DNA from: an uncultured Woeseiaceae bacterium
Lineage (GTDB): Bacteria; Pseudomonadota; Gammaproteobacteria; Steroidobacterales; Woeseiaceae
Length of the DNA: 64,000 nucleotides
Direction of reading: 5' to 3'
Assembly (NCBI GenBank): GCA_947259985.1
Contig: CAMYOJ010000033.1
Coordinates: forward strand, 1-64,000
The notes beneath the pieces are model-generated. The model did not search any database and was not told where the DNA came from. It saw only the letters and a program-made list of their open reading frames with translations. Below, piece by piece: positions 1 to 64,000 of the stretch. Position 1 is the stretch's first letter. Each line of letters begins with the position of its first letter. The translations under genes and the position numbers were made by a program.

Positions 1-138
1 GTTCTGAGTCGGTCGCCAGGAAGATGAACGAACGACTGCTTCACATCGTATAGCGGCCGGCCGAAGAACCTGAGGTAAAATGACGGGTCGTGACCCAATA
101 TAGATAGTCAGTCTCTCCGAGAAAGCGAAACTCGATAA

Positions 139-342
139 TTGTTTGAACCATACTCAACATTGACATGCCCTGAATGCGGTCATCAATCGAGGGATCTGAT
201 GCCAACCAGCGCGTGCCAGTTCTTCTACGATTGTCAGGGGTGTGGTGCGTTGTTGCGGCCCAAGCAGGGTGACTGTTGTGTGTATTGTTCTTATGGTGAT
301 GTGAAGTGTCCGCCGGTTCAGGCTGGCGACCAGTGCTGTTGA
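139..342 (+). CDS. GDCCVxC-domain small cysteine-rich protein
   Basis: A 67-residue protein with two zinc-ribbon-like CxxC pairs (CPEC near residue 10, CQGC near 32) followed by GDCCVYCSYG and CPPVQ. This is the signature of the GDCCVxC family, some members of which carry selenocysteine; here the codons at the motif are ordinary Cys. The family is often seen beside mercury or other thiol-metal transport genes, but no such gene is visible here. The start is TTG at 139, because an in-frame stop lies immediately upstream. The next gene follows after 17 bases, so the two are probably co-transcribed. Function is unknown; metal or thiol binding is inferred from the cysteines. Confidence 0.75.
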   Translation: MFEPYSTLTCPECGHQSRDLMPTSACQFFYDCQGCGALLRPKQGDCCVYCSYGDVKCPPVQAGDQCC

Positions 343-359
343 GCCTCGGCGACTAACAG

Positions 360-731
360 ATGAGTAGCGAACAATCTGACAGCGATCTCTCGACCAAGCC
401 CCTCCCATTCTGGCTTCTTTGGGGTGGTCCAATCGCCCTCATGCTATCGATGAACTTTATAAGACTACCTATCGAATGGACGACAGTGATTCTGTCTGCC
501 TGTCTTGCTTGGATGGGATTGGGCTGTGCGATTAATGCGCGACGATGTCATCGCAGGCACTGCTACTACGCGAGTCCGGTCTTGCTGGCTGGAGCCGCTC
601 TGACATTGCTCGTAGGCTTTGGAATTGTTGATCTTGGTCGGGACGGTCTGAATTACGTCACATGGGGCACCTTCGCTCTGGTCGCGTTGACATTCTTGCC
701 CGAAAAATTACAAGGCAAGCACAGAAGCTAG
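360..731 (+). CDS. Small membrane protein with a CxxxHC motif
   Basis: A 123-residue protein with about four hydrophobic segments (around residues 17-32, 40-58, 70-90 and 98-113). A cytosol-facing basic loop between the second and third contains ARRCHRRHCYY, with Cys and His spaced as in metal-binding loops. It lies 17 bases after the GDCCVxC gene in the same direction, and the pairing suggests a joint role, perhaps in metal or thiol handling. I do not recognise a named family, and the role is inference only. Confidence 0.7.
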   Translation: MSSEQSDSDLSTKPLPFWLLWGGPIALMLSMNFIRLPIEWTTVILSACLAWMGLGCAINARRCHRRHCYYASPVLLAGAALTLLVGFGIVDLGRDGLNYVTWGTFALVALTFLPEKLQGKHRS

Positions 732-832
732 GGCTGTTTCGAACGACTGATAGTGGTTGCGGATTCAAAGTGTCGTTGCAGACGCTCGTCAAGTTTTTGC
801 CACTAGCCGCTAATTCGGGGAGATGAAGTTTG

Positions 833-1252
833 ATGTCCAAGAGGTTCGTCGCCGCTGCGGTGGCGGGTTCTGTAACCATGCTGCTGGTCGGTTTCTTGCT
901 GTACGGAATCGTATTCGCCGGGCTGTTTCGCGAAGGTGCCTTGACTATTCCCGGAGTTATGAAGCAGAAGCCCGAGATTCTGTGGGTGGTGGCAGGCCAG
1001 GTCGGATTCGGGATTCTAGTTACGCTGATCGTTTCATGGCGCGGCGCAACCTCGTTCACGAGCGGCGCCTGGACGGGTGCGATGTTTGGCTTTCTAATGG
1101 CCATCGGTTACGACTTTGCGCAGTATGGTACGTCGAATCTCTGGACCTTGAAGGCAACACTTTTCGATCCGTTCATAACGGCGGCGCTTGTTGGTTCAGC
1201 CGGGGGCGTGATCGGGTTTGTACTCGGTCGTAACTCCGTTGATAGAACATAG
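833..1252 (+). CDS. Conserved small membrane protein, unknown function
   Basis: A 139-residue protein with four predicted membrane helices (about residues 5-28, 46-65, 76-95 and 112-132), ending in a short hydrophilic tail. The start is placed at ATG 833; a TTG directly before it is also possible. It resembles short four-helix proteins of unknown role in Bacteroidetes and Proteobacteria. About 100 bases without recognisable features separate it from the upstream pair, so it may be a separate unit. No catalytic residues are evident. Confidence 0.65.
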   Translation: MSKRFVAAAVAGSVTMLLVGFLLYGIVFAGLFREGALTIPGVMKQKPEILWVVAGQVGFGILVTLIVSWRGATSFTSGAWTGAMFGFLMAIGYDFAQYGTSNLWTLKATLFDPFITAALVGSAGGVIGFVLGRNSVDRT

Positions 1253-1312
1253 GATCATTGTCATCTTAAGGTAGGACTTGAGCCTCGACATGAGGGAATT
1301 ATATCGGGCAAC

Positions 1313-1341
1313 AAAAAAAGCCGCTGGACGAATCCAGCGGC
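1313..1341 (-). terminator. Rho-independent terminator of hppA
   Basis: Read on the minus strand, a perfect 9-bp GC-rich stem (GCCGCTGGA / TCCAGCGGC) closes a TTCG tetraloop and is followed by seven T residues. It sits 39 bases after the hppA stop codon, the classic arrangement for an intrinsic terminator. Confidence 0.92.
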
Positions 1342-1379
1342 TCTTGTTTGCTTGCGCGCCAAAGCGCGCTGCAACCGGC

Positions 1380-3422
<2,043 letters not shown>

Positions 3423-3553
3423 CAGATTTTCTCCTGATTTTGTTGCTTTGAAATCGAACGCGCCCGCCTACGCCGGCGGTCGAGGCTGGCATACGGTCGC
3501 GTTCTTCTTGATCTTCCCCAATGATTGTTCTTACCGGCTCAGCCGGGCGCGCA

Positions 3554-4816
3554 TCATACCACAAATTTCGTGCCCGTCTTCGGCTTGACGGATCGATTCC
3601 TGAGCGTCGCGATCTTCGGTAAGCCATTGATATATGGAGGATAATCTTCACCGCGGATCAGGGGTTCGAGGTACCGGCGCGCCGCTTCCGTGATGCCGAA
3701 GCCGTCTTTGGTGATATAGCGACGCGGCAGCATCTTCTCCTTGTTCGCGATGCGGCCGAGCGGCGCCGACTCGATTTTCCAGCGATACGGCTTGTCTGAC
3801 ACGCGCTTGATCACGGGCATGACGGCCGTCTTGCCCTGCAGCGCGTACTGCACGGCGGCCTTGCCGACGGCATAGGCCTGCTTGACGTCGGTAGCCGAGG
3901 CGATGTGGCGCGCCGAGCGCTGCAGGTAGTCCGCGATCGCATAGTGGTATTTGAATCCCAGGTTCTCACGGACCATGTTGGCGACCACGGGTGCGACGCC
4001 GCCGAGCTGCGCATGACCGAAGGCGTCCCGGGTACCGGCTTCCGCCAGGAACTTGCCGTTGGCAAAGGCTGCGCCTTCGCTGACGACGATGACGCAGTAG
4101 CCGTAATCGTTCACGCACTGGCGGACCCGCTTCAGGAACTCACGTTTCTTGAACGGGATCTCCGGAAACAGAATGATATGCGGGGCGTCGCCGGGCTTCT
4201 TGGCAGCGAGGCCACCGGCGGCCGCGATCCAGCCTGCATGCCTGCCCATGACTTCGAGTATGAACACCTTGGTCGAGGTTTCGGCCATGGAGCTTACGTC
4301 GAGTGCGGCTTCCTGCGTGGACACCGCAATGTACTTGGCAACGGACCCGAATCCCGGGCAGTTGTCGGTAACCGGGAGGTCGTTGTCGACGGTCTTGGGC
4401 ACGCCCAGGCAGGTGACCGGGAATCCCATCTTCTTCGAGATCTGCGAGACCTTGTGGGCCGTGTCCATTGAATCGTTGCCGCCGTTGTAGAAGAAGTAAC
4501 CAATGTTGTGCGCTTTGAACACCTCGATCAGTCGTTCGTATTCAGCGCGATTTTCCTCGATGCCCTTGAGCTTGTAACGAGCCGAGCCGAAAGCACCGCC
4601 CGGCGTGTACATTAGTCCCGCGATCGTTGCTGCGCTCTCCTTGCTGGTATCGATCATGTCCTCGGTCAAGGCGCCGATGATGCCGTTTCGCCCGGCGTAA
4701 ACATTGGCGATCTTGTTCGGGTATTTGCGAGCGGTTTCGATGACGCCGCAGGCAGTCGCGTTGATTACAGCGGTAACTCCGCCCGACTGGGCGTAGAAAG
4801 CGTTCATGGCAGACAT
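3554..4816 (-). CDS. pfp: Pyrophosphate-dependent 6-phosphofructokinase
   Basis: A 420-residue phosphofructokinase of the PPi-using type. It phosphorylates fructose 6-phosphate reversibly with PPi as donor. The donor-site loop reads GGNDSMDT (about residue 113), where ATP enzymes have GGDGS and many PPi enzymes GGDDS. PKTVDNDLP (about residue 140) carries the Lys typical of PPi enzymes. EVMGRHAGW is the substrate-site MGR motif. The start is ATG 4816, preceded by GAGGA at good spacing; a second in-frame ATG lies three codons later. The hppA gene follows about 130 bases downstream. No ATP-dependent phosphofructokinase is seen in the window. The Asn in GGND is a variant of the usual Asp. Confidence 0.93.
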   Translation of the reverse strand: MSAMNAFYAQSGGVTAVINATACGVIETARKYPNKIANVYAGRNGIIGALTEDMIDTSKESAATIAGLMYTPGGAFGSARYKLKGIEENRAEYERLIEVFKAHNIGYFFYNGGNDSMDTAHKVSQISKKMGFPVTCLGVPKTVDNDLPVTDNCPGFGSVAKYIAVSTQEAALDVSSMAETSTKVFILEVMGRHAGWIAAAGGLAAKKPGDAPHIILFPEIPFKKREFLKRVRQCVNDYGYCVIVVSEGAAFANGKFLAEAGTRDAFGHAQLGGVAPVVANMVRENLGFKYHYAIADYLQRSARHIASATDVKQAYAVGKAAVQYALQGKTAVMPVIKRVSDKPYRWKIESAPLGRIANKEKMLPRRYITKDGFGITEAARRYLEPLIRGEDYPPYINGLPKIATLRNRSVKPKTGTKFVV

Positions 4817-5005
4817 GATTTTCCTCGGGCTGAATTGACGAGGCGAAAAGCATAACGGAAAGCCGATTCGGGATCATCGGCAATTTCCGAAGCCCGGGAT
4901 TTCTACGCATTGACCTCCCTGAGCATTGCCGGTAGCGTAATTTGCCCCGGCCGCAGCAGCATCGGCCAATGAATGGCAATTGAACGGCGATTGAGAGGCA
5001 GGATC

Positions 5006-5644
5006 ATGCGAATCGTATTACTGGGTGCACCAGGGTCAGGCAAGGGCACGCAAGCCAAGAAGCTCATGGCGGACAAGAACATTCCACAGATCTCGACGGG
5101 CGACATGCTGCGCGAAGCGGTTGCAGCCGGTACGCGCTTCGGTCTCAAGGCCCAATCGGTCATGGAGGCCGGCAATCTCGTTCCCGACGAGGTCGTGCTC
5201 GGCATCATCAGTGAGCGCCTCAGCCAGCCGGATGCGGCGGACGGTTTCATACTCGACGGTTTTCCACGCACGAAGCAGCAGGCCCTCGACCTCGACGAAC
5301 TGCTCGATCAGCTCGGCACGCCCCTGGACACGGCGGTTCTCATGGACGTCGATTTCGACATTCTCATGAAACGCCTGACGGGCCGCCGCACCTGCTCGCT
5401 GACGGGCAAGCTGCTCAACGTGTATTTCTCATCGCAGGAAGAGCTCGACGAATGCACGAGCGCGGGCGGCGAACTGATCCAGCGCGAGGACGACAACGAG
5501 GAGACGATATCCAATCGCCTGAACGTCTACCGTGAAAATACCGAGCCGCTGATCGTGTTTTACGAGAAACGCGAAAAACTCACGAGGATCGACGCCGAGG
5601 GCTCCATCGACGAGGTTTACGATCGGCTGGTGTCGGCGCTGTAG
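5006..5644 (+). CDS. adk: Adenylate kinase
   Basis: A 212-residue adenylate kinase interconverting ATP + AMP and 2 ADP. The P-loop GAPGSGKGTQ is at residues 7-16, DGFPR near residue 84, and the LID domain around 122-160. The start is ATG 5006, chosen because family proteins begin MRIVLLGAPGSGKGT; the open frame upstream adds residues with no match. The LID carries Cys-x2-Thr and Cys-x2-Ala at the four positions that are four metal ligands in zinc-type enzymes, or His/Ser/Asp/Thr in E. coli, so it is neither form in full. It is divergent from pfp across about 190 bases and ends 7 bases from rnd. Confidence 0.96.
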   Translation: MRIVLLGAPGSGKGTQAKKLMADKNIPQISTGDMLREAVAAGTRFGLKAQSVMEAGNLVPDEVVLGIISERLSQPDAADGFILDGFPRTKQQALDLDELLDQLGTPLDTAVLMDVDFDILMKRLTGRRTCSLTGKLLNVYFSSQEELDECTSAGGELIQREDDNEETISNRLNVYRENTEPLIVFYEKREKLTRIDAEGSIDEVYDRLVSAL

Positions 5645-5651
5645 GGGACTC

Positions 5652-6725
5652 CTACAACAGGCGCTGCAATGCGTCGCCAATCACGTCCTTGCGCCACCCG
5701 CTAAACAAGCGCGATTCGCGGTTACCCGAAATTATGATCGCGGACAGCTCTCGTTTCGACCCCACCGTTTCCGCATTGATCCCGAGTTCATCGGCAGCCT
5801 GGCTGACTTCGGCCTGCATCTCCTTCAGGAGGCCTTTCTGCGACTCGCTCGGCGGGCGTGGCGGTTTGTAGTTATTTTCGTCGCGGGCCGATGCTGCAAC
5901 TTCCTCGAGCAGGCGCTTGCCAACACGGGACGCGAGCTTTGGCGGCATTCCGTCGAGTTCCTCGAGTTCTTTCCGGGAGCCCGGCAGGTGATATGCGATC
6001 TCCAGCAGCACGTTGTCGCGTGCTATCCATTGGCGTGGCCGATCACGTTTAATCGCTTCGGATTCACGCCAGGCGGCCAGCCTTGCCGCGGCGGCCCTGC
6101 GGCGCCCGCGAAAATTTCTCGCGCCCTTGAGCCGTTCTATCGCTTGCGCTCCGTCGACCTCGTAAAGGCGTGCATCCAGCAACGCACTCGAATCTTCGCG
6201 CGCCCACTCGAGCCGGCCCTTTCGGTCGAGCTGTTCGCTCAGCGTATCGAAGGCGGGCAGCAAGTGCTCAACGTCCTCGGCCGCGTACTGCAGGTAGGCC
6301 TCACGCAACGGCCGCTTTGTCCAGTCGGCCCGCGTGTGTGATTTGTCCATCTCGATACCGAACAGATCATTGACGAGGCCCGCGTATCCCATTTGCGCCG
6401 GATAGCCGAGCAGGCCCGCCGCGATCTGCGTATCGAACAGCGAGGTCGGCATGGCCCCCGCCGTCTGGTACACGACCTCGATGTCTTGCCGCGCGGAATG
6501 TACGACCCAGTCGCGCGCGAGCAGTTGCTGCCAGAACGATTGCTGGCTTGACTCGGTCAACGGGTCGACGCAGTAGATTTCGCCGGGTGTTGCGATCTGC
6601 AACAGGCAGAGCTGCGCGAAGTAGGTTTTTTCGCGCATGAATTCGGTGTCGACGCCCAGGTGTTCCTGGCGTAGCAGGACTGGCTCGAGGGTGTCGGGCT
6701 GATCGACAAGCTGGTAATGAGGCAT
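5652..6725 (-). CDS. rnd: Ribonuclease D
   Basis: A 357-residue 3'-5' exoribonuclease for tRNA 3'-end maturation. The DEDDy exonuclease domain covers roughly residues 1-190: GVDTEFMRE holds the first Asp/Glu pair, VHSARQDIEV the next Asp, and YAAEDVEHL the Tyr/Asp pair. An HRDC domain follows around residues 210-290. Length fits the family (E. coli 375). No clear ribosome binding site precedes ATG 6725. It converges on adk with 7 bases between the stops. Confidence 0.93.
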   Translation of the reverse strand: MPHYQLVDQPDTLEPVLLRQEHLGVDTEFMREKTYFAQLCLLQIATPGEIYCVDPLTESSQQSFWQQLLARDWVVHSARQDIEVVYQTAGAMPTSLFDTQIAAGLLGYPAQMGYAGLVNDLFGIEMDKSHTRADWTKRPLREAYLQYAAEDVEHLLPAFDTLSEQLDRKGRLEWAREDSSALLDARLYEVDGAQAIERLKGARNFRGRRRAAAARLAAWRESEAIKRDRPRQWIARDNVLLEIAYHLPGSRKELEELDGMPPKLASRVGKRLLEEVAASARDENNYKPPRPPSESQKGLLKEMQAEVSQAADELGINAETVGSKRELSAIIISGNRESRLFSGWRKDVIGDALQRLL

Positions 6726-6805
6726 CGGAGAATTAGCGGATAGATTCAGAATCAGAGGTTAACATGCGATGATCGACGCAACGCAACAGGAATCATCGCG
6801 CAACC

Positions 6806-7312
6806 GTGCTGGCACTATTCGAAACGCTGTTTGACATCATTCGTTTGCGTAGGGGTCCGGACGCCATCCCGCACTCGAGTTTGCTCCTTGTGATCGCTAT
6901 CGGCTTGTGGCTGTTTGCGGGAGTCGTCGTAACGATCATGACTCCGGATTTCGACCATAACGAATTCATTCTTGGAACTGTCGCAGGCGCTGCCGGGCTC
7001 GGCTGCTATACAGGCATCATTCTGCTATTCGGACGCCGCGCACGCTTGCTGCAGGCAGTGGTGGCCATTCTCGGCTGTGGCGCCTTGTTGAGCCTGATGT
7101 CGGTGGCCGGCAATGTATTCCTGAAACCGTTTCTGAGCGCCAATCTCACAAACATTATCGTTGCACTGATTCTGCTATGGTCGGTACCTGTTGAAGGGCA
7201 TATCATCTCGCGCACCATAGAAAGGCATTGGTACCTTGGTGTCGTCATCGCGATGGCGGTCTTTATTTTTCAATGGGTCCTCTACAGGCAGATAGACCCG
7301 ACGGCAACCTGA
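6806..7312 (+). CDS. Membrane protein of unknown function
   Basis: A 168-residue protein with five or six hydrophobic segments (about residues 24-42, 53-73, 78-97, 110-125 and 140-158). The first possible start is GTG 6806, since the in-frame ATG at 6764 is followed at once by a stop. It ends 6 bases before mpl and is probably co-transcribed with it and the Lon-substrate-domain gene. No motif or named family is recognised. Confidence 0.7.
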   Translation: MLALFETLFDIIRLRRGPDAIPHSSLLLVIAIGLWLFAGVVVTIMTPDFDHNEFILGTVAGAAGLGCYTGIILLFGRRARLLQAVVAILGCGALLSLMSVAGNVFLKPFLSANLTNIIVALILLWSVPVEGHIISRTIERHWYLGVVIAMAVFIFQWVLYRQIDPTAT

Positions 7313-7318
7313 AGCAAC

Positions 7319-8689
7319 ATGCACATACACATACTCGGAATCTGCGGGACTTTCATGGGTGGCGTCGCCGCGCTCGCACGCGCGGCAGGGCACGAGGTGA
7401 CCGGCTGCGATCATAACGTCTATCCGCCCATGAGCACGCAGCTTCGCAAACTGGGTATCGAGATCCACGAAGGCGTCGACGCCGCGCAGCTGGACGTCAA
7501 TCCCGACTGTGTCGTGGTTGGCAATGTCATGAGCCGGGGTGTAGAGGTTGTCGAAGCGATGCTGGATCGCGGCTTGCCCTACAAGTCGGGGCCCCAGTGG
7601 CTGGCCGAAAACGTGTTAAACGATCGTTACGTGCTGGCCGTAGCCGGAACACACGGCAAGACCACGACATCGAGCATGCTTGCCTGGATTCTCGAAGACG
7701 CCGGACATGCCCCTGGCTTCCTTATCGGGGGCATCCCCGCGAACTTCGGCGCTTCGGCACGCTTCGGCAACTCGAAATACTTTGTCGTCGAAGCCGACGA
7801 GTACGATACGGCGTTTTTCGACAAGCGGGCCAAGTTCGTTCACTACCGGCCGCGCACGTTGGTCCTGAACAATCTCGAATACGACCACGCCGATATCTAC
7901 AAGGACCTGGACGCGATCATCTGGCAATTCCACCAGCTCATGCGTACCGTGCCGGGATCGGGCCGCGTCATCACGAATGTCGTCGACAGCGACTTGCAGC
8001 GTGTCTTCGATATGGGTTGCTGGACGCCGGTTGAGACCTTCGGCAGCAGCGGGGCGGCGGACTGGAGCGCACGCTTCGTGGATAAGGTCGAGCGCCACGT
8101 CAGCATGCAAGGCCCGGGTGGTACCTCGGCCGAGACTCGCTGGAACCTGAGCGGTATCCACAATCTCGAGAACGCCGTGGCGGCCGTTGCCGCGGCCGCT
8201 TCGGCGGGAATACCGCTCGAGCAGGCCGTCGACTCGATGTCGCGTTTCGAGGGCGTCAAGCGGCGCCTGGAGCGCACGGCGACGGTTGCCGATATCGCGA
8301 TCTACGACGATTTCGCGCATCATCCGACGGCGATTCGGAAGTCCATTGCTGCGGTTCGCAACCGTTACCCGGGGCACCGGGTCGTCGTGGCGATCGAGCC
8401 ACGCTCCAACACGATGAAACTCGGCGTGCACGATGATGCGATTGCTGACTCGCTGAGCGCTGCCGACCTGGTCTGGGTGTACCGGCCTGAAGGAATGAGC
8501 GAGGGATTCGACGCGGCCTTGTCGGAACTGGGCGGCAAAGCCCGCGTATTCGGCGACTATGACCAGCTCGTCGACGATATGTCCAGGCGCGTGTTGTCGG
8601 GTGACCAGGTCGTGTTCATGAGTAACGGCGGCTTCGGATCTGCGCGCCAGACCCTGACGGCACTATTGCAGCGCACGCGTGGCAGCTGA
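7319..8689 (+). CDS. mpl: UDP-N-acetylmuramate:L-alanyl-gamma-D-glutamyl-meso-diaminopimelate ligase
   Basis: A 456-residue Mur-ligase-fold enzyme that attaches the recycled tripeptide to UDP-MurNAc. The N-terminus MHIHILGICGTFMGG is the Mpl/MurC-type Rossmann start. The ATP-binding loop AGTHGKTTT is near residue 110 and EADEYDTAF near 160. The C-terminal ligase domain contains DDFAHHPTAI and EPRSNTMKLGVH. It is a peptidoglycan-recycling partner of the de novo mur genes at 52-63 kb. Its TGA overlaps the ATG of the next gene. Confidence 0.96.
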   Translation: MHIHILGICGTFMGGVAALARAAGHEVTGCDHNVYPPMSTQLRKLGIEIHEGVDAAQLDVNPDCVVVGNVMSRGVEVVEAMLDRGLPYKSGPQWLAENVLNDRYVLAVAGTHGKTTTSSMLAWILEDAGHAPGFLIGGIPANFGASARFGNSKYFVVEADEYDTAFFDKRAKFVHYRPRTLVLNNLEYDHADIYKDLDAIIWQFHQLMRTVPGSGRVITNVVDSDLQRVFDMGCWTPVETFGSSGAADWSARFVDKVERHVSMQGPGGTSAETRWNLSGIHNLENAVAAVAAAASAGIPLEQAVDSMSRFEGVKRRLERTATVADIAIYDDFAHHPTAIRKSIAAVRNRYPGHRVVVAIEPRSNTMKLGVHDDAIADSLSAADLVWVYRPEGMSEGFDAALSELGGKARVFGDYDQLVDDMSRRVLSGDQVVFMSNGGFGSARQTLTALLQRTRGS

Positions 8690-9261
8690 TGGACGTCCCG
8701 CTGTTTCCGCTGAGCACGGTTCTTTTTCCCGGCGGTCCGCTGCCGCTCAGAATCTTCGAATCACGCTATATCGACATGATCAGCCACTGCATGAAGAACG
8801 ACGTGCCCTTCGGCGTATTGTTGATTCGGGAAGGCGGAGAAGCGGGTCCCGCGACGACCTTTGAGGTCGGCACGCTGGCCAGGATCACGGACTGGTACCA
8901 GGGCAGCGACGGTCTGCTGGGCGTAACGGCGATTGGCGAGCAGCGATTCCAGTTGTTGTCGAGTCGCCGGCAAAAGGACGGTCTCAACATCGGCAGCATA
9001 GAGCTCATAGACGATGAGCCGGCGCTGGCCCTGCCCGATGACTACGGCGCATTGCCCAAGATTCTCGGTAATGTGCTCGATGACCTCGGTCGTTTGTATG
9101 AGCCGCTCGAACGTCATATGGACGATGCCGTGTGGTTGACCTACCGCTTCATCGAAATCCTGCCCATCGACCTCGAACAAAAACAACGCTGCCTCGAGAG
9201 CAGCGATACACTCGCGAGGCTCAGGCTCGTGGATGAGTTATTGCACAGCGTTCGTGACTAG
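8689..9261 (+). CDS. Lon N-terminal (substrate-binding) domain protein
   Basis: A 190-residue stand-alone homologue of the N-terminal substrate-binding domain of Lon protease. [30 protein letters not shown] matches the first beta strands and helix (quoted in pieces: [20 protein letters not shown]). There is no AAA or protease domain. It starts at an ATG overlapping the mpl stop (TGATG), so it is translationally coupled to it. Its stop shares a CTAG with the convergent hemL stop. Role unknown; protein binding is inferred. Confidence 0.9.
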
Positions 9262-10526
9262 AGCGTCGTCAGCACCTGGCGCGCGGCGGCGATGGTCTGA
9301 TCGATATCATCGTCGCTGTGTGCGGCCGACACGAAACCGGCCTCGAACGCCGACGGCGCGAGATAGACACCTTCGGCCAGCATCCCATGGAAGAACCTCC
9401 TGAAACGCTCCACGTCTGCTGCTGCTACCTGGGCAAAGCTGCGTACGGGCCCGTCATCGGTGAACACGAGGCCGAACATGCCGCCTTCCTGCTCCACGGA
9501 CACCGGGATGCCCGCTGCGGATGCCTCAGCGGCCAGGCCGTCGGCCAGGCGCGCGGTTTTTTCGCTGAGTGCTTCGTAGAATCCCGGCTCATCAATCAGT
9601 TCCAGGGTCCTGAGGCCCGCCGCCATGGCAACCGGGTTGCCCGATAAAGTGCCCGCCTGGTAGACAGGCCCGTCCGGCGCAATGCTGGCCATAATATCGG
9701 CACGGCCACCAAATGCGGCCGCGGGCATGCCACCACCCACCACCTTGCCGAGGGTCGTCAGGTCAGGCTCGACATCGAATATGGCCTGCGCGCCTCCCTT
9801 GGCGACGCGGAATCCGGTCATGACTTCGTCGAATATAAGGATGCTGCCGGACTTCGTGCACTCCTCGCGCAGCGTGTCGTGGAAGCCGGGAACGGGCGGC
9901 ACCATATTCATATTGCCCGCGATCGGCTCGACAATGACGCAGGCAATCTGTTCACCGAGTTCGGCGAATGCAGCGCGGACGGCGTCAACATCGTTGTAGG
10001 GCAGGGTGATCGTATGTTCCGCGAGCCCGGCCGGTACGCCCGGTGAACTCGGCACGCCCAGTGTCAGCGCGCCCGAACCGGCCTTGATCAACAGCGAATC
10101 CGAATGCCCGTGGTAGCAGCCTTCGAACTTGATGATCTTGTCCCGATTCGTGTGGCCGCGCGCCAGGCGAATGGCGCTCATCGTTGCCTCGGTTCCCGAG
10201 CTGACCATGCGCAGGCGCTCGATGGACGGCACGAGCGAACAAATCTTGTTGGCGATGCGTGTCTCGAGTACGCACGGCGCACCGAAGCTCAGTCCGTGCC
10301 GTGCCGTTTCGATGACAGCTTCGATAACGGCGGGGTGCGCGTGCCCCAAAACCATGGGTCCCCAGGAGCCGACGTAGTCGATGTATTCGCGGCCGTCCTC
10401 CGCCTGGACGCGGGCGCCCATGGCCGACTTGAAAAAGACGGGTTCGCCACCGACGCCGGCAAATGCCCTGACCGGTGAGTTGACGCCGCCGGCAATGACT
10501 TTCTGCGCGTTCGAAAAAAGACTCAT
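9258..10526 (-). CDS. hemL: Glutamate-1-semialdehyde 2,1-aminomutase
   Basis: A 422-residue PLP-dependent class-III aminotransferase-fold enzyme making 5-aminolevulinate in the C5 haem pathway. Visible are VNSPVRAF near residue 18, [10 protein letters not shown] near 122, the PLP aspartate in [10 protein letters not shown] near 245 and the Schiff-base lysine in [10 protein letters not shown] near 266. A perfect AGGAGG precedes ATG 10526. It is the last gene of the minus-strand run metK-ahcY-cpdA-traB-hemL, 27 bases after traB, and probably also has its own expression signals. Confidence 0.97.
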
Positions 10527-10553
10527 GACATTCCTCCTGGAGAGGAGCGCATG

Positions 10554-11447
10554 CTACCGGAGTCCGGGCGGCTCACTCAACTGGCGAATCTGCACTCCTT
10601 TCTCCGCGAGCAGGTTAGGCACACCCTCGGCGCCGACGAGATGCATCGCGCCGACGATGACGAGGTAGTCGTCCTTTTCATCCAGCAGCTCGTCTATCTG
10701 TTGTACCCAACGAATGTTGCGCTGAGTCACGAGTACATCGTGAAGCTCCCGGTGTTCCCCGAAACTGTCGAGCAGTCCGGATTCCAGCGTATCGATGTCG
10801 CCGTAACGCCACGCGCGTATCATTTCGTCGATCGTCTCGCCCATGTTGGCGCTCTCTTCAAGCGTCTGCAGCAACATGTCACGCTGCGCCTGCAGTGACA
10901 GCCCGTCCAGGAACTGCAGCTGCTCCTGCGCCAGTTCCAGACCTTCAACCGGTTTACCGTCTCCCACTGCCTTCGATGTCATGTGCATTTCAACGCCGAG
11001 CATCGGGTTGAAGCCGATGCGGTACAGGGCCATCATCTCGACGGTAATCGCAGCCAGCCAGGGTTCGCTTTGCGCCAGCATCTCGATCGGGATGTCGATC
11101 GCCTCAGCCGCCGTCTCGGCCTGGGCATACAGTCGCTCGCCCATCAGATCCTCGAGCGTTGTGCCGTCGCGCAGTACGCCATTCTCGTTAAACAGTTGTT
11201 GCATCGCCGCCGCGTCGAGGTCATCCATGTCGAGTTCCATCACCAGGACTTCTGCATCCTCGTAAGCCGCGTCAATCACGGTGGGCAACGGGTGATCCTC
11301 GGCCCGCAGCAAGTGAATGGAGCCCAGCAGGTAGACCGCGTTGGTTGTGCCCTCGGCGCGCCAAAGCGTTACGGGATGGCCCGCGGTGTCAGCCCACAAA
11401 AGCGGCGAGCAGGCAAGCAAAAACAGGCTGCAAACAAACCTAGTCAT
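10554..11447 (-). CDS. TraB/GumN-family protein, probably exported
   Basis: A 297-residue TraB/GumN-family protein. The start is at ATG 11447, giving a typical signal peptide (MTRFVCSLFLLACSPLLWA, cleavage after Ala near residue 19). The open frame continues upstream but only through the antisense-like part of cpdA. Family motifs are YLLGSIHLL (about residue 43), VMELDMDD (about 70) and the C-terminal VGAMHLVGAEGVPNLL, whose conserved GxxH and Glu residues are thought to form a metal-dependent hydrolase site. It overlaps the end of cpdA by 8 bases, so translation is likely coupled. Substrate unknown. Confidence 0.85.
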   Translation of the reverse strand: MTRFVCSLFLLACSPLLWADTAGHPVTLWRAEGTTNAVYLLGSIHLLRAEDHPLPTVIDAAYEDAEVLVMELDMDDLDAAAMQQLFNENGVLRDGTTLEDLMGERLYAQAETAAEAIDIPIEMLAQSEPWLAAITVEMMALYRIGFNPMLGVEMHMTSKAVGDGKPVEGLELAQEQLQFLDGLSLQAQRDMLLQTLEESANMGETIDEMIRAWRYGDIDTLESGLLDSFGEHRELHDVLVTQRNIRWVQQIDELLDEKDDYLVIVGAMHLVGAEGVPNLLAEKGVQIRQLSEPPGLR

Positions 11448-12225
11448 CGCCGACCCAAACGAGCTCGGTCTCGAAACTGCCGTCGCCGGACAGCGTGATA
11501 CGACGGTAGGCTGGCGGACGCTCATCGACCGCAAACTTGGTACTCCGTGGCTTGAACTGACGGCAGGTCGAGGGTGTGGCAATGATTCGAACCCCGTCGT
11601 GGTCTTCATCGTAGTCCTGGTGAACATGGCCGAATACGGCCATGCGCACGCGGCCCGAAGACTGCAAAAGCTCGAGAAACTCTTCGCCGTTCGCGAGCCG
11701 GACGGTGTCGAGCCAGGCACTGCCCATCGGTACAGGCGGGTGGTGCAGGCAGACCATGACGTGCTTTGCGCTGCTTTCGTCGATGGTTGCGCTCAGCCGC
11801 TCGAGTTCCTCCTCGGTCACACGTCCGCCGGCTTCGCCCTTGACGCAGCTGTCGATGCCAACCAGTAGCCAGTCTCCGATTTCCTCGTAGGCGCAGTAGG
11901 AGAATGGCGGCACACGGCAGGTCTTCTGCATCAGCGCACGAATGTCGTGATTACCGGGAATGCAGTGGACGCGCATATTGAGGGGCAGCAGGAACTGCCG
12001 GAAGCGCTCGTAGGCTTCCGCTGAATCGTCCTGAATGAGATCGCCTGTGACCAGCACGCGGTCTGCGCGCCAGTCACCGGCGGTGTAATGGTCCAGAACC
12101 TGTTGCAGCGATTCGGCGGTCACCGTCCCACGCAGCTCGCCGTTCAGATCGGCGAACAGGTGCGGGTCCGTCAGGTGAAGTACCCTGATCGAGTCCCCGT
12201 CAGCTTCCTCGGCGCTGGCTTGAAT
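11440..12225 (-). CDS. cpdA: CpdA-type 3',5'-cyclic-AMP phosphodiesterase, probable ATT start
   Basis: A class-III metallophosphoesterase of 261 residues if started at ATT 12225. The metal-ligand motifs run in order: LTDPHLFAD (DxH), VLVTGDLIQD, IPGNHDIRA, CLHHPPVPMG and FGHVHQD, as in CpdA, which hydrolyses cAMP. The DxH motif lies upstream of the first GTG (12123), and no ATG, GTG or TTG occurs in frame between it and the preceding stop. ATT 12225 has an AAGGA ribosome binding site 8 bases upstream, overlapping the ahcY stop, and gives a length near E. coli CpdA (275). CTG 12231 is a less well spaced alternative. Confidence 0.85.
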   Translation of the reverse strand: MQASAEEADGDSIRVLHLTDPHLFADLNGELRGTVTAESLQQVLDHYTAGDWRADRVLVTGDLIQDDSAEAYERFRQFLLPLNMRVHCIPGNHDIRALMQKTCRVPPFSYCAYEEIGDWLLVGIDSCVKGEAGGRVTEEELERLSATIDESSAKHVMVCLHHPPVPMGSAWLDTVRLANGEEFLELLQSSGRVRMAVFGHVHQDYDEDHDGVRIIATPSTCRQFKPRSTKFAVDERPPAYRRITLSGDGSFETELVWVGDD

Positions 12226-12236
12226 ATGCAGGTTCC

Positions 12237-14733
<2,497 letters not shown>

Positions 14734-14872
14734 AAACTTATGGCTCTCAATTATCAGGGGTGGCGCATTGTACCCTTGATGCCGTCCCCTATAACAGGGA
14801 AAATAAGCACCTCGCCCAGGCGAGAATTCTCGACCCATAACAGGCCGCCAGGCCGACTAAGAGACAGGTCTA

Positions 14873-16903
14873 ATGTCACATAATGCTGCTATTGCCGGAC
14901 AAGCTGCCCGGCGAGATCTCGCGAATTCGATCCGAGCCCTGAGTATGGATGCCGTGCAGGCCGCAAATTCGGGCCATCCAGGCGCCCCTCTGGGTATGGC
15001 GGATATCGCCGAGGTCCTCTGGAACGATTACCTCTCACACAACCCGTCAAATCCGCGCTGGCCGAACCGCGACCGTTTCGTGTTGTCGAACGGCCACGCC
15101 TCGATGTTGCTGTATAGCCTGTTACACCTGACGGGCTATGAAGATTTTCCAATTGACCAACTCCGGAACTTCCGGCAGTTCGGCTACAGAACGGCGGGGC
15201 ACCCCGAGTTCGAGCCCGACGGACCCGTAGAGACGACCACGGGGCCACTGGGGCAGGGCGTTACGAACGCCGTGGGAATGGCCATTGCCGAGAAGATGCT
15301 GGCGGCCGAGTTCAACAGGCCGGGCCACGAGATCGTCGATCACAAGACCTGGGTGTTCCTGGGCGACGGCTGCCTCATGGAAGGTATCTCGCACGAGGCC
15401 TGCTCGCTGGCGGGAACGCTCAAGCTGGGCAAGCTGATCTGCCTTTACGACGACAACAACATTTCGATCGATGGTGAGGTCGATGCCTGGTTCACGGATG
15501 ACACGGCGAAACGCTTCGAGGCCTACGGCTGGCAGGTTATCGATAACGTCGACGGGCATGATGCCGCTGCTGTCGCGGCTGCCATCGAGCAGGCGATCGC
15601 CGATACCGAACGGCCGTCGATGATTTGCTGCAAGACGATCATCGGCTTCGGCGCTCCCAACAAGCAGGGCACGGCTGCGACGCACGGTGCACCACTCGGT
15701 GATGAGGAGATTGCGGCCGCGCGCAAGGAACTGGGCTGGGATGCGGCGCCGTTCGAGATCCCGGCCGGAATCGCCGCTGCGTGGGATGCCAGGGAGGCAG
15801 GTGCCGCCAGGGAAACCGCCTGGAACAGCGCCTTCGCGGCCTATAATGAGAAACATCCGGAACTTGCGGCTGAATTCGCTCGCCGCATGGCCGGCAAGCG
15901 ACCGCATGGCTGGTGCAAGCATGCTGACAAGGCCATTGCTGACATCGATGCGGCCGGCGAGGACATGGCAACGCGCAAAGCATCACTCGTGGCACTCAAC
16001 GCCTTTGCGCCCATGTTGCCTGAGATGGCCGGCGGATCGGCGGACCTCACGGGTTCGAACCTGACCAAACACAAGGGTTCGACGCCGATATCGGGCGATG
16101 AGGGCAACGGCAACTACATCTGGTTCGGCGTTCGTGAATTCGGCATGACAGCCATCTGTAACGGCATGGCATTGCACGGCGGCATCATCCCGTATTCGGG
16201 AACCTTCCTGACGTTTTCCGACTATTCGCGCAATGCACTGCGCATGGCCGCTTTAATGAAAGTGCAAAATATCCTCGTATACACTCACGACTCGATCGGT
16301 CTGGGCGAGGACGGCCCCACGCACCAGCCCGTCGAACACACATCCTCGCTGCGCCTGATGCCGAACATGAGCGTCTGGCGCCCCTGTGATACGGTCGAAA
16401 CCGCCGTCGCATGGCGCTACGCGCTCGAACGACAGGATGGCCCGACGAGTCTCGTGCTGACGCGCCAGGGGCTACCGCACCAGGAGCGCAGCGACGCGCA
16501 GATCGCCGATATCGCTCGTGGCGGATACGTATTGCGAGAGGTGGAAGGTATAGCGGATATTCTGCTGGTCGCGACAGGTTCGGAGGTGGCGCTCGCCACG
16601 TCGGCAGCCGAATCGCTCGCAGCGGAGGGTATCAAGGCGCGCGTCGTCTCGATGCCCAGCACAGACGTATTTGACGCACAGGATGCGGATTACCGTGAAT
16701 CAGTCTTGCCGGCCGGGGTCACTGCCCGGGTCGTGATCGAGGCTGGTGTCACGGAAACCTGGTGGCGTATTGCGGGTCCCCAGGGACGCGTCATCGGGCT
16801 GGACCGCTTCGGCGAGTCAGCGCCTGCAGGAGAACTGTTCGAACATTTCGGCTTTTCGACCGCGAACGTCGTGTCGGTTGCTAAAGACGTACTGAATCAA
16901 TAA
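14873..16903 (+). CDS. tkt: Transketolase
   Basis: A 676-residue thiamine-diphosphate enzyme of the pentose phosphate pathway. N-terminal sugar-site residues are in [13 protein letters not shown] (about residue 25). The ThDP/Mg motif runs from [13 protein letters not shown] (about 163) to DDNNISIDG. The pyrimidine domain has the catalytic Glu in RVREFGMT-like [13 protein letters not shown] (about 420), and [16 protein letters not shown] follows near 475. First gene of the tkt-gap-pgk operon, 14 bases before gap; divergent from metK. Confidence 0.98.
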
Positions 16904-16917
16904 CTGGAGAACAACAA

Positions 16918-17934
16918 ATGGCAATTAAGATCGGCATCAACGGCTACGGCCGAATCGGACGTAACGTCGTGCGCGCTATCCACGAGCTGGGTCGCACCGA
17001 TGAATTCGACGTGGTAGCGCTCAACGACCTGGGCGACGCTAATACCAATGCTCACCTGACGCGTTACGACACGGCTCATGGCAAATTCCCGGGCACTGTC
17101 GAGGTCGACGGCGGGGACATTATCGTTAACGGCGATCGCATCAAGGTATTCGCGGAACGCGACCCTTCAAAGCTCCCGTGGGGCGAACTCGGCGTTGACG
17201 TCGTGTTCGAGTGCACGGGCCTGTTCCGTACCAAGGAAGCGGCTGGCCAGCACATCGCGGGCGGCGCGAAAAAGGTCGTCATTTCGGCACCAGGCGGCGC
17301 AGACGTCGATAACACGATCGTCTACGGCGTCAACGACGATACGCTGACCGCCGACGACCTGGTTATCTCGAATGCGTCCTGCACGACCAACTGCCTGGCA
17401 CCGCTCGTCAAGCCACTTCACGAGTCGATCGGCTTCAAGCACGGCATCATGACGACGATTCATGCCTACACCAACGACCAGGTGCTGACCGACGTCTATC
17501 ACAAGGACCTGCGGCGTGCCCGTTCCGGCACGATGTCGCAGATCCCGACGAGCACGGGCGCCGCAAAGGCTGTCGGGCTCGTATTGCCCGAGCTGAACGG
17601 CAAGCTCGACGGCTTCTCGATGCGTGTGCCGACGATCAACGTATCGGCCGTGGACCTCACCTTCGTCGCCGAACGTGAGACGAGCATCGACGAGATCAAC
17701 CAGATCCTGAAAGCGGCCGCCGATGGTCCGCTCAAGGGCGTGCTTGCATATAACGAGGAACCGCTCGTTTCCGTCGACTTCAATCACGACCCGGCATCCT
17801 CCACCTACGATTCCACGCTGACGAAGGTCATCGACGGCACGCTGGTGAAGGTCGTCTCGTGGTACGACAACGAGTGGGGCTTTTCTTGCCGCATGCTTGA
17901 TACGACTGTCGCATTGATGAAAGCGGCGCAGTAA
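16918..17934 (+). CDS. gap: Glyceraldehyde-3-phosphate dehydrogenase, type I
   Basis: A 338-residue phosphorylating GAPDH. The Rossmann start [15 protein letters not shown] is at residues 6-20, the catalytic cysteine lies in [12 protein letters not shown] (about residue 155), and SWYDNEWGF is near the C-terminus. The residue after the first beta strand region ([11 protein letters not shown]) is not the usual Asp-Leu-Thr of strictly NAD-specific enzymes, so cofactor preference is left open. A GGAG site precedes the ATG. It sits between tkt and pgk with gaps of 14 and 10 bases. Confidence 0.98.
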
Positions 17935-17944
17935 GGGACCCGGC

Positions 17945-19117
17945 ATGCCTGTCATCAGGATGGCCGACCTCGAACTGTCGGGCAAGCGCGTTCTTATCCG
18001 CGAGGATCTGAACGTTCCTGTCGCCGACGGCAAGGTGACGAGCGATGCCCGCATTCGCGCGGCGTTGCCGACCATCGAGGCAGCATTGGCCGCGAACGCG
18101 GGCGTCATGCTGGTATCACACCTCGGGCGACCCACAGAAGGGGAGCCCGAGGACAAGTTCTCGCTGCAGCCCGTCGCGGATCGCCTCGGCGAATTGCTCG
18201 GCCGAGAAGTACCGCTCGTGAAGGACTGGATCGACGGCGTTGATGTCGATCCAGGCCAGGTCGTGCTGTGTGAGAACGTGCGATTCCTCGCTGGTGAGAA
18301 GAAGTGCGACGAAGCCCTGGCGAAGAAGATGGCGGCGCTTTGCGACGTGTTCGTCATGGATGCTTTCGGTACGGCACACCGCGCTCAGGCAAGCACCTAT
18401 GGCATTGCCGAGCATGCGCCTGTCGCGTGCGCAGGCCCTTTGCTGGCTGCCGAATTGGACGCCCTGGGCAAGGCGCTCGACAATCCGCGGCGTCCGTTCG
18501 TTGCGATTGTTGGTGGCTCCAAGGTCTCCACCAAGCTGACCGTGCTCGATACGCTCGCCGGAATCGTCGATACGTTGATCGTGGGCGGCGGAATTGCCAA
18601 TACGTTTATCGCAGCCGCGGGGCACGATGTCGGCAAGTCGCTTTACGAAGAGGATATGCTGGATACGGCGCGCGCGCTCGCCACAGATGATACTGATCGT
18701 GCAGAAATTCCCGTGCCTGACGATGTTGTCGTTGCGGCCGAGTTTGCGGCGGACGCCGCGCCCGCGACGAAAAGTGTAGCGGAGGTCGGCGGCGATGACA
18801 TGATCCTCGACATCGGTCCGCAGACCGCCGAGCGATTTGCGGCGATCCTCAAGAGCGCCGGAACCATCATCTGGAACGGCCCCGTGGGCGTGTTCGAGTT
18901 CGACAGTTTTGGCGACGGCACCCGCGTACTTTCCGAAGCCATCGCCGGGAGCGATGCGTTCTCGGTGGCCGGCGGCGGCGATACGCTCGCGGCGATCGAC
19001 AAGTACGGCGTCCGCGAGCGGATTTCGTACATCTCGACGGGTGGCGGCGCATTTCTCGAATTCGTGGAAGGCAAGAAATTGCCCGCTGTCGCGATACTCG
19101 AACAAAGAGCTTCCTGA
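17945..19117 (+). CDS. pgk: Phosphoglycerate kinase
   Basis: A 390-residue monomeric kinase making ATP from 1,3-bisphosphoglycerate. [11 protein letters not shown] (about residue 14) and [10 protein letters not shown] (about 58) form the substrate site. [10 protein letters not shown] (about 190) and NGPVGVFE (about 315) form the nucleotide site, followed by [10 protein letters not shown] near 363. Ten bases after gap. It is followed by about 300 bases of non-coding sequence with two large inverted repeats before the convergent PhoX gene. Confidence 0.98.
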
Positions 19118-19170
19118 CCCGACACTGCGATTCACTGTCGAATGCAGCAATCGAGCTGTGTGTTAACTGC

Positions 19171-19244
19171 GGCGGACACGGACATGTCCCAGTCGCTCGG
19201 ACAATCTTCGATAACTCGCTTTGTGTGACATGTCCGCGCCCGCC
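19171..19244. repeat. Long imperfect inverted repeat between pgk and phoX
   Basis: Arms 19171-19188 and 19227-19244 match at 16 of 18 positions when one is reverse-complemented, around a 38-base loop. Each arm contains a complete GGACATGTCC palindrome or most of it. There is no T-tract, so it is not a classic terminator. It may be a REP-like intergenic element or a bidirectional transcript end between convergent genes. Confidence 0.7.
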
Positions 19245-19320
19245 GCCGCCGACCCGCGTCGTTTACCGCGCACCGGCGCCCCGAATTCCATGGTGCTGAC
19301 GGGGGCGAGTGGGCGAGATG

Positions 19321-19369
19321 TTTGTTGGCGAGACATAAAGCGAGCGCAGCGAGTCAGTCCGCCAACAAA
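19321..19369. repeat. Second inverted repeat with a REP-like loop
   Basis: A perfect 10-bp inverted repeat (TTTGTTGGCG at 19321-19330, CGCCAACAAA at 19360-19369) encloses a loop containing AGCGAGCGCAGCGAGTC, a sequence style common in repetitive extragenic elements. With the inverted repeat at 19171 it fills most of the roughly 300-base gap between pgk and phoX. I see no convincing gene in that gap. Confidence 0.6.
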
Positions 19370-19417
19370 GCATGTCGTCCGATCGCGTGTGCAGGGTCGT
19401 GAATTCCCGGTAGTGCC

Positions 19418-20788
19418 TCAGGTTGGGAATGGCCCGGTGATGGCGAGCGTCATGCCGGGGTACTGGATATTCACGAACATCGTGTTGCCATCCGGCGAAA
19501 AGCAGACACCCGCGAGCTCCGAATTTGAATAGGGATTATCGGCGATCGGATACTGGCTGCCATCAGGCCGGATTCCGACCAGGCCGCAATGACTACTCGT
19601 GTCTTCGCAGACGATCAGATCGCCCCAGGGCGCCATGGTCAGGTTGTCGCAATTCCTGAGCAGTGACGACCTGTCCGCTTCTGCGATAAGGGTGAGTTGA
19701 CCAGGTGCCTCAGTCTCACGCTGCGTGCCTTCATAAACGCTGGGTGTATAGGTAAAAACCTGGCCGATGCGCGCCGGTCCGCCGATCGTGCACGTGAATG
19801 CGAAGCGGTCCCCCGCGACGCACAGGCCCTCACCGCGAGCAAAGGTCGCCGCGCCGGCTGCAGCGCCTCGCAAGCGAAGGTCGTTCTCGACCGGGTCGAC
19901 GTCGTCGAGGTCGATCCAGTTTGTCTCGAGCGGCCTGTTGAGCGGGGTCTGCGGTACGGCCGACCAGTTGTGCGTCATGATGGACGGATGTCCGACGATG
20001 GCCAGCGCTTGCAGGTGACCGCCGTCCAGCAGCTTGCCCGGCGTATTCGGGATATAGCGGTAGAAAAGGCTGTGGTGCGTGTCCTCGGTCATGTAGACGA
20101 TGCCCGTGTCCTCGTGCACGGCACAAGCCTCGTGCTCGAAGCGGCCCATCGCCTTGATCGGCTCGGCCTTGCCCAGGCCCTCGGCATAAGCGGAGACCTC
20201 GAAGACGTATCCGTGGCGCTGGTCACGCGTAATCCTGCGAGCCGAATGCCAGCGTGTTCCCGGGCTCTCGAAGCATTCCTCGCAGCTGAGCCAGCTGCCC
20301 CAGGGCGTCGGGCCACCCGCGCAATTGAGCTCGGTGCCGCCGAGACTCAGGAACTGTCTCTCCGTGGTCCCTTTGGCCGGGTCATAAATGGTCGTCGTTG
20401 TGCCGCCGCCCGCAGGTGTCAGACCCGATCCGCGGTCATACAGTTTTTCGGCGATATCCTCGGGCACCTCGCGGTAAGCGTCGCCGAAGGCCGAATTCGC
20501 AATCCAGGCCGGGTCTATTTCGTGATTGCAGATCAGGATTATTCGCCCGTTCTCGCCGCGGAAGGCGGCCATCCCGTCATGCGCGATGGGCACGTGCAGG
20601 CCGTCGGACATGCGGTCTCCCGCGCGTGAGACGACGCGGTAGCTGTACTCGGGCGGCAGGTCGAGAATCCGGTCAGGGTCGGCCCGGAGCTGGCGTTCCT
20701 GCGCGCCGGCCGCGACACAGCCCTGAGTCAGAGCGGGTGTTGCGGCAGCGGCGGCGATGCTTTTAAGGAAACGGCGGCGATTCAGCAT
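19418..20788 (-). CDS. PhoX-family (DUF839) phosphatase-like protein, Tat-exported
   Basis: A 456-residue protein starting at ATG 20788. The N-terminus MLNRRRFLKSIAAAAATPAL is a twin-arginine signal ending near a Cys. The mature part resembles the PhoX beta-propeller phosphatases: CNHEIDPAW (about residue 83), GGTELNCAGGPTPWGSWLSCEE (quoted in part: CAGGPTPWGSWLSCEE, about 155), the metal-ligand-like GRFEHEACAV (about 208), YMTEDTH (about 228) and the C-terminal DNLTMAPWGDLIVCED. Calcium/iron-dependent phosphatase activity is known for PhoX but not proven for this subgroup. It lies inside the glycolytic run on the opposite strand. Confidence 0.87.
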   Translation of the reverse strand: MLNRRRFLKSIAAAAATPALTQGCVAAGAQERQLRADPDRILDLPPEYSYRVVSRAGDRMSDGLHVPIAHDGMAAFRGENGRIILICNHEIDPAWIANSAFGDAYREVPEDIAEKLYDRGSGLTPAGGGTTTTIYDPAKGTTERQFLSLGGTELNCAGGPTPWGSWLSCEECFESPGTRWHSARRITRDQRHGYVFEVSAYAEGLGKAEPIKAMGRFEHEACAVHEDTGIVYMTEDTHHSLFYRYIPNTPGKLLDGGHLQALAIVGHPSIMTHNWSAVPQTPLNRPLETNWIDLDDVDPVENDLRLRGAAAGAATFARGEGLCVAGDRFAFTCTIGGPARIGQVFTYTPSVYEGTQRETEAPGQLTLIAEADRSSLLRNCDNLTMAPWGDLIVCEDTSSHCGLVGIRPDGSQYPIADNPYSNSELAGVCFSPDGNTMFVNIQYPGMTLAITGPFPT

Positions 20789-20903
20789 GGTTTTGCGAAA
20801 TGTCCTGCAGGGCAGCCAGCATAGCCCGACTTTGTGACGCCTGGAAGGCAACGGGCGGAATTCGTAACACCGATTGCAAATCAGCTGTGCAATAATCGCC
20901 GCC

Positions 20904-22340
20904 ATGCTGAGACGAACCAAAATCGTGGCGACACTTGGACCCGGGTCCGACAAGCCCAAGACCATCTGCAAGTTGATCAAATCGGGCGTCGACATCGCGC
21001 GCATCAATTTCTCGCACGGCAGTCCCGACGATCATCGTGAGCGCGCCGCGCGCCTGCGAGCCGCGGCGATCGAGTGCGGTCGGGACGTCGGGCTACTGGC
21101 CGACCTGCAAGGGCCCAAGATTCGTGTGTTGCGGTTCAGGAAGGGCAGTGCGCATCTGCGGGATGGCGCGTCATTTTTCCTGGACAGTACGCTGGGTCTC
21201 GAGGAGGGCAACGAGAATGGCGTCGGTGTTGCGCTCGACACGCTGCACGAAGACGTAAAGAAGGGCGACAATCTGTTGCTCAACGACGGCCTGATCTCGC
21301 TCGTTGTCGATTCGGTCGAGGGCACGCGCATCCATACAACCGTCGTGAACGGCGGCATTCTGTCCGATCACAAGGGAATCAACCTCAGGGGTGGCGGCCT
21401 TTCCGCGCCCGCGCTGACCGACGTCGATCGCGCCAATATCAAGCTTGCGGCCGAGCTCGAGGCGGATTATCTCGCGGTCTCATTCGTGCGCAGCGGCGAG
21501 GATATCGCCGAAGCGCGTGAGCTGTTTCGCGAGGCAGGCGGTCACGGCCACATGGTTGCCAAGGTCGAACGTACCGAAGCCGTCGCCAACATTGACTCAA
21601 TCATCGATGAATCCGACGTGGTGATGGTCGCGCGCGGCGACCTCGGCGTCGAGGTGGGTTACGCCGTGCTGACGGGCCTGCAGAAAAAGCTGATTCGCCA
21701 GACGCGCACTCAGCACAAGATCGTGATTACCGCGACGCAGATGATGGAATCGATGATCGAGAACCCGGTGCCGACGCGTGCGGAGGTATCGGATGTCGCG
21801 AACGCGGTCATCGATGGTACGGATGCCGTCATGCTGTCGGGTGAGACGGCGGTCGGCAAATACCCCAACGAAGCGATCCAGGCGATGGCGGAAGTCTGCC
21901 TTGGTGCCGAGAAGTACCCGATTCCGCATGGCACGACGACGCACCGTCTGAACGACCGTTTCGAACGCGTCGACGAGGCCATCGCGATGGCAACCATGTA
22001 CACGGCCAATCACGTTCAGGTCAAAGCGATCATCGCGCTGACCGAATCGGGTTCCACGACGCGCTGGATGTCACGAATTCGTTCCGATATTCCGATTTAC
22101 GCACTGACGCCTCACAAGACGACCAATCGGCGGGTCGCCTTGTACCGCGGCGTCTACCCGGTCTCGTTCGAGCCCGATACGGATAACCCGCGGCGCCTTT
22201 ACCAGGACATCTTCAACATCCTCCTGGCCAAGGAACTGGTCGCGGTCGGCGATCGCGTTATCTTCACCAAGGGTGATCTCGAGGGTGTGTCGGGGAACAC
22301 GAACGCCATGAAGATCCTCGAGGTTACCAACGAGCCGTGA
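20904..22340 (+). CDS. pyk: Pyruvate kinase
   Basis: A 478-residue enzyme making pyruvate and ATP from phosphoenolpyruvate. The start is set at ATG 20904 (MLRRTKIVATLGPGSD); codons before it do not match the family. Motifs: ARINFSHG (about residue 36), DLQGPKIRV (about 70), the catalytic MVAKVER (about 218), ARGDLGVE (about 248) and TATQMMESM (about 282). The C-terminal allosteric domain is complete. There is no obvious ribosome binding site. Its TGA overlaps the GTG of the next gene, so a glycolytic gene is coupled to a hydrolase gene. Confidence 0.97.
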   Translation: MLRRTKIVATLGPGSDKPKTICKLIKSGVDIARINFSHGSPDDHRERAARLRAAAIECGRDVGLLADLQGPKIRVLRFRKGSAHLRDGASFFLDSTLGLEEGNENGVGVALDTLHEDVKKGDNLLLNDGLISLVVDSVEGTRIHTTVVNGGILSDHKGINLRGGGLSAPALTDVDRANIKLAAELEADYLAVSFVRSGEDIAEARELFREAGGHGHMVAKVERTEAVANIDSIIDESDVVMVARGDLGVEVGYAVLTGLQKKLIRQTRTQHKIVITATQMMESMIENPVPTRAEVSDVANAVIDGTDAVMLSGETAVGKYPNEAIQAMAEVCLGAEKYPIPHGTTTHRLNDRFERVDEAIAMATMYTANHVQVKAIIALTESGSTTRWMSRIRSDIPIYALTPHKTTNRRVALYRGVYPVSFEPDTDNPRRLYQDIFNILLAKELVAVGDRVIFTKGDLEGVSGNTNAMKILEVTNEP

Positions 22341-24700
22341 CACGTCTTCTGGGCAGAATGACAGGCGGGGCTGCCCTGATTCTCGCCATTGTCATTGTCG
22401 TCGCGCTACTGGGCCTGCGAGCGAGCTTGCCGCAGCTCGACGGCGAGATGGCCGTTCCCGGCGTTGGCGCAGAGGCAAGCATAGCGCGCGACGCGGACGG
22501 TATCCCGGTAATTAGCGCGAACAATCGCCGGGATCTCGCTTTCGCGACGGGCTTTGCGCATGCGCAGGACCGCTTCTTCCAGATGGACATGATTCGGCGC
22601 CAGGCGGCCGGCGAGCTGTCGGAACTTGTGGGGCGGATTGCCCTGGACGTCGACAAGCGCTTTCGTTTCCATCGGTTTCGCAGTCGCGCGCAAGCCGTTC
22701 TCGACGCCGCAACCGATGCCGACAGGAGAATAATCGAAGCTTATACGGCCGGCGTGAACGAGGGGTTGGCTTCTCTCGGCGCCAGACCCTTCGAGTATTT
22801 CGTGCTGGGCGCCGAACCGAGTCCATGGCGTGCAGAAGACTCGGTGCTGGTCGTCTTTGCCATGTATATGGACCTCAATGACTCGCGGGCGCGCAAGGAA
22901 ATACAGAGGGGGCTTGCGCATCGTGTGCTGCCGAATTCCGTATACGCCTGGATGTATCCTCAGGGAACCTCCTGGGACGCGCCGATAATGGGTAGCCCGC
23001 GGCCAGCGTCGCCGATACCGCCCGCCGACGTTTACTCGGTTCGAAATGTCGCGGACGCCGCGCCGCCGGCCAACGAAGTCGGCCGCTATCCTTTGCGTGG
23101 CAGCAACAACTGGGCCGTGTCGGGCGCACTGACGGCGAATGGCCGCGCCATCGTATCCAATGACATGCACCTGGGCCTGAACACGCCCAATATCTACTAC
23201 CGGGCGCGCCTCGTCGGCGACAGCATCGACGTAGCGGGTGTGACGCTGCCCGGTGCCCCTTTTGTCATCGCGGGCAGCAATACACAAACAGCCTGGGGGT
23301 TTACCAACAGCTACGGTGACTGGACGGATGCCGTAGTGTTGCGGCCAGGCGCTTCCGAGAACACCTATGTGACGCCCGAGGGCGATCGCGAGTTCGTCGT
23401 CCACCGTGAATCCATTCGAATCAAGGGTGAAGAGCCGGTCGAATACCTGGTTCGTGAGACGGTCTGGGGCCCGGTCCTCGACGACGTCGATTATCCCGAG
23501 GGTGAGGTCGCTGTCAGCTGGATCGCGCATAAACCCGAGGGCGTCAATTTGCGCCTGATCGATCTCGAGACCGCCGCAGACGTCTACGAGGCGCTCGATA
23601 TCGCGAATACGATGGCGATGCCGCCGCAGAATTTCGTTACGGGTGATTCGGCCGGCAACATCGGCTGGACGATCGCGGGCCGTATACCTGTCAAGTCCGG
23701 CTTTGATCCGATGTTGCCGGCGGACTGGAGTGCCGCACATGGCTGGCAGGGCTGGCTGGACCCTGACGCCTATCCGCGCGTCGTTAACCCCGAATCAGGC
23801 CGAATCTGGACCGCGAACGCGCGCGTCTCGGATGCAGAAGCGCTGCGTCTGATCGGTGATGGCGGTTACGACCTCGGCGCCCGGGCGCGCCAGATCCGTG
23901 ATGGCCTGTTCGCAAAGCAAACCTTTACGCCCGAGGACATGCTCGATATTCAATACGATGACCGCGCGCTGTTTTTGGCACGGTGGCGTGAGCTGCTGCT
24001 CGACGTACTCGACGACTCGGCCGTGGGCGAGGACGTGCAGCTTGCCGAGTACCGTCGTCTCGTGGCGGGCTGGCTGCCGCGCGCGGCGCCGGAATCGGTG
24101 GGCTACCGCCTGGTTCGCGCGTTCCGTCTCGAAGTCGAGAAACGGGTATTCCACGCGCTCATGGCGCCTGCCCGGGAAACCTACGGCGCTGACGTGAAGC
24201 TGCGGCGCAGCAACCAGTTCGAGGCGCCACTATGGGCGCTTGTCACGACTCAGCCGTTGCACCTGCTGCCGAACGACTACGAGAGCTGGGACGAGCTGAT
24301 GCTTGCGGCCGTCAGGCAGAACGTCGCGTATTTCAACGACAACTATGAAGGCACGCTTGCAGACCGCAGCTGGGGAGAGATCAATACGGCTGCGATCCGC
24401 CATCCTTTGAGCCGTAGCATTCCTTTCTTCGGCAAGTATCTGGACATGCCGGCCGATACCCTGAACGGCGACCTCGACATGCCCAAGGCGCAGGGCCCGT
24501 CCTTCGGCGCGTCCGAGCGTTTTTCCGTGTCGCCCGGGGATGAGCGGAACAGCATCATGCACATGCCCACCGGCCAGAGCGGCCACCCGTTGTCGAAATT
24601 CTACGCTCGCGGGCACGACGACTGGGTGTATGGCCGCCCGAGTCCTTTCCTGCCTGGAGAGCCCGTACATATTCTGACGCTGACCCCCGTCAAGCGTTAA
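22337..24700 (+). CDS. Penicillin acylase family N-terminal-nucleophile hydrolase
   Basis: A 787-residue enzyme of the penicillin/acyl-homoserine-lactone acylase family. A hydrophobic N-terminal segment (about residues 8-30) suggests export or membrane anchoring. The alpha domain begins at ASIARDADGIPVI and contains FATGFAHAQDRFFQMD. The spacer ends at the new N-terminal serine of GSNNWAVSG (about residue 256), the self-cleavage site and catalytic nucleophile. NDMHLGLNTPNIYYRARL and AGSNTQTAWGFTNSYGD follow. The start is GTG 22337, overlapping the pyk stop by 4 bases. The acyl substrate is unknown; members include quorum-signal acylases. Confidence 0.92.
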   Translation: MTRLLGRMTGGAALILAIVIVVALLGLRASLPQLDGEMAVPGVGAEASIARDADGIPVISANNRRDLAFATGFAHAQDRFFQMDMIRRQAAGELSELVGRIALDVDKRFRFHRFRSRAQAVLDAATDADRRIIEAYTAGVNEGLASLGARPFEYFVLGAEPSPWRAEDSVLVVFAMYMDLNDSRARKEIQRGLAHRVLPNSVYAWMYPQGTSWDAPIMGSPRPASPIPPADVYSVRNVADAAPPANEVGRYPLRGSNNWAVSGALTANGRAIVSNDMHLGLNTPNIYYRARLVGDSIDVAGVTLPGAPFVIAGSNTQTAWGFTNSYGDWTDAVVLRPGASENTYVTPEGDREFVVHRESIRIKGEEPVEYLVRETVWGPVLDDVDYPEGEVAVSWIAHKPEGVNLRLIDLETAADVYEALDIANTMAMPPQNFVTGDSAGNIGWTIAGRIPVKSGFDPMLPADWSAAHGWQGWLDPDAYPRVVNPESGRIWTANARVSDAEALRLIGDGGYDLGARARQIRDGLFAKQTFTPEDMLDIQYDDRALFLARWRELLLDVLDDSAVGEDVQLAEYRRLVAGWLPRAAPESVGYRLVRAFRLEVEKRVFHALMAPARETYGADVKLRRSNQFEAPLWALVTTQPLHLLPNDYESWDELMLAAVRQNVAYFNDNYEGTLADRSWGEINTAAIRHPLSRSIPFFGKYLDMPADTLNGDLDMPKAQGPSFGASERFSVSPGDERNSIMHMPTGQSGHPLSKFYARGHDDWVYGRPSPFLPGEPVHILTLTPVKR

Positions 24701-24732
24701 AATGCAGGTTCACGCCCAGCACGGACGACACT

Positions 24733-25590
24733 ATGGCTGAAGACAGATTTTCAGGGACCAGTTCCTATATCGCAACCGACGACCTGATGATGGCGGTCAA
24801 CGCGGCGGTCACGCTCGAGCGCCCGATACTCGTGAAAGGCGAACCCGGTACAGGCAAAACGCAGCTTGCCATCGAGGTCGCGAGCGCACTTGGCCGGCCG
24901 TTGCACGAGTGGCACATAAAGTCGACGACCAAGGCGCAGCAGGGGCTCTATGAATACGACGCGGTTGCGAGACTCAGAGACTCGCAGCTCGGCGATGATC
25001 GCGTGCACGACATCGGCAATTACATCGTTCGCGGTAAGGTCTGGGAAGCATTCGAGTCCGAACAACAGCCCGTTCTCCTGATCGACGAAATCGACAAGGC
25101 AGATATCGAGTTCCCGAATGATCTGTTGCAGGAGCTCGATCGTATGGAGTTCTTCGTTTATGAAACGAAGCAGCTGGTCAAGGCTCGTCACAGGCCAATC
25201 ATTGTCATCACGAGCAATAATGAGAAAGAGCTGCCGGACGCCTTTCTCAGGCGCTGCTTCTTTCACTACATAAAGTTCCCCGACAAGGACACGATGGCGA
25301 GAATTGTCGACGTACATTTCCCGAAGCTGAAGAAAGACCTTTTGCGCGAGGCACTCGAAGCGTTTTACAAGGTGCGCGACGTGCGTGGGCTGAAGAAGAA
25401 ACCGTCAACGTCGGAACTGCTCGACTGGATCAAGCTGTTGCTCGCCGAAGACATTCCGCCCGAGGCGCTGCGCGGCAGTGACTCGAGAAAAGCCATCCCG
25501 CCGCTGCACGGTGCTTTGCTCAAGAACGAGCAGGACGTGCACTTGTTCGAGCAGCTCGTGTTTCTCGACCGGCGCACCAACCCGCAGTAG
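24733..25590 (+). CDS. MoxR-type AAA+ ATPase
   Basis: A 285-residue AAA+ ATPase. Walker A is GEPGTGKTQL (about residue 37), Walker B LLIDEIDKAD (about 116), sensor 1 ITSNNEKELPDAFLRRC (about 158). The next gene, 5 bases away, encodes a von Willebrand A protein; MoxR-VWA pairs act as chaperone-like systems that assemble or insert metals into enzymes. No client enzyme is obvious nearby, although the upstream acylase lies only 32 bases away. Confidence 0.93.
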   Translation: MAEDRFSGTSSYIATDDLMMAVNAAVTLERPILVKGEPGTGKTQLAIEVASALGRPLHEWHIKSTTKAQQGLYEYDAVARLRDSQLGDDRVHDIGNYIVRGKVWEAFESEQQPVLLIDEIDKADIEFPNDLLQELDRMEFFVYETKQLVKARHRPIIVITSNNEKELPDAFLRRCFFHYIKFPDKDTMARIVDVHFPKLKKDLLREALEAFYKVRDVRGLKKKPSTSELLDWIKLLLAEDIPPEALRGSDSRKAIPPLHGALLKNEQDVHLFEQLVFLDRRTNPQ

Positions 25591-25595
25591 TTCTT

Positions 25596-26771
25596 ATGCT
25601 GATCCCGTTTTTCTACATGCTTCGCGAAGGCGGTATGAAAACGTCGATCACCGAGTTGCTGACTCTCCTGGAGGCAATGAAGAAAGGCCTCGCCGGCCAG
25701 AGTGTTGACGACTTTTATTTCCTGGCACGCGCGAGCCTGGTCAAGGACGAAGCGGACCTTGACCGCTTCGACCGAATATTCGGCGCCTATTTCAAGGGTG
25801 TCCAGGACTCGCTCGCAGATCTCACGCAGGAGCTTCCCGAAGATTGGCTCAGGCACCAGGCCGAGCTCATGCTGAGCGAGGAGGAGCGCGCCAAGATCGA
25901 GGCCATGGGCGGCTTCGAGGAACTCATGAAGGCGCTTCAGGAGCGCCTCGATGAACAGGACGAACGCCACGAAGGCGGCAATCGCTGGATCGGCACGGCA
26001 GGCACTTCGCCGTTCGGCGCCTATGGCTACAATCCCGAAGGCGTGCGCATGGGGCAGGAGGGTTCGCGTAATCGCAGCGCCGTGAAAGTATGGGATAAAC
26101 GCGAGTACCGCAATCTCGATGATTCAGTCGAGCTCGGCACCAGAAATATCAAGATCGCGCTGCGCAAGCTTCGAAAATTCGCGCGCGAAGGGGCTGCCGA
26201 CCAGCTCGATCTCGACGACACAATCGACAAGACGGCGCGCAATGCCGGCCTGCTGGATATCCGCATGGTTCCGGAGCGCCATAATGCGGTCAAAGTTCTG
26301 CTATGCCTCGATATCGGCGGCTCGATGGACGACCACGTGAGAGTCTGCGAGGAAATGTTTTCAGCGGCTCGTACCGAGTTCAAGCACCTCGAGTACTTCT
26401 ATTTTCACAATTTCGTCTACGAGAACCTGTGGAAGGACAACCGGCGCCGACGCTCGGAAAAAACGCCCACGCTGGATATCACGCACAAGTATGCGTCGGA
26501 TTACAAACTGATATTCGTCGGTGATGCCACGATGAGCCCCTACGAAATCGTCTACGCGGGCGGTAGCGTCGAGCACTGGAACGAAGAACCGGGCGCCGTC
26601 TGGATCAAGCGCCTGCTGAATACCTACCCGAAAGCTGTCTGGCTGAATCCCGAGCCACAGCAGCGTTGGGATTACACGCCGTCGACGAAACTCGTTCGCG
26701 AGCTCATGGACGACCGCATGTACCCATTAACGATTGCTGGCCTGGATGAGGCAATCAAGACGCTTCATTAA
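25596..26771 (+). CDS. CoxE-like von Willebrand A domain protein, MoxR partner
   Basis: A 391-residue cytosolic protein. The N-terminal helical region begins MLIPFFYMLREGGMKTS, which matches the usual start of this family. The VWA domain lies in roughly the last 180 residues. Its metal-site motif reads CLDIGGSMDDH, where classical domains have DxSxS, so Gly replaces the first Ser. Phe/Tyr-rich YFYFHNFVYENLW follows. It probably works as substrate adaptor for the MoxR ATPase just upstream. Its last 17 bases overlap the convergent peroxiredoxin gene. Confidence 0.9.
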   Translation: MLIPFFYMLREGGMKTSITELLTLLEAMKKGLAGQSVDDFYFLARASLVKDEADLDRFDRIFGAYFKGVQDSLADLTQELPEDWLRHQAELMLSEEERAKIEAMGGFEELMKALQERLDEQDERHEGGNRWIGTAGTSPFGAYGYNPEGVRMGQEGSRNRSAVKVWDKREYRNLDDSVELGTRNIKIALRKLRKFAREGAADQLDLDDTIDKTARNAGLLDIRMVPERHNAVKVLLCLDIGGSMDDHVRVCEEMFSAARTEFKHLEYFYFHNFVYENLWKDNRRRRSEKTPTLDITHKYASDYKLIFVGDATMSPYEIVYAGGSVEHWNEEPGAVWIKRLLNTYPKAVWLNPEPQQRWDYTPSTKLVRELMDDRMYPLTIAGLDEAIKTLH

Positions 26772-27288
26772 GCGACTTCAGATCCGCAATGACCTGCATC
26801 GAATGCTCCGACGGTTTCACCTTTTCGTAGTGTTTCGCAATGTGACCGTCGGGTGCAATGATGAAGGTCTGCCGCTTGGCCACGGTCATGCCGAACATCC
26901 GCGTCTTGACGCCATAGGCATCGGACGCGCTACCGTCGACATCCGCGAGCAACGGAAACGGCAGCGAGTGGTTTTCTGCAAACTCGCGATGTGATTCGAC
27001 GTCGTCGAGGCTGACCCCGAGGATCTGTGCATTCAAATCGCGGAACGCAAAAATATTGTCGCGGAATTCGCAGGCTTCGGTGGTGCAGCCGGGCGTTTCA
27101 TCCTTCGGGTAGAAATACAATACGACCCACTGGTCGCGGTAGTCCTCGAGCGAATGCAGCTGACCTGTCTGATCGGCCAGCTCGAATTCAGGCGCCTGGC
27201 TACCGACACTCGGTGCCTCCGAGGCACTTCCGTAGGGCGCAAAGGCGAGGGCGCCGGAGGCGACTAATGAAAAGAGTACGCGTTTCAT
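26755..27288 (-). CDS. Peroxiredoxin (PrxQ/Bcp type) with signal peptide
   Basis: A 177-residue thiol peroxidase. The start at ATG 27288 gives a signal peptide (MKRVLFSLVASGALAFAPYGSASE), so the enzyme is probably periplasmic, unlike cytosolic Bcp. The peroxidatic cysteine is in DETPGCTTEACEFRD, with the resolving Cys five residues later (C-x4-C), the PrxQ pattern. It would reduce peroxides using thioredoxin-like donors. It converges on the VWA gene with a 17-base overlap and is divergent from the patatin gene. Confidence 0.9.
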   Translation of the reverse strand: MKRVLFSLVASGALAFAPYGSASEAPSVGSQAPEFELADQTGQLHSLEDYRDQWVVLYFYPKDETPGCTTEACEFRDNIFAFRDLNAQILGVSLDDVESHREFAENHSLPFPLLADVDGSASDAYGVKTRMFGMTVAKRQTFIIAPDGHIAKHYEKVKPSEHSMQVIADLKSLNEAS

Positions 27289-27338
27289 GATGTTTACAGA
27301 ATCCGTTGAGAAGCGATTCCTGATTGTGTCCAGGTCAC

Positions 27339-27344
27339 TATAAT
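27339..27344 (+). promoter_or_regulatory. Possible -10 element upstream of the patatin gene
   Basis: A perfect TATAAT lies 55 bases before the patatin ATG, in the 110-base divergent region shared with the peroxiredoxin gene. No good -35 hexamer is found at 16-18 bases, so this is a weak call. Confidence 0.3.
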
Positions 27345-27398
27345 ACGCTCTAAGCTGGCCCGGGCGAAATCTCTTGTGCAACACTGCATATTCTTGTG

Positions 27399-28613
27399 AT
27401 GAAACAAAGCCATGACAAACTGAGAACGGCGCTGGTGCTGCCCGGCGGCGGCGCGCGTGGTGCGTTTCAGGTGGGGGTCCTCAAGGCCCTTGCAGAACTC
27501 TTGCCGCGCGACAGCGGCAACCCCTTCGGGGTCATCAGCGGTACCTCGGCCGGCGCCGTCAACTCGGTCGTACTGGCTTCGAGGGCGCATCATTTTCGTT
27601 CCGCGATTGCCGAGCTGGAGCAGGTATGGGGACACTTCCGTTGCCATCACGTTTACAGAACTGACCACCTGACGATGCTCAGGAGCAGCCTGCACTGGCT
27701 GGCATCGATCGTGCTCGGTGGCTGGCTCGTGGGCACGCCAAAGTCGTTACTGGATAATTCGCCGTTAAGGGAATTGTTGAGTAGCACCATGCACTTTCCG
27801 CGCGTGCAGGACGCTATCGAGGCAGGCCACCTGGACGCGCTCGCCGTCACGGCCGCGGGCTATGCGACGGCGCGTTCGACATCGTTTTTCGAAGCGCGTG
27901 CGGAACAGAAGGACTGGCGGCGAACCCGCCGTCTCGGCAAACGCACGGACCTGCACCTCGATCACCTGATGGCGAGTATCGCAGTGCCCATGATCTTTCC
28001 GCCGGTGCGGATTGGCAATGAGTATTTCGGCGATGGCGCCATGCGCCAGGCAACACCGCTGAGCCCGGCCGTCCACCTCGGTGCCGACCGCATTCTGGTG
28101 ATTGGTATTCGTGATGAGGTTGGTGGCGAGGAGCCCACGGAAAAACAGGCTCTGCCGAGCTTTGCGCAAATTGCCGGCTACATGCTCGATACGCTGTTCA
28201 TGGATGGTTTGTACTCCGACCTCGAACGCATTACGCGCATCAACGAATTGCTCGACGCTATACCTGTGAGGGAAAACACGACGACGATACCGCAGTTTCG
28301 TCCTATCGATACCATGCTGATCGTACCGAGCGAGGATCTGCGTGTTATCGCGCACCGCCATCGCGCCGAGCTGCCCATTGCGATTCGAGCCCTGCTGCGT
28401 GGTGTTGGCGGCAACAACCCTGGCGAAAACCGTTTGCTGAGCTTCCTGTTGTTCGAAAAGGCTTATACGAGGGAGCTGATGAACCTCGGCTACAGGGATG
28501 CCATGAACGTCAAGGACGAACTCGTCGACTTTGTGACAGGCAAGGCCGTGCCGCGCCTGTTTGCGCCCGGCTGGATCAAGAAGGATTTGAGCTCGCTGCA
28601 TCCCGAGCAGTGA
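27399..28613 (+). CDS. Patatin-like phospholipase family protein
   Basis: A 404-residue patatin-fold lipid acyl hydrolase. The oxyanion loop LPGGGARGAFQVG is near residue 15, the nucleophile Ser in GTSAGAVNS (GxSxG, about residue 49), and the catalytic Asp in FGDGAMRQ (about 209). There is no signal peptide, so it is probably cytosolic or membrane-associated. ATG 27399 is preferred to the adjacent GTG. It converges on mgtE with 8 bases between stops. Confidence 0.92.
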   Translation: MKQSHDKLRTALVLPGGGARGAFQVGVLKALAELLPRDSGNPFGVISGTSAGAVNSVVLASRAHHFRSAIAELEQVWGHFRCHHVYRTDHLTMLRSSLHWLASIVLGGWLVGTPKSLLDNSPLRELLSSTMHFPRVQDAIEAGHLDALAVTAAGYATARSTSFFEARAEQKDWRRTRRLGKRTDLHLDHLMASIAVPMIFPPVRIGNEYFGDGAMRQATPLSPAVHLGADRILVIGIRDEVGGEEPTEKQALPSFAQIAGYMLDTLFMDGLYSDLERITRINELLDAIPVRENTTTIPQFRPIDTMLIVPSEDLRVIAHRHRAELPIAIRALLRGVGGNNPGENRLLSFLLFEKAYTRELMNLGYRDAMNVKDELVDFVTGKAVPRLFAPGWIKKDLSSLHPEQ

Positions 28614-28621
28614 GGGGCCTC

Positions 28622-29971
28622 TTACAGCAGGAAGACGGCGCCAAGCCCGAGGAACGCCATGTAACCGATGACATCGGTGACAGTTGTCAGCACGACGCCA
28701 CCTGCCAATGCCGGGTCGACTCGTAACTGCTTGAGTATCAGGGGGATGCTGAAGCCCGCGAGCGCGGCCACGACCAGGTTGATTATCATTGCCGCGCCGA
28801 TGATGCCGCCGATGCGCCAGTCGTGAAACCACAGGAAAGTGAACAGCGCGACGACGATGGCCCAGCCGAAGCCGTTGAGGATCCCTACGAGCAGTTCCTT
28901 GCGCAGAATCCCGCTCGCGTTCTTCCTGTGAATCTGGCCCAGCGCGATGGCGCGCGTGATGATCGTCAGCGACTGGCTGCCCGCGACGCCACCCATGCTG
29001 GGCACGACAGGCATCAATACGGCAAGTAGCACAATCTTGTCGAGTGTCGTCTGGAACAGGTCGACGACGGCGGCAGCCAGGAATGCCGTACACAGGTTTA
29101 CGCCAAGCCACAGTGCGCGGCGAGTCGCGCTTTTGACCACCGGCGCGAACATGTCTTCTTCTTCGTCCAGGCCGGCGGCGCTCATTAGCGAGTGCTCGGC
29201 TTCGTCGCGAATTACATCGACGACGTCGTCGACGGTAATACGGCCGAGGACGCGAAAGTCATCATCGACGACCGGCGCCGACAAAAGGTCTCGATTCTCG
29301 AATTCCCAGACAACCTGCGTGGATGGCGTATGCGCGGGAATCGGCATGACCTCGGTCGACATGACATTGGCGACCATCTCTTCCGGATCCTGTGTCAGGA
29401 GACGCGACAGGAACAGCGAGCCGATGTAACTGTTGTCGCGGCTGACAACGAATATCGAATCGGTGCCATCGGGAATTTCTCCGACGAGGCGCAGGTAGCG
29501 AGCGACGACTTCAAGCGTAACGTCCGGGCGTACCGTCACGATGTCGACGTTCATCAGGCCGCCGGCGCTCTCCTCGTCGTAGGCGAGAACCTGTTGCAGG
29601 CGTTCATGGTCCTGTTTGTCGAGTGACTGCAGGACTTCCCGGGTTATGGACTCCGGCAGGTCGGCAAGCAGATCGGCAAGATCGTCGACCTCCATGCCTT
29701 CGGTCGCGGCGATCAGGTCCTCCGTGCCCATGCCTTCGATCAGGCCGTCACGAACTTCCTCGGCGAGTTCGACGAGTACGTCGCCTTCGATATCGGCGTT
29801 GACGATTTCCCACAGGACGGCGCGGTCCTTGAGCGGCAGCGACTCGAGCAGGCGGGCGACTTCGGCCGGATGCAGGCTGTTGACCATGATACGGGCCGAC
29901 CGCATGCGGCCGCTGTCGAGCTTGTCCTGAAGCAGATCCAGACTGACTTTGGTGTGGTCTCTTGCCTCCAT
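28622..29971 (-). CDS. mgtE: Magnesium transporter MgtE
   Basis: A 449-residue Mg2+ channel. The N-terminal MgtE N domain (about residues 20-125) is followed by two CBS domains (about 130-255) that sense cytosolic Mg2+, then five membrane helices (about 285-449). The pore-region motif PVVPSMGGVAGSQ is near residue 325. It ends 19 bases... its start lies 19 bases downstream of the rapZ stop, so it may belong to the same transcript as rapZ and rpoN, although the spacing only suggests this. Confidence 0.95.
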   Translation of the reverse strand: MEARDHTKVSLDLLQDKLDSGRMRSARIMVNSLHPAEVARLLESLPLKDRAVLWEIVNADIEGDVLVELAEEVRDGLIEGMGTEDLIAATEGMEVDDLADLLADLPESITREVLQSLDKQDHERLQQVLAYDEESAGGLMNVDIVTVRPDVTLEVVARYLRLVGEIPDGTDSIFVVSRDNSYIGSLFLSRLLTQDPEEMVANVMSTEVMPIPAHTPSTQVVWEFENRDLLSAPVVDDDFRVLGRITVDDVVDVIRDEAEHSLMSAAGLDEEEDMFAPVVKSATRRALWLGVNLCTAFLAAAVVDLFQTTLDKIVLLAVLMPVVPSMGGVAGSQSLTIITRAIALGQIHRKNASGILRKELLVGILNGFGWAIVVALFTFLWFHDWRIGGIIGAAMIINLVVAALAGFSIPLILKQLRVDPALAGGVVLTTVTDVIGYMAFLGLGAVFLL

Positions 29972-29990
29972 GGTCGCGGAGTGTAACAGC

Positions 29991-30878
29991 TTAGTCCGGA
30001 CTTAGACGATGCCCACTCAAGCTGTTGTGGCGGACCTGTACATGGTCATGTGCCTTCTGCAACTCGGCGACGAGTTGTTCGGTCATGCACACGGAACGAT
30101 GCTGGCCACCCGTGCAGCCGATAGCGACGGTCAGGTAGCCGCGGTGGGCCTCCTTGTACCTCGGGATCCAGCGCAACAGGAACGACAGGATGTCATCGAA
30201 CATCAGGCGGAACGACTCCCGGGAATTCAGGAACTCCGAGACTTCCTTGTCCAGCCCTGTCAGACCGCGTAGTTTCAGTGTCCAGTAGGGATTTGGCAGC
30301 GAGCGCAGGTCGAACACGAAATCGGCATCCGCCGGGATGCCGTGCTTGAAGCCGAAAGACTGCACCAGGATCGAGAGCGCTTCCGGTCCGCGACGATCGA
30401 CGCGGCCACGGACGATGTCTGCGAGTTCATAGATGCTGGTGTCCGACGTGTCGATGATCAGGTCGGCGCTGTTGTGAATCTCGGCGAGGATCTCCCGCTC
30501 GGTTTCGATTGCCGTTCGCAGCTCTTTGGCCTGCGATGCCAGCGGATGACGACGTCGCGACTCGCTGTAGCGCTGCAACAAAATCTCGTCACCGGCGTGC
30601 AGGAAGATGATCTCGGATTGTACGTCTTGCTTGCCGAGTTCACGCAGCAACTCGGGCAGAGATTCGAGATCCCCGGCGCGCGTGCGTGCGTCGACGCCGA
30701 CGGCGAGCAGCCGGGTACCGTCTTTGCCCGAGCGCACGTCATCGACAGCCGCCTTCAGCAGCGCCGCGGGCAGATTATCGATGCAGTAGTAGCCGAGGTC
30801 CTCGAGAACATGCAGCGCGATTGTCTTGCCAGAGCCAGAAAGGCCACTGACAATGATCAGGCGCAATTCGTCTGACAT
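29991..30878 (-). CDS. rapZ: RNase adapter protein RapZ
   Basis: A 295-residue protein. The N-terminal P-loop is GLSGSGKTIAL (about residue 11). The C-terminal GlmZ/GlcN6P-binding domain contains FKHGIPADADFVFD (about 178), ATGCTGGQHRSV-like AIGCTGGQHRSVCM (about 256) and the final basic segment. RapZ delivers the sRNA GlmZ to RNase E and so controls glucosamine-6-phosphate synthesis. The neighbours rpoN-hpf-ptsN are the usual ones. The start overlaps the remnant 3' end of ptsN by 22 bases. Confidence 0.96.
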   Translation of the reverse strand: MSDELRLIIVSGLSGSGKTIALHVLEDLGYYCIDNLPAALLKAAVDDVRSGKDGTRLLAVGVDARTRAGDLESLPELLRELGKQDVQSEIIFLHAGDEILLQRYSESRRRHPLASQAKELRTAIETEREILAEIHNSADLIIDTSDTSIYELADIVRGRVDRRGPEALSILVQSFGFKHGIPADADFVFDLRSLPNPYWTLKLRGLTGLDKEVSEFLNSRESFRLMFDDILSFLLRWIPRYKEAHRGYLTVAIGCTGGQHRSVCMTEQLVAELQKAHDHVQVRHNSLSGHRLSPD

Positions 30879-31277
30879 GATGACTGTGGTGCCGTCAGCG
30901 AGGCGCCGTCGATGAGCGCGTCGTACAGATCGCTGCTGCTGTTCATACCCCGCAGCCGGGCACGCAGTCCTTCATCAGACAGCACCCGGGTGCTCGCCAT
31001 CCGCGGAATCGAAATCGATGGGTTCCGACAACTTGATGAGCGCTGCATTGCTGTCCTCGATACCTTCGACCCGGCAGTGCGGAAAAGCCGCGCCCTTGGA
31101 AAGGCTCGTGCAGCCCAGCCGTTCGCGATCAATCAGGCACTCGAAAATCAGCTCGCTGGCGATGTCGGGATTCGCGCGTACAAGAAGTTCGCTGAGTATC
31201 TCGAGACAGTGTTTCTTGCTGCGTGCCATGGCGTTGCACAGCACGCCGTCCGGTTTTATGATTTTTTCAAGCGACAT
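30857..31277 (-). pseudogene. ptsN: ptsN (nitrogen PTS EIIA) with an internal frameshifting deletion
   Basis: ATG 31277 begins a normal EIIA-Ntr N-terminus: SLEKIIKPDGVL, the active-site His in AFPHCRVEG, and LSEPIDFDSADGE. It then runs out of frame to a stop at 30975. The normal C-terminus continues in another frame, RVLSDEGLRARLRGMNSSSDLYDALIDG, ending at 30857. Compared with E. coli PtsN, about 26 conserved residues (the VDLxFALLVP to LVA segment) are absent, a loss of roughly 74-80 bases. The junction lies in a perfect 14-bp palindrome, 30981-30994. As written, the product would be a 100-residue truncated protein. Its operon neighbours rapZ, hpf and rpoN are intact. Confidence 0.85.
30981..30994. 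repeat. Perfect 14-bp palindrome at the ptsN deletion junction
   Basis: AGCACCCGGGTGCT reads the same on both strands. It occupies exactly the place where the left and right halves of ptsN change frame, so it is either a deletion scar or a structure that provoked the loss. Confidence 0.8.
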
Positions 31278-31299
31278 TGTTGTTATTCGATGAGCGGCC

Positions 31300-31319
31300 G
31301 CGCGGCCTTGCGGCCGCAC
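31300..31319 (-). other. RNA hairpin with GNRA-type loop between hpf and ptsN
   Basis: On the minus strand GCGGCC-GCAA-GGCCGC forms a strong stem with a GCAA tetraloop, followed by a further GCGGCCGC palindrome. It lies in the 52-base hpf-ptsN gap. There is no T-tract, so an mRNA-processing or stabilising hairpin is more likely than a terminator. Confidence 0.45.
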
Positions 31320-31329
31320 GGCTACAGGG

Positions 31330-31650
31330 TTATGCGTAGCGGGACTTATGCTTGTCCCTGGCATGATGATCGACCAGCTTCTCCTTGTACTTACGGACCC
31401 TGCGTTCCAGCTTGTCCACAAGTCCGTCTATGGCGGCGTACATGTCCTCTTCAGTATGGTCGCAGTAGATAGTGCCGCCATTCACCTTGGCGGTAGCCTC
31501 TGCCTTATGGCGCAGTTTCTCGACGGTCAGGATACATTGGACGTCAGACACGAGGTCGAAGTGCCGGGCAATCTTCTCGATTTTTGACCCGACGTAAGTT
31601 CTCAGGGATTCGGTAACTTCGATGTGATGGCCTGAAACGTTCAATTGCAT
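31330..31650 (-). CDS. hpf: Ribosome hibernation promoting factor (short form)
   Basis: A 106-residue ribosome-associated factor. It starts MQLNVSGHHIEVTESLR and contains the family's beta-alpha-beta core through DMYAAIDGLVDKLERRVRKYKEK. A basic tail ends in HARDKHKSRYA. Short HPF binds 30S at the mRNA/tRNA channel during stationary phase. A GGAGA site precedes ATG 31650. It is placed between rpoN and ptsN, as in many gammaproteobacteria. Confidence 0.95.
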   Translation of the reverse strand: MQLNVSGHHIEVTESLRTYVGSKIEKIARHFDLVSDVQCILTVEKLRHKAEATAKVNGGTIYCDHTEEDMYAAIDGLVDKLERRVRKYKEKLVDHHARDKHKSRYA

Positions 31651-31687
31651 AGTTGTCTCCCAATAGTGGTGCTTCCTTTCCTGCCTT

Positions 31688-33082
31688 CTATCGCGTCTCG
31701 CGAGTCCTGCGCTCGCTGGACGACGGTATATTCATGGCTTCACGGTACTTCGCGACAGTCCGTCTCGCAACCGATATGCCTTCTTCCTTGAGTAAGTTCG
31801 TGATCTTGCTGTCGCTGAGTGGTTTCTTCGGGTCTTCGGCCCCAATCAGCTTGCGAATTTTCGCGCGGACCGAGGTCGACGACTGGTCTTCGCCGTTCGC
31901 CGACGTCAGGTGGCTCGAGAAGAAATACTTGAACTCGAAGACGCCGCGCGGCGTGTGCATGTATTTGTTGGTAGTTACACGCGAAATCGTTGACTCGTGC
32001 ATGCCGATCTCGTCAGCGATGTCGCGAAGCACCATCGGCTTCATGGCCTCGTCGCCATGTTCGAGGAATTCTGTCTGTCGCGCGACGATGCTGCTCGCGA
32101 CCTTGAGGAGCGTTTCGTTGCGTATTTCGAGGCTGCGAATCAACCAGCGTGCCTCCTGCAACTGCGATTTGAGAACGGCATGTTCGCCGCTGCCTCTTAG
32201 TAGTTTAGCGTATTGTTGGTTCACTGACAGCCGCGGTACGCCAGTAGGGCTGATTTCGACCTGCCAACGCTTGTCGATCTTGCGAACGAACACGTCCGGG
32301 ATGACGTATTCGGCCGCGGCAGGGCTGACGGCCAGGCCCGGTTTTGGGTTGCAGCCCCGTACCAGGGCGAGCGCCTCGTGCAGGTCGTCCTCGCTGGTGC
32401 ACAGGCCGCGCCGTAATTCGCCATAATCCCTGTTAGCGACAAGGTCAAGATGATCGCCGGCGATGTCGATTGCCAGCTGCAAGCCCGGGGTTTTCCAGTC
32501 GAGCTGGCTGAGCTGCATTATCAGGCATTCGGAAATCGAGCGGGCACCGACACCCACGGGGTCGAGGCGCTGAACCTTGGTCAACGTGCGCTCGACTTCG
32601 GACTCCTGGACCTCGGGCTGTTCGTCCAGGCTCGCCAGGATTTCGTCCATGTCGGCCGTCAGGTAGCCGTCATCGTTGATCGAATCGACCAGCGCTTCAC
32701 CGATGATTACCTCGCGTGGCGAAAAATGCTCCATCTCGAGTTGCCAGAGCAGGTGTTCGCGCAGGGTTTGTCCCGATTCGTCCGCGAATTCGGTGATCGG
32801 CCGACCTTCGCCGTTCCAGCCACCGTCCTGGCTTCGTTCCGCGGCCCGCGTTTGCCACATGTCGTCGGCCTTGATGGCCTCGACCTCGGCCGTTGTTTCG
32901 GCATTGGTCTGCGGAAGATCTGGCAGATCCTCCATTTCCAGCATAATGTTTTCTTCGAGGGCTTCCTGGATCTGGGCGTTCAGGTCGAGTATCGGCAACT
33001 GCAGGAGGCGGATCGCCTGCTGCAATTGCGGCGTCATCGTCAGCGTTTGACCGAGTTTAAGCTGCAGCGATGGTTTTAACAT
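31688..33082 (-). CDS. rpoN: RNA polymerase sigma-54 factor
   Basis: A 464-residue sigma-54. The N-terminal activator region is Gln/Leu-rich (LQLKLGQTLTMTPQLQQAIRLLQL), the acidic region II spans about residues 50-110, and the core-binding domain is central. The helix-turn-helix MHESTISRVTTNKYMHTPRG is near residue 375. The RpoN box ARRTVAKYREAMNIPSS lies near the C-terminus and reads the -24 element. It lies 62 bases after lptB and 37 before hpf. Confidence 0.97.
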   Translation of the reverse strand: MLKPSLQLKLGQTLTMTPQLQQAIRLLQLPILDLNAQIQEALEENIMLEMEDLPDLPQTNAETTAEVEAIKADDMWQTRAAERSQDGGWNGEGRPITEFADESGQTLREHLLWQLEMEHFSPREVIIGEALVDSINDDGYLTADMDEILASLDEQPEVQESEVERTLTKVQRLDPVGVGARSISECLIMQLSQLDWKTPGLQLAIDIAGDHLDLVANRDYGELRRGLCTSEDDLHEALALVRGCNPKPGLAVSPAAAEYVIPDVFVRKIDKRWQVEISPTGVPRLSVNQQYAKLLRGSGEHAVLKSQLQEARWLIRSLEIRNETLLKVASSIVARQTEFLEHGDEAMKPMVLRDIADEIGMHESTISRVTTNKYMHTPRGVFEFKYFFSSHLTSANGEDQSSTSVRAKIRKLIGAEDPKKPLSDSKITNLLKEEGISVARRTVAKYREAMNIPSSSERRTRETR

Positions 33083-33144
33083 GAACGACTATTACTCTAT
33101 GGGCGATTCGTGCCGGTGCAAGGGGCCGGAAGTACGAGTTTGCC

Positions 33145-33870
33145 TCAGAGTTTGAACTCCTGTCCGAGATACACTTCTCGTACGTGCTGATTTTCAAGTA
33201 TTTCCTCGGGCGAGCCCGCAGCTATGAGGCTACCGTCACTCAGTATATAGGCATGGCCACAGATTCCGAGTGTTTCACGCACATTATGGTCAGTTATGAG
33301 CACGCCGATGTCACGCTCGCACAAATGCCGGATAATGCGCTGGATATCCAGCACCGAAATAGGGTCGACACCGGCAAATGGCTCGTCCAGCAGGACGAAC
33401 AGCGGATTGGCTGCCAGTGCCCGCGCGATCTCCACTCGTCGACGTTCTCCTCCCGAGAGACTGATGCCAAGGCTTGAGCGCACATGGCCGACATGCAGCT
33501 CGTCGAGCAGGTTCTCCAGTTCCTGCTCGCGGCCTGCGCGGTCGAGGTCGTCCCGATTTTCAAGGATTGCGAGGATATTCTGCTCCACAGTGAGCTTGCG
33601 GAATATGGATGCCTCCTGCGGCAGATAGCCCAGCCCCAGCTTGGCACGACGGTGCATGGGCTTGGCAGTCAGGTCCTTGCCGTCGAGCAGTATCTTGCCG
33701 CTGTCAGCCGTAATCAGGCCAACGATCATGTAAAAAGCCGTGGTCTTGCCGGCACCGTTGGGGCCCAGCAGGCCCACAACCTCGCCGCTCTTGATTTCCA
33801 GCGAAATACCTTTTACGACCTTCCGCAGCTTGTAGCTCTTGGAAATATCCTGAACGCTGAGGATGCTCAT
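33145..33870 (-). CDS. lptB: LPS export ABC transporter ATP-binding protein
   Basis: A 241-residue ABC ATPase powering LptFG extraction of lipopolysaccharide. Walker [17 protein letters not shown] (about residue 37), Q-loop YLPQEASIF (about 84), signature [16 protein letters not shown] (about 139), Walker [13 protein letters not shown] (about 158) and the H-loop DHNV. Its ATG overlaps the lptA stop by 4 bases. Confidence 0.97.
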
Positions 33871-34484
33871 TCGCTGCCGTCTTCGTCCTCGGTCTCTTCT
33901 TCGGGTTCAGCGGGCGTGTAGGTAATGCGGACGCGTCCATCATCCGACCCCGATGACTCCGCGTTGACGCGTTGCTCCTTGATGTCGTACGCGAGAAAGT
34001 TGGCTGAGATCTGGTTTCCGTTTTCAGTAATGGTCGCTTCCTCGGAAAACTCGATGATGCCGGTTTCGAGATTGTACTTGAGCTTGCCGGCCTCGGCGTA
34101 GGTCGGTTTATCGCTGCCCTGCCGGGTCAGTTCAAAGGTCGCCGGGCTCCCCTCAACTACTGCGAGCGTAAGCTGGTGGTTGAGGAATTGCAGATCCGCA
34201 GAATCGCACTCGATGTGGCCGTTTTCAACGTCGATGATCACGCTGCCCGTGAATTTCCAGACGCTGTCCTCAAAATCCAGCTTGCTGGCCAGGCCCTCGT
34301 CGGCCTCGATGCCGATGTTGCCCTGCGACAGGCGCAAACCCTTGAACCTGAGCATCGACTTCTTGCCGTCATAGTCCGTCGAATCGGCGTCGAGCGAGAT
34401 TGGCAGGCGCAGGTCGGTCAGTTGTGCCGCGGCCAGGCCGGGCAGCAAGAGCAGAATTATTTGAATGAATATGCGTATTTTCAT
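33867..34484 (-). CDS. lptA: Lipopolysaccharide transport periplasmic protein LptA
   Basis: A 205-residue periplasmic bridge protein. A signal peptide ([20 protein letters not shown]) is followed by the OstA/LptA beta-jellyroll beginning at [16 protein letters not shown]. An acidic C-terminal tail ([12 protein letters not shown]) is unusual but may be disordered. It sits between lptC (9-base gap) and lptB (4-base overlap). Confidence 0.93.
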
Positions 34485-34493
34485 CGAGCGTGA

Positions 34494-35054
34494 TCAGGGC
34501 GCAAATTTGCCGCTGACGTTGGACAGGAGTTCCACTTGATTCGTATCGAGAGATGCTAGCATGCCCGTCGCGGTAAGGCTGCGCGCGCCGATACGAATCT
34601 GGACGCGCTGATCCGTTTCGGCGAGATATTTCTCGGGATCGAGCTCCAGATACTGCGTTCGAATTTCGGTGTCATGATCGGCAAAGCCGCGGGAACTGAC
34701 CGCGCGCACGTGACCGCGCAAGGTCACGCGCGGACTGTTCTCGCTCAAGGTGGCTTCATCGGCATTGACGATCCACGGGACATTACTATCGGGCGAATAG
34801 CGTATGCGCACGTCGGTAAATTCGATGCGCTTGTCCGAGCGCTGCTCGGCCCTGTCCGCCTCGATTTCATACAACAGGTCGCCGTTTTCGCCAGTGCCGA
34901 GGATGCGGGCCGATTTCAGGTAATAACCCGTGTAAGCCGTATCAATGGGCGGCTCGTCAGTGTCGGCATCATCGCCTGGGCGCGCCAGATACCAGCTGCC
35001 GATCGCGCCTGCCGTCAGCATGGCGAGTAGCGCGAAGTTCCTGGGGCTTATCAC
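34494..35054 (-). CDS. lptC: LPS export ABC transporter periplasmic protein LptC
   Basis: A 186-residue bitopic protein. One N-terminal membrane helix (about residues 6-20) precedes the LptC jellyroll with GYYLKSARILGTGENGDLLYEI. The start is GTG 35054, which overlaps the kdsC stop (GTGA). The longer open frame upstream lies inside kdsC and has no match. Confidence 0.93.
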   Translation of the reverse strand: MISPRNFALLAMLTAGAIGSWYLARPGDDADTDEPPIDTAYTGYYLKSARILGTGENGDLLYEIEADRAEQRSDKRIEFTDVRIRYSPDSNVPWIVNADEATLSENSPRVTLRGHVRAVSSRGFADHDTEIRTQYLELDPEKYLAETDQRVQIRIGARSLTATGMLASLDTNQVELLSNVSGKFAP

Positions 35055-35545
35055 GTCTTCCCGCCTCGGGCCGCGAGCAGCATATCGCAGATCTCTCGCA
35101 CAGCACCCGCGCCGCCGGATGCTCGCGTCGTAAGATCGCATTTTTGCAGCAACTGCGGCGTTGCGTTGGCGACAGCAATGGAAACGCCGGCGTATTCGAG
35201 TGCAGCCAGGTCCGGGATGTCGTCACCGACAAAGGCGCACTCGGCCGGCGTGATGCCGAGCTCTGCGATGATATCTTCCAGTGCCGCCACCTTGTCTTTG
35301 CAGGCCAGTACGACGAATGGAACGCCCAGTTCCTTCATGCGGTGCTCGACGGCGCCCGAAGCCCGCCCGCTGATCACGGCTACGGATACGCCCGCGTCGA
35401 TGAGTTGGCGGACACCAAAGCCATCCTGCGTGTTGAAGGCCTTGCTTTCGATTCCGTCTTCGGACAGGTAGAAGCGACCATCGGTAAATACGCCATCGAC
35501 GTCGAATGCGACCAGTCTGACCTGCGCCAGCCTTGCGGCACTCAT
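35051..35545 (-). CDS. kdsC: 3-deoxy-D-manno-octulosonate 8-phosphate phosphatase
   Basis: A 164-residue HAD phosphatase releasing Kdo from Kdo-8-P. The catalytic motif AFDVDGVFTDG is near residue 13, the substrate loop AFNTQDGFGVR near 36, motif II VAVISGRAS and motif IV FVGDDIPD near 107. It lacks the N-terminal extension of the E. coli enzyme but retains the core. Overlaps kdsD by 4 bases and lptC by 4. Confidence 0.96.
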   Translation of the reverse strand: MSAARLAQVRLVAFDVDGVFTDGRFYLSEDGIESKAFNTQDGFGVRQLIDAGVSVAVISGRASGAVEHRMKELGVPFVVLACKDKVAALEDIIAELGITPAECAFVGDDIPDLAALEYAGVSIAVANATPQLLQKCDLTTRASGGAGAVREICDMLLAARGGKT

Positions 35546-36525
35546 AGCAGGCCCTCACGAAACAGGTCGTGAATATTGAGCGCGCCGATCAGCGATCCAT
35601 CGTCGTCGGCAACCAGCAACGAGGTGATCTTGTTTTCCTCGAGCACGTGTAAGGCCTCTGCCGCCAGAACATTGGCGCTCGTCGTAATGCAGTTGGCGTG
35701 CATGACGTCACGGATGATCGTCGAGCGCACATCCGCGCCCGCATCGAGCGTACGACGCAAATCACCGTCCGTGTATATGCCGAGTATGCGGTCGTTCGCG
35801 TCGACGATCGCCGTCATGCCGAGGCCCTTGTCGGTCATTTCGAGGAGTGCATCCCTGAGCGTCACGTCGGCGGTCACGGCGGGGATCCTGTCGCCAATGC
35901 GCATGACGTCCGCAACGCGCAGCAACAGGCGCTTTCCGAGCGCGCCGCTCGGGTGCGACCGGGCGAAATCCTCGGCCGTGAATCCGCGCTTCTTGAGGAG
36001 CGCCACAGCCAGGGCGTCGCCCATCGCAAGCGTCGCCGTGGTGCTCGCCGTTGGAGCGAGATTGAGCGGGCAGGCCTCTTCGGAAACGCTGATGTCAAGG
36101 TGGGCGTCAGCAGCCTCCGCCATCGTGGACTTCGGGTTTCCGGTCATCGAAATCAGGCGGGCGCCCATGCGTTTGACCATGGGCAGGATCGTGACGACCT
36201 CCTCGGTCTCGCCCGAATAGGAGATCGCAAGCAGCAGGTCGTTCTTCGTGATCATGCCGAGATCGCCGTGGCTGGCTTCGGCCGGATGCATGAAAAAAGC
36301 CGGCGTGCCGGTGGACGCCAGTGTCGCGGCGATCTTGTTGCTTACATGGCCTGATTTGCCCATACCTGTGACGACGATGCGTCCCGGCGTGTCCATGCAC
36401 AGCTGGCAGGCCGTCGTGAAGTTCTCGCCCAGGCGGCTCTTGAGCCTATCGACCGCGCGGGACTCGATATCCAGCACATCGGCTGCCAGTGCGAGCAGGT
36501 CTTTGTTGGTCAGCGTGTCAGCCAA
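35542..36525 (-). CDS. kdsD: Arabinose-5-phosphate isomerase
   Basis: A 327-residue isomerase feeding Kdo synthesis. The SIS domain (about residues 35-180) contains VTGMGKSGHVSNKIAATLASTGTPAFF and HPAEASHGDLGM (quoted in part). Two CBS domains follow (about 200-325). The start is TTG 36525, the first in-frame start consistent with family length (E. coli 328). First gene of the kdsD-kdsC-lptC-lptA-lptB run, whose products all serve LPS assembly. Confidence 0.95.
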   Translation of the reverse strand: MADTLTNKDLLALAADVLDIESRAVDRLKSRLGENFTTACQLCMDTPGRIVVTGMGKSGHVSNKIAATLASTGTPAFFMHPAEASHGDLGMITKNDLLLAISYSGETEEVVTILPMVKRMGARLISMTGNPKSTMAEAADAHLDISVSEEACPLNLAPTASTTATLAMGDALAVALLKKRGFTAEDFARSHPSGALGKRLLLRVADVMRIGDRIPAVTADVTLRDALLEMTDKGLGMTAIVDANDRILGIYTDGDLRRTLDAGADVRSTIIRDVMHANCITTSANVLAAEALHVLEENKITSLLVADDDGSLIGALNIHDLFREGLL

Positions 36526-36558
36526 GCGCGGCCCCGGGGGAATGGTCCAGCTGTCATT

Positions 36559-37524
36559 CTATATGTTTTGCATCACGACGTAGATGTCGTAGGCCACATA
36601 GGCAGTGAGCAGTGCCAGGCCCTCGGTACGGGACAACCTGGCCTTGCCGTCGTAGTCGTAGGTCATTGCGAATAGCACGAGCGTGAATGCGACCATGACA
36701 AATATGTGCAGCGACAGGACGCTCGGCGCGAGCGCGGAGGGGTGGATCGCGGCGGCGACACCGATTACGGCGAGCAGGTTGAAGATGTTGGAGCCGACGA
36801 TATTGCCGATCGCGAGGCCATATTCGCCTTTCAATGCGCTGGCCAGCGACACTGCGAGTTCCGGCAGACTCGTGCCGAAAGCCACGATGGTGATGCCGAT
36901 AACGACTTCGCTGATGCCCATTCTCTTGGCAATACCGATCGAGCCGTCGACAAGCAGCTCGGCGCCAATGAGCAGTGTGCCCAGGCCGATGATCAGCCAC
37001 ACAACGGCCATGACCATGCTGACGTCGGTCGGGATCTCGGCGTCGTAGTCCATTGCAATAGGGTCGTTGGCGGCCGAGCGTACGCCGAGGCGCGCCAGCC
37101 AGATCATGACGATCACGAGCCCGGTGAGCATGACAAAGCCGTCGATACGGCTCAGGTAGGTATCGAGGAAAAGCGATACCGTGAGCAGCGACACAGCCAG
37201 CAATGCGGGCATTTCGCGCCTGAGTGTCGCCGATTCGAGCGCGATGGGCCGAATCAATGCCGTCAAGCCCAGGACCAGACCAATATTGACGATATTCGAG
37301 CCAATGGCGTTGCCGAACGCGAGACCGGGCTCTTTCTGCAGGGCCGCAACGATCGAAACGAGGATTTCGGGCGCTGAGGTCGCGAATGCAACGATCGTGA
37401 GGCCAATGAGCAGGGGCGCGATGCCGAGGTTACGCGCACTCGCGGCGGCGCCATGGACAAAGCGATCAGCGCCCCACATCAGCAGGGCGAGGCCCGCGAT
37501 GATTGAAAGAATATTGCCGAGCAT
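36559..37524 (-). CDS. Calcium/sodium antiporter of the CaCA family
   Basis: A 321-residue membrane protein of about ten helices made of two inverted halves. Each half carries the alpha repeat with cation-binding acidic residues: TIVAFATSAPEILVS (about residue 46) and TIVAFGTSLPELAVS (about 213), each followed by GNxxGSNIxN. It lies upstream of kdsD, as yrbG does in E. coli, and is divergent from ibaG. Confidence 0.94.
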   Translation of the reverse strand: MLGNILSIIAGLALLMWGADRFVHGAAASARNLGIAPLLIGLTIVAFATSAPEILVSIVAALQKEPGLAFGNAIGSNIVNIGLVLGLTALIRPIALESATLRREMPALLAVSLLTVSLFLDTYLSRIDGFVMLTGLVIVMIWLARLGVRSAANDPIAMDYDAEIPTDVSMVMAVVWLIIGLGTLLIGAELLVDGSIGIAKRMGISEVVIGITIVAFGTSLPELAVSLASALKGEYGLAIGNIVGSNIFNLLAVIGVAAAIHPSALAPSVLSLHIFVMVAFTLVLFAMTYDYDGKARLSRTEGLALLTAYVAYDIYVVMQNI

Positions 37525-37640
37525 AAGGAGAAGATGTAAACGATTGACCGCCGATGATACACAATCACGGTCCGGCGGTGTGCTGGCGCGTGGTTTGCGG
37601 TTACACTTCGCGCCCCGCGGCGAAAATGTGCATAGACATA

Positions 37641-39150
<1,510 letters not shown>

Positions 39151-39153
39151 TGG

Positions 39154-40227
39154 CTACAGCGGCTCGTCGCCGCGCTCGCCCGCGGTGACCGTCGTAGTGA
39201 AACGCTGACCTTCGCGAATACCCGTTATTTCGACCTTGTTGCCGGGGGCGGTGCTCGCCGATATCAGCAGCGCCTGCCGCTTCGAGTAAACAGGCTCACC
39301 ATTCATCTCGAGGATGACGTCGCCCCGCCTGAGGTCGGCGAGCGCGGCAGGCCCGTTCTCGTAAACCTCGACGAGCAGTATGCCGGCGCTGTTCTCGATG
39401 CCCAGTGCAATGCGTTCCGCATTCGTCAGGTCGTCGGGAAGCAGTCCCATGTAGCCGCGGACCACGCGGCCGTTAAGCTTGATCTGTTCGACAACGCCTC
39501 GCACCAGGTCCACGGGGATGGCAAAGCCTATACCCTCTGTTCCAGAATCATTCGCGAGGACCGCCGTATTGATGCCGACCAGCTCGCCGCGGCTGTTGAC
39601 CAGGGCGCCGCCGGAGTTGCCGGCGTTGATCGCGGCATCCGTCTGGATGTAGTTCTCGAACGTGACGAGCTCGAGCTGGCCGCGACCCGTGGCGCTGACG
39701 ATTCCCTGGGTCACCGAGGTCGTCAGGCCGTAAGGGTTGCCTATCGCCAGCACGACGTCGCCAATGCGAAGTTGCGCCGAACTGCCGAGGCGAATCGAAG
39801 GCAGGGCGCCGACATTGAGGCGCAGCAGTGCGAGGTCGGTCTCCTTGTCGACGCCGACGATCTCGGGCTCGGTAAAACGCCCGTCGCTGAGCTGCACGCG
39901 GATCTCGGTGGCGCCCATGACAACGTGGTAGTTAGTGACCACGAGGCCCTCGGGGTCGATGACGACGCCCGAGGCGAAGCTCGAGTCGACGCGAAATCGC
40001 GTGCGTGCGGTGGGCGCCGTGCTGTCCTGGATCAGCCGCTTGGTGTAGATATTGACGACCGAGCCAGCGCTCAGATCGACCGCATCCGCATAGCTTGCAG
40101 GGCCTTCAGCGCCGCCGCCCACGCCCGGCATCAGATCGGGTCGCACGAGCACGACGAGAAAGGCTACGGCAAGGCCGACGACGACAGACTGCAGCAAGAA
40201 CACAAGAATTGATTTCAACTCAGCCAC
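39154..40227 (-). CDS. degS: DegS-type membrane-anchored serine protease
   Basis: A 357-residue periplasmic protease. The start at GTG 40227 gives one N-terminal membrane anchor (SILVFLLQSVVVGLAVAFLVVLV). Trypsin-fold residues are His in TNYHVVMGA, Asp in DKETDLALLRL and Ser in NAGNSGGALV. One PDZ domain follows (about residues 260-350). A single PDZ plus an anchor is the DegS layout; DegS starts sigma-E activation by cleaving RseA. Whether this copy does so here is inferred. Confidence 0.93.
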   Translation of the reverse strand: MAELKSILVFLLQSVVVGLAVAFLVVLVRPDLMPGVGGGAEGPASYADAVDLSAGSVVNIYTKRLIQDSTAPTARTRFRVDSSFASGVVIDPEGLVVTNYHVVMGATEIRVQLSDGRFTEPEIVGVDKETDLALLRLNVGALPSIRLGSSAQLRIGDVVLAIGNPYGLTTSVTQGIVSATGRGQLELVTFENYIQTDAAINAGNSGGALVNSRGELVGINTAVLANDSGTEGIGFAIPVDLVRGVVEQIKLNGRVVRGYMGLLPDDLTNAERIALGIENSAGILLVEVYENGPAALADLRRGDVILEMNGEPVYSKRQALLISASTAPGNKVEITGIREGQRFTTTVTAGERGDEPL

Positions 40228-40284
40228 ACGGAATTCCGCCAATCTGTTTGTGGTAGCACCTAGCCAATTTCGCTTGGCCCCGTG

Positions 40285-40290
40285 TATAAT
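40285..40290 (+). promoter_or_regulatory. Possible -10 element for petABC
   Basis: A perfect TATAAT lies 143 bases before the petA ATG in the 206-base degS-petA divergent region. TG directly precedes it. No good -35 hexamer is seen at the usual spacing, so the call is tentative. Confidence 0.35.
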
Positions 40291-40433
40291 GCGGCGTGGT
40301 TCCGCACCTTGACCCGGGGTACCCGTCATCCTGACGGCAAACCGGGCCTGCTGCAAATCTACCAGTATCGAAACTAAAGCCAAAAAAAGCGCTGTAGAAG
40401 AGGCCGTCACAGAACGGCGTATGGGAGTGCCTG

Positions 40434-41021
40434 ATGACCGAAGACGACCTTGATCGCAATAGGCGTCATTTTCTTACCGTTGCAACCCTTGTGACCGGGG
40501 CCGCCGGCGTCGGCGCGGTTGCGATACCGTTTCTCTCGTCGCTGAATCCCAGCGCCCGTGCGCAAGCGCTCGGCGCGCCCGTAGAAGTGCCGCTGGGTTC
40601 GATACAGCCGGGTGAAATGGTCCGCGTACTGTGGCGTGGCAAGCTCGTGTTCGTGCTGCGCCGTGACGAGAATATGCTCGCCAGTCTGCCGGACGTCACC
40701 GACGAATTGCGCGATCCAAACTCAGAAGTCGTCGAGCAACAGCCAGACTACGCGGCCAACGAGACTCGTTCGGTCAAACCCGAGTACCTCGTGGTCGAGG
40801 GTTCCTGCACGCACCTCGGCTGCGCGCCGCTGGAGGATTTCGACGTGCGGCCCGCAGAGGGCTGGGGCGGCGGGTTCTTCTGTCCCTGTCACGGCTCCAA
40901 GTTCGACCTGGCCGGACGCGTTTATAAAGGCGTACCGGCGCCCACCAACCTGCGGATACCACCGCACCGATTTGTCAGGGATGACCTGATATTAATCGGT
41001 CAGGATACGGGAGCGGCGTAA
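40434..41021 (+). CDS. petA: Ubiquinol-cytochrome c reductase iron-sulfur subunit
   Basis: A 195-residue Rieske protein of complex III. An N-terminal Tat-type signal-anchor ([14 protein letters not shown]...) tethers the domain to the membrane. The 2Fe-2S ligands lie in [11 protein letters not shown] (about residue 124) and [10 protein letters not shown] (about 148). The TAA overlaps the ATG of petB (TAATG). First gene of petABC. Confidence 0.97.
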
Positions 41022-42213
41022 TGGCGAGGATCGAAGCAGAGGTCGGCAAACCCCAGGGCGGCTTCATGAAGTGGATAGACGATCGTTTTCCGTTCACGAA
41101 GACGATGGAATATCACGTCACGAAGTATTATGCCTCGAGTTATTGACGGGCATCTTCCTGACGATGAACTACAAACCGTCCGCCGCAGACGCGTTTGCGT
41201 CGGTCGAGTACATCATGCGCGACGTCGAGTGGGGCTGGCTCATTCGTTACATGCATTCGACGGGCGCGTCGTTCTTCTTCATCGTCGTATACCTGCACAT
41301 GTTTCGCGCGATGCTGTACGGCTCGTACAAGAAGCCGCGTGAACTGATCTGGCTCATTGGCATGCTGATCTTCCTGGTGCTCATGGCCGAGGCCTTCGCC
41401 GGTTACCTGCTGCCCTGGGGCCAGATGTCCTACTGGGGCGCACAGGTCATCATCTCGCTGTTCGGCGCGATACCGTGGGTCGGCGACGCGCTTGTCGAGA
41501 TCATTCGCGGCGACTACTCGATATCCGACATTACGCTGAATCGCTTCTTTGCATTGCACGTCATCCTCCTGCCGCTGGCGCTGATCGGCCTCGTTTTCGT
41601 ACACATCGTGGCGCTTCACGAGGTGGGATCGAACAACCCGGACGGTATCGATATAAAGGACCACAAGGATGAAACCGGCAAGCCGATCGACGGCGTGGCG
41701 TTTCACCCTTACCACACGTCGAAGGACCTTGTTGGCATCATCGTATTCCTGATGATCTTCAGCTCGGTCGTATTCTTCGCGCCTGACATGGGCGGTTATT
41801 TTCTCGAACACGCAAACTTCGAGCCGGCCAACCTGACCGCGACGCCCGAACACATCGCGCCGGTCTGGTACTTCACGCCGTTCTACGCGATCCTGCGAGC
41901 CGTGCCCGACAAGCTGTGGGGCTTCATCCTGTTCGGCCTGTCGGTACTGCTGCCCATATTCCTGCCGTGGCTGGACCGCTCGAGAGTCAGGTCGATTCGT
42001 TACCGCGGATGGATTTACAAGACGGCGCTGACCGTGTTCACGATTACGTTCCTGGTACTCGGATGGCTGGGCACCATGCCCGCGGAAGGGCTGTACGTCC
42101 TGATGGCACGCATCTTCTCGGTGATCTACTTCGCCTTCTTCCTGCTGATGCCGTACTACTCGGCCATAGACAAGACAAAGCCGGTGCCGGACAGGGTGGT
42201 CTACCATGGATAA
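41021..42213 (+). pseudogene. petB: Cytochrome b of complex III, broken by a short deletion in helix A
   Basis: ATG 41021 begins a normal cytochrome b N-terminus (MKWIDDRFPFTKTMEYHVTKYYAS) but runs into TGA at 41144-41146. The remainder is in another frame from 41140: LLTGIFLTMNYKPSA, then haem-b His residues in RYMHSTGA and HMFR, GYLLPWGQMSYWG, the PEWY-equivalent PVWYFTPFYAIL and all later helices to 42213. Compared with family members, about 19 residues of the first membrane helix (usual KNFNFWYFFGS...) are missing. A loss of 58 bases fits both spacing and frame. petA and petC are intact, and petC starts 8 bases inside the petB end. As written, no functional cytochrome b could be made. Confidence 0.88.
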
Positions 42214-42964
42214 GTTCACGAAAAAAACCGGGCTGACGGTACTGATTACGTTGTTCTGGGCGTCATTGGGCCTCGCGGCCGGTGGTGGCGGCGCGCACAT
42301 GGAACCCGCAGATATTGACCCCGACAACATCGCATCACTGCAGCGCGGTGCCCGCAATTTCATGAATTATTGCTCCGGTTGCCATTCGGCCCAATACGTT
42401 CGCTACAACACGATTGGCAAGGACCTCGAGTTGTCCGAGGAGCAACTGATCGACAACCTCATGTTCAATGCCGAGAAGACCTTCGAGACGATCCAGACCG
42501 CGATGCCGGCAGACGATGCAGCAAGGTGGTACGGTACGACACCGCCCGACATGTCCTTGATGGCCAGAGCGAAGGGTGCCGACTACGTCTACAATTTCCT
42601 CAAAGGCTTCTATGTGTCCGAAGAGAGCCCAACCGGAGTCGACAACCTCATGCTGGAGGGCACAAGCATGCCGCATGTGCTCTGGGAGCTGCAGGGCTAC
42701 CAGGAAGCGCACTTCGAACATCATGAGAATGAAGACGGTTCAGTCACAACGACCTTCGACGGCTTCGAGCAGATGGCGGCCGGCGCCATGGATGCCGAGG
42801 CCTACGACGAATTCGTGCGCGATACCGTGAATTTCCTTGCCTATATTTCCGAGCCTATTCGCTCGGACCGACGCAAGCTGGGTGTCTGGGTGCTTATGTA
42901 CCTGATCTTCTTCTTCATCCTCGCCTCGATGCTAAAGAAACAGATTTGGAAGGATGTGAAGTAA
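42206..42964 (+). CDS. petC: Cytochrome c1 of the bc1 complex
   Basis: A 252-residue cytochrome c1. A signal peptide covers about residues 1-25, the haem-binding CSGCH is near residue 57, and the methionine ligand lies in EGTSMPHVLWELQG (about 153). A C-terminal membrane anchor (LGVWVLMYLIFFFILASML) precedes KKQIWKDVK. It overlaps the petB end by 8 bases and shares TAATG with sspA. Confidence 0.97.
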   Translation: MDKFTKKTGLTVLITLFWASLGLAAGGGGAHMEPADIDPDNIASLQRGARNFMNYCSGCHSAQYVRYNTIGKDLELSEEQLIDNLMFNAEKTFETIQTAMPADDAARWYGTTPPDMSLMARAKGADYVYNFLKGFYVSEESPTGVDNLMLEGTSMPHVLWELQGYQEAHFEHHENEDGSVTTTFDGFEQMAAGAMDAEAYDEFVRDTVNFLAYISEPIRSDRRKLGVWVLMYLIFFFILASMLKKQIWKDVK

Positions 42965-43593
42965 TGGCAGTAGTACCCAATAGACGTTCTGTTATGACGT
43001 TGTTCTCGAGACCGACCGACATACACAGCCACCGTACCCGGCTGGTATTGGCGGAAAAGAACATCAACATCGAGATCTCGAATGTCGCCGGGCCGGACCT
43101 GCCCGAGGACCTCATGGACCTGAATCCGTACCATACGGTGCCGACGCTGGTTGACCGCGACCTGACGCTGTACGACTCACGCGTCATCATCGAGTACCTG
43201 GACGAGCGTTTCCCGCATCCGCCGCTGATGCCCGTGGATCCCGTGACGCGCGCGCAGTTTCGACTCGCGCTGTTTCGCATCGAGAAGGACTGGTACGCGA
43301 TCGCCGAGGAAGCCGAGTCCAGTAATGACGGCAAGCTCGGTAGCAAGTCGCGCAAGATGTTGCGTGAGAGTATTCTGCAGAGCACCGAATTATTTGGCGC
43401 GCGGCCGTACTTCCTGAGCGAGGAATTCTCGCTCGTGGACTGCACCATAGCGCCCTTGCTATGGCGCCTGCCTGTCTACGGAATTGAACTCGGCGCGGAC
43501 GCGGAGCCGATAGAGGCTTACATGAACCGCGTGTTTGCGAGGCGCTCGTTCCAGCAGAGTCTTACCGAACTCGAACAGGAAATGCGCCTGTAA
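42964..43593 (+). CDS. sspA: Stringent starvation protein A
   Basis: A 209-residue GST-fold RNA-polymerase-associated protein starting at ATG 42964. The thioredoxin-like N domain includes TLFSRPTDIHSHRTRLVL, with Ser/Pro rather than a catalytic Cys. NPYHTVPTLVDRD and YDSRVIIEYLDERFPHPPL precede the helical C domain with VDCTIAPLLWRL. SspA remodels polymerase under starvation. Coupled to petC through TAATG; sspB follows after 141 bases. Confidence 0.95.
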   Translation: MAVVPNRRSVMTLFSRPTDIHSHRTRLVLAEKNINIEISNVAGPDLPEDLMDLNPYHTVPTLVDRDLTLYDSRVIIEYLDERFPHPPLMPVDPVTRAQFRLALFRIEKDWYAIAEEAESSNDGKLGSKSRKMLRESILQSTELFGARPYFLSEEFSLVDCTIAPLLWRLPVYGIELGADAEPIEAYMNRVFARRSFQQSLTELEQEMRL

Positions 43594-43734
43594 CAGGAGC
43601 ATTCGCCGAGAGCCCGTTACAGTGATCCCCGGTTCCGGGGCGACGGGGCTATCTGACTTTATGTTTAGTGGCCGGCGAACGCTCAAAACAATGGTAAGCT
43701 ACCCCGTACAGGGGAAGCATTAAGAATAATAGCA

Positions 43735-44133
43735 GTGAACAATCCGAATCGATCAAAGCGGCCATATCTTATTCGCGCGATGCATGAGTGGATGGCCGAT
43801 AACGGTCATACGCCCCACATCGTAGTTGACGCAGCACTGGATGGTGTGTGCGTGCCGCCCGAGCATATCAAGGACGGCAAGATCATCCTGAATATCAGCG
43901 AGTCGGCCGCGCACAATTTGAAACTGACCAATGATGCCGTGAGTTTTCGCGCGCGCTTTGGCGGCGTGCCGTTCGATGTCTGGGCGCCGATGGCCTCAAT
44001 CCTGGGTATCTATGCGCGCGAAACGGGGCAGGGCATGATCTTTTCTCACGACGCCGAAAACATCGAGCCGGCGCAGGCGGCGCCTGACATTGATGAGACG
44101 CGCTCGCGTCCGCACCTGACCATCGTCAAGTAA
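43735..44133 (+). CDS. sspB: ClpXP protease specificity-enhancing factor
   Basis: A 132-residue adapter that tethers ssrA-tagged proteins to ClpXP. The folded domain RPYLIRAMHEWMADNGHTPHIVVDA to FGGVPFDVWAPMASILGIYARETGQGM is complete (quoted as boundaries). A disordered stretch ends in the ClpX-binding tail RPHLTIVK. The start is GTG 43735. The 141-base gap from sspA contains a CCCCGG-TT-CCGGGG hairpin (43627-43640) without a T-tract. Confidence 0.95.
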   Translation: MNNPNRSKRPYLIRAMHEWMADNGHTPHIVVDAALDGVCVPPEHIKDGKIILNISESAAHNLKLTNDAVSFRARFGGVPFDVWAPMASILGIYARETGQGMIFSHDAENIEPAQAAPDIDETRSRPHLTIVK

Positions 44134-44142
44134 TCGCTGCCG

Positions 44143-45142
<1,000 letters not shown>

Positions 45143-45170
<28 letters not shown>

Positions 45171-47113
45171 GGCGAGTCGTCGGCGGCTTCCGGGGACATC
45201 AATTCACCCTCGTCGCTGATGTCCAGGATCGGCCCACCCGTGTCCTCGATGCCGGGCAGCGCGACGACTTCGCCGCCCTGGAATTGTGCAAAGGACAAAC
45301 GCCGGTGCACTCGTCCTGCCGTATCGAGATACAGCCAGCCCGTTGCGCCGTCGAGCTCGACCATGGTTCCACCGCGCGCCGCGAACAGCGACGCGATCAG
45401 GTTGTAAGCGTCGTAACCCATGGCGTGCAGCCGCGCCAGCCGGCGCTGTTCGGGCCAGTACTCGGCAAACTGTCCGGGCAAATGTGCAATCCACGACTGC
45501 GGGTCTACAACCCATGGGGCATCGGCAAACGTTACGCCATTGAGGTCGGCATTCGAGCGACCGTCCATCGAGTTGACGGAGGAGGTTGAATACACGGGCA
45601 GGTCGCCCGAGTAATGAAACTTGAGCTGCGATTTTAGCAATCGCCCCGTCGGAGCATCGCTGGCCAGGAAAATGATGTCGGCATCCTGGCGTCGACGTGG
45701 GTCGAACTGCAGTGCACCGCCGATATTGGCGCGCATGCGTCGATAGCGTTGCACGCTGCCGGTCAGGCCCATGAGGTTTTCGATTTCGTTGGAAAGATCC
45801 TGATTGCCCGGCGTGAAGCTGCGGTAGTCGAGCAGGGTGCCGCCGAGTCCTTCGAACTCGGTTGAGAAACTCGTGAGCAGGCGCCGGCCCCAATCGTTGT
45901 TTGGTACCAGGGCAACAGCTCTCGCATGGCCATCAGCGAGCGCGCGTACTGCCGCCGAAGCGGCCTCGTCCTCAGGGGCAAGCGCAAACTGATAGAGGCC
46001 CGGAGGTGCCAGCGTGTCTTCGGGCAGGTAGTTGAGCGTCAGTACCGGTACCGGCACGAGTATGTCGTTGGCGAGCTGGGCAACACTGTTCTTGAGTAGC
46101 GGGCCGACCACGAATTCGGCACCGTCCGCGACTGCGGCCGCATACGCTGCGCTCGCACCGCCTTCAGCATTCACGTCATAGATGCGCACGCTCTGACGAT
46201 CGTCCAGACCCGCGGCCGTCGCGAAATAGGCGCCGAGGAAGCCATTTTGAACCGCCTTGCCGGCGCTGGCCGCACGACCGGACAGAGGTAACAGCAGCGC
46301 GATCTGGCGCGGATACTCGAGCAGCAGCAGCTCGGGCAACTCCATGTCGCCGATGATCGTCATAGCCGGATGGCCCGCATTGTCCTCGCGCCAGCGCACA
46401 ACGCCGTTGCTCCAGCCCACGCCCTGCTGTCCCGTCGAGGCGGCCAGCGAGCCGATCGTCAGCCAGCCGCGTACTGTCGGATCGGGCGTGGTGTCGGCCG
46501 CGGTACGCAACACCAGCGGATTGCAGACGAGCAGTCCCTGCCACAGTCGTCTTCGATTCTGCTCGATGCCGCGGCTGTCATCGATCCAGGTTTCCCGCTG
46601 CATCATGAGCTGCACGGCGCGCGCCGGATCCTGCTTCTGTATCCAGGCATCGGCACGCAGCGCTTCGACGCGCAGCCGGTCGCGCCGGGACAGGGGCTGA
46701 CGGCTCATCGGTTCCAGCATATTCAGCGCGTCGTCCGCTTCGCCCTCGTAAAGGTAAAATGCCGCGGTATTGGTGGTCCAGATCGGCAGCAGGTTCCCTG
46801 AGGTGGGCGGCACGACACTCGCAAATGCGTTACGCGCTCTCGGCAGGTCTCCTGCGTCAAGCCACTGCTCGACGGCGAGCAGCGTCAGGCGGTCGCGCTC
46901 TTCGCCCAGTGATTCGCTGGCCAGCACGATGTAGGCGCTGGCGGCTTCGGCATGCTGCCGGTCCTCGGCGAGTCGTGCAGCTCGTCCTTCGCCACTGCCG
47001 GTCAATCCGCCAGGCGTCTCGCATGCCGATATCGTCAGCAGCATAATCAGCAGCAGAAAGATGCTTGCCAGCGGGCGCCGTGCGCGGGCAGGATGGACCA
47101 GGAATTTCGTCAT
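45143..47113 (-). CDS. lpoA: Penicillin-binding protein activator LpoA
   Basis: A 656-residue outer-membrane lipoprotein starting at ATG 47113. The signal ends in the lipobox LTISAC (Cys near residue 31). A TPR-like N domain (about residues 40-270) is followed by a periplasmic-binding-protein-like C domain beginning IALLLPLSGRAASAGKAVQNGFLGAY (quoted as a region) through the end. LpoA reaches through the periplasm to activate PBP1A. The divergent rsmI start is only 33 bases away. Confidence 0.93.
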
Positions 47114-47146
47114 AGCTTTATTACCGCAAGCAGGTTTGAGTGCCAC

Positions 47147-47945
47147 ATGAGCGGCAACTTGTACGTCGTAGCAACGCCGATTGGCAACCTTGAAGATCTG
47201 ACACCGCGAGCACGCCACCGGGCGATTGCTATTCTCTTTGGGGGTAAAAACACCGCTTTTGGCCTTACACGATCACAACGAGGAACAGGTCGTGTCGCGC
47301 ATTATTGCGACCCTCGAAAAAGGCGAGTCCGTTGCGCTCGTCAGTGACGCCGGTACGCCGCTCGTCAGCGACCCCGGTTTTCGGCTCGTGCGGGCTGCGC
47401 ATGAACATGGAATCCCGGTGTCGCCGATCGTGGGCGCCAGCGCCGTAACCGCAGCCCTGTCCGTCGCGGGCCTGCCGACCGACCGCTTCTGTTTCGAGGG
47501 CTTCCTGCCGGCGAAACAGGCGGCGAGACGCAGTGCACTCGACGCGCTGGCAGGCGAAACCCGGACGCTGGTGTTCTATGAATCAGTGCACCGGATCGCC
47601 GCAAGTCTGGACGACATGTGTCGTGTATTCGGCGAGGAACGTCTGGCCTTCCTTGGCCGTGAGTTGACCAAGATGCATGAGCAGTGTGTGCAACAGTCGC
47701 TGGGCCGCCTCAGGGACAGGGTCGATGACGGCAGCATCGTCGCGAAAGGTGAGTTCGTAATTGTCGTCGCGGGTGCCGAATCGGGCGAGGCTTCTATTGT
47801 CGATACCGACAGGTTGCTGCTGATGCTCTGCGAGAAGTTATCGGCCGGGGATGCGGCGAAGATCGCTGCAGAAATCAGCGGCAACAAGAAGAACCAGCTC
47901 TACGAGCGACTGATGGAACTAAAGGCCCAAAGTAAGGAGGAGTGA
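47147..47945 (+). pseudogene. rsmI: 16S rRNA 2'-O-methyltransferase RsmI, broken by a 50-base deletion
   Basis: ATG 47147 starts MSGNLYVVATPIGNLEDLTPRA, the normal RsmI N-terminus, then goes out of frame. The normal sequence resumes in another frame at 47211 as HATGRLLFSLGVKTPLLALHDHNEE and continues through LVSDAGTPLVSDPGF and FEGFLPAKQ to 47945. The conserved LxxLxxVDLIAAEDTR segment is absent. A loss of 50 bases between 47210 and 47211 matches both spacing to E. coli RsmI (16 residues plus two bases) and frame. RsmI methylates C1402 of 16S rRNA. The 8-mer GCGAGCAC spans the junction. Confidence 0.88.
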
Positions 47946-48169
47946 TGAAGTCGACGACGACGGGCAAATGGAAAGACATCGCAGAAATCGTTGCGCTCTT
48001 CGCGCTTGTTGCGTCATTGCCAGCAACCCGAAGCTCGAGACCCTGTTCATGCAGAGTTGGGCGGACGACTTCGAGCCGGCGTCCCTGGGTGCGGTTGATC
48101 GAGCGGCCGGTGTTCGAGGCCGAGGTGGACAGGATACTGGCCGACCCGACGATCACGGGCTGGGATTGA
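47945..48169 (+). pseudogene. Remnant of a small hypothetical membrane-protein gene
   Basis: ATG 47945 overlaps the rsmI stop. The first frame gives MKSTTTGKWKDIAEIVALFALVASL, a start common to marine gammaproteobacterial proteins of 150-200 residues with one membrane helix. Plausible protein then continues in a second frame, VIASNPKLETLFMQSWADDFEPAS, and returns to the first frame for ERPVFEAEVDRILADPTITGWD before the stop. This suggests at least two short deletions. The family is unnamed, and the call rests on the style of the fragments rather than an alignment. Confidence 0.55.
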
Positions 48170-48194
48170 TCCGACGCGACCCGACAGCTTCCTG

Positions 48195-48200
48195 TAAAAT
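48195..48200 (+). promoter_or_regulatory. Probable -10 element of rnpB
   Basis: TAAAAT lies six bases before the inferred first nucleotide of RNase P RNA (48206), the right distance for a -10 element. No consensus -35 hexamer is seen. Confidence 0.5.
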
Positions 48201-48205
48201 GTGCC

Positions 48206-48468
48206 GTGAGAGAGCCGGAGTCGGCCAGGCAATCGCTGCGAGTCATCTCGCAGAGGAAAGTCCGGGCTCCTTCGGACAGGGCGCCAGGTAACGCCTGGGG
48301 GGCGTGAGCCCATGGAAAGTGCCACAGAAAATATACCGCCGATCTCTGGTCGGTAAGGGTGAAAAGGTGCGGTAAGAGCGCACCGCGCGACTGGTAACAG
48401 CTCGCGGCACGGTAAACCCCGCCCGGAGCAAGACCAAATAGGGGAATTGCGGGCTCCGGCTTTCTCAC
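48206..48468 (+). ncRNA. rnpB: RNase P RNA (class A), lacking its 3' conserved core
   Basis: Conserved landmarks appear in order: GAGGAAAGTCCGGGC (about 48251), CAGGTAACGCCTGG, GTAAGGGTGAAAAGGTGCGG, TAAGAGCGCACCG, GGTAACAG, GGCACGGTAAACCCC and GAGCAAGACCAAATAGGG. Helix P1 pairs 48206-48220 with 48454-48468. Between the AAATAGGG motif and P1 only about a dozen bases remain. The usual P2 3' strand and the GATGAATGACTG...ACAGAACCCGGCTTA core are absent. Length is 263 against about 350-380, so roughly 100 bases are missing. The missing part contains the 3' half of P4, the catalytic centre, so this RNA could not be active as written. Confidence 0.9.
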
Positions 48469-48489
48469 TCCCTCTTTTTCTTTTTAAAA
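48469..48489 (+). terminator. T-rich end of the rnpB transcript
   Basis: Right after helix P1, a T-rich run (about 48471-48485) follows the GC-rich helix, consistent with intrinsic termination of rnpB. The rest of the 381-base stretch to mraZ (48490-48849) shows no gene, only the promoter and operator described next. Confidence 0.55.
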
Positions 48490-48731
48490 CAATAACTTAT
48501 AATATATGCGCTCCGTTTCCCGTAGATAGACGCGGGCGCCGCGCAAATTGTCGCGATCAGCCGCCCCGATCGAGCGCTGTCGCCCAATCGCGACCCATTT
48601 TTGAGGTCTTGTCGAAGAAGTAGCTCTAAGCAACTGATTTAATTAGCGCGATTACTGCCACAATTCGCCCTTTTTGGGCCACGGAAAAGCCTCTAAGTCA
48701 CTGTAGAACAACAACTAATTGCTAAGTCCTG

Positions 48732-48761
48732 TTGACGGTCGCGCTGGCGGCCACCTATAGT
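48732..48761 (+). promoter_or_regulatory. Sigma-70 promoter of mraZ and the dcw cluster
   Basis: TTGACG (48732-48737) and TATAGT (48756-48761) are separated by 18 bases, with a predicted start site near 48768. This is the only good promoter match upstream of the tightly packed dcw genes. Confidence 0.75.
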
Positions 48762-48770
48762 GTTGAAAAG

Positions 48771-48795
48771 TGGATAAAAGTGGGAGGAGATGGGC
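48771..48795 (+). promoter_or_regulatory. MraZ operator: three TGGNN repeats with 10-base period
   Basis: TGGAT, TGGGA and TGGGC begin at 48771, 48781 and 48791, so the repeats are separated by 5 bases each. This matches the known MraZ box layout (direct TGGGN repeats). It begins just after the predicted transcription start, where binding by MraZ, encoded 55 bases downstream, would repress its own cluster. Confidence 0.82.
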
Positions 48796-48849
48796 GGCCC
48801 GCCCATATTTCGCGCCAGAAGAGCGAAATCGGCGGACATCCGATAAGTC

Positions 48850-49299
48850 GTGTTTCGAGGGGCCACCAAAGTCAGTCTTGACGCCAAGGGGCGTATGGCA
48901 ATACCGACCCGGTACCGGGAGCGGCTGTCTGCCCGTTGTGATGGCCAGATCATCGTTACCGTCGATAAGGATCACTGCCTCCTGGTTTATCCGTTGCCCG
49001 ACTGGGAAGAACTCGAGCGCAAGCTCGTGAGGCTGCCCAGCATGAACAAGGCGGCTCGTCGAATTGTGCGCATTATGGTCGGTTACGCGACCGAGGTCGA
49101 TATGGACGGCAACGGGCGAATCCTCGTGTCACGCGAACTCAGGGATTTCGCGGGGCTCGAGAAGAACGCGATGCTCATCGGGCAGGGAAACAAGTTTGAA
49201 CTTTGGGATGAACCAACCTGGAACGAAAAACGCGATGCGTGGCTCAGCGAGGAGGATGACGGCGAACTGCCGGCCGACCTCGAGTCGATCTCGTTCTAG
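48850..49299 (+). CDS. mraZ: Transcriptional regulator MraZ
   Basis: A 149-residue protein with two SpoVT/AbrB-like halves: VSLDAKGRMAIPTRYR (about residue 8) and VDMDGNGRILVSRELRDFAG (about 86), each carrying the DxxGR DNA-binding signature. The start is GTG 48850, giving the family's MFRGA N-terminus; ribosome-binding-site signal is weak. First gene of the dcw cluster, with its own operator just upstream. Confidence 0.96.
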   Translation: MFRGATKVSLDAKGRMAIPTRYRERLSARCDGQIIVTVDKDHCLLVYPLPDWEELERKLVRLPSMNKAARRIVRIMVGYATEVDMDGNGRILVSRELRDFAGLEKNAMLIGQGNKFELWDEPTWNEKRDAWLSEEDDGELPADLESISF

Positions 49300-49314
49300 G
49301 TTGCTGTTTATCCC

Positions 49315-50244
49315 ATGAGCAGCAACGCGCATGTGCCGGTGCTGCTGGGGCCGGTCCTTGAGGGACTGAAAATAAGACCAGACGGCTGTTATGTCGATGG
49401 AACGTTTGGACGCGGGGGGCACAGTAGGGAGATTCTGAAGCAGCTGAATGATGACGGACGCCTGATCGCCATCGATCGGGATCCGCAGGCCATCGCAGCG
49501 GCACCGAAATCCCTCACTGACGATCCGCGCTTCGAGTTAATCAGAGGCGAAAGTGCGCAACTTGAGAAATTCATTGATGAAAGAGGGCTCGTCGAAGCGG
49601 TGGATGGACTGCTCTTCGACCTGGGTGTCTCGTCACCGCAACTGGATGAGGCCGACCGTGGCTTCAGCTTCCTGCGCGACGGCCCGCTCGATATGCGAAT
49701 GGACCCGGATTCCGGCGTGCCGGCCAGCCAGTGGCTGGCATCTGTGGACGAGAAAACCTTGAAGCAGATCTTGTGGAAATTTGGCGAAGAGACGCACGCT
49801 GGTCGCATCGCGCGAGCGATAGTCGACGCACGTGGCGAGGCGCCCGTATCGCGAACCGCGCAGCTCGCTCGCATCGTGGAGGAGGCGAAGCCCTCGCGCG
49901 GCGAAAAGAAGCACCCTGCTACCAAAACGTTTCAGGCGATTCGGATCGCGATCAACAAGGAACTCGAGCAGCTCGAGTCGCTGCTTTCACAGTCGGTCAA
50001 TGTGCTCAGGCAGGGTGGTCGCCTGTGCGTGATCAGCTTCCACTCCCTCGAGGATCGCATCGTCAAGCGTTTCATGCGCGATGCGTCCCGCGAGTCGGTG
50101 CAGTATCGCGGCATGCCTGAGGTTCCGGAGGAGTTTCGGCCCAGGCTGAAGGTCATTGGTAAGCCGATCGTCGCGACGGCCGAAGAAATCGAAATCAACC
50201 GCCGTGCCCGTAGCGCACGACTGCGAATCGCGGAGCGGACCTGA
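49315..50244 (+). CDS. rsmH: 16S rRNA (cytosine-1402 N4) methyltransferase
   Basis: A 309-residue SAM methyltransferase. HVPVLLGPVLEGL is near residue 5, the SAM loop GTFGRGGHS near 31, FDLGVSSPQLDEADRGFSF near 102 and CVISFHSLEDRIVKRF near 239. RsmH and RsmI modify the same nucleotide, m4Cm1402, and the rsmI gene 2 kb upstream is broken. Its stop overlaps the ftsL start (TGATG). Confidence 0.97.
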   Translation: MSSNAHVPVLLGPVLEGLKIRPDGCYVDGTFGRGGHSREILKQLNDDGRLIAIDRDPQAIAAAPKSLTDDPRFELIRGESAQLEKFIDERGLVEAVDGLLFDLGVSSPQLDEADRGFSFLRDGPLDMRMDPDSGVPASQWLASVDEKTLKQILWKFGEETHAGRIARAIVDARGEAPVSRTAQLARIVEEAKPSRGEKKHPATKTFQAIRIAINKELEQLESLLSQSVNVLRQGGRLCVISFHSLEDRIVKRFMRDASRESVQYRGMPEVPEEFRPRLKVIGKPIVATAEEIEINRRARSARLRIAERT

Positions 50245-50531
50245 TGCTCGCCGGCAATCATCACCAGTCAATGCTGCTCGTCTTCGTTTTCGCTGTGGTC
50301 TGCGTCCTCGGCGGCATGGCACTGGTCTATACCAAGCACGAAGCCCGCAAGTTGTTCGTCGAACTCGAAGGTCTCACGCACGAACGTGACGAGCTCAACA
50401 TTGAGTGGGGACAGTTGCAGATTGAGCAAAGCACCTGGGCCCAGCACGCGCGCATCGAACAGGTTGCGACCAAAGACCTGGCTCTGACGCGACCGGCGAC
50501 ATCGGACATTTTTGTAATTGAACGTCAATGA
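50244..50531 (+). CDS. ftsL: Cell division protein FtsL
   Basis: A 95-residue bitopic divisome protein. A membrane helix (about residues 10-28) is followed by a periplasmic leucine-zipper-like coiled coil (ARKLFVELEGLTHERDELNIEWGQLQIEQ), which pairs with FtsB. Overlaps rsmH by 1 base and ftsI by 4. Confidence 0.94.
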   Translation: MLAGNHHQSMLLVFVFAVVCVLGGMALVYTKHEARKLFVELEGLTHERDELNIEWGQLQIEQSTWAQHARIEQVATKDLALTRPATSDIFVIERQ

Positions 50532-52270
50532 GACGCGGCGCAGAGACAAAACAGAAGGCTGCACGGAGATTCAAGGGCAGGGTGACGCTGGTGCTGGCGT
50601 TTTTCGCGCTCGTGGCATCGACGCTGGTGGCTCGTGCCGTGCACCTGCAGGTGCTCGACAAGGAATTTCTTAACCGCCAGGCGGACACGCGTCACCTGCG
50701 CACCGAGAGGATCTCGGCGCACCGTGGCACGATCACCGATCGTCACGGCGAGCCGCTCGCGATCAGCACCCCGGTAGACAGTATCTGGGCGAACCCGAAG
50801 GAATTTGCGGCTGCTGTCGACCGGATACCCGAGCTGGCCCGCGCGCTGGGCGTCGACTCGCAGATGCTCATACGCCGCGTTACGCGCAGTATGGACAAGG
50901 AGTTCCTTTACCTGAAGCGTCACCTGAGCCCGGAGCAGGCCCAGCGGGTACTCGCGCTCAAGCTGCCCGGCATCAACGTGCAGCGTGAGTATCGCCGTTA
51001 CTACCCGGCGTCGGAAGTTACGGGGCACCTCGTCGGCTTTACGAACATCGATGATGAAGGTCAGGAGGGGCTCGAACTCGCTTTCAATCACTGGCTCGCC
51101 GGCGAGTCCGGCGCGAAGCGCGTGCTCAAGGACCGCCTGGGTCGGTCGATCGAAAATGTGGCCAGCATCCGCCCGCCGCATCATGGCAAAGAGCTGCGGA
51201 CCAGTATTGACCTGCGCCTGCAGTATCTTGCCTACCGTACGCTGAAGTCCGCGATCAAATCGCACGAGGCGCGCTCGGGTTCGATCGTCGTGCTCGATGT
51301 GAAAACAGGTGAAGTGCTGGCGGTGGTTAATCAGCCCACCTACAACCCGAACGATCGTTCGCAGTTCGCCGCGGCGCGCTACCGCAATCGCGCCATCACC
51401 GACATCTTCGAGCCCGGTTCCAGCCTCAAGCCGCTGGTCGTTGCGGCGGCGCTCGAAAGCGGGCAATACCGGCCCTCCAGCATCGTCGACACGGCCCCGG
51501 GCTTTATCGACGTTGGGCCCAAGAGAATAGAAGACACGCGTAACCTGGGTCGCGTCAGCCTGACGACCATACTTGCGCGCTCATCGAACGTCGGAATTAC
51601 GAAACTCGCCATGACGCTGCAGCCGGACCAGCTCTGGGACACGATGACACGATTCGGTTTCGGGGCTCTGACAAGCAGTGGGTTCCCGGGTGAGTCGGCC
51701 GGCATGCTGACGCACTACAGTCACTGGCAGCCCATCAGCCAGGCGACACTCGCCTACGGGTACGGCGTATCAGTCACGCCGTTGCAACTTGCGCAGGCGT
51801 ATGCAGCGATCGGTGACCAGGGCAGCATGCGGCCGATTTCGCTGGTCGCGCTCGACCAGCCGAACGAAGCGCAGCAGGTCATCTCGGAAGATACGGCCGT
51901 CGCGGTGCGGCGCATGCTCGAGGAGGTCGTGCGTCCGGGTGGCACGGGCACGAAAGCCGCGGTGGACGGCTACCGCATCGCGGGCAAGACCGGCACGGCC
52001 TGGAAATTTGCATCCGGTGGCTACTCGGAAGACAAGTACATCTCGATTTTCGCCGGGCTCGCTCCGGCCAGCGAACCGCGTCTTGCAACCGTCGTCGTCA
52101 TTGACGAACCGCGCGGTGAGCTCTACTACGGAAGCGACGTTGCTGCCCCGGTGTTCGCAGACGTCATGTCCGAGTCCCTGCGCCTGATGGCCGTGCCACC
52201 TGACGCGATGCCGGTCCGAGAACCCGGGAATGTAATGCAGGCAATGAGCGATCAGGCCGCGAGTCGATGA
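50528..52270 (+). CDS. ftsI: Peptidoglycan transpeptidase FtsI (PBP3)
   Basis: A 580-residue septal transpeptidase. The membrane anchor is at about residues 20-42, the pedestal domain at about 60-240 and the transpeptidase domain beyond. Active-site motifs: SxxK in EPGSSLKPLV (about residue 297), SxN in ARSSNVG (about 352) and KTG in AGKTGTAWK (about 487). It works with FtsW, encoded downstream. Overlaps ftsL and murE by 4 bases each. Confidence 0.97.
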   Translation: MRRGAETKQKAARRFKGRVTLVLAFFALVASTLVARAVHLQVLDKEFLNRQADTRHLRTERISAHRGTITDRHGEPLAISTPVDSIWANPKEFAAAVDRIPELARALGVDSQMLIRRVTRSMDKEFLYLKRHLSPEQAQRVLALKLPGINVQREYRRYYPASEVTGHLVGFTNIDDEGQEGLELAFNHWLAGESGAKRVLKDRLGRSIENVASIRPPHHGKELRTSIDLRLQYLAYRTLKSAIKSHEARSGSIVVLDVKTGEVLAVVNQPTYNPNDRSQFAAARYRNRAITDIFEPGSSLKPLVVAAALESGQYRPSSIVDTAPGFIDVGPKRIEDTRNLGRVSLTTILARSSNVGITKLAMTLQPDQLWDTMTRFGFGALTSSGFPGESAGMLTHYSHWQPISQATLAYGYGVSVTPLQLAQAYAAIGDQGSMRPISLVALDQPNEAQQVISEDTAVAVRRMLEEVVRPGGTGTKAAVDGYRIAGKTGTAWKFASGGYSEDKYISIFAGLAPASEPRLATVVVIDEPRGELYYGSDVAAPVFADVMSESLRLMAVPPDAMPVREPGNVMQAMSDQAASR

Positions 52271-53769
52271 GTATGCCGGCCGAACATCTCAATACATTCC
52301 CGACCCTCGCCGAACTGTTGCGAGGTTTCGCGGATGCGCCGCCAATGCCGATCCACGGCATCGCCAGCGACAGTCGTCAACTCGGCGAAGGTTTCCTGTT
52401 TCTCGCCTGCCAGGGTGTTGGCAGTCACGGCCTCGACTACCTCGCCGAGGCAAAAGCTGCCGGTATCACTGCTGTGGCCTTCGATGCCTCGACGGCGTCG
52501 GCGCCGGACGGCGTTGGCGTGCCTGTTATTGCAGTCGAAGACCTTGCCGGGAAGCTGGGCGAAATCGCGAATCGATTTTACGGCCGGCCTTCGGAGCAGT
52601 TGCGAGTTGTCGGTGTTACGGGCACCAATGGCAAGACGACGGTCGCCTGGCTCATCGCGCAGTGCGCCGCGCTGCTTGGCGAGCGCTGCGGCTACCTGGG
52701 CACGCTCGGTTACGGTGTCGACGAGCTTTCCGGCAGCGAAGGCATGACAACGCCGGCCGCAGTCGAGTTGCATGGACGGCTCGCCGGGTTCGTCGAGCGT
52801 GATGCGGGCTACGCCGCGATAGAAGTTTCGTCGCACGCGCTGTCGCAGGGCCGAGTCGACGGCGTTCGCTTCGAGGCCGCGCTGTTTACGAACCTGACGC
52901 GCGACCACCTCGACTACCACCCGGACATGCAGGATTACTTCGAGAGCAAGGCGCGCCTGTTCCTCGACTGCGGTGCGCGCCACCGAATCGTCAACCTGGA
53001 CTCGGAGTGGGGCACGCAACTGGCCGCGCGCTGTGGCCAGGACGTTGTAACCGTGTCCACGAATTTCGACCGCGTGGCGAATGGCAGACCTTATGTGTTC
53101 GTTCGCTCCGTCGTTGCGAGCGAACACGGGTCCGACATTGCGTTCACGAGCAGCTGGGGTGATGGCCGATTTACATCGCCACTGCCCGGCGACTTCAACG
53201 TCGCCAACGCGATCATCGTGCTTGCCCTGATGCTCGAACTCGGCGTCAGTCCGGAGGCCGCATGCGACGTATTGACCCGGGTTTCGGCCCCGCCGGGCCG
53301 CATGCAACGCGTGGACGGGGGCGGCACTTCAGCGTTCGTCGACTATGCGCATACGCCGAACGCTATTGAGGTCGCCCTGCGTGCCTTGCGCGCGCACTGT
53401 CGTGGCAAGCTCTGGTGCGTGCTTGGTTGCGGTGGCGATCGCGACAAGGGCAAGCGCCCGGTGATGGGGCGCACCGCCGAACGCCTCGCCGATCGCATCG
53501 TGATCACCAGCGACAATCCGCGCAACGAGCCAGCCGCAAAGATCATCGACGAGATTGTCGACGGCCTCGCGCATCCGGAACGGGCGACAGTGATCGAGGA
53601 TCGTGCCGCGGCCATAGCCTGGGCCGTCGCCGAGGCTGCTGATGCGGATGTCGTGCTCATCGCGGGCAAAGGACATGAGACCTACCAGGAAATCGGCGCC
53701 GAACGGCGTCCGTTCTCGGACTACTCGATTGCCGAGGCAGTACTGGCCGCGCAAGGGGGCGAGCAATGA
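52267..53769 (+). CDS. murE: UDP-MurNAc-tripeptide synthetase (meso-diaminopimelate-adding)
   Basis: A 500-residue Mur ligase. GIASDSRQLGEGFLFLA is near residue 35, the ATP loop GVTGTNGKTTVAW near 115, EVSSHALSQGR near 190 and VDYAHTPNAIE near 358. The DNPRNEP motif (about residue 418) is the marker for meso-diaminopimelate rather than lysine, as expected for a Gram-negative wall. Overlaps ftsI and murF by 4 bases. Confidence 0.97.
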   Translation: MSMPAEHLNTFPTLAELLRGFADAPPMPIHGIASDSRQLGEGFLFLACQGVGSHGLDYLAEAKAAGITAVAFDASTASAPDGVGVPVIAVEDLAGKLGEIANRFYGRPSEQLRVVGVTGTNGKTTVAWLIAQCAALLGERCGYLGTLGYGVDELSGSEGMTTPAAVELHGRLAGFVERDAGYAAIEVSSHALSQGRVDGVRFEAALFTNLTRDHLDYHPDMQDYFESKARLFLDCGARHRIVNLDSEWGTQLAARCGQDVVTVSTNFDRVANGRPYVFVRSVVASEHGSDIAFTSSWGDGRFTSPLPGDFNVANAIIVLALMLELGVSPEAACDVLTRVSAPPGRMQRVDGGGTSAFVDYAHTPNAIEVALRALRAHCRGKLWCVLGCGGDRDKGKRPVMGRTAERLADRIVITSDNPRNEPAAKIIDEIVDGLAHPERATVIEDRAAAIAWAVAEAADADVVLIAGKGHETYQEIGAERRPFSDYSIAEAVLAAQGGEQ

Positions 53770-55127
53770 TTGTGACCCTGACCGCCGCTGCGGACAACAT
53801 GAACGGCGAATTGCACGGTGACAACGGCAACTTCGAAGGGGTCAGCATCGATACGCGAACCTTGCGTGGCGGCGAGTTGTTCTTCGCGTTGCAAGGCCCG
53901 AATTTCGACGGTAGCGACTACGTTGCCGTGGCGCGGCAAAACGGCGCAGCCGGTGCCGTCGTTCCAGGCCTCGTCGCCGACGACATCGCGCAGATAACTG
54001 TTGACGATACGCGGCAGGCCCTGGGCCGTTTCGCCGCTGCGTGGCGCGCCGGGCATGACGCCACCGTAATCGGTATTACGGGCAGCAACGGCAAAACGAC
54101 GCTCAAGGAACTGATCAAGGCATGCCTGCAGCAGCAGGCGCCAACGCTTGCGACGCAGGGCAACCTGAACAACGACATCGGGATGCCGTTAATGCTGACG
54201 CGCATTGCACAGGAGCATCGTTATGCCGTGCTTGAAATGGGCGCAAATCACGCGGGCGAAATTGCATACCTGACGTCTCTTGCGAAGCCCGATGTTGTCG
54301 TCATAACGAATGCCGCAGCGGCACACCTCGAGGGATTTGGTTCGATGGACGGGGTGGCCAGGGCGAAGGGCGAGATTCTGCAAGGCGATGATCGACCCTC
54401 GGTCGCCGTGTTGAACGCCGACGACGAGTACTTTGACTACTGGTCTTCCCTGGTCGTCGACATTCGCGCATTGAGTTTCGGGTTCGGTCAGGAAGCCGAT
54501 GTGCGTGCCGAGGACATCGACTCGGGTATCGAACATTCCCGATTTCGTCTGTGCCTGCCCGCGGAGAAAGTCGATATCAGGTTGCCGCTGGCAGGCGTTC
54601 ACAACGTACGCAATGCTTGTGCCGCGGCCGCCGTCGCGCATGCGCTCGGTGTCGAAGCAGAGGAGATCAAGGCGGCGCTGGAAGGTGTCAGTCCGGTGAG
54701 CGGCCGTTTGCAGCCCCTTCGTGGCAGCAACGGTTCGACGCTGTTCGACGACACGTACAACGCCAACCCGCTTTCGGTGATGGCGGCCGCGGAATTCCTG
54801 GCACAGCTTTCCGGCGAAAGCTGGCTTGTGCTCGGGGACATGAAGGAACTCGGAGATGACGCAGCAGCGATGCATCGCGAGGTTGGAGAAGCAGCAAGGC
54901 AGCGCGGTATCGACCGCCTGTACGGGCTCGGAGAGTTGTCCCGTAACACGGTCGAAGGGTTCGGCGAGCATGGCAGCTGGTTCGGCAGTATCGACGCACT
55001 CGTCGACGAACTGTCTGCCACGCTCACGGATTCTGTCAACCTGCTGGTCAAAGGTTCGCGTTCGATGCGCATGGAACGCGTCGTCGACGCACTGCGTGAA
55101 GTCGACGCGATGAGAAGAGAGGCCTGA
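53766..55127 (+). CDS. murF: UDP-MurNAc-tripeptide:D-alanyl-D-alanine ligase
   Basis: A 453-residue Mur ligase adding D-Ala-D-Ala. The N domain has [16 protein letters not shown], the ATP loop [14 protein letters not shown] is near residue 100, [10 protein letters not shown] near 157, and the C-terminal [10 protein letters not shown] near 330. Length and all three domains are complete. It receives D-Ala-D-Ala from Ddl, encoded downstream. Confidence 0.97.
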
Positions 55128-55129
55128 CG

Positions 55130-56212
55130 ATGCTGCTCTATCTCACCAACTACCTCGCGCAGTTCGAATCGGGTTTCAACGTCTTCAATTACCTGACGAT
55201 GCGGGCCATCCTGGGCGCCCTCACGGCTCTCGCTCTCTGCTTTATCATCGGCCCGCGCATGATCAGGAAGCTGAGTGTCAATCAGCTCGGGCAGCCCGTG
55301 CGCGAGGAAGGGCCGGAAACGCACCTGCTCAAGGCTGGCACGCCGACGATGGGCGGCGCGCTGATTCTCGCGGCCATTGCGGTCAGCACAGTCCTCTGGG
55401 CCGACCTTGAGAATATCTACGTCTGGATCGTGTTGTTCGTCACCTTGTCATTCGGCGTCATCGGCTATGTCGATGACTACAAGAAACTCATCTTGCAGGA
55501 CCCCGCCGGCATTTCGGCGAAGCAAAAGCTCTTCTGGCAGTCTAGTGCGGCACTTATCGCCGCCATTGCTCTGTACGTTACGGCAACCGACGAGGTGCAG
55601 ACCTCGTTGTTGATTCCGTATTTCAAGGATCTGGCCCTCCCCCTGGGTGTGTTTCAGGTTGTCGTAACGTACTTTTTTATTGTTGGCTTCAGTAACGCCG
55701 TGAACCTTACTGATGGCCTCGACGGCCTGGCGATTATGCCGACCGTTCTCGTCGGGGGTGCGCTCGGCATATTCGCGTACGTCACCGGCAACGTGAATTT
55801 CTCGGGTTACCTCGGCATACCTTATGTCCCGGGCACTGGTGAGATCCTGGTCTTCTGCACCGCCCTGGCGGGCGCCGGGCTCGGGTTCCTGTGGTTTAAC
55901 ACCTACCCGGCGCAGGTTTTTATGGGAGACATTGGCGCGTTGTCGCTGGGTGCAGCGCTCGGCACCGTCGCTGTCGTCGTCCGACAGGAGATTGTCCTGG
56001 CGATCATGGGCGGTGTGTTTGTCGTCGAAACGCTGTCGGTCATGATCCAGGTGGCGTCCTTCAAGCTGACCGGCAAACGTGTTTTTCGCATGGCGCCGCT
56101 GCACCATCACTTCGAACTCAAGGGCTGGGCCGAACCCAAAGTCATCGTTCGATTCTGGATCATCACGGTCATCCTCGTGCTGATCGGTCTTGCGAGTTTG
56201 AAAATCCGATGA
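55130..56212 (+). CDS. mraY: Phospho-N-acetylmuramoyl-pentapeptide transferase
   Basis: A 360-residue, ten-helix membrane enzyme that makes lipid [10 protein letters not shown] is near residue 70, GYVDDYKK (catalytic Asp pair) near 116, [13 protein letters not shown] near 188, [12 protein letters not shown] near 265 and the cytosolic [11 protein letters not shown] near 322. Two bases after murF and overlapping murD by 4. Confidence 0.97.
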
Positions 56213-57477
56213 GTGCAGCGAGAGCGACAAGCCACAAGGACCTGGTCGTCGGCCTCGGCGCGACCGGCCTGTCGATCGCGCGCTACCTCAAGCGCTGGCC
56301 CGGTGCCGAGGTGCTGCCCGGCGATGCCAATTTACCGGGCGGTGTCGAGCGCATCATCGCGTCACCGGGCATTTCCGACAGCCATCCTCTGCTCGCGAAA
56401 GCGCGCAAGAAGAAGGTGGAGGTCGTCTCAGATATCGAAATATTCGCGCGCGAAGCCAAAGCGCCGTTCGTTGCTGTAACCGGATCCAACGGCAAGAGCA
56501 CGGTGACGACGCTGCTTTACTACATGTGCCTGGCCGACGGTCGTGAGGCGCTGGCCGGTGGCAATCTCGGCGAACCGGCACTCGACCTGCTGGATCAGCC
56601 CACGCCGGATGTCTACGTGCTGGAGCTCTCAAGCTTCCAGCTGCAAAGAACGCAGTCCTTGCCGGCCGAAGTCGCCGTACTGCTCAACGTGTCGCCCGAT
56701 CACCTCGACTGGCATACCGATGAAGCCGAGTATCGCGAATCCAAGTACCGCATATACCGGGAAGCGGAAGCCGCGGTAATTAACCGTGCCGACGAGGAAG
56801 CCGCGACACATACGGGTAATTGCAAGCGAGTCATCAGTTTCGGCGCGGATATCCCGGAGGACGAGCAGTACGGACTGCGCGAAGATGAGGGCAAGACTTA
56901 CCTGGCACGCGGAGAGACCTTGCTTCTCGCCACTGACGAGATGGCGATGTTTGGCGCCCACAACCAGCTCAACGCGCTCGCGGCACTCGCGGCCGGCGAC
57001 CTGCTCGGACTCAACCTGCCAGCCATGTTGCAGGTGCTTGCCGAATTCCCGGGGCTGCCCCACCGCATGCAATTCGCTGGCCGAATCGGCGGCGTCAACT
57101 ACATCAATGATTCGAAGGCGACCAACGTCGCCGCCGCCGTGGCGTCCGTGAAGTCGGTTGAAGGCATGCTGGTTCTGGTAGCCGGCGGCGAGGGCAAAGG
57201 TGGCGACTTCACGGAGTTGTCGGAGGCCGTCGACGGCAAACTGCGCGCTGCTGTCCTGATCGGTACCGATGCCGAGCAGATCGCGCGCTCTCTGGATACC
57301 GTGATGCCCGTGCATTTCGCGGAGAACATGTCTGCGGCTGTCGCGATGGCCGCCGATTGTGCCGAGCGCGGAGACACGGTGCTTCTGGCGCCCGCTTGCG
57401 CAAGCTTCGATCAATTCAGCAACTACATGGCACGCGGCGATGCCTTCTGTGAGGCCGTGGGGGCGTTAAGACGATGA
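56209..57477 (+). CDS. murD: UDP-MurNAc-L-alanine:D-glutamate ligase with an in-frame N-domain deletion
   Basis: A 422-residue MurD. The Rossmann start [17 protein letters not shown] jumps directly to [10 protein letters not shown] and ASPGIS. In other MurD proteins (E. coli 438) about 22 further residues lie between these points, including the D(T/S)R...PP segment that contacts the uracil of the substrate. The loss is about 66 bases near 56290-56299 and keeps the frame. The ATP loop [13 protein letters not shown] (about residue 95), ELSSFQLQ and [10 protein letters not shown] (about 302) are normal. The enzyme is essential, and with this gap substrate binding should fail. Confidence 0.9.
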
Positions 57478-58661
57478 CGACGGGCAGTGTGACAATGCCT
57501 TTCCCGGCGCGCCTCAGAACCGAGCTGCAGATCGACCCGGTGTTGTTGTCGATAGCAATGACTCTGCTGCTGGGTGGCTTCGTCATCCTGGCTTCGGCGT
57601 CGATCTCGATTTCCGACAACGCGGCCGGCAATCCTTTCTATTACGTGCAGCGACAGCTGCTTGCCGCAACGATTGGTGCCGTCGCCGGCGGTATCTGCCT
57701 GTTCGTGCCGATGAACGTCTGGCGCAGCCTCGGCCCGCTGCTGCTTTTCACCGGGCTCGCGCTGCTCGTCCTCGTGCTCGTACCCGGGGTTGGTCATGAA
57801 GTTAATGGCAGCACGCGCTGGGTTCGCATTGGCATCATGAATCTGCAGGTGTCGGAACCGGCGCGCCTTTGTTTCCTGCTGTACCTGGCCGGCTACCTGG
57901 TGCGTCGCAACAAGTCCCTGCGTGAAGAATTCATGGGTTTCCTGCGGCCGATGCTTGTGCTCACGCTGGCCTGTGTACTGCTGCTCAAGGAACCGGATTT
58001 CGGCGCCGCGATCGTCCTGCTTGCGACAGCGCTCGTCATGTTGTTCGTTGGCGGTGCGCGCATCCGCGACTTCCTCGTGTTCTTTTCGACGGCCGTCATC
58101 GCGATGGCAGCCCTTGCAATAACATCGCCTTATCGCATGAAGCGCCTGACCGGGTTCCTCGACCCGTGGTCGGATCCTTACGACTCCGGCTTCCAGCTCA
58201 CGCAGTCGCTGATTGCCATCGGGCGCGGCGAATGGTTCGGGGTTGGCCTCGGCGACAGCGTGCAAAAACTCTTCTACCTTCCCGAGGCACACACGGACTT
58301 CGTGTTCGCTGTTTTTGCCGAGGAATTCGGGCTGGCCGGTTCGCTATTGCTGATCGGCCTGTTTCTCGCCCTGTTATGGCGCGTGTTCAGGCTGGGCATG
58401 CGCGCCGCCAGTGCCGAGCGCTTCTTCGAGGCCTATATCGCAATCGGTCTCGGAACCTGGCTGGGCCTGCAGGCATTTATCAACGTCGGCGTGAACATGG
58501 GCCTGCTGCCGACCAAGGGCCTGACGCTGCCGCTGATCAGCTACGGCCGCAGCAGCCTGATCATCACGATGATCTGCATTGGCCTGCTGCTACGAATTCA
58601 CCACGAACTCGCCGTCGACGCCAAACCCGTGAATCGCCGCAATCGAGGTCGCAAGTCATGA
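57474..58661 (+). CDS. ftsW: Septal peptidoglycan polymerase FtsW
   Basis: A 395-residue SEDS-family glycosyltransferase with ten membrane helices. GSTRWVRIGIMNLQVSEPARL is near residue 110 and KEPDFGAAIVL near 175. The catalytic-loop region DPWSDPYDSGFQLTQSLIAIGRG lies near 235 (quoted in part) and PTKGLTLPLISYGRSSLI near 345. It polymerises lipid II together with FtsI. Four-base overlaps on both sides. Confidence 0.97.
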   Translation: MTTGSVTMPFPARLRTELQIDPVLLSIAMTLLLGGFVILASASISISDNAAGNPFYYVQRQLLAATIGAVAGGICLFVPMNVWRSLGPLLLFTGLALLVLVLVPGVGHEVNGSTRWVRIGIMNLQVSEPARLCFLLYLAGYLVRRNKSLREEFMGFLRPMLVLTLACVLLLKEPDFGAAIVLLATALVMLFVGGARIRDFLVFFSTAVIAMAALAITSPYRMKRLTGFLDPWSDPYDSGFQLTQSLIAIGRGEWFGVGLGDSVQKLFYLPEAHTDFVFAVFAEEFGLAGSLLLIGLFLALLWRVFRLGMRAASAERFFEAYIAIGLGTWLGLQAFINVGVNMGLLPTKGLTLPLISYGRSSLIITMICIGLLLRIHHELAVDAKPVNRRNRGRKS

Positions 58662-59755
58662 ACGCGCGACTGCAAAGACCGATACTCGTCATGGCCGGTG
58701 GTACGGGCGGCCACGTGTACCCGGCGCTGGCTGTTGCGCGTGCACTGCAGGCCGAGTCTCGCGACGTCGTCTGGCTAGGCACTCACCGCGGCCTCGAGTC
58801 CCGCGTCGTACCGGCGGCCGGTATCGATATCGAATGGATCAGCGTAAAGGGCTTGCGTCGCAAGGGCTTCGTGGCCCTGCTGATCGCGCCGTTTCAAATT
58901 GGCTGGGCACTGTTGCAGTCGCTCGGCGTCATCCTGCGTCGTCGCCCCGCGGCCGTGCTCGGCATGGGTGGTTTCGTCAGTGGTCCCGGCGGCGTCGCTG
59001 CCTGGCTGACCCGGCGTCCACTCGTGATTCACGAGCAAAATGCCGCAGCGGGCATGACCAACCGTCTTCTGGCGCGTCTTGCCCGGGTTGTGCTGCAAGC
59101 CTTCCCGGGCAGTTTTAATTCTTCGGTCGACGCTGAAACCGTCGGCAACCCGGTGCGCGAGGATATCGCGGCAATACCGGCACCACGCACTCGCTACAGC
59201 GATCGCAGCGGGCCATTGCGGCTGCTGGTCCTTGGCGGTAGCCAGGGGGCCCTGGCCCTGAACCGCACCGTCCCGGCGGCGCTCGCGCAGATTGCGGCCG
59301 ACCTGCGTCCGATCGTTCGTCACCAGTGCGGCGAGCGCACGCTCGGTACTGCGAAGCAGGCTTACGCCGAGCACGGTGTTGACGTCGAACTGTCGCCGTT
59401 CATCGAAGACATGGCGGCTGCGTATGCCTGGGCGGACCTCGTCGTCTGTCGCGCCGGCGCGTTGACCGTTGCCGAACTTTGCGCGGCCGGTTTGCCCGCG
59501 CTGTTCGTGCCGTATCCGGCGGCCGTCGACGATCACCAGACAGCAAACGCTAGGCCGATGGCGGATGCCGGCGCTGCCCGGATTATCAAGGAAGCGGACC
59601 TCACACCGGCGCTGCTCGCAGGCCTGTTACGCGAGTGGCTGCAGTCGCGTGCCGAATTGCTGTTGCGCGCCGAAAAAGCGCGCTCGCTTGCGGCGCCAGA
59701 TTCGTTGCACCGTATTACCGAGCTATGCCTCGAACAGGCGGGAATCGCAGCATGA
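58658..59755 (+). CDS. murG: Lipid I N-acetylglucosaminyltransferase MurG
   Basis: A 365-residue GT-B transferase making lipid II. The start is ATG 58658 overlapping the ftsW stop; the open frame further upstream lies inside ftsW. The G-loops MAGGTGGHVYPAL (about residue 12) and LGMGGFVSGPGG (about 103) face the membrane substrate. LVLGGSQGALALN (about 188) and CRAGALTVAEL (about 265) bind UDP-GlcNAc. Confidence 0.97.
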   Translation: MNARLQRPILVMAGGTGGHVYPALAVARALQAESRDVVWLGTHRGLESRVVPAAGIDIEWISVKGLRRKGFVALLIAPFQIGWALLQSLGVILRRRPAAVLGMGGFVSGPGGVAAWLTRRPLVIHEQNAAAGMTNRLLARLARVVLQAFPGSFNSSVDAETVGNPVREDIAAIPAPRTRYSDRSGPLRLLVLGGSQGALALNRTVPAALAQIAADLRPIVRHQCGERTLGTAKQAYAEHGVDVELSPFIEDMAAAYAWADLVVCRAGALTVAELCAAGLPALFVPYPAAVDDHQTANARPMADAGAARIIKEADLTPALLAGLLREWLQSRAELLLRAEKARSLAAPDSLHRITELCLEQAGIAA

Positions 59756-61209
59756 TCAAGCGTATGCGCCGCATTCATACTGTTCATTTCGTCGGAATCG
59801 GCGGCTCCGGCATGTCGGGCATCGCCGAAGTGATGCTGAGTCTCGGCTACGCCGTGCAGGGCTCCGACCTGAATCGCAACAAACAGACAAAACGCCTCGA
59901 AAAACAGGGGGCGACCATATTCATCGGCCACGCTGCCGACAACATTCGCGACGCAGACGCCGTAGTGGTCTCCAGCGCGGTCGATGAAACCAATCCCGAA
60001 GTCGCGGCTGCTCGCGATCAGCTGATGCCTGTTGTGAGTCGTGCGGAAATGCTCGCGGAACTCATGCGCTTTCGCTATTCGATCGCGGTCGCCGGCACGC
60101 ACGGCAAGACCACGACGACGAGCCTGGTCGCGAGCGTCCTGGCCGAGGGCGGTCTCGACCCGACGTTCGTCATCGGCGGCCGCCTGAAGAGCGCCGACGC
60201 CAATGCCCGTCTTGGTCAGGGTGACTACCTCGTGGCCGAGGCCGACGAAAGCGACGCGTCATTCGTGCACCTCAAACCGATGCTGGCCGTCGTTACGAAC
60301 ATCGACGCTGACCACATGGCGACCTACGACGGTGATATCGAGAAGCTCAAAAACGGTTTCATCGAGTTCCTGCACAATTTGCCGTTCTACGGTTTGGCTG
60401 TCGTTTGCAACGACGATCCGGGCGTCAACGCGGTGCTCGGCGACATCGGTCGCTCGATAACGACATACGGCACGAATGAAAGCGCCGACATCCGTGCCGT
60501 GAACGTCGAGTTCAAGGAAAATATGACGGAGTTCGACGTCGTTCGGTCCAGCAAGGCCGAACAGGAACTGGGGGACACGCAAAGCGTGTACCAGCTGCTG
60601 CACGTAAAGCTGCGCCTGCCCGGCATGCACAACGTGCGCAATTCGCTTGCGGCGATTGCCGTGGCGGATGAGCTGCAGATAGGCGATAACGCCGTCGTCG
60701 CAGCGCTCGAGAAATTCGAAGGCATCGACAGGCGTTTCCAGAATCTCGGTGAAGTGAAAGCGGCGGCCGGCAGGGTGCTGGTTATCGATGACTACGGTCA
60801 TCACCCGACTGAAATCGAGGCAACGCTCGCCGCGGCGAAATCAGGCTATCCCGAGCGTCGCGTCGTGCTCGTGTTCCAGCCGCACCGCTATACGCGCACG
60901 CACGACCTGATGGACGACTTCGCGACCGTACTGTCGGCAGCCGACGTGCTGGTCCTGCTCGACGTCTATGCGGCAGGCGAGGAGCCCATTGCCGGTGCAG
61001 ACGGCCGTTCTATGGCACGCGCCGTACGGACTCGCGGAGCAGTGGAGCCCGTCTTCGTCGAGTCGCTCGACGACCTCAAGCCCGTGCTCGAGGATTTGCT
61101 GGCAGACGGCGATCTCGTGCTCACGATGGGCGCCGGGGACATCGGCGCCTACGCCGCCGGACTTCCGGCGCTGCTGTCCGTCGGGCCGTCCGTGAAGGTG
61201 CACTCATGA
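59752..61209 (+). CDS. murC: UDP-N-acetylmuramate:L-alanine ligase
   Basis: A 485-residue Mur ligase. The start is ATG 59752 (MIKRMRRIHTVHFVGIGGSGMSG). The ATP loop AGTHGKTTTTSLV is near residue 118, EADESDASF near 165, and DDYGHHPTEI and FQPHRYTRT near 345-380. Complete in all three domains. Overlaps murG and murB by 4 bases. Confidence 0.97.
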   Translation: MIKRMRRIHTVHFVGIGGSGMSGIAEVMLSLGYAVQGSDLNRNKQTKRLEKQGATIFIGHAADNIRDADAVVVSSAVDETNPEVAAARDQLMPVVSRAEMLAELMRFRYSIAVAGTHGKTTTTSLVASVLAEGGLDPTFVIGGRLKSADANARLGQGDYLVAEADESDASFVHLKPMLAVVTNIDADHMATYDGDIEKLKNGFIEFLHNLPFYGLAVVCNDDPGVNAVLGDIGRSITTYGTNESADIRAVNVEFKENMTEFDVVRSSKAEQELGDTQSVYQLLHVKLRLPGMHNVRNSLAAIAVADELQIGDNAVVAALEKFEGIDRRFQNLGEVKAAAGRVLVIDDYGHHPTEIEATLAAAKSGYPERRVVLVFQPHRYTRTHDLMDDFATVLSAADVLVLLDVYAAGEEPIAGADGRSMARAVRTRGAVEPVFVESLDDLKPVLEDLLADGDLVLTMGAGDIGAYAAGLPALLSVGPSVKVHS

Positions 61210-62105
61210 TGGCTGCCGCGACGGAACTCGAAGTGCGGGGAGAGCTGCGTAGCAACGAGCCGATGAGCCGCCACACGTCATGGCGTGTGGGTGGCCCGGC
61301 CGAGACGTTCTTCGTGCCCGACAGCATCGCTGATCTATCCGCTTTTCTTGCCGGCCTCGACGCCGATACGCCGATTTTCTGGCATGGCGTCGGCAGCAAC
61401 CTGCTCGTTCGCGACGGCGGGCTGCCAGGGGTGGTGATTTCGGCAACGAAGGTGCTCAGGAAGCTCGAGCGCAACAGCGACGATACCGTTACGGCTGGCG
61501 CCGGCGTTCCGTGCACGCAGCTTGCGCGACAGTGCGTTCGCTGGGGTCTCGGTCCGTCCGAGTTCTTCGCGGGTATACCCGGTACCGTGGGCGGTGCGCT
61601 GGCGATGAACGCCGGCGCACATGGCGGCGAAACCTGGGAGCGGGTTGCATCGGTCCATACTATCGACCGTGCCGGGCTGCTTCACGAGCGCTCTCCACAG
61701 GATTACACGGTCGGTTATCGCAGCGTGCGAGGGCCCGACAACGAGTGGTTCGTCGAAGCGACGTTCTACTTCGACCCCGATGTGACACCGAGCATGGACG
61801 CAATGAAGGACATGCTCGAACGACGCAAGACGACACAGCCCCTGGGCCTGCCCAGTTGTGGGTCCGTATTCCGCAATCCGCCCGGCGACTACTCGGCGCG
61901 CCTCATCGAAGCGGCTGGCCTCAAGGGGCACCGCATCGGCGGCGCCGAAGTCTCAACGAAGCATGCGAATTTCATCATCAATCGGGAGGATGCCACCGCC
62001 GGCGACATCGAAGCCCTGATTGAACACGTACGACTTACGGTGCTCGAAGTGCACGGCGTCAGTTTGCAGCACGAAGTTCGAATCGTCGGCGAGGCAACAG
62101 TATGA
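61206..62105 (+). CDS. murB: UDP-N-acetylenolpyruvoylglucosamine reductase
   Basis: A 299-residue FAD enzyme that reduces the MurA product. HTSWRVGGPAETF is near residue 23 and GVGSNLLVRDGG near 63. GIPGTVGGALAMNAGAHGGE (about 128) lines the FAD site. The proton donor Ser is in SCGSVFRNPPGDYSA (about 217), with AGLKGHRIGGAEVSTKHANFI (in part) typical of type II enzymes. The ATG at 61206 or the one immediately following may be used. Confidence 0.97.
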   Translation: MMAAATELEVRGELRSNEPMSRHTSWRVGGPAETFFVPDSIADLSAFLAGLDADTPIFWHGVGSNLLVRDGGLPGVVISATKVLRKLERNSDDTVTAGAGVPCTQLARQCVRWGLGPSEFFAGIPGTVGGALAMNAGAHGGETWERVASVHTIDRAGLLHERSPQDYTVGYRSVRGPDNEWFVEATFYFDPDVTPSMDAMKDMLERRKTTQPLGLPSCGSVFRNPPGDYSARLIEAAGLKGHRIGGAEVSTKHANFIINREDATAGDIEALIEHVRLTVLEVHGVSLQHEVRIVGEATV

Positions 62106-63097
62106 GCGGCGCAAATTTCGAACGACGCCACGTTGTAGCCGATGCCTCGGAATTCGGTCGCGTTGCCGTCATGCTGGGCGGCGACTCGAGCGAGCGCGAG
62201 GTATCTCTCGACACAGGCGCCGCGGTCCTCGAAGCGCTAACTGTGAAAGGCGTCGACGCTCATGCCTGGGATCCGGCCGAGAAAAGCATGGCGCAGTTCG
62301 CATCCGCCGGCTTCGACAGGGTGTGGATCGCGCTGCACGGCCCGGGCGGAGAGGACGGCGCCTTGCAGGGTGCGCTGCAGTGGCTGGATACACCGTACAC
62401 AGGCAGCGGTGTCATGGCGTCTGCGATCGCGATGGACAAGGTCCGTAGCAAGCATCTGTTCCGGGCTGCTGATATTCCGACACCGGACTACGCGGTTGTA
62501 CGTTGTCAGGCCGATGCGTCGGCGGCAGCCGAACGGCTCGGCTTCCCGCTGATCATCAAGCCGTCGGGGCAGGGATCGAGTGTCGGCATGTCGAAGATTT
62601 CCGAGCGTGCCGAGCTCGATGCGGCTGTCGATATGGCCTTGCAGTTTGGCGATACCGCATTGCTCGAGACCTGTATCACGGGCGACGAATTTACGGTTGC
62701 CGTATTGCAGGGCCGCACACTGCCGAGCATTCGTATCGTGACACCCCGTGTTTTCTATGATTACCGCGCCAAGTACGAATCGGATCGCACCGAGTACATA
62801 TGTCGCGGCACGGCGAGCGATGCTGAGGAGCAGCGTTACGCAGACCTTGCGATCGCGGCATTCGACGAACTCGGTTGTACCGGGTGGGGCCGCGTCGACT
62901 TTATGACGGGCGCTGACGGCCAGCCGCTCGTGCTCGAGGTCAACACGGTGCCGGGTATGACAAGCCACAGTCTTGTGCCAATGGCCGCGCGAGAGGCCGG
63001 TATCGATTTCAACCAGCTCTGCTGGCGCATTCTCGAAACGAGTTTCGACGCCAGCGTTGTCAGCGACTACGCGGAGGTTGCAGCCAATGGCACGTAA
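62102..63097 (+). CDS. ddl: D-alanine:D-alanine ligase
   Basis: A 331-residue ATP-grasp ligase. VMLGGDSSEREVSL is near residue 24, LHGPGGEDGALQG near 78, PLIIKPSGQGSSVGMSK near 150 and the metal-binding VLEVNTVPGMTSHSLVP near 280. It makes D-Ala-D-Ala for MurF. Overlaps murB by 4 bases; ftsQ begins 11 bases before its stop. Confidence 0.97.
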   Translation: MSGANFERRHVVADASEFGRVAVMLGGDSSEREVSLDTGAAVLEALTVKGVDAHAWDPAEKSMAQFASAGFDRVWIALHGPGGEDGALQGALQWLDTPYTGSGVMASAIAMDKVRSKHLFRAADIPTPDYAVVRCQADASAAAERLGFPLIIKPSGQGSSVGMSKISERAELDAAVDMALQFGDTALLETCITGDEFTVAVLQGRTLPSIRIVTPRVFYDYRAKYESDRTEYICRGTASDAEEQRYADLAIAAFDELGCTGWGRVDFMTGADGQPLVLEVNTVPGMTSHSLVPMAAREAGIDFNQLCWRILETSFDASVVSDYAEVAANGT

Positions 63098-63899
63098 GCA
63101 GGCGAAGCGGCGCAAGCAGAAGAAAACGCAACGTATGAAGATGCCGACGATTCGGGTTGGTCGCCTGATCGCGCCAGTCGCGGCCGCCGGCATCATATTC
63201 GCGACCTACCAGCTTAGTCTGGCCTTGCTCGATCGGCCGATCTCATCGATCGAGATCAGCGGGCCGTTCCAGCGTGTTTCGGCCTTGCAGATTGAGGAGG
63301 CTATCAGTGTCGAAATCGGCCAGGGCTTTGTCGGTGCCGACCTCGATCGCATCCACGCCGAAATAATCGCGCTGCCGTGGATTGACCAGGCGCGGGTCGC
63401 GCGCCGCTGGCCGAGCCGAATTTCAATTACGGTGACGGAACAGATCCCTGCGGCCGTCTGGGGAGAAAGCGGGCTACTGAATACGCGCGGCGAATTGTTC
63501 GTCAACGCAGCACGACACCCGCCGGCCGAGCTGCCGCGCCTGAGTGGGCCCGACAGCCGCTCCGCCGACGTCGCGACGCGTTACCTGGAGGTACGCGACC
63601 GCCTGATTCCGGTCGGCCTCGACCTGCGCAGGGTGCATCTGGATGCGCGCGGGTCCTGGGAGATGACCCTGCAGAACGGAATCGAGGTCCGATTGGGACG
63701 ACGCGATGTCGCCGCACGCACCGAGCTGTTTCTCGATGTCGTCGCCAACATCATTACGAGTCGCGCCAAGGATATCGACCATGTCGATATGCGCTACAGC
63801 AACGGTTTCACGATTGGATGGAATGGCGGATCGCGGACCCCGGTCGGCGACCCGCAACGGAACGAGCAGGAAATGGTCGCGGCAAGAGGTGGGGAGTGA
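63087..63899 (+). CDS. ftsQ: Cell division protein FtsQ
   Basis: A 270-residue bitopic divisome protein. The start is ATG 63087, giving a strongly basic cytoplasmic tail (MARKQAKRRKQKKTQRMK) and a membrane helix at about residues 28-48. The POTRA domain begins ISSIEISGPFQRVSALQIEEAI and continues through LPWIDQARVARRWPSRISITVTEQ (quoted as boundaries), followed by the FtsQ beta domain. It binds FtsL/FtsB. One base separates its stop from ftsA. Confidence 0.95.
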   Translation: MARKQAKRRKQKKTQRMKMPTIRVGRLIAPVAAAGIIFATYQLSLALLDRPISSIEISGPFQRVSALQIEEAISVEIGQGFVGADLDRIHAEIIALPWIDQARVARRWPSRISITVTEQIPAAVWGESGLLNTRGELFVNAARHPPAELPRLSGPDSRSADVATRYLEVRDRLIPVGLDLRRVHLDARGSWEMTLQNGIEVRLGRRDVAARTELFLDVVANIITSRAKDIDHVDMRYSNGFTIGWNGGSRTPVGDPQRNEQEMVAARGGE

Positions 63900-64000
63900 A
63901 TGTCGAAGCGTCCTGACAAGAACCTGATTGTTGGAATGGATGTCGGAACGTCCAAGGTCGTTGCGATCGTCGGCGAGGTCAATGAAGACGGCAACATCGA
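63900..64000 (+). CDS. ftsA: Cell division protein FtsA, 5' end only
   Basis: The window ends 33 codons into this gene. MSKRPDKNLIVGMDVGTSKVVAIVGE is the N-terminal phosphate-1 loop of the actin-like FtsA ATPase, which anchors FtsZ to the membrane. ATG 63900 directly follows the ftsQ stop. ftsZ would be expected next. Confidence 0.93.
   Translation, partial: MSKRPDKNLIVGMDVGTSKVVAIVGEVNEDGNI

Follow-up and report, generated by a model that had tools for sequence, protein, structure and literature searches.

The closest described counterpart of the locus studied here is the cytochrome b of the proteobacterial bc1 complex. The petB gene analysed below resembles it in its domains and in the gene order petA-petB-petC-sspA, but differs in that 58 bases are missing, transmembrane helix A is mostly gone and the reading frame is broken. 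Two kinds of technical error are also relevant. Gaps in short-read scaffolds can be mis-sized: PMC3158087 states that gap estimates need correction, the read pairs that span a gap being necessarily longer than the gap, and PMC3504050 defines negative gaps and suspects that gap sizes are under-predicted. Such cases are similar to the too-short N gaps and the repeat-free losses of 47 to 74 bases described below, but the petB junction contains no N, which makes its assignment to this class indirect, and both papers deal with other genomes and assemblers. Pseudogene calls with a technical origin in sequencing or assembly are treated in PMC11017572 and PMC12007338, and the apparent frame breaks there are likewise technical; the errors in PMC12007338 are those of long reads, whereas the losses reported here amount to tens of bases. 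A literature search yielded nothing on the petB junction itself.

The window, as we call the whole 64-kb stretch of Woeseiaceae DNA that was analysed, belongs to contig 33 of a draft metagenome-assembled genome (60 contigs, 2.5 Mb, 82% completeness). The petB gene and its neighbours are arranged as follows.

40434-41021, plus strand: petA, Rieske iron-sulfur subunit, 195 aa, intact (TIGR01416, 212 bits against a cut-off of 97.4; PF10399 and PF00355).
41021-41137, plus strand: 5' part of petB, 39 codons from the true start ATG 41021, under purifying selection as in relatives.
41137/41138, plus strand: petB junction, 58 bases missing (most of helix A), with 1 base of ambiguity.
41138-42213, plus strand: rest of petB in a shifted frame (PF00033), within a mechanical open reading frame at 41071-42213 (GTG start).
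42206-42964, plus strand: petC, cytochrome c1, 252 aa, open (PF02167, 77 bits against 22.8).
42967-43593, plus strand: sspA-like gene, open (NF007016, 290.2 bits, slightly below the cut-off of 314; glutathione S-transferase domains).

The first 39 codons of petB end in YYAS and are followed by a foreign frame. The other 357 codons, from LLTGIFLTMNYKP... up to the stop codon at 42213, lie in the frame of 41023, and no single frame joins helix A to the true N-terminus of this petB. The translations confirm an earlier note on this DNA, which had placed the N-terminus at 41021 and the remainder in different frames. Nucleotide alignment with genus relatives located the loss as a single gap; tblastn gave a net loss of 58 bases from all six relatives compared, and a seventh, G091, gave the same number. 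The absent bases encode about 19 residues, as the earlier note had also proposed, and their loss breaks the frame and removes most of helix A. The claim that helix A had been lost holds in large part: with its limits as we take them to be, the helix is mostly but not wholly lost, because LLTGIFLTMNY is still there. The translation further retains two pairs of histidines (YMHSTG...YLHMFR and ALHVIL...FVHIVALH), which are presumably the haem ligands. All three cytochrome b domains (PF00033, PF13631, and PF00032) are matched, the PF00033 match on the remainder beginning at profile position 21 of 189. We conclude that the 58-base loss is very probably an artefact of assembly rather than a real feature.

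One could also suppose that translation from GTG 41071 gives a functional cytochrome b that dispenses with most of helix A. The frame from this codon is indeed open for 380 aa, spans the petB remainder and carries cytochrome b domains, but it opens with residues that come from reading the conserved true N-terminus out of frame, so that GTG 41071 is rightly regarded as a false start with an invented N-terminus, as had been suggested. Comparison with other genomes likewise speaks against such a protein. When the intact N-terminal region was used as the query against 73 genomes, 72 matched, including the window's own, and 70 of the 72 other genomes read through helix A in a single frame with no stop; the remaining two are G022, with no match, and G009, with only a fragment at a contig end. 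A wider search, in which the query excluded helix A, gave at least 592 confirmed loci, some of them of the same genus. Helix A is present in all of the best 80 of these, with 12-18 of 22 positions identical, compared with 7 of 22 for the window's out-of-frame extension, a contrast far beyond chance. This identity count was used in place of a helix A pattern, which was too strict (50 of the 80 loci), and of a coverage count, which was too lax (81 of 81, the window itself passing). A functional protein from GTG 41071 is thus almost inconceivable.

Two relatives deserve separate mention. The petB gene of G064 (locus L031, G064:C165) has 45 bases absent in frame just before helix A, near locus position 1568; these bases are present in its near relatives G034 and G095, and their absence is either a real change or another assembly loss. 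G022, a genome of the same genus with 5.1 Mb and a listed completeness of 100%, has neither a petB match nor a PF00033 match, and it is possible that its bc1 complex has really been lost.

We then considered the state of the gene on either side of the junction. The pN/pS of petB is 0.118 before the junction (0.140 among relatives; rank 7 of 26) and 0.133 after it (0.123 among relatives; rank 17 of 26). These values were obtained with 25 of the 29 relatives' loci, three having been missed by the motif search and one having a GTG start. By this measure petB looks to evolve normally on both sides of the junction, with constraint apparently lasting up to the present. The relaxed selection of a decaying pseudogene was not seen in the remaining petB, a result that a very recent loss would also give. 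Against relatives, the homology at the junction was judged by eye as 1 base in petB and as 1, 2, and 0 bases at the ptsN, rsmI, and murD junctions described below. With only 0-2 bases of homology, slippage between direct repeats is unlikely, and it was rejected for all four. Searches of the organism's own assembly (82% complete) for a second petB or a displaced helix A found neither, and the copy number of petB there is one. Phage records gave no match, and the tRNA genes and tandem repeats of the window included nothing bearing on the petB junction.

A scan for frame changes, in which genes were picked by their conservation in six relatives and the window was searched for proteins continuing in another frame, together with a separate scan for in-frame losses, which found the murD deletion, showed that petB is one of four genes in the window with a short internal deletion (ptsN 74, petB 58, rsmI 47, and murD 69 bases). 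The other three are as follows.

30991/30992, minus strand: ptsN junction, 74 bases missing, frame broken; pieces at 30993-31277 and 30860-30991 (6 of 6 relatives and G091).
47215/47216, plus strand: rsmI junction, 47 bases missing, frame broken (5 of 6 relatives and G091; TIGR00096, 207.4 bits against 167.9).
56294/56295, plus strand: murD junction, 69 bases (23 codons) missing, in frame (6 of 6 relatives; TIGR01087, 401.7 bits against 211.95).

Each of the four deletions has a single fixed length as measured from 5 or 6 of the 6 relatives, G023 being the one that gave no flag for rsmI. The three gene names come from the profiles just given and, for ptsN, from TIGR01419, which scored 79.6 bits on the 95-aa piece, below its cut-off. 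For murD, only one place in the organism's own genome exceeds the profile cut-off; it lacks the start of the domain, its match beginning at profile position 59, compared with position 3 in the seven relatives searched. Five further matches to the murD profile in this genome are all below the cut-off and are most likely related ligases. The earlier note had treated the break as singular to the organism's petB, a view for which we find no support: similar lesions lie close together in four unrelated conserved genes of the window and are absent from relatives, and those N gaps of the assembly that could be sized are too short.

Identical scans were run on the six relatives, with 40-80 kb taken from each and 400 kb in total. 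They returned 23 frame-change clusters, and neither these nor any in-frame gap of at least nine residues had the support of more than three genomes. In the window, the one further flag cluster, at 48197, is supported by one genome, and four more in-frame gaps of at least nine residues each come from one relative only. The comparison with G091 also gave a start-region flag at 48753 (net -10), which was dropped; two flags in C11 and one in C6 were dropped too, as inspection indicated antisense or upstream sequence. In a separate observation, the segment at 48197-48560, after rsmI, shows conservation in pieces spread over several frames and, against one relative, a gap of 37 residues; our guess is that it may hold an RNA gene and not a protein gene.

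These results bear on whether petB was truly deleted in the organism. A real and very recent deletion, either fixed in the sampled population or segregating there, that abolishes or cripples the bc1 complex would be compatible with a junction of plain sequence without N, since real deletions require no repeats; it would also fit the single petB copy, and a recent event cannot be dated from the selection seen on the flanks. Against it, petA and petC are intact, and the same 64 kb holds three further losses of comparable size, murD being among the genes hit; the 400 kb scanned in relatives yielded none with such support. The company of these deletions makes a real deletion of petB alone improbable, and we give the reading as a whole only a slender chance. 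Genome decay, in which the lineage sheds many genes through small deletions, would account for deletions in four genes of the window. No 1-2-base frameshift in the window was backed by more than one relative, which speaks against decay and led us also to reject an indel-rich assembly. Decay is further opposed by the lack of relaxed selection on petB and by the comparison with G091 (166 genes tested in all; 51 matched pairs were located on contig 33), in which no further N-free deletion was found outside contig 33 among the genes compared. It is extremely unlikely. The same comparison suggests that the fault may be confined to contig 33, for example because of low depth.

The assembly contains direct signs of mis-sized gaps. 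Runs of 150, 3, 82, and 88 N were found in 784 kb of it, and a further batch gave one run of 100 N and three short contigs that are N throughout; no N runs were found in 1.2 Mb of G091 or in relatives' loci totalling 542 kb, some of which overlap. All three of the gaps that could be sized, among the five N runs of 3-150, understate the distance, by 41, 52, and about 122 bases. The 88-N gap, which we take to lie in a formate-dehydrogenase-like gene, is 41 bases too short relative to G091, the one relative compared. The 150-N gap, presumably in metF, has a span of 620 bases in the organism's own assembly and 672 in 10 of 10 relatives, and is thus 52 bases too short; five of the ten match the whole query, and the other five reach 672 when one or two missing end residues are added. 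Around the 82-N gap, presumably between flgK and flgL, the distance is 139 bases, compared with 260-262 in all four of the ten relatives that have both genes, a shortfall of 121-123 bases. The left flank of the 3-N gap gave no alignment in relatives. Because masked bases would keep their length, these too-short N stretches are scaffold gaps.

The four junctions and the N gaps would have a common origin if short stretches had been left unassembled in the draft genome and scaffolding or gap closing had linked the flanking pieces with too small an estimate of the gap. Where the estimated distance was positive, too few N would have been written; where it was near or below zero, the pieces would have been butted together, and 47-74 bases would have been lost without any N. 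We infer that a single error in gap size produced both the too-short N gaps and, at its low end, the N-free junctions. An assembly error, a possibility for which the read inspection proposed in the earlier note had left room, is much likelier than a petB gene split in the living organism, which, by the same reasoning, should have an intact petB.

The finding is mainly a caution. Automatic gene calling would yield a cytochrome b of 380 aa whose N-terminus is invented, and anyone reading the genome might take complex III to be lost; comparison of the neighbouring genes with relatives points to the assembly instead. The two COX1-family oxidases in this genome give no answer on whether bc1 is needed. 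Were the junctions real, which we consider very improbable, this would be a lineage of the Woeseiaceae genus with recent deletions of 47-74 bases in petB, ptsN, rsmI, and murD. Its bc1 complex would have been lost, or rebuilt with helix A largely missing, and its MurD would lack part of the N-terminal domain; losses of this kind in a respiratory chain and a cell-wall enzyme would be unexpected.
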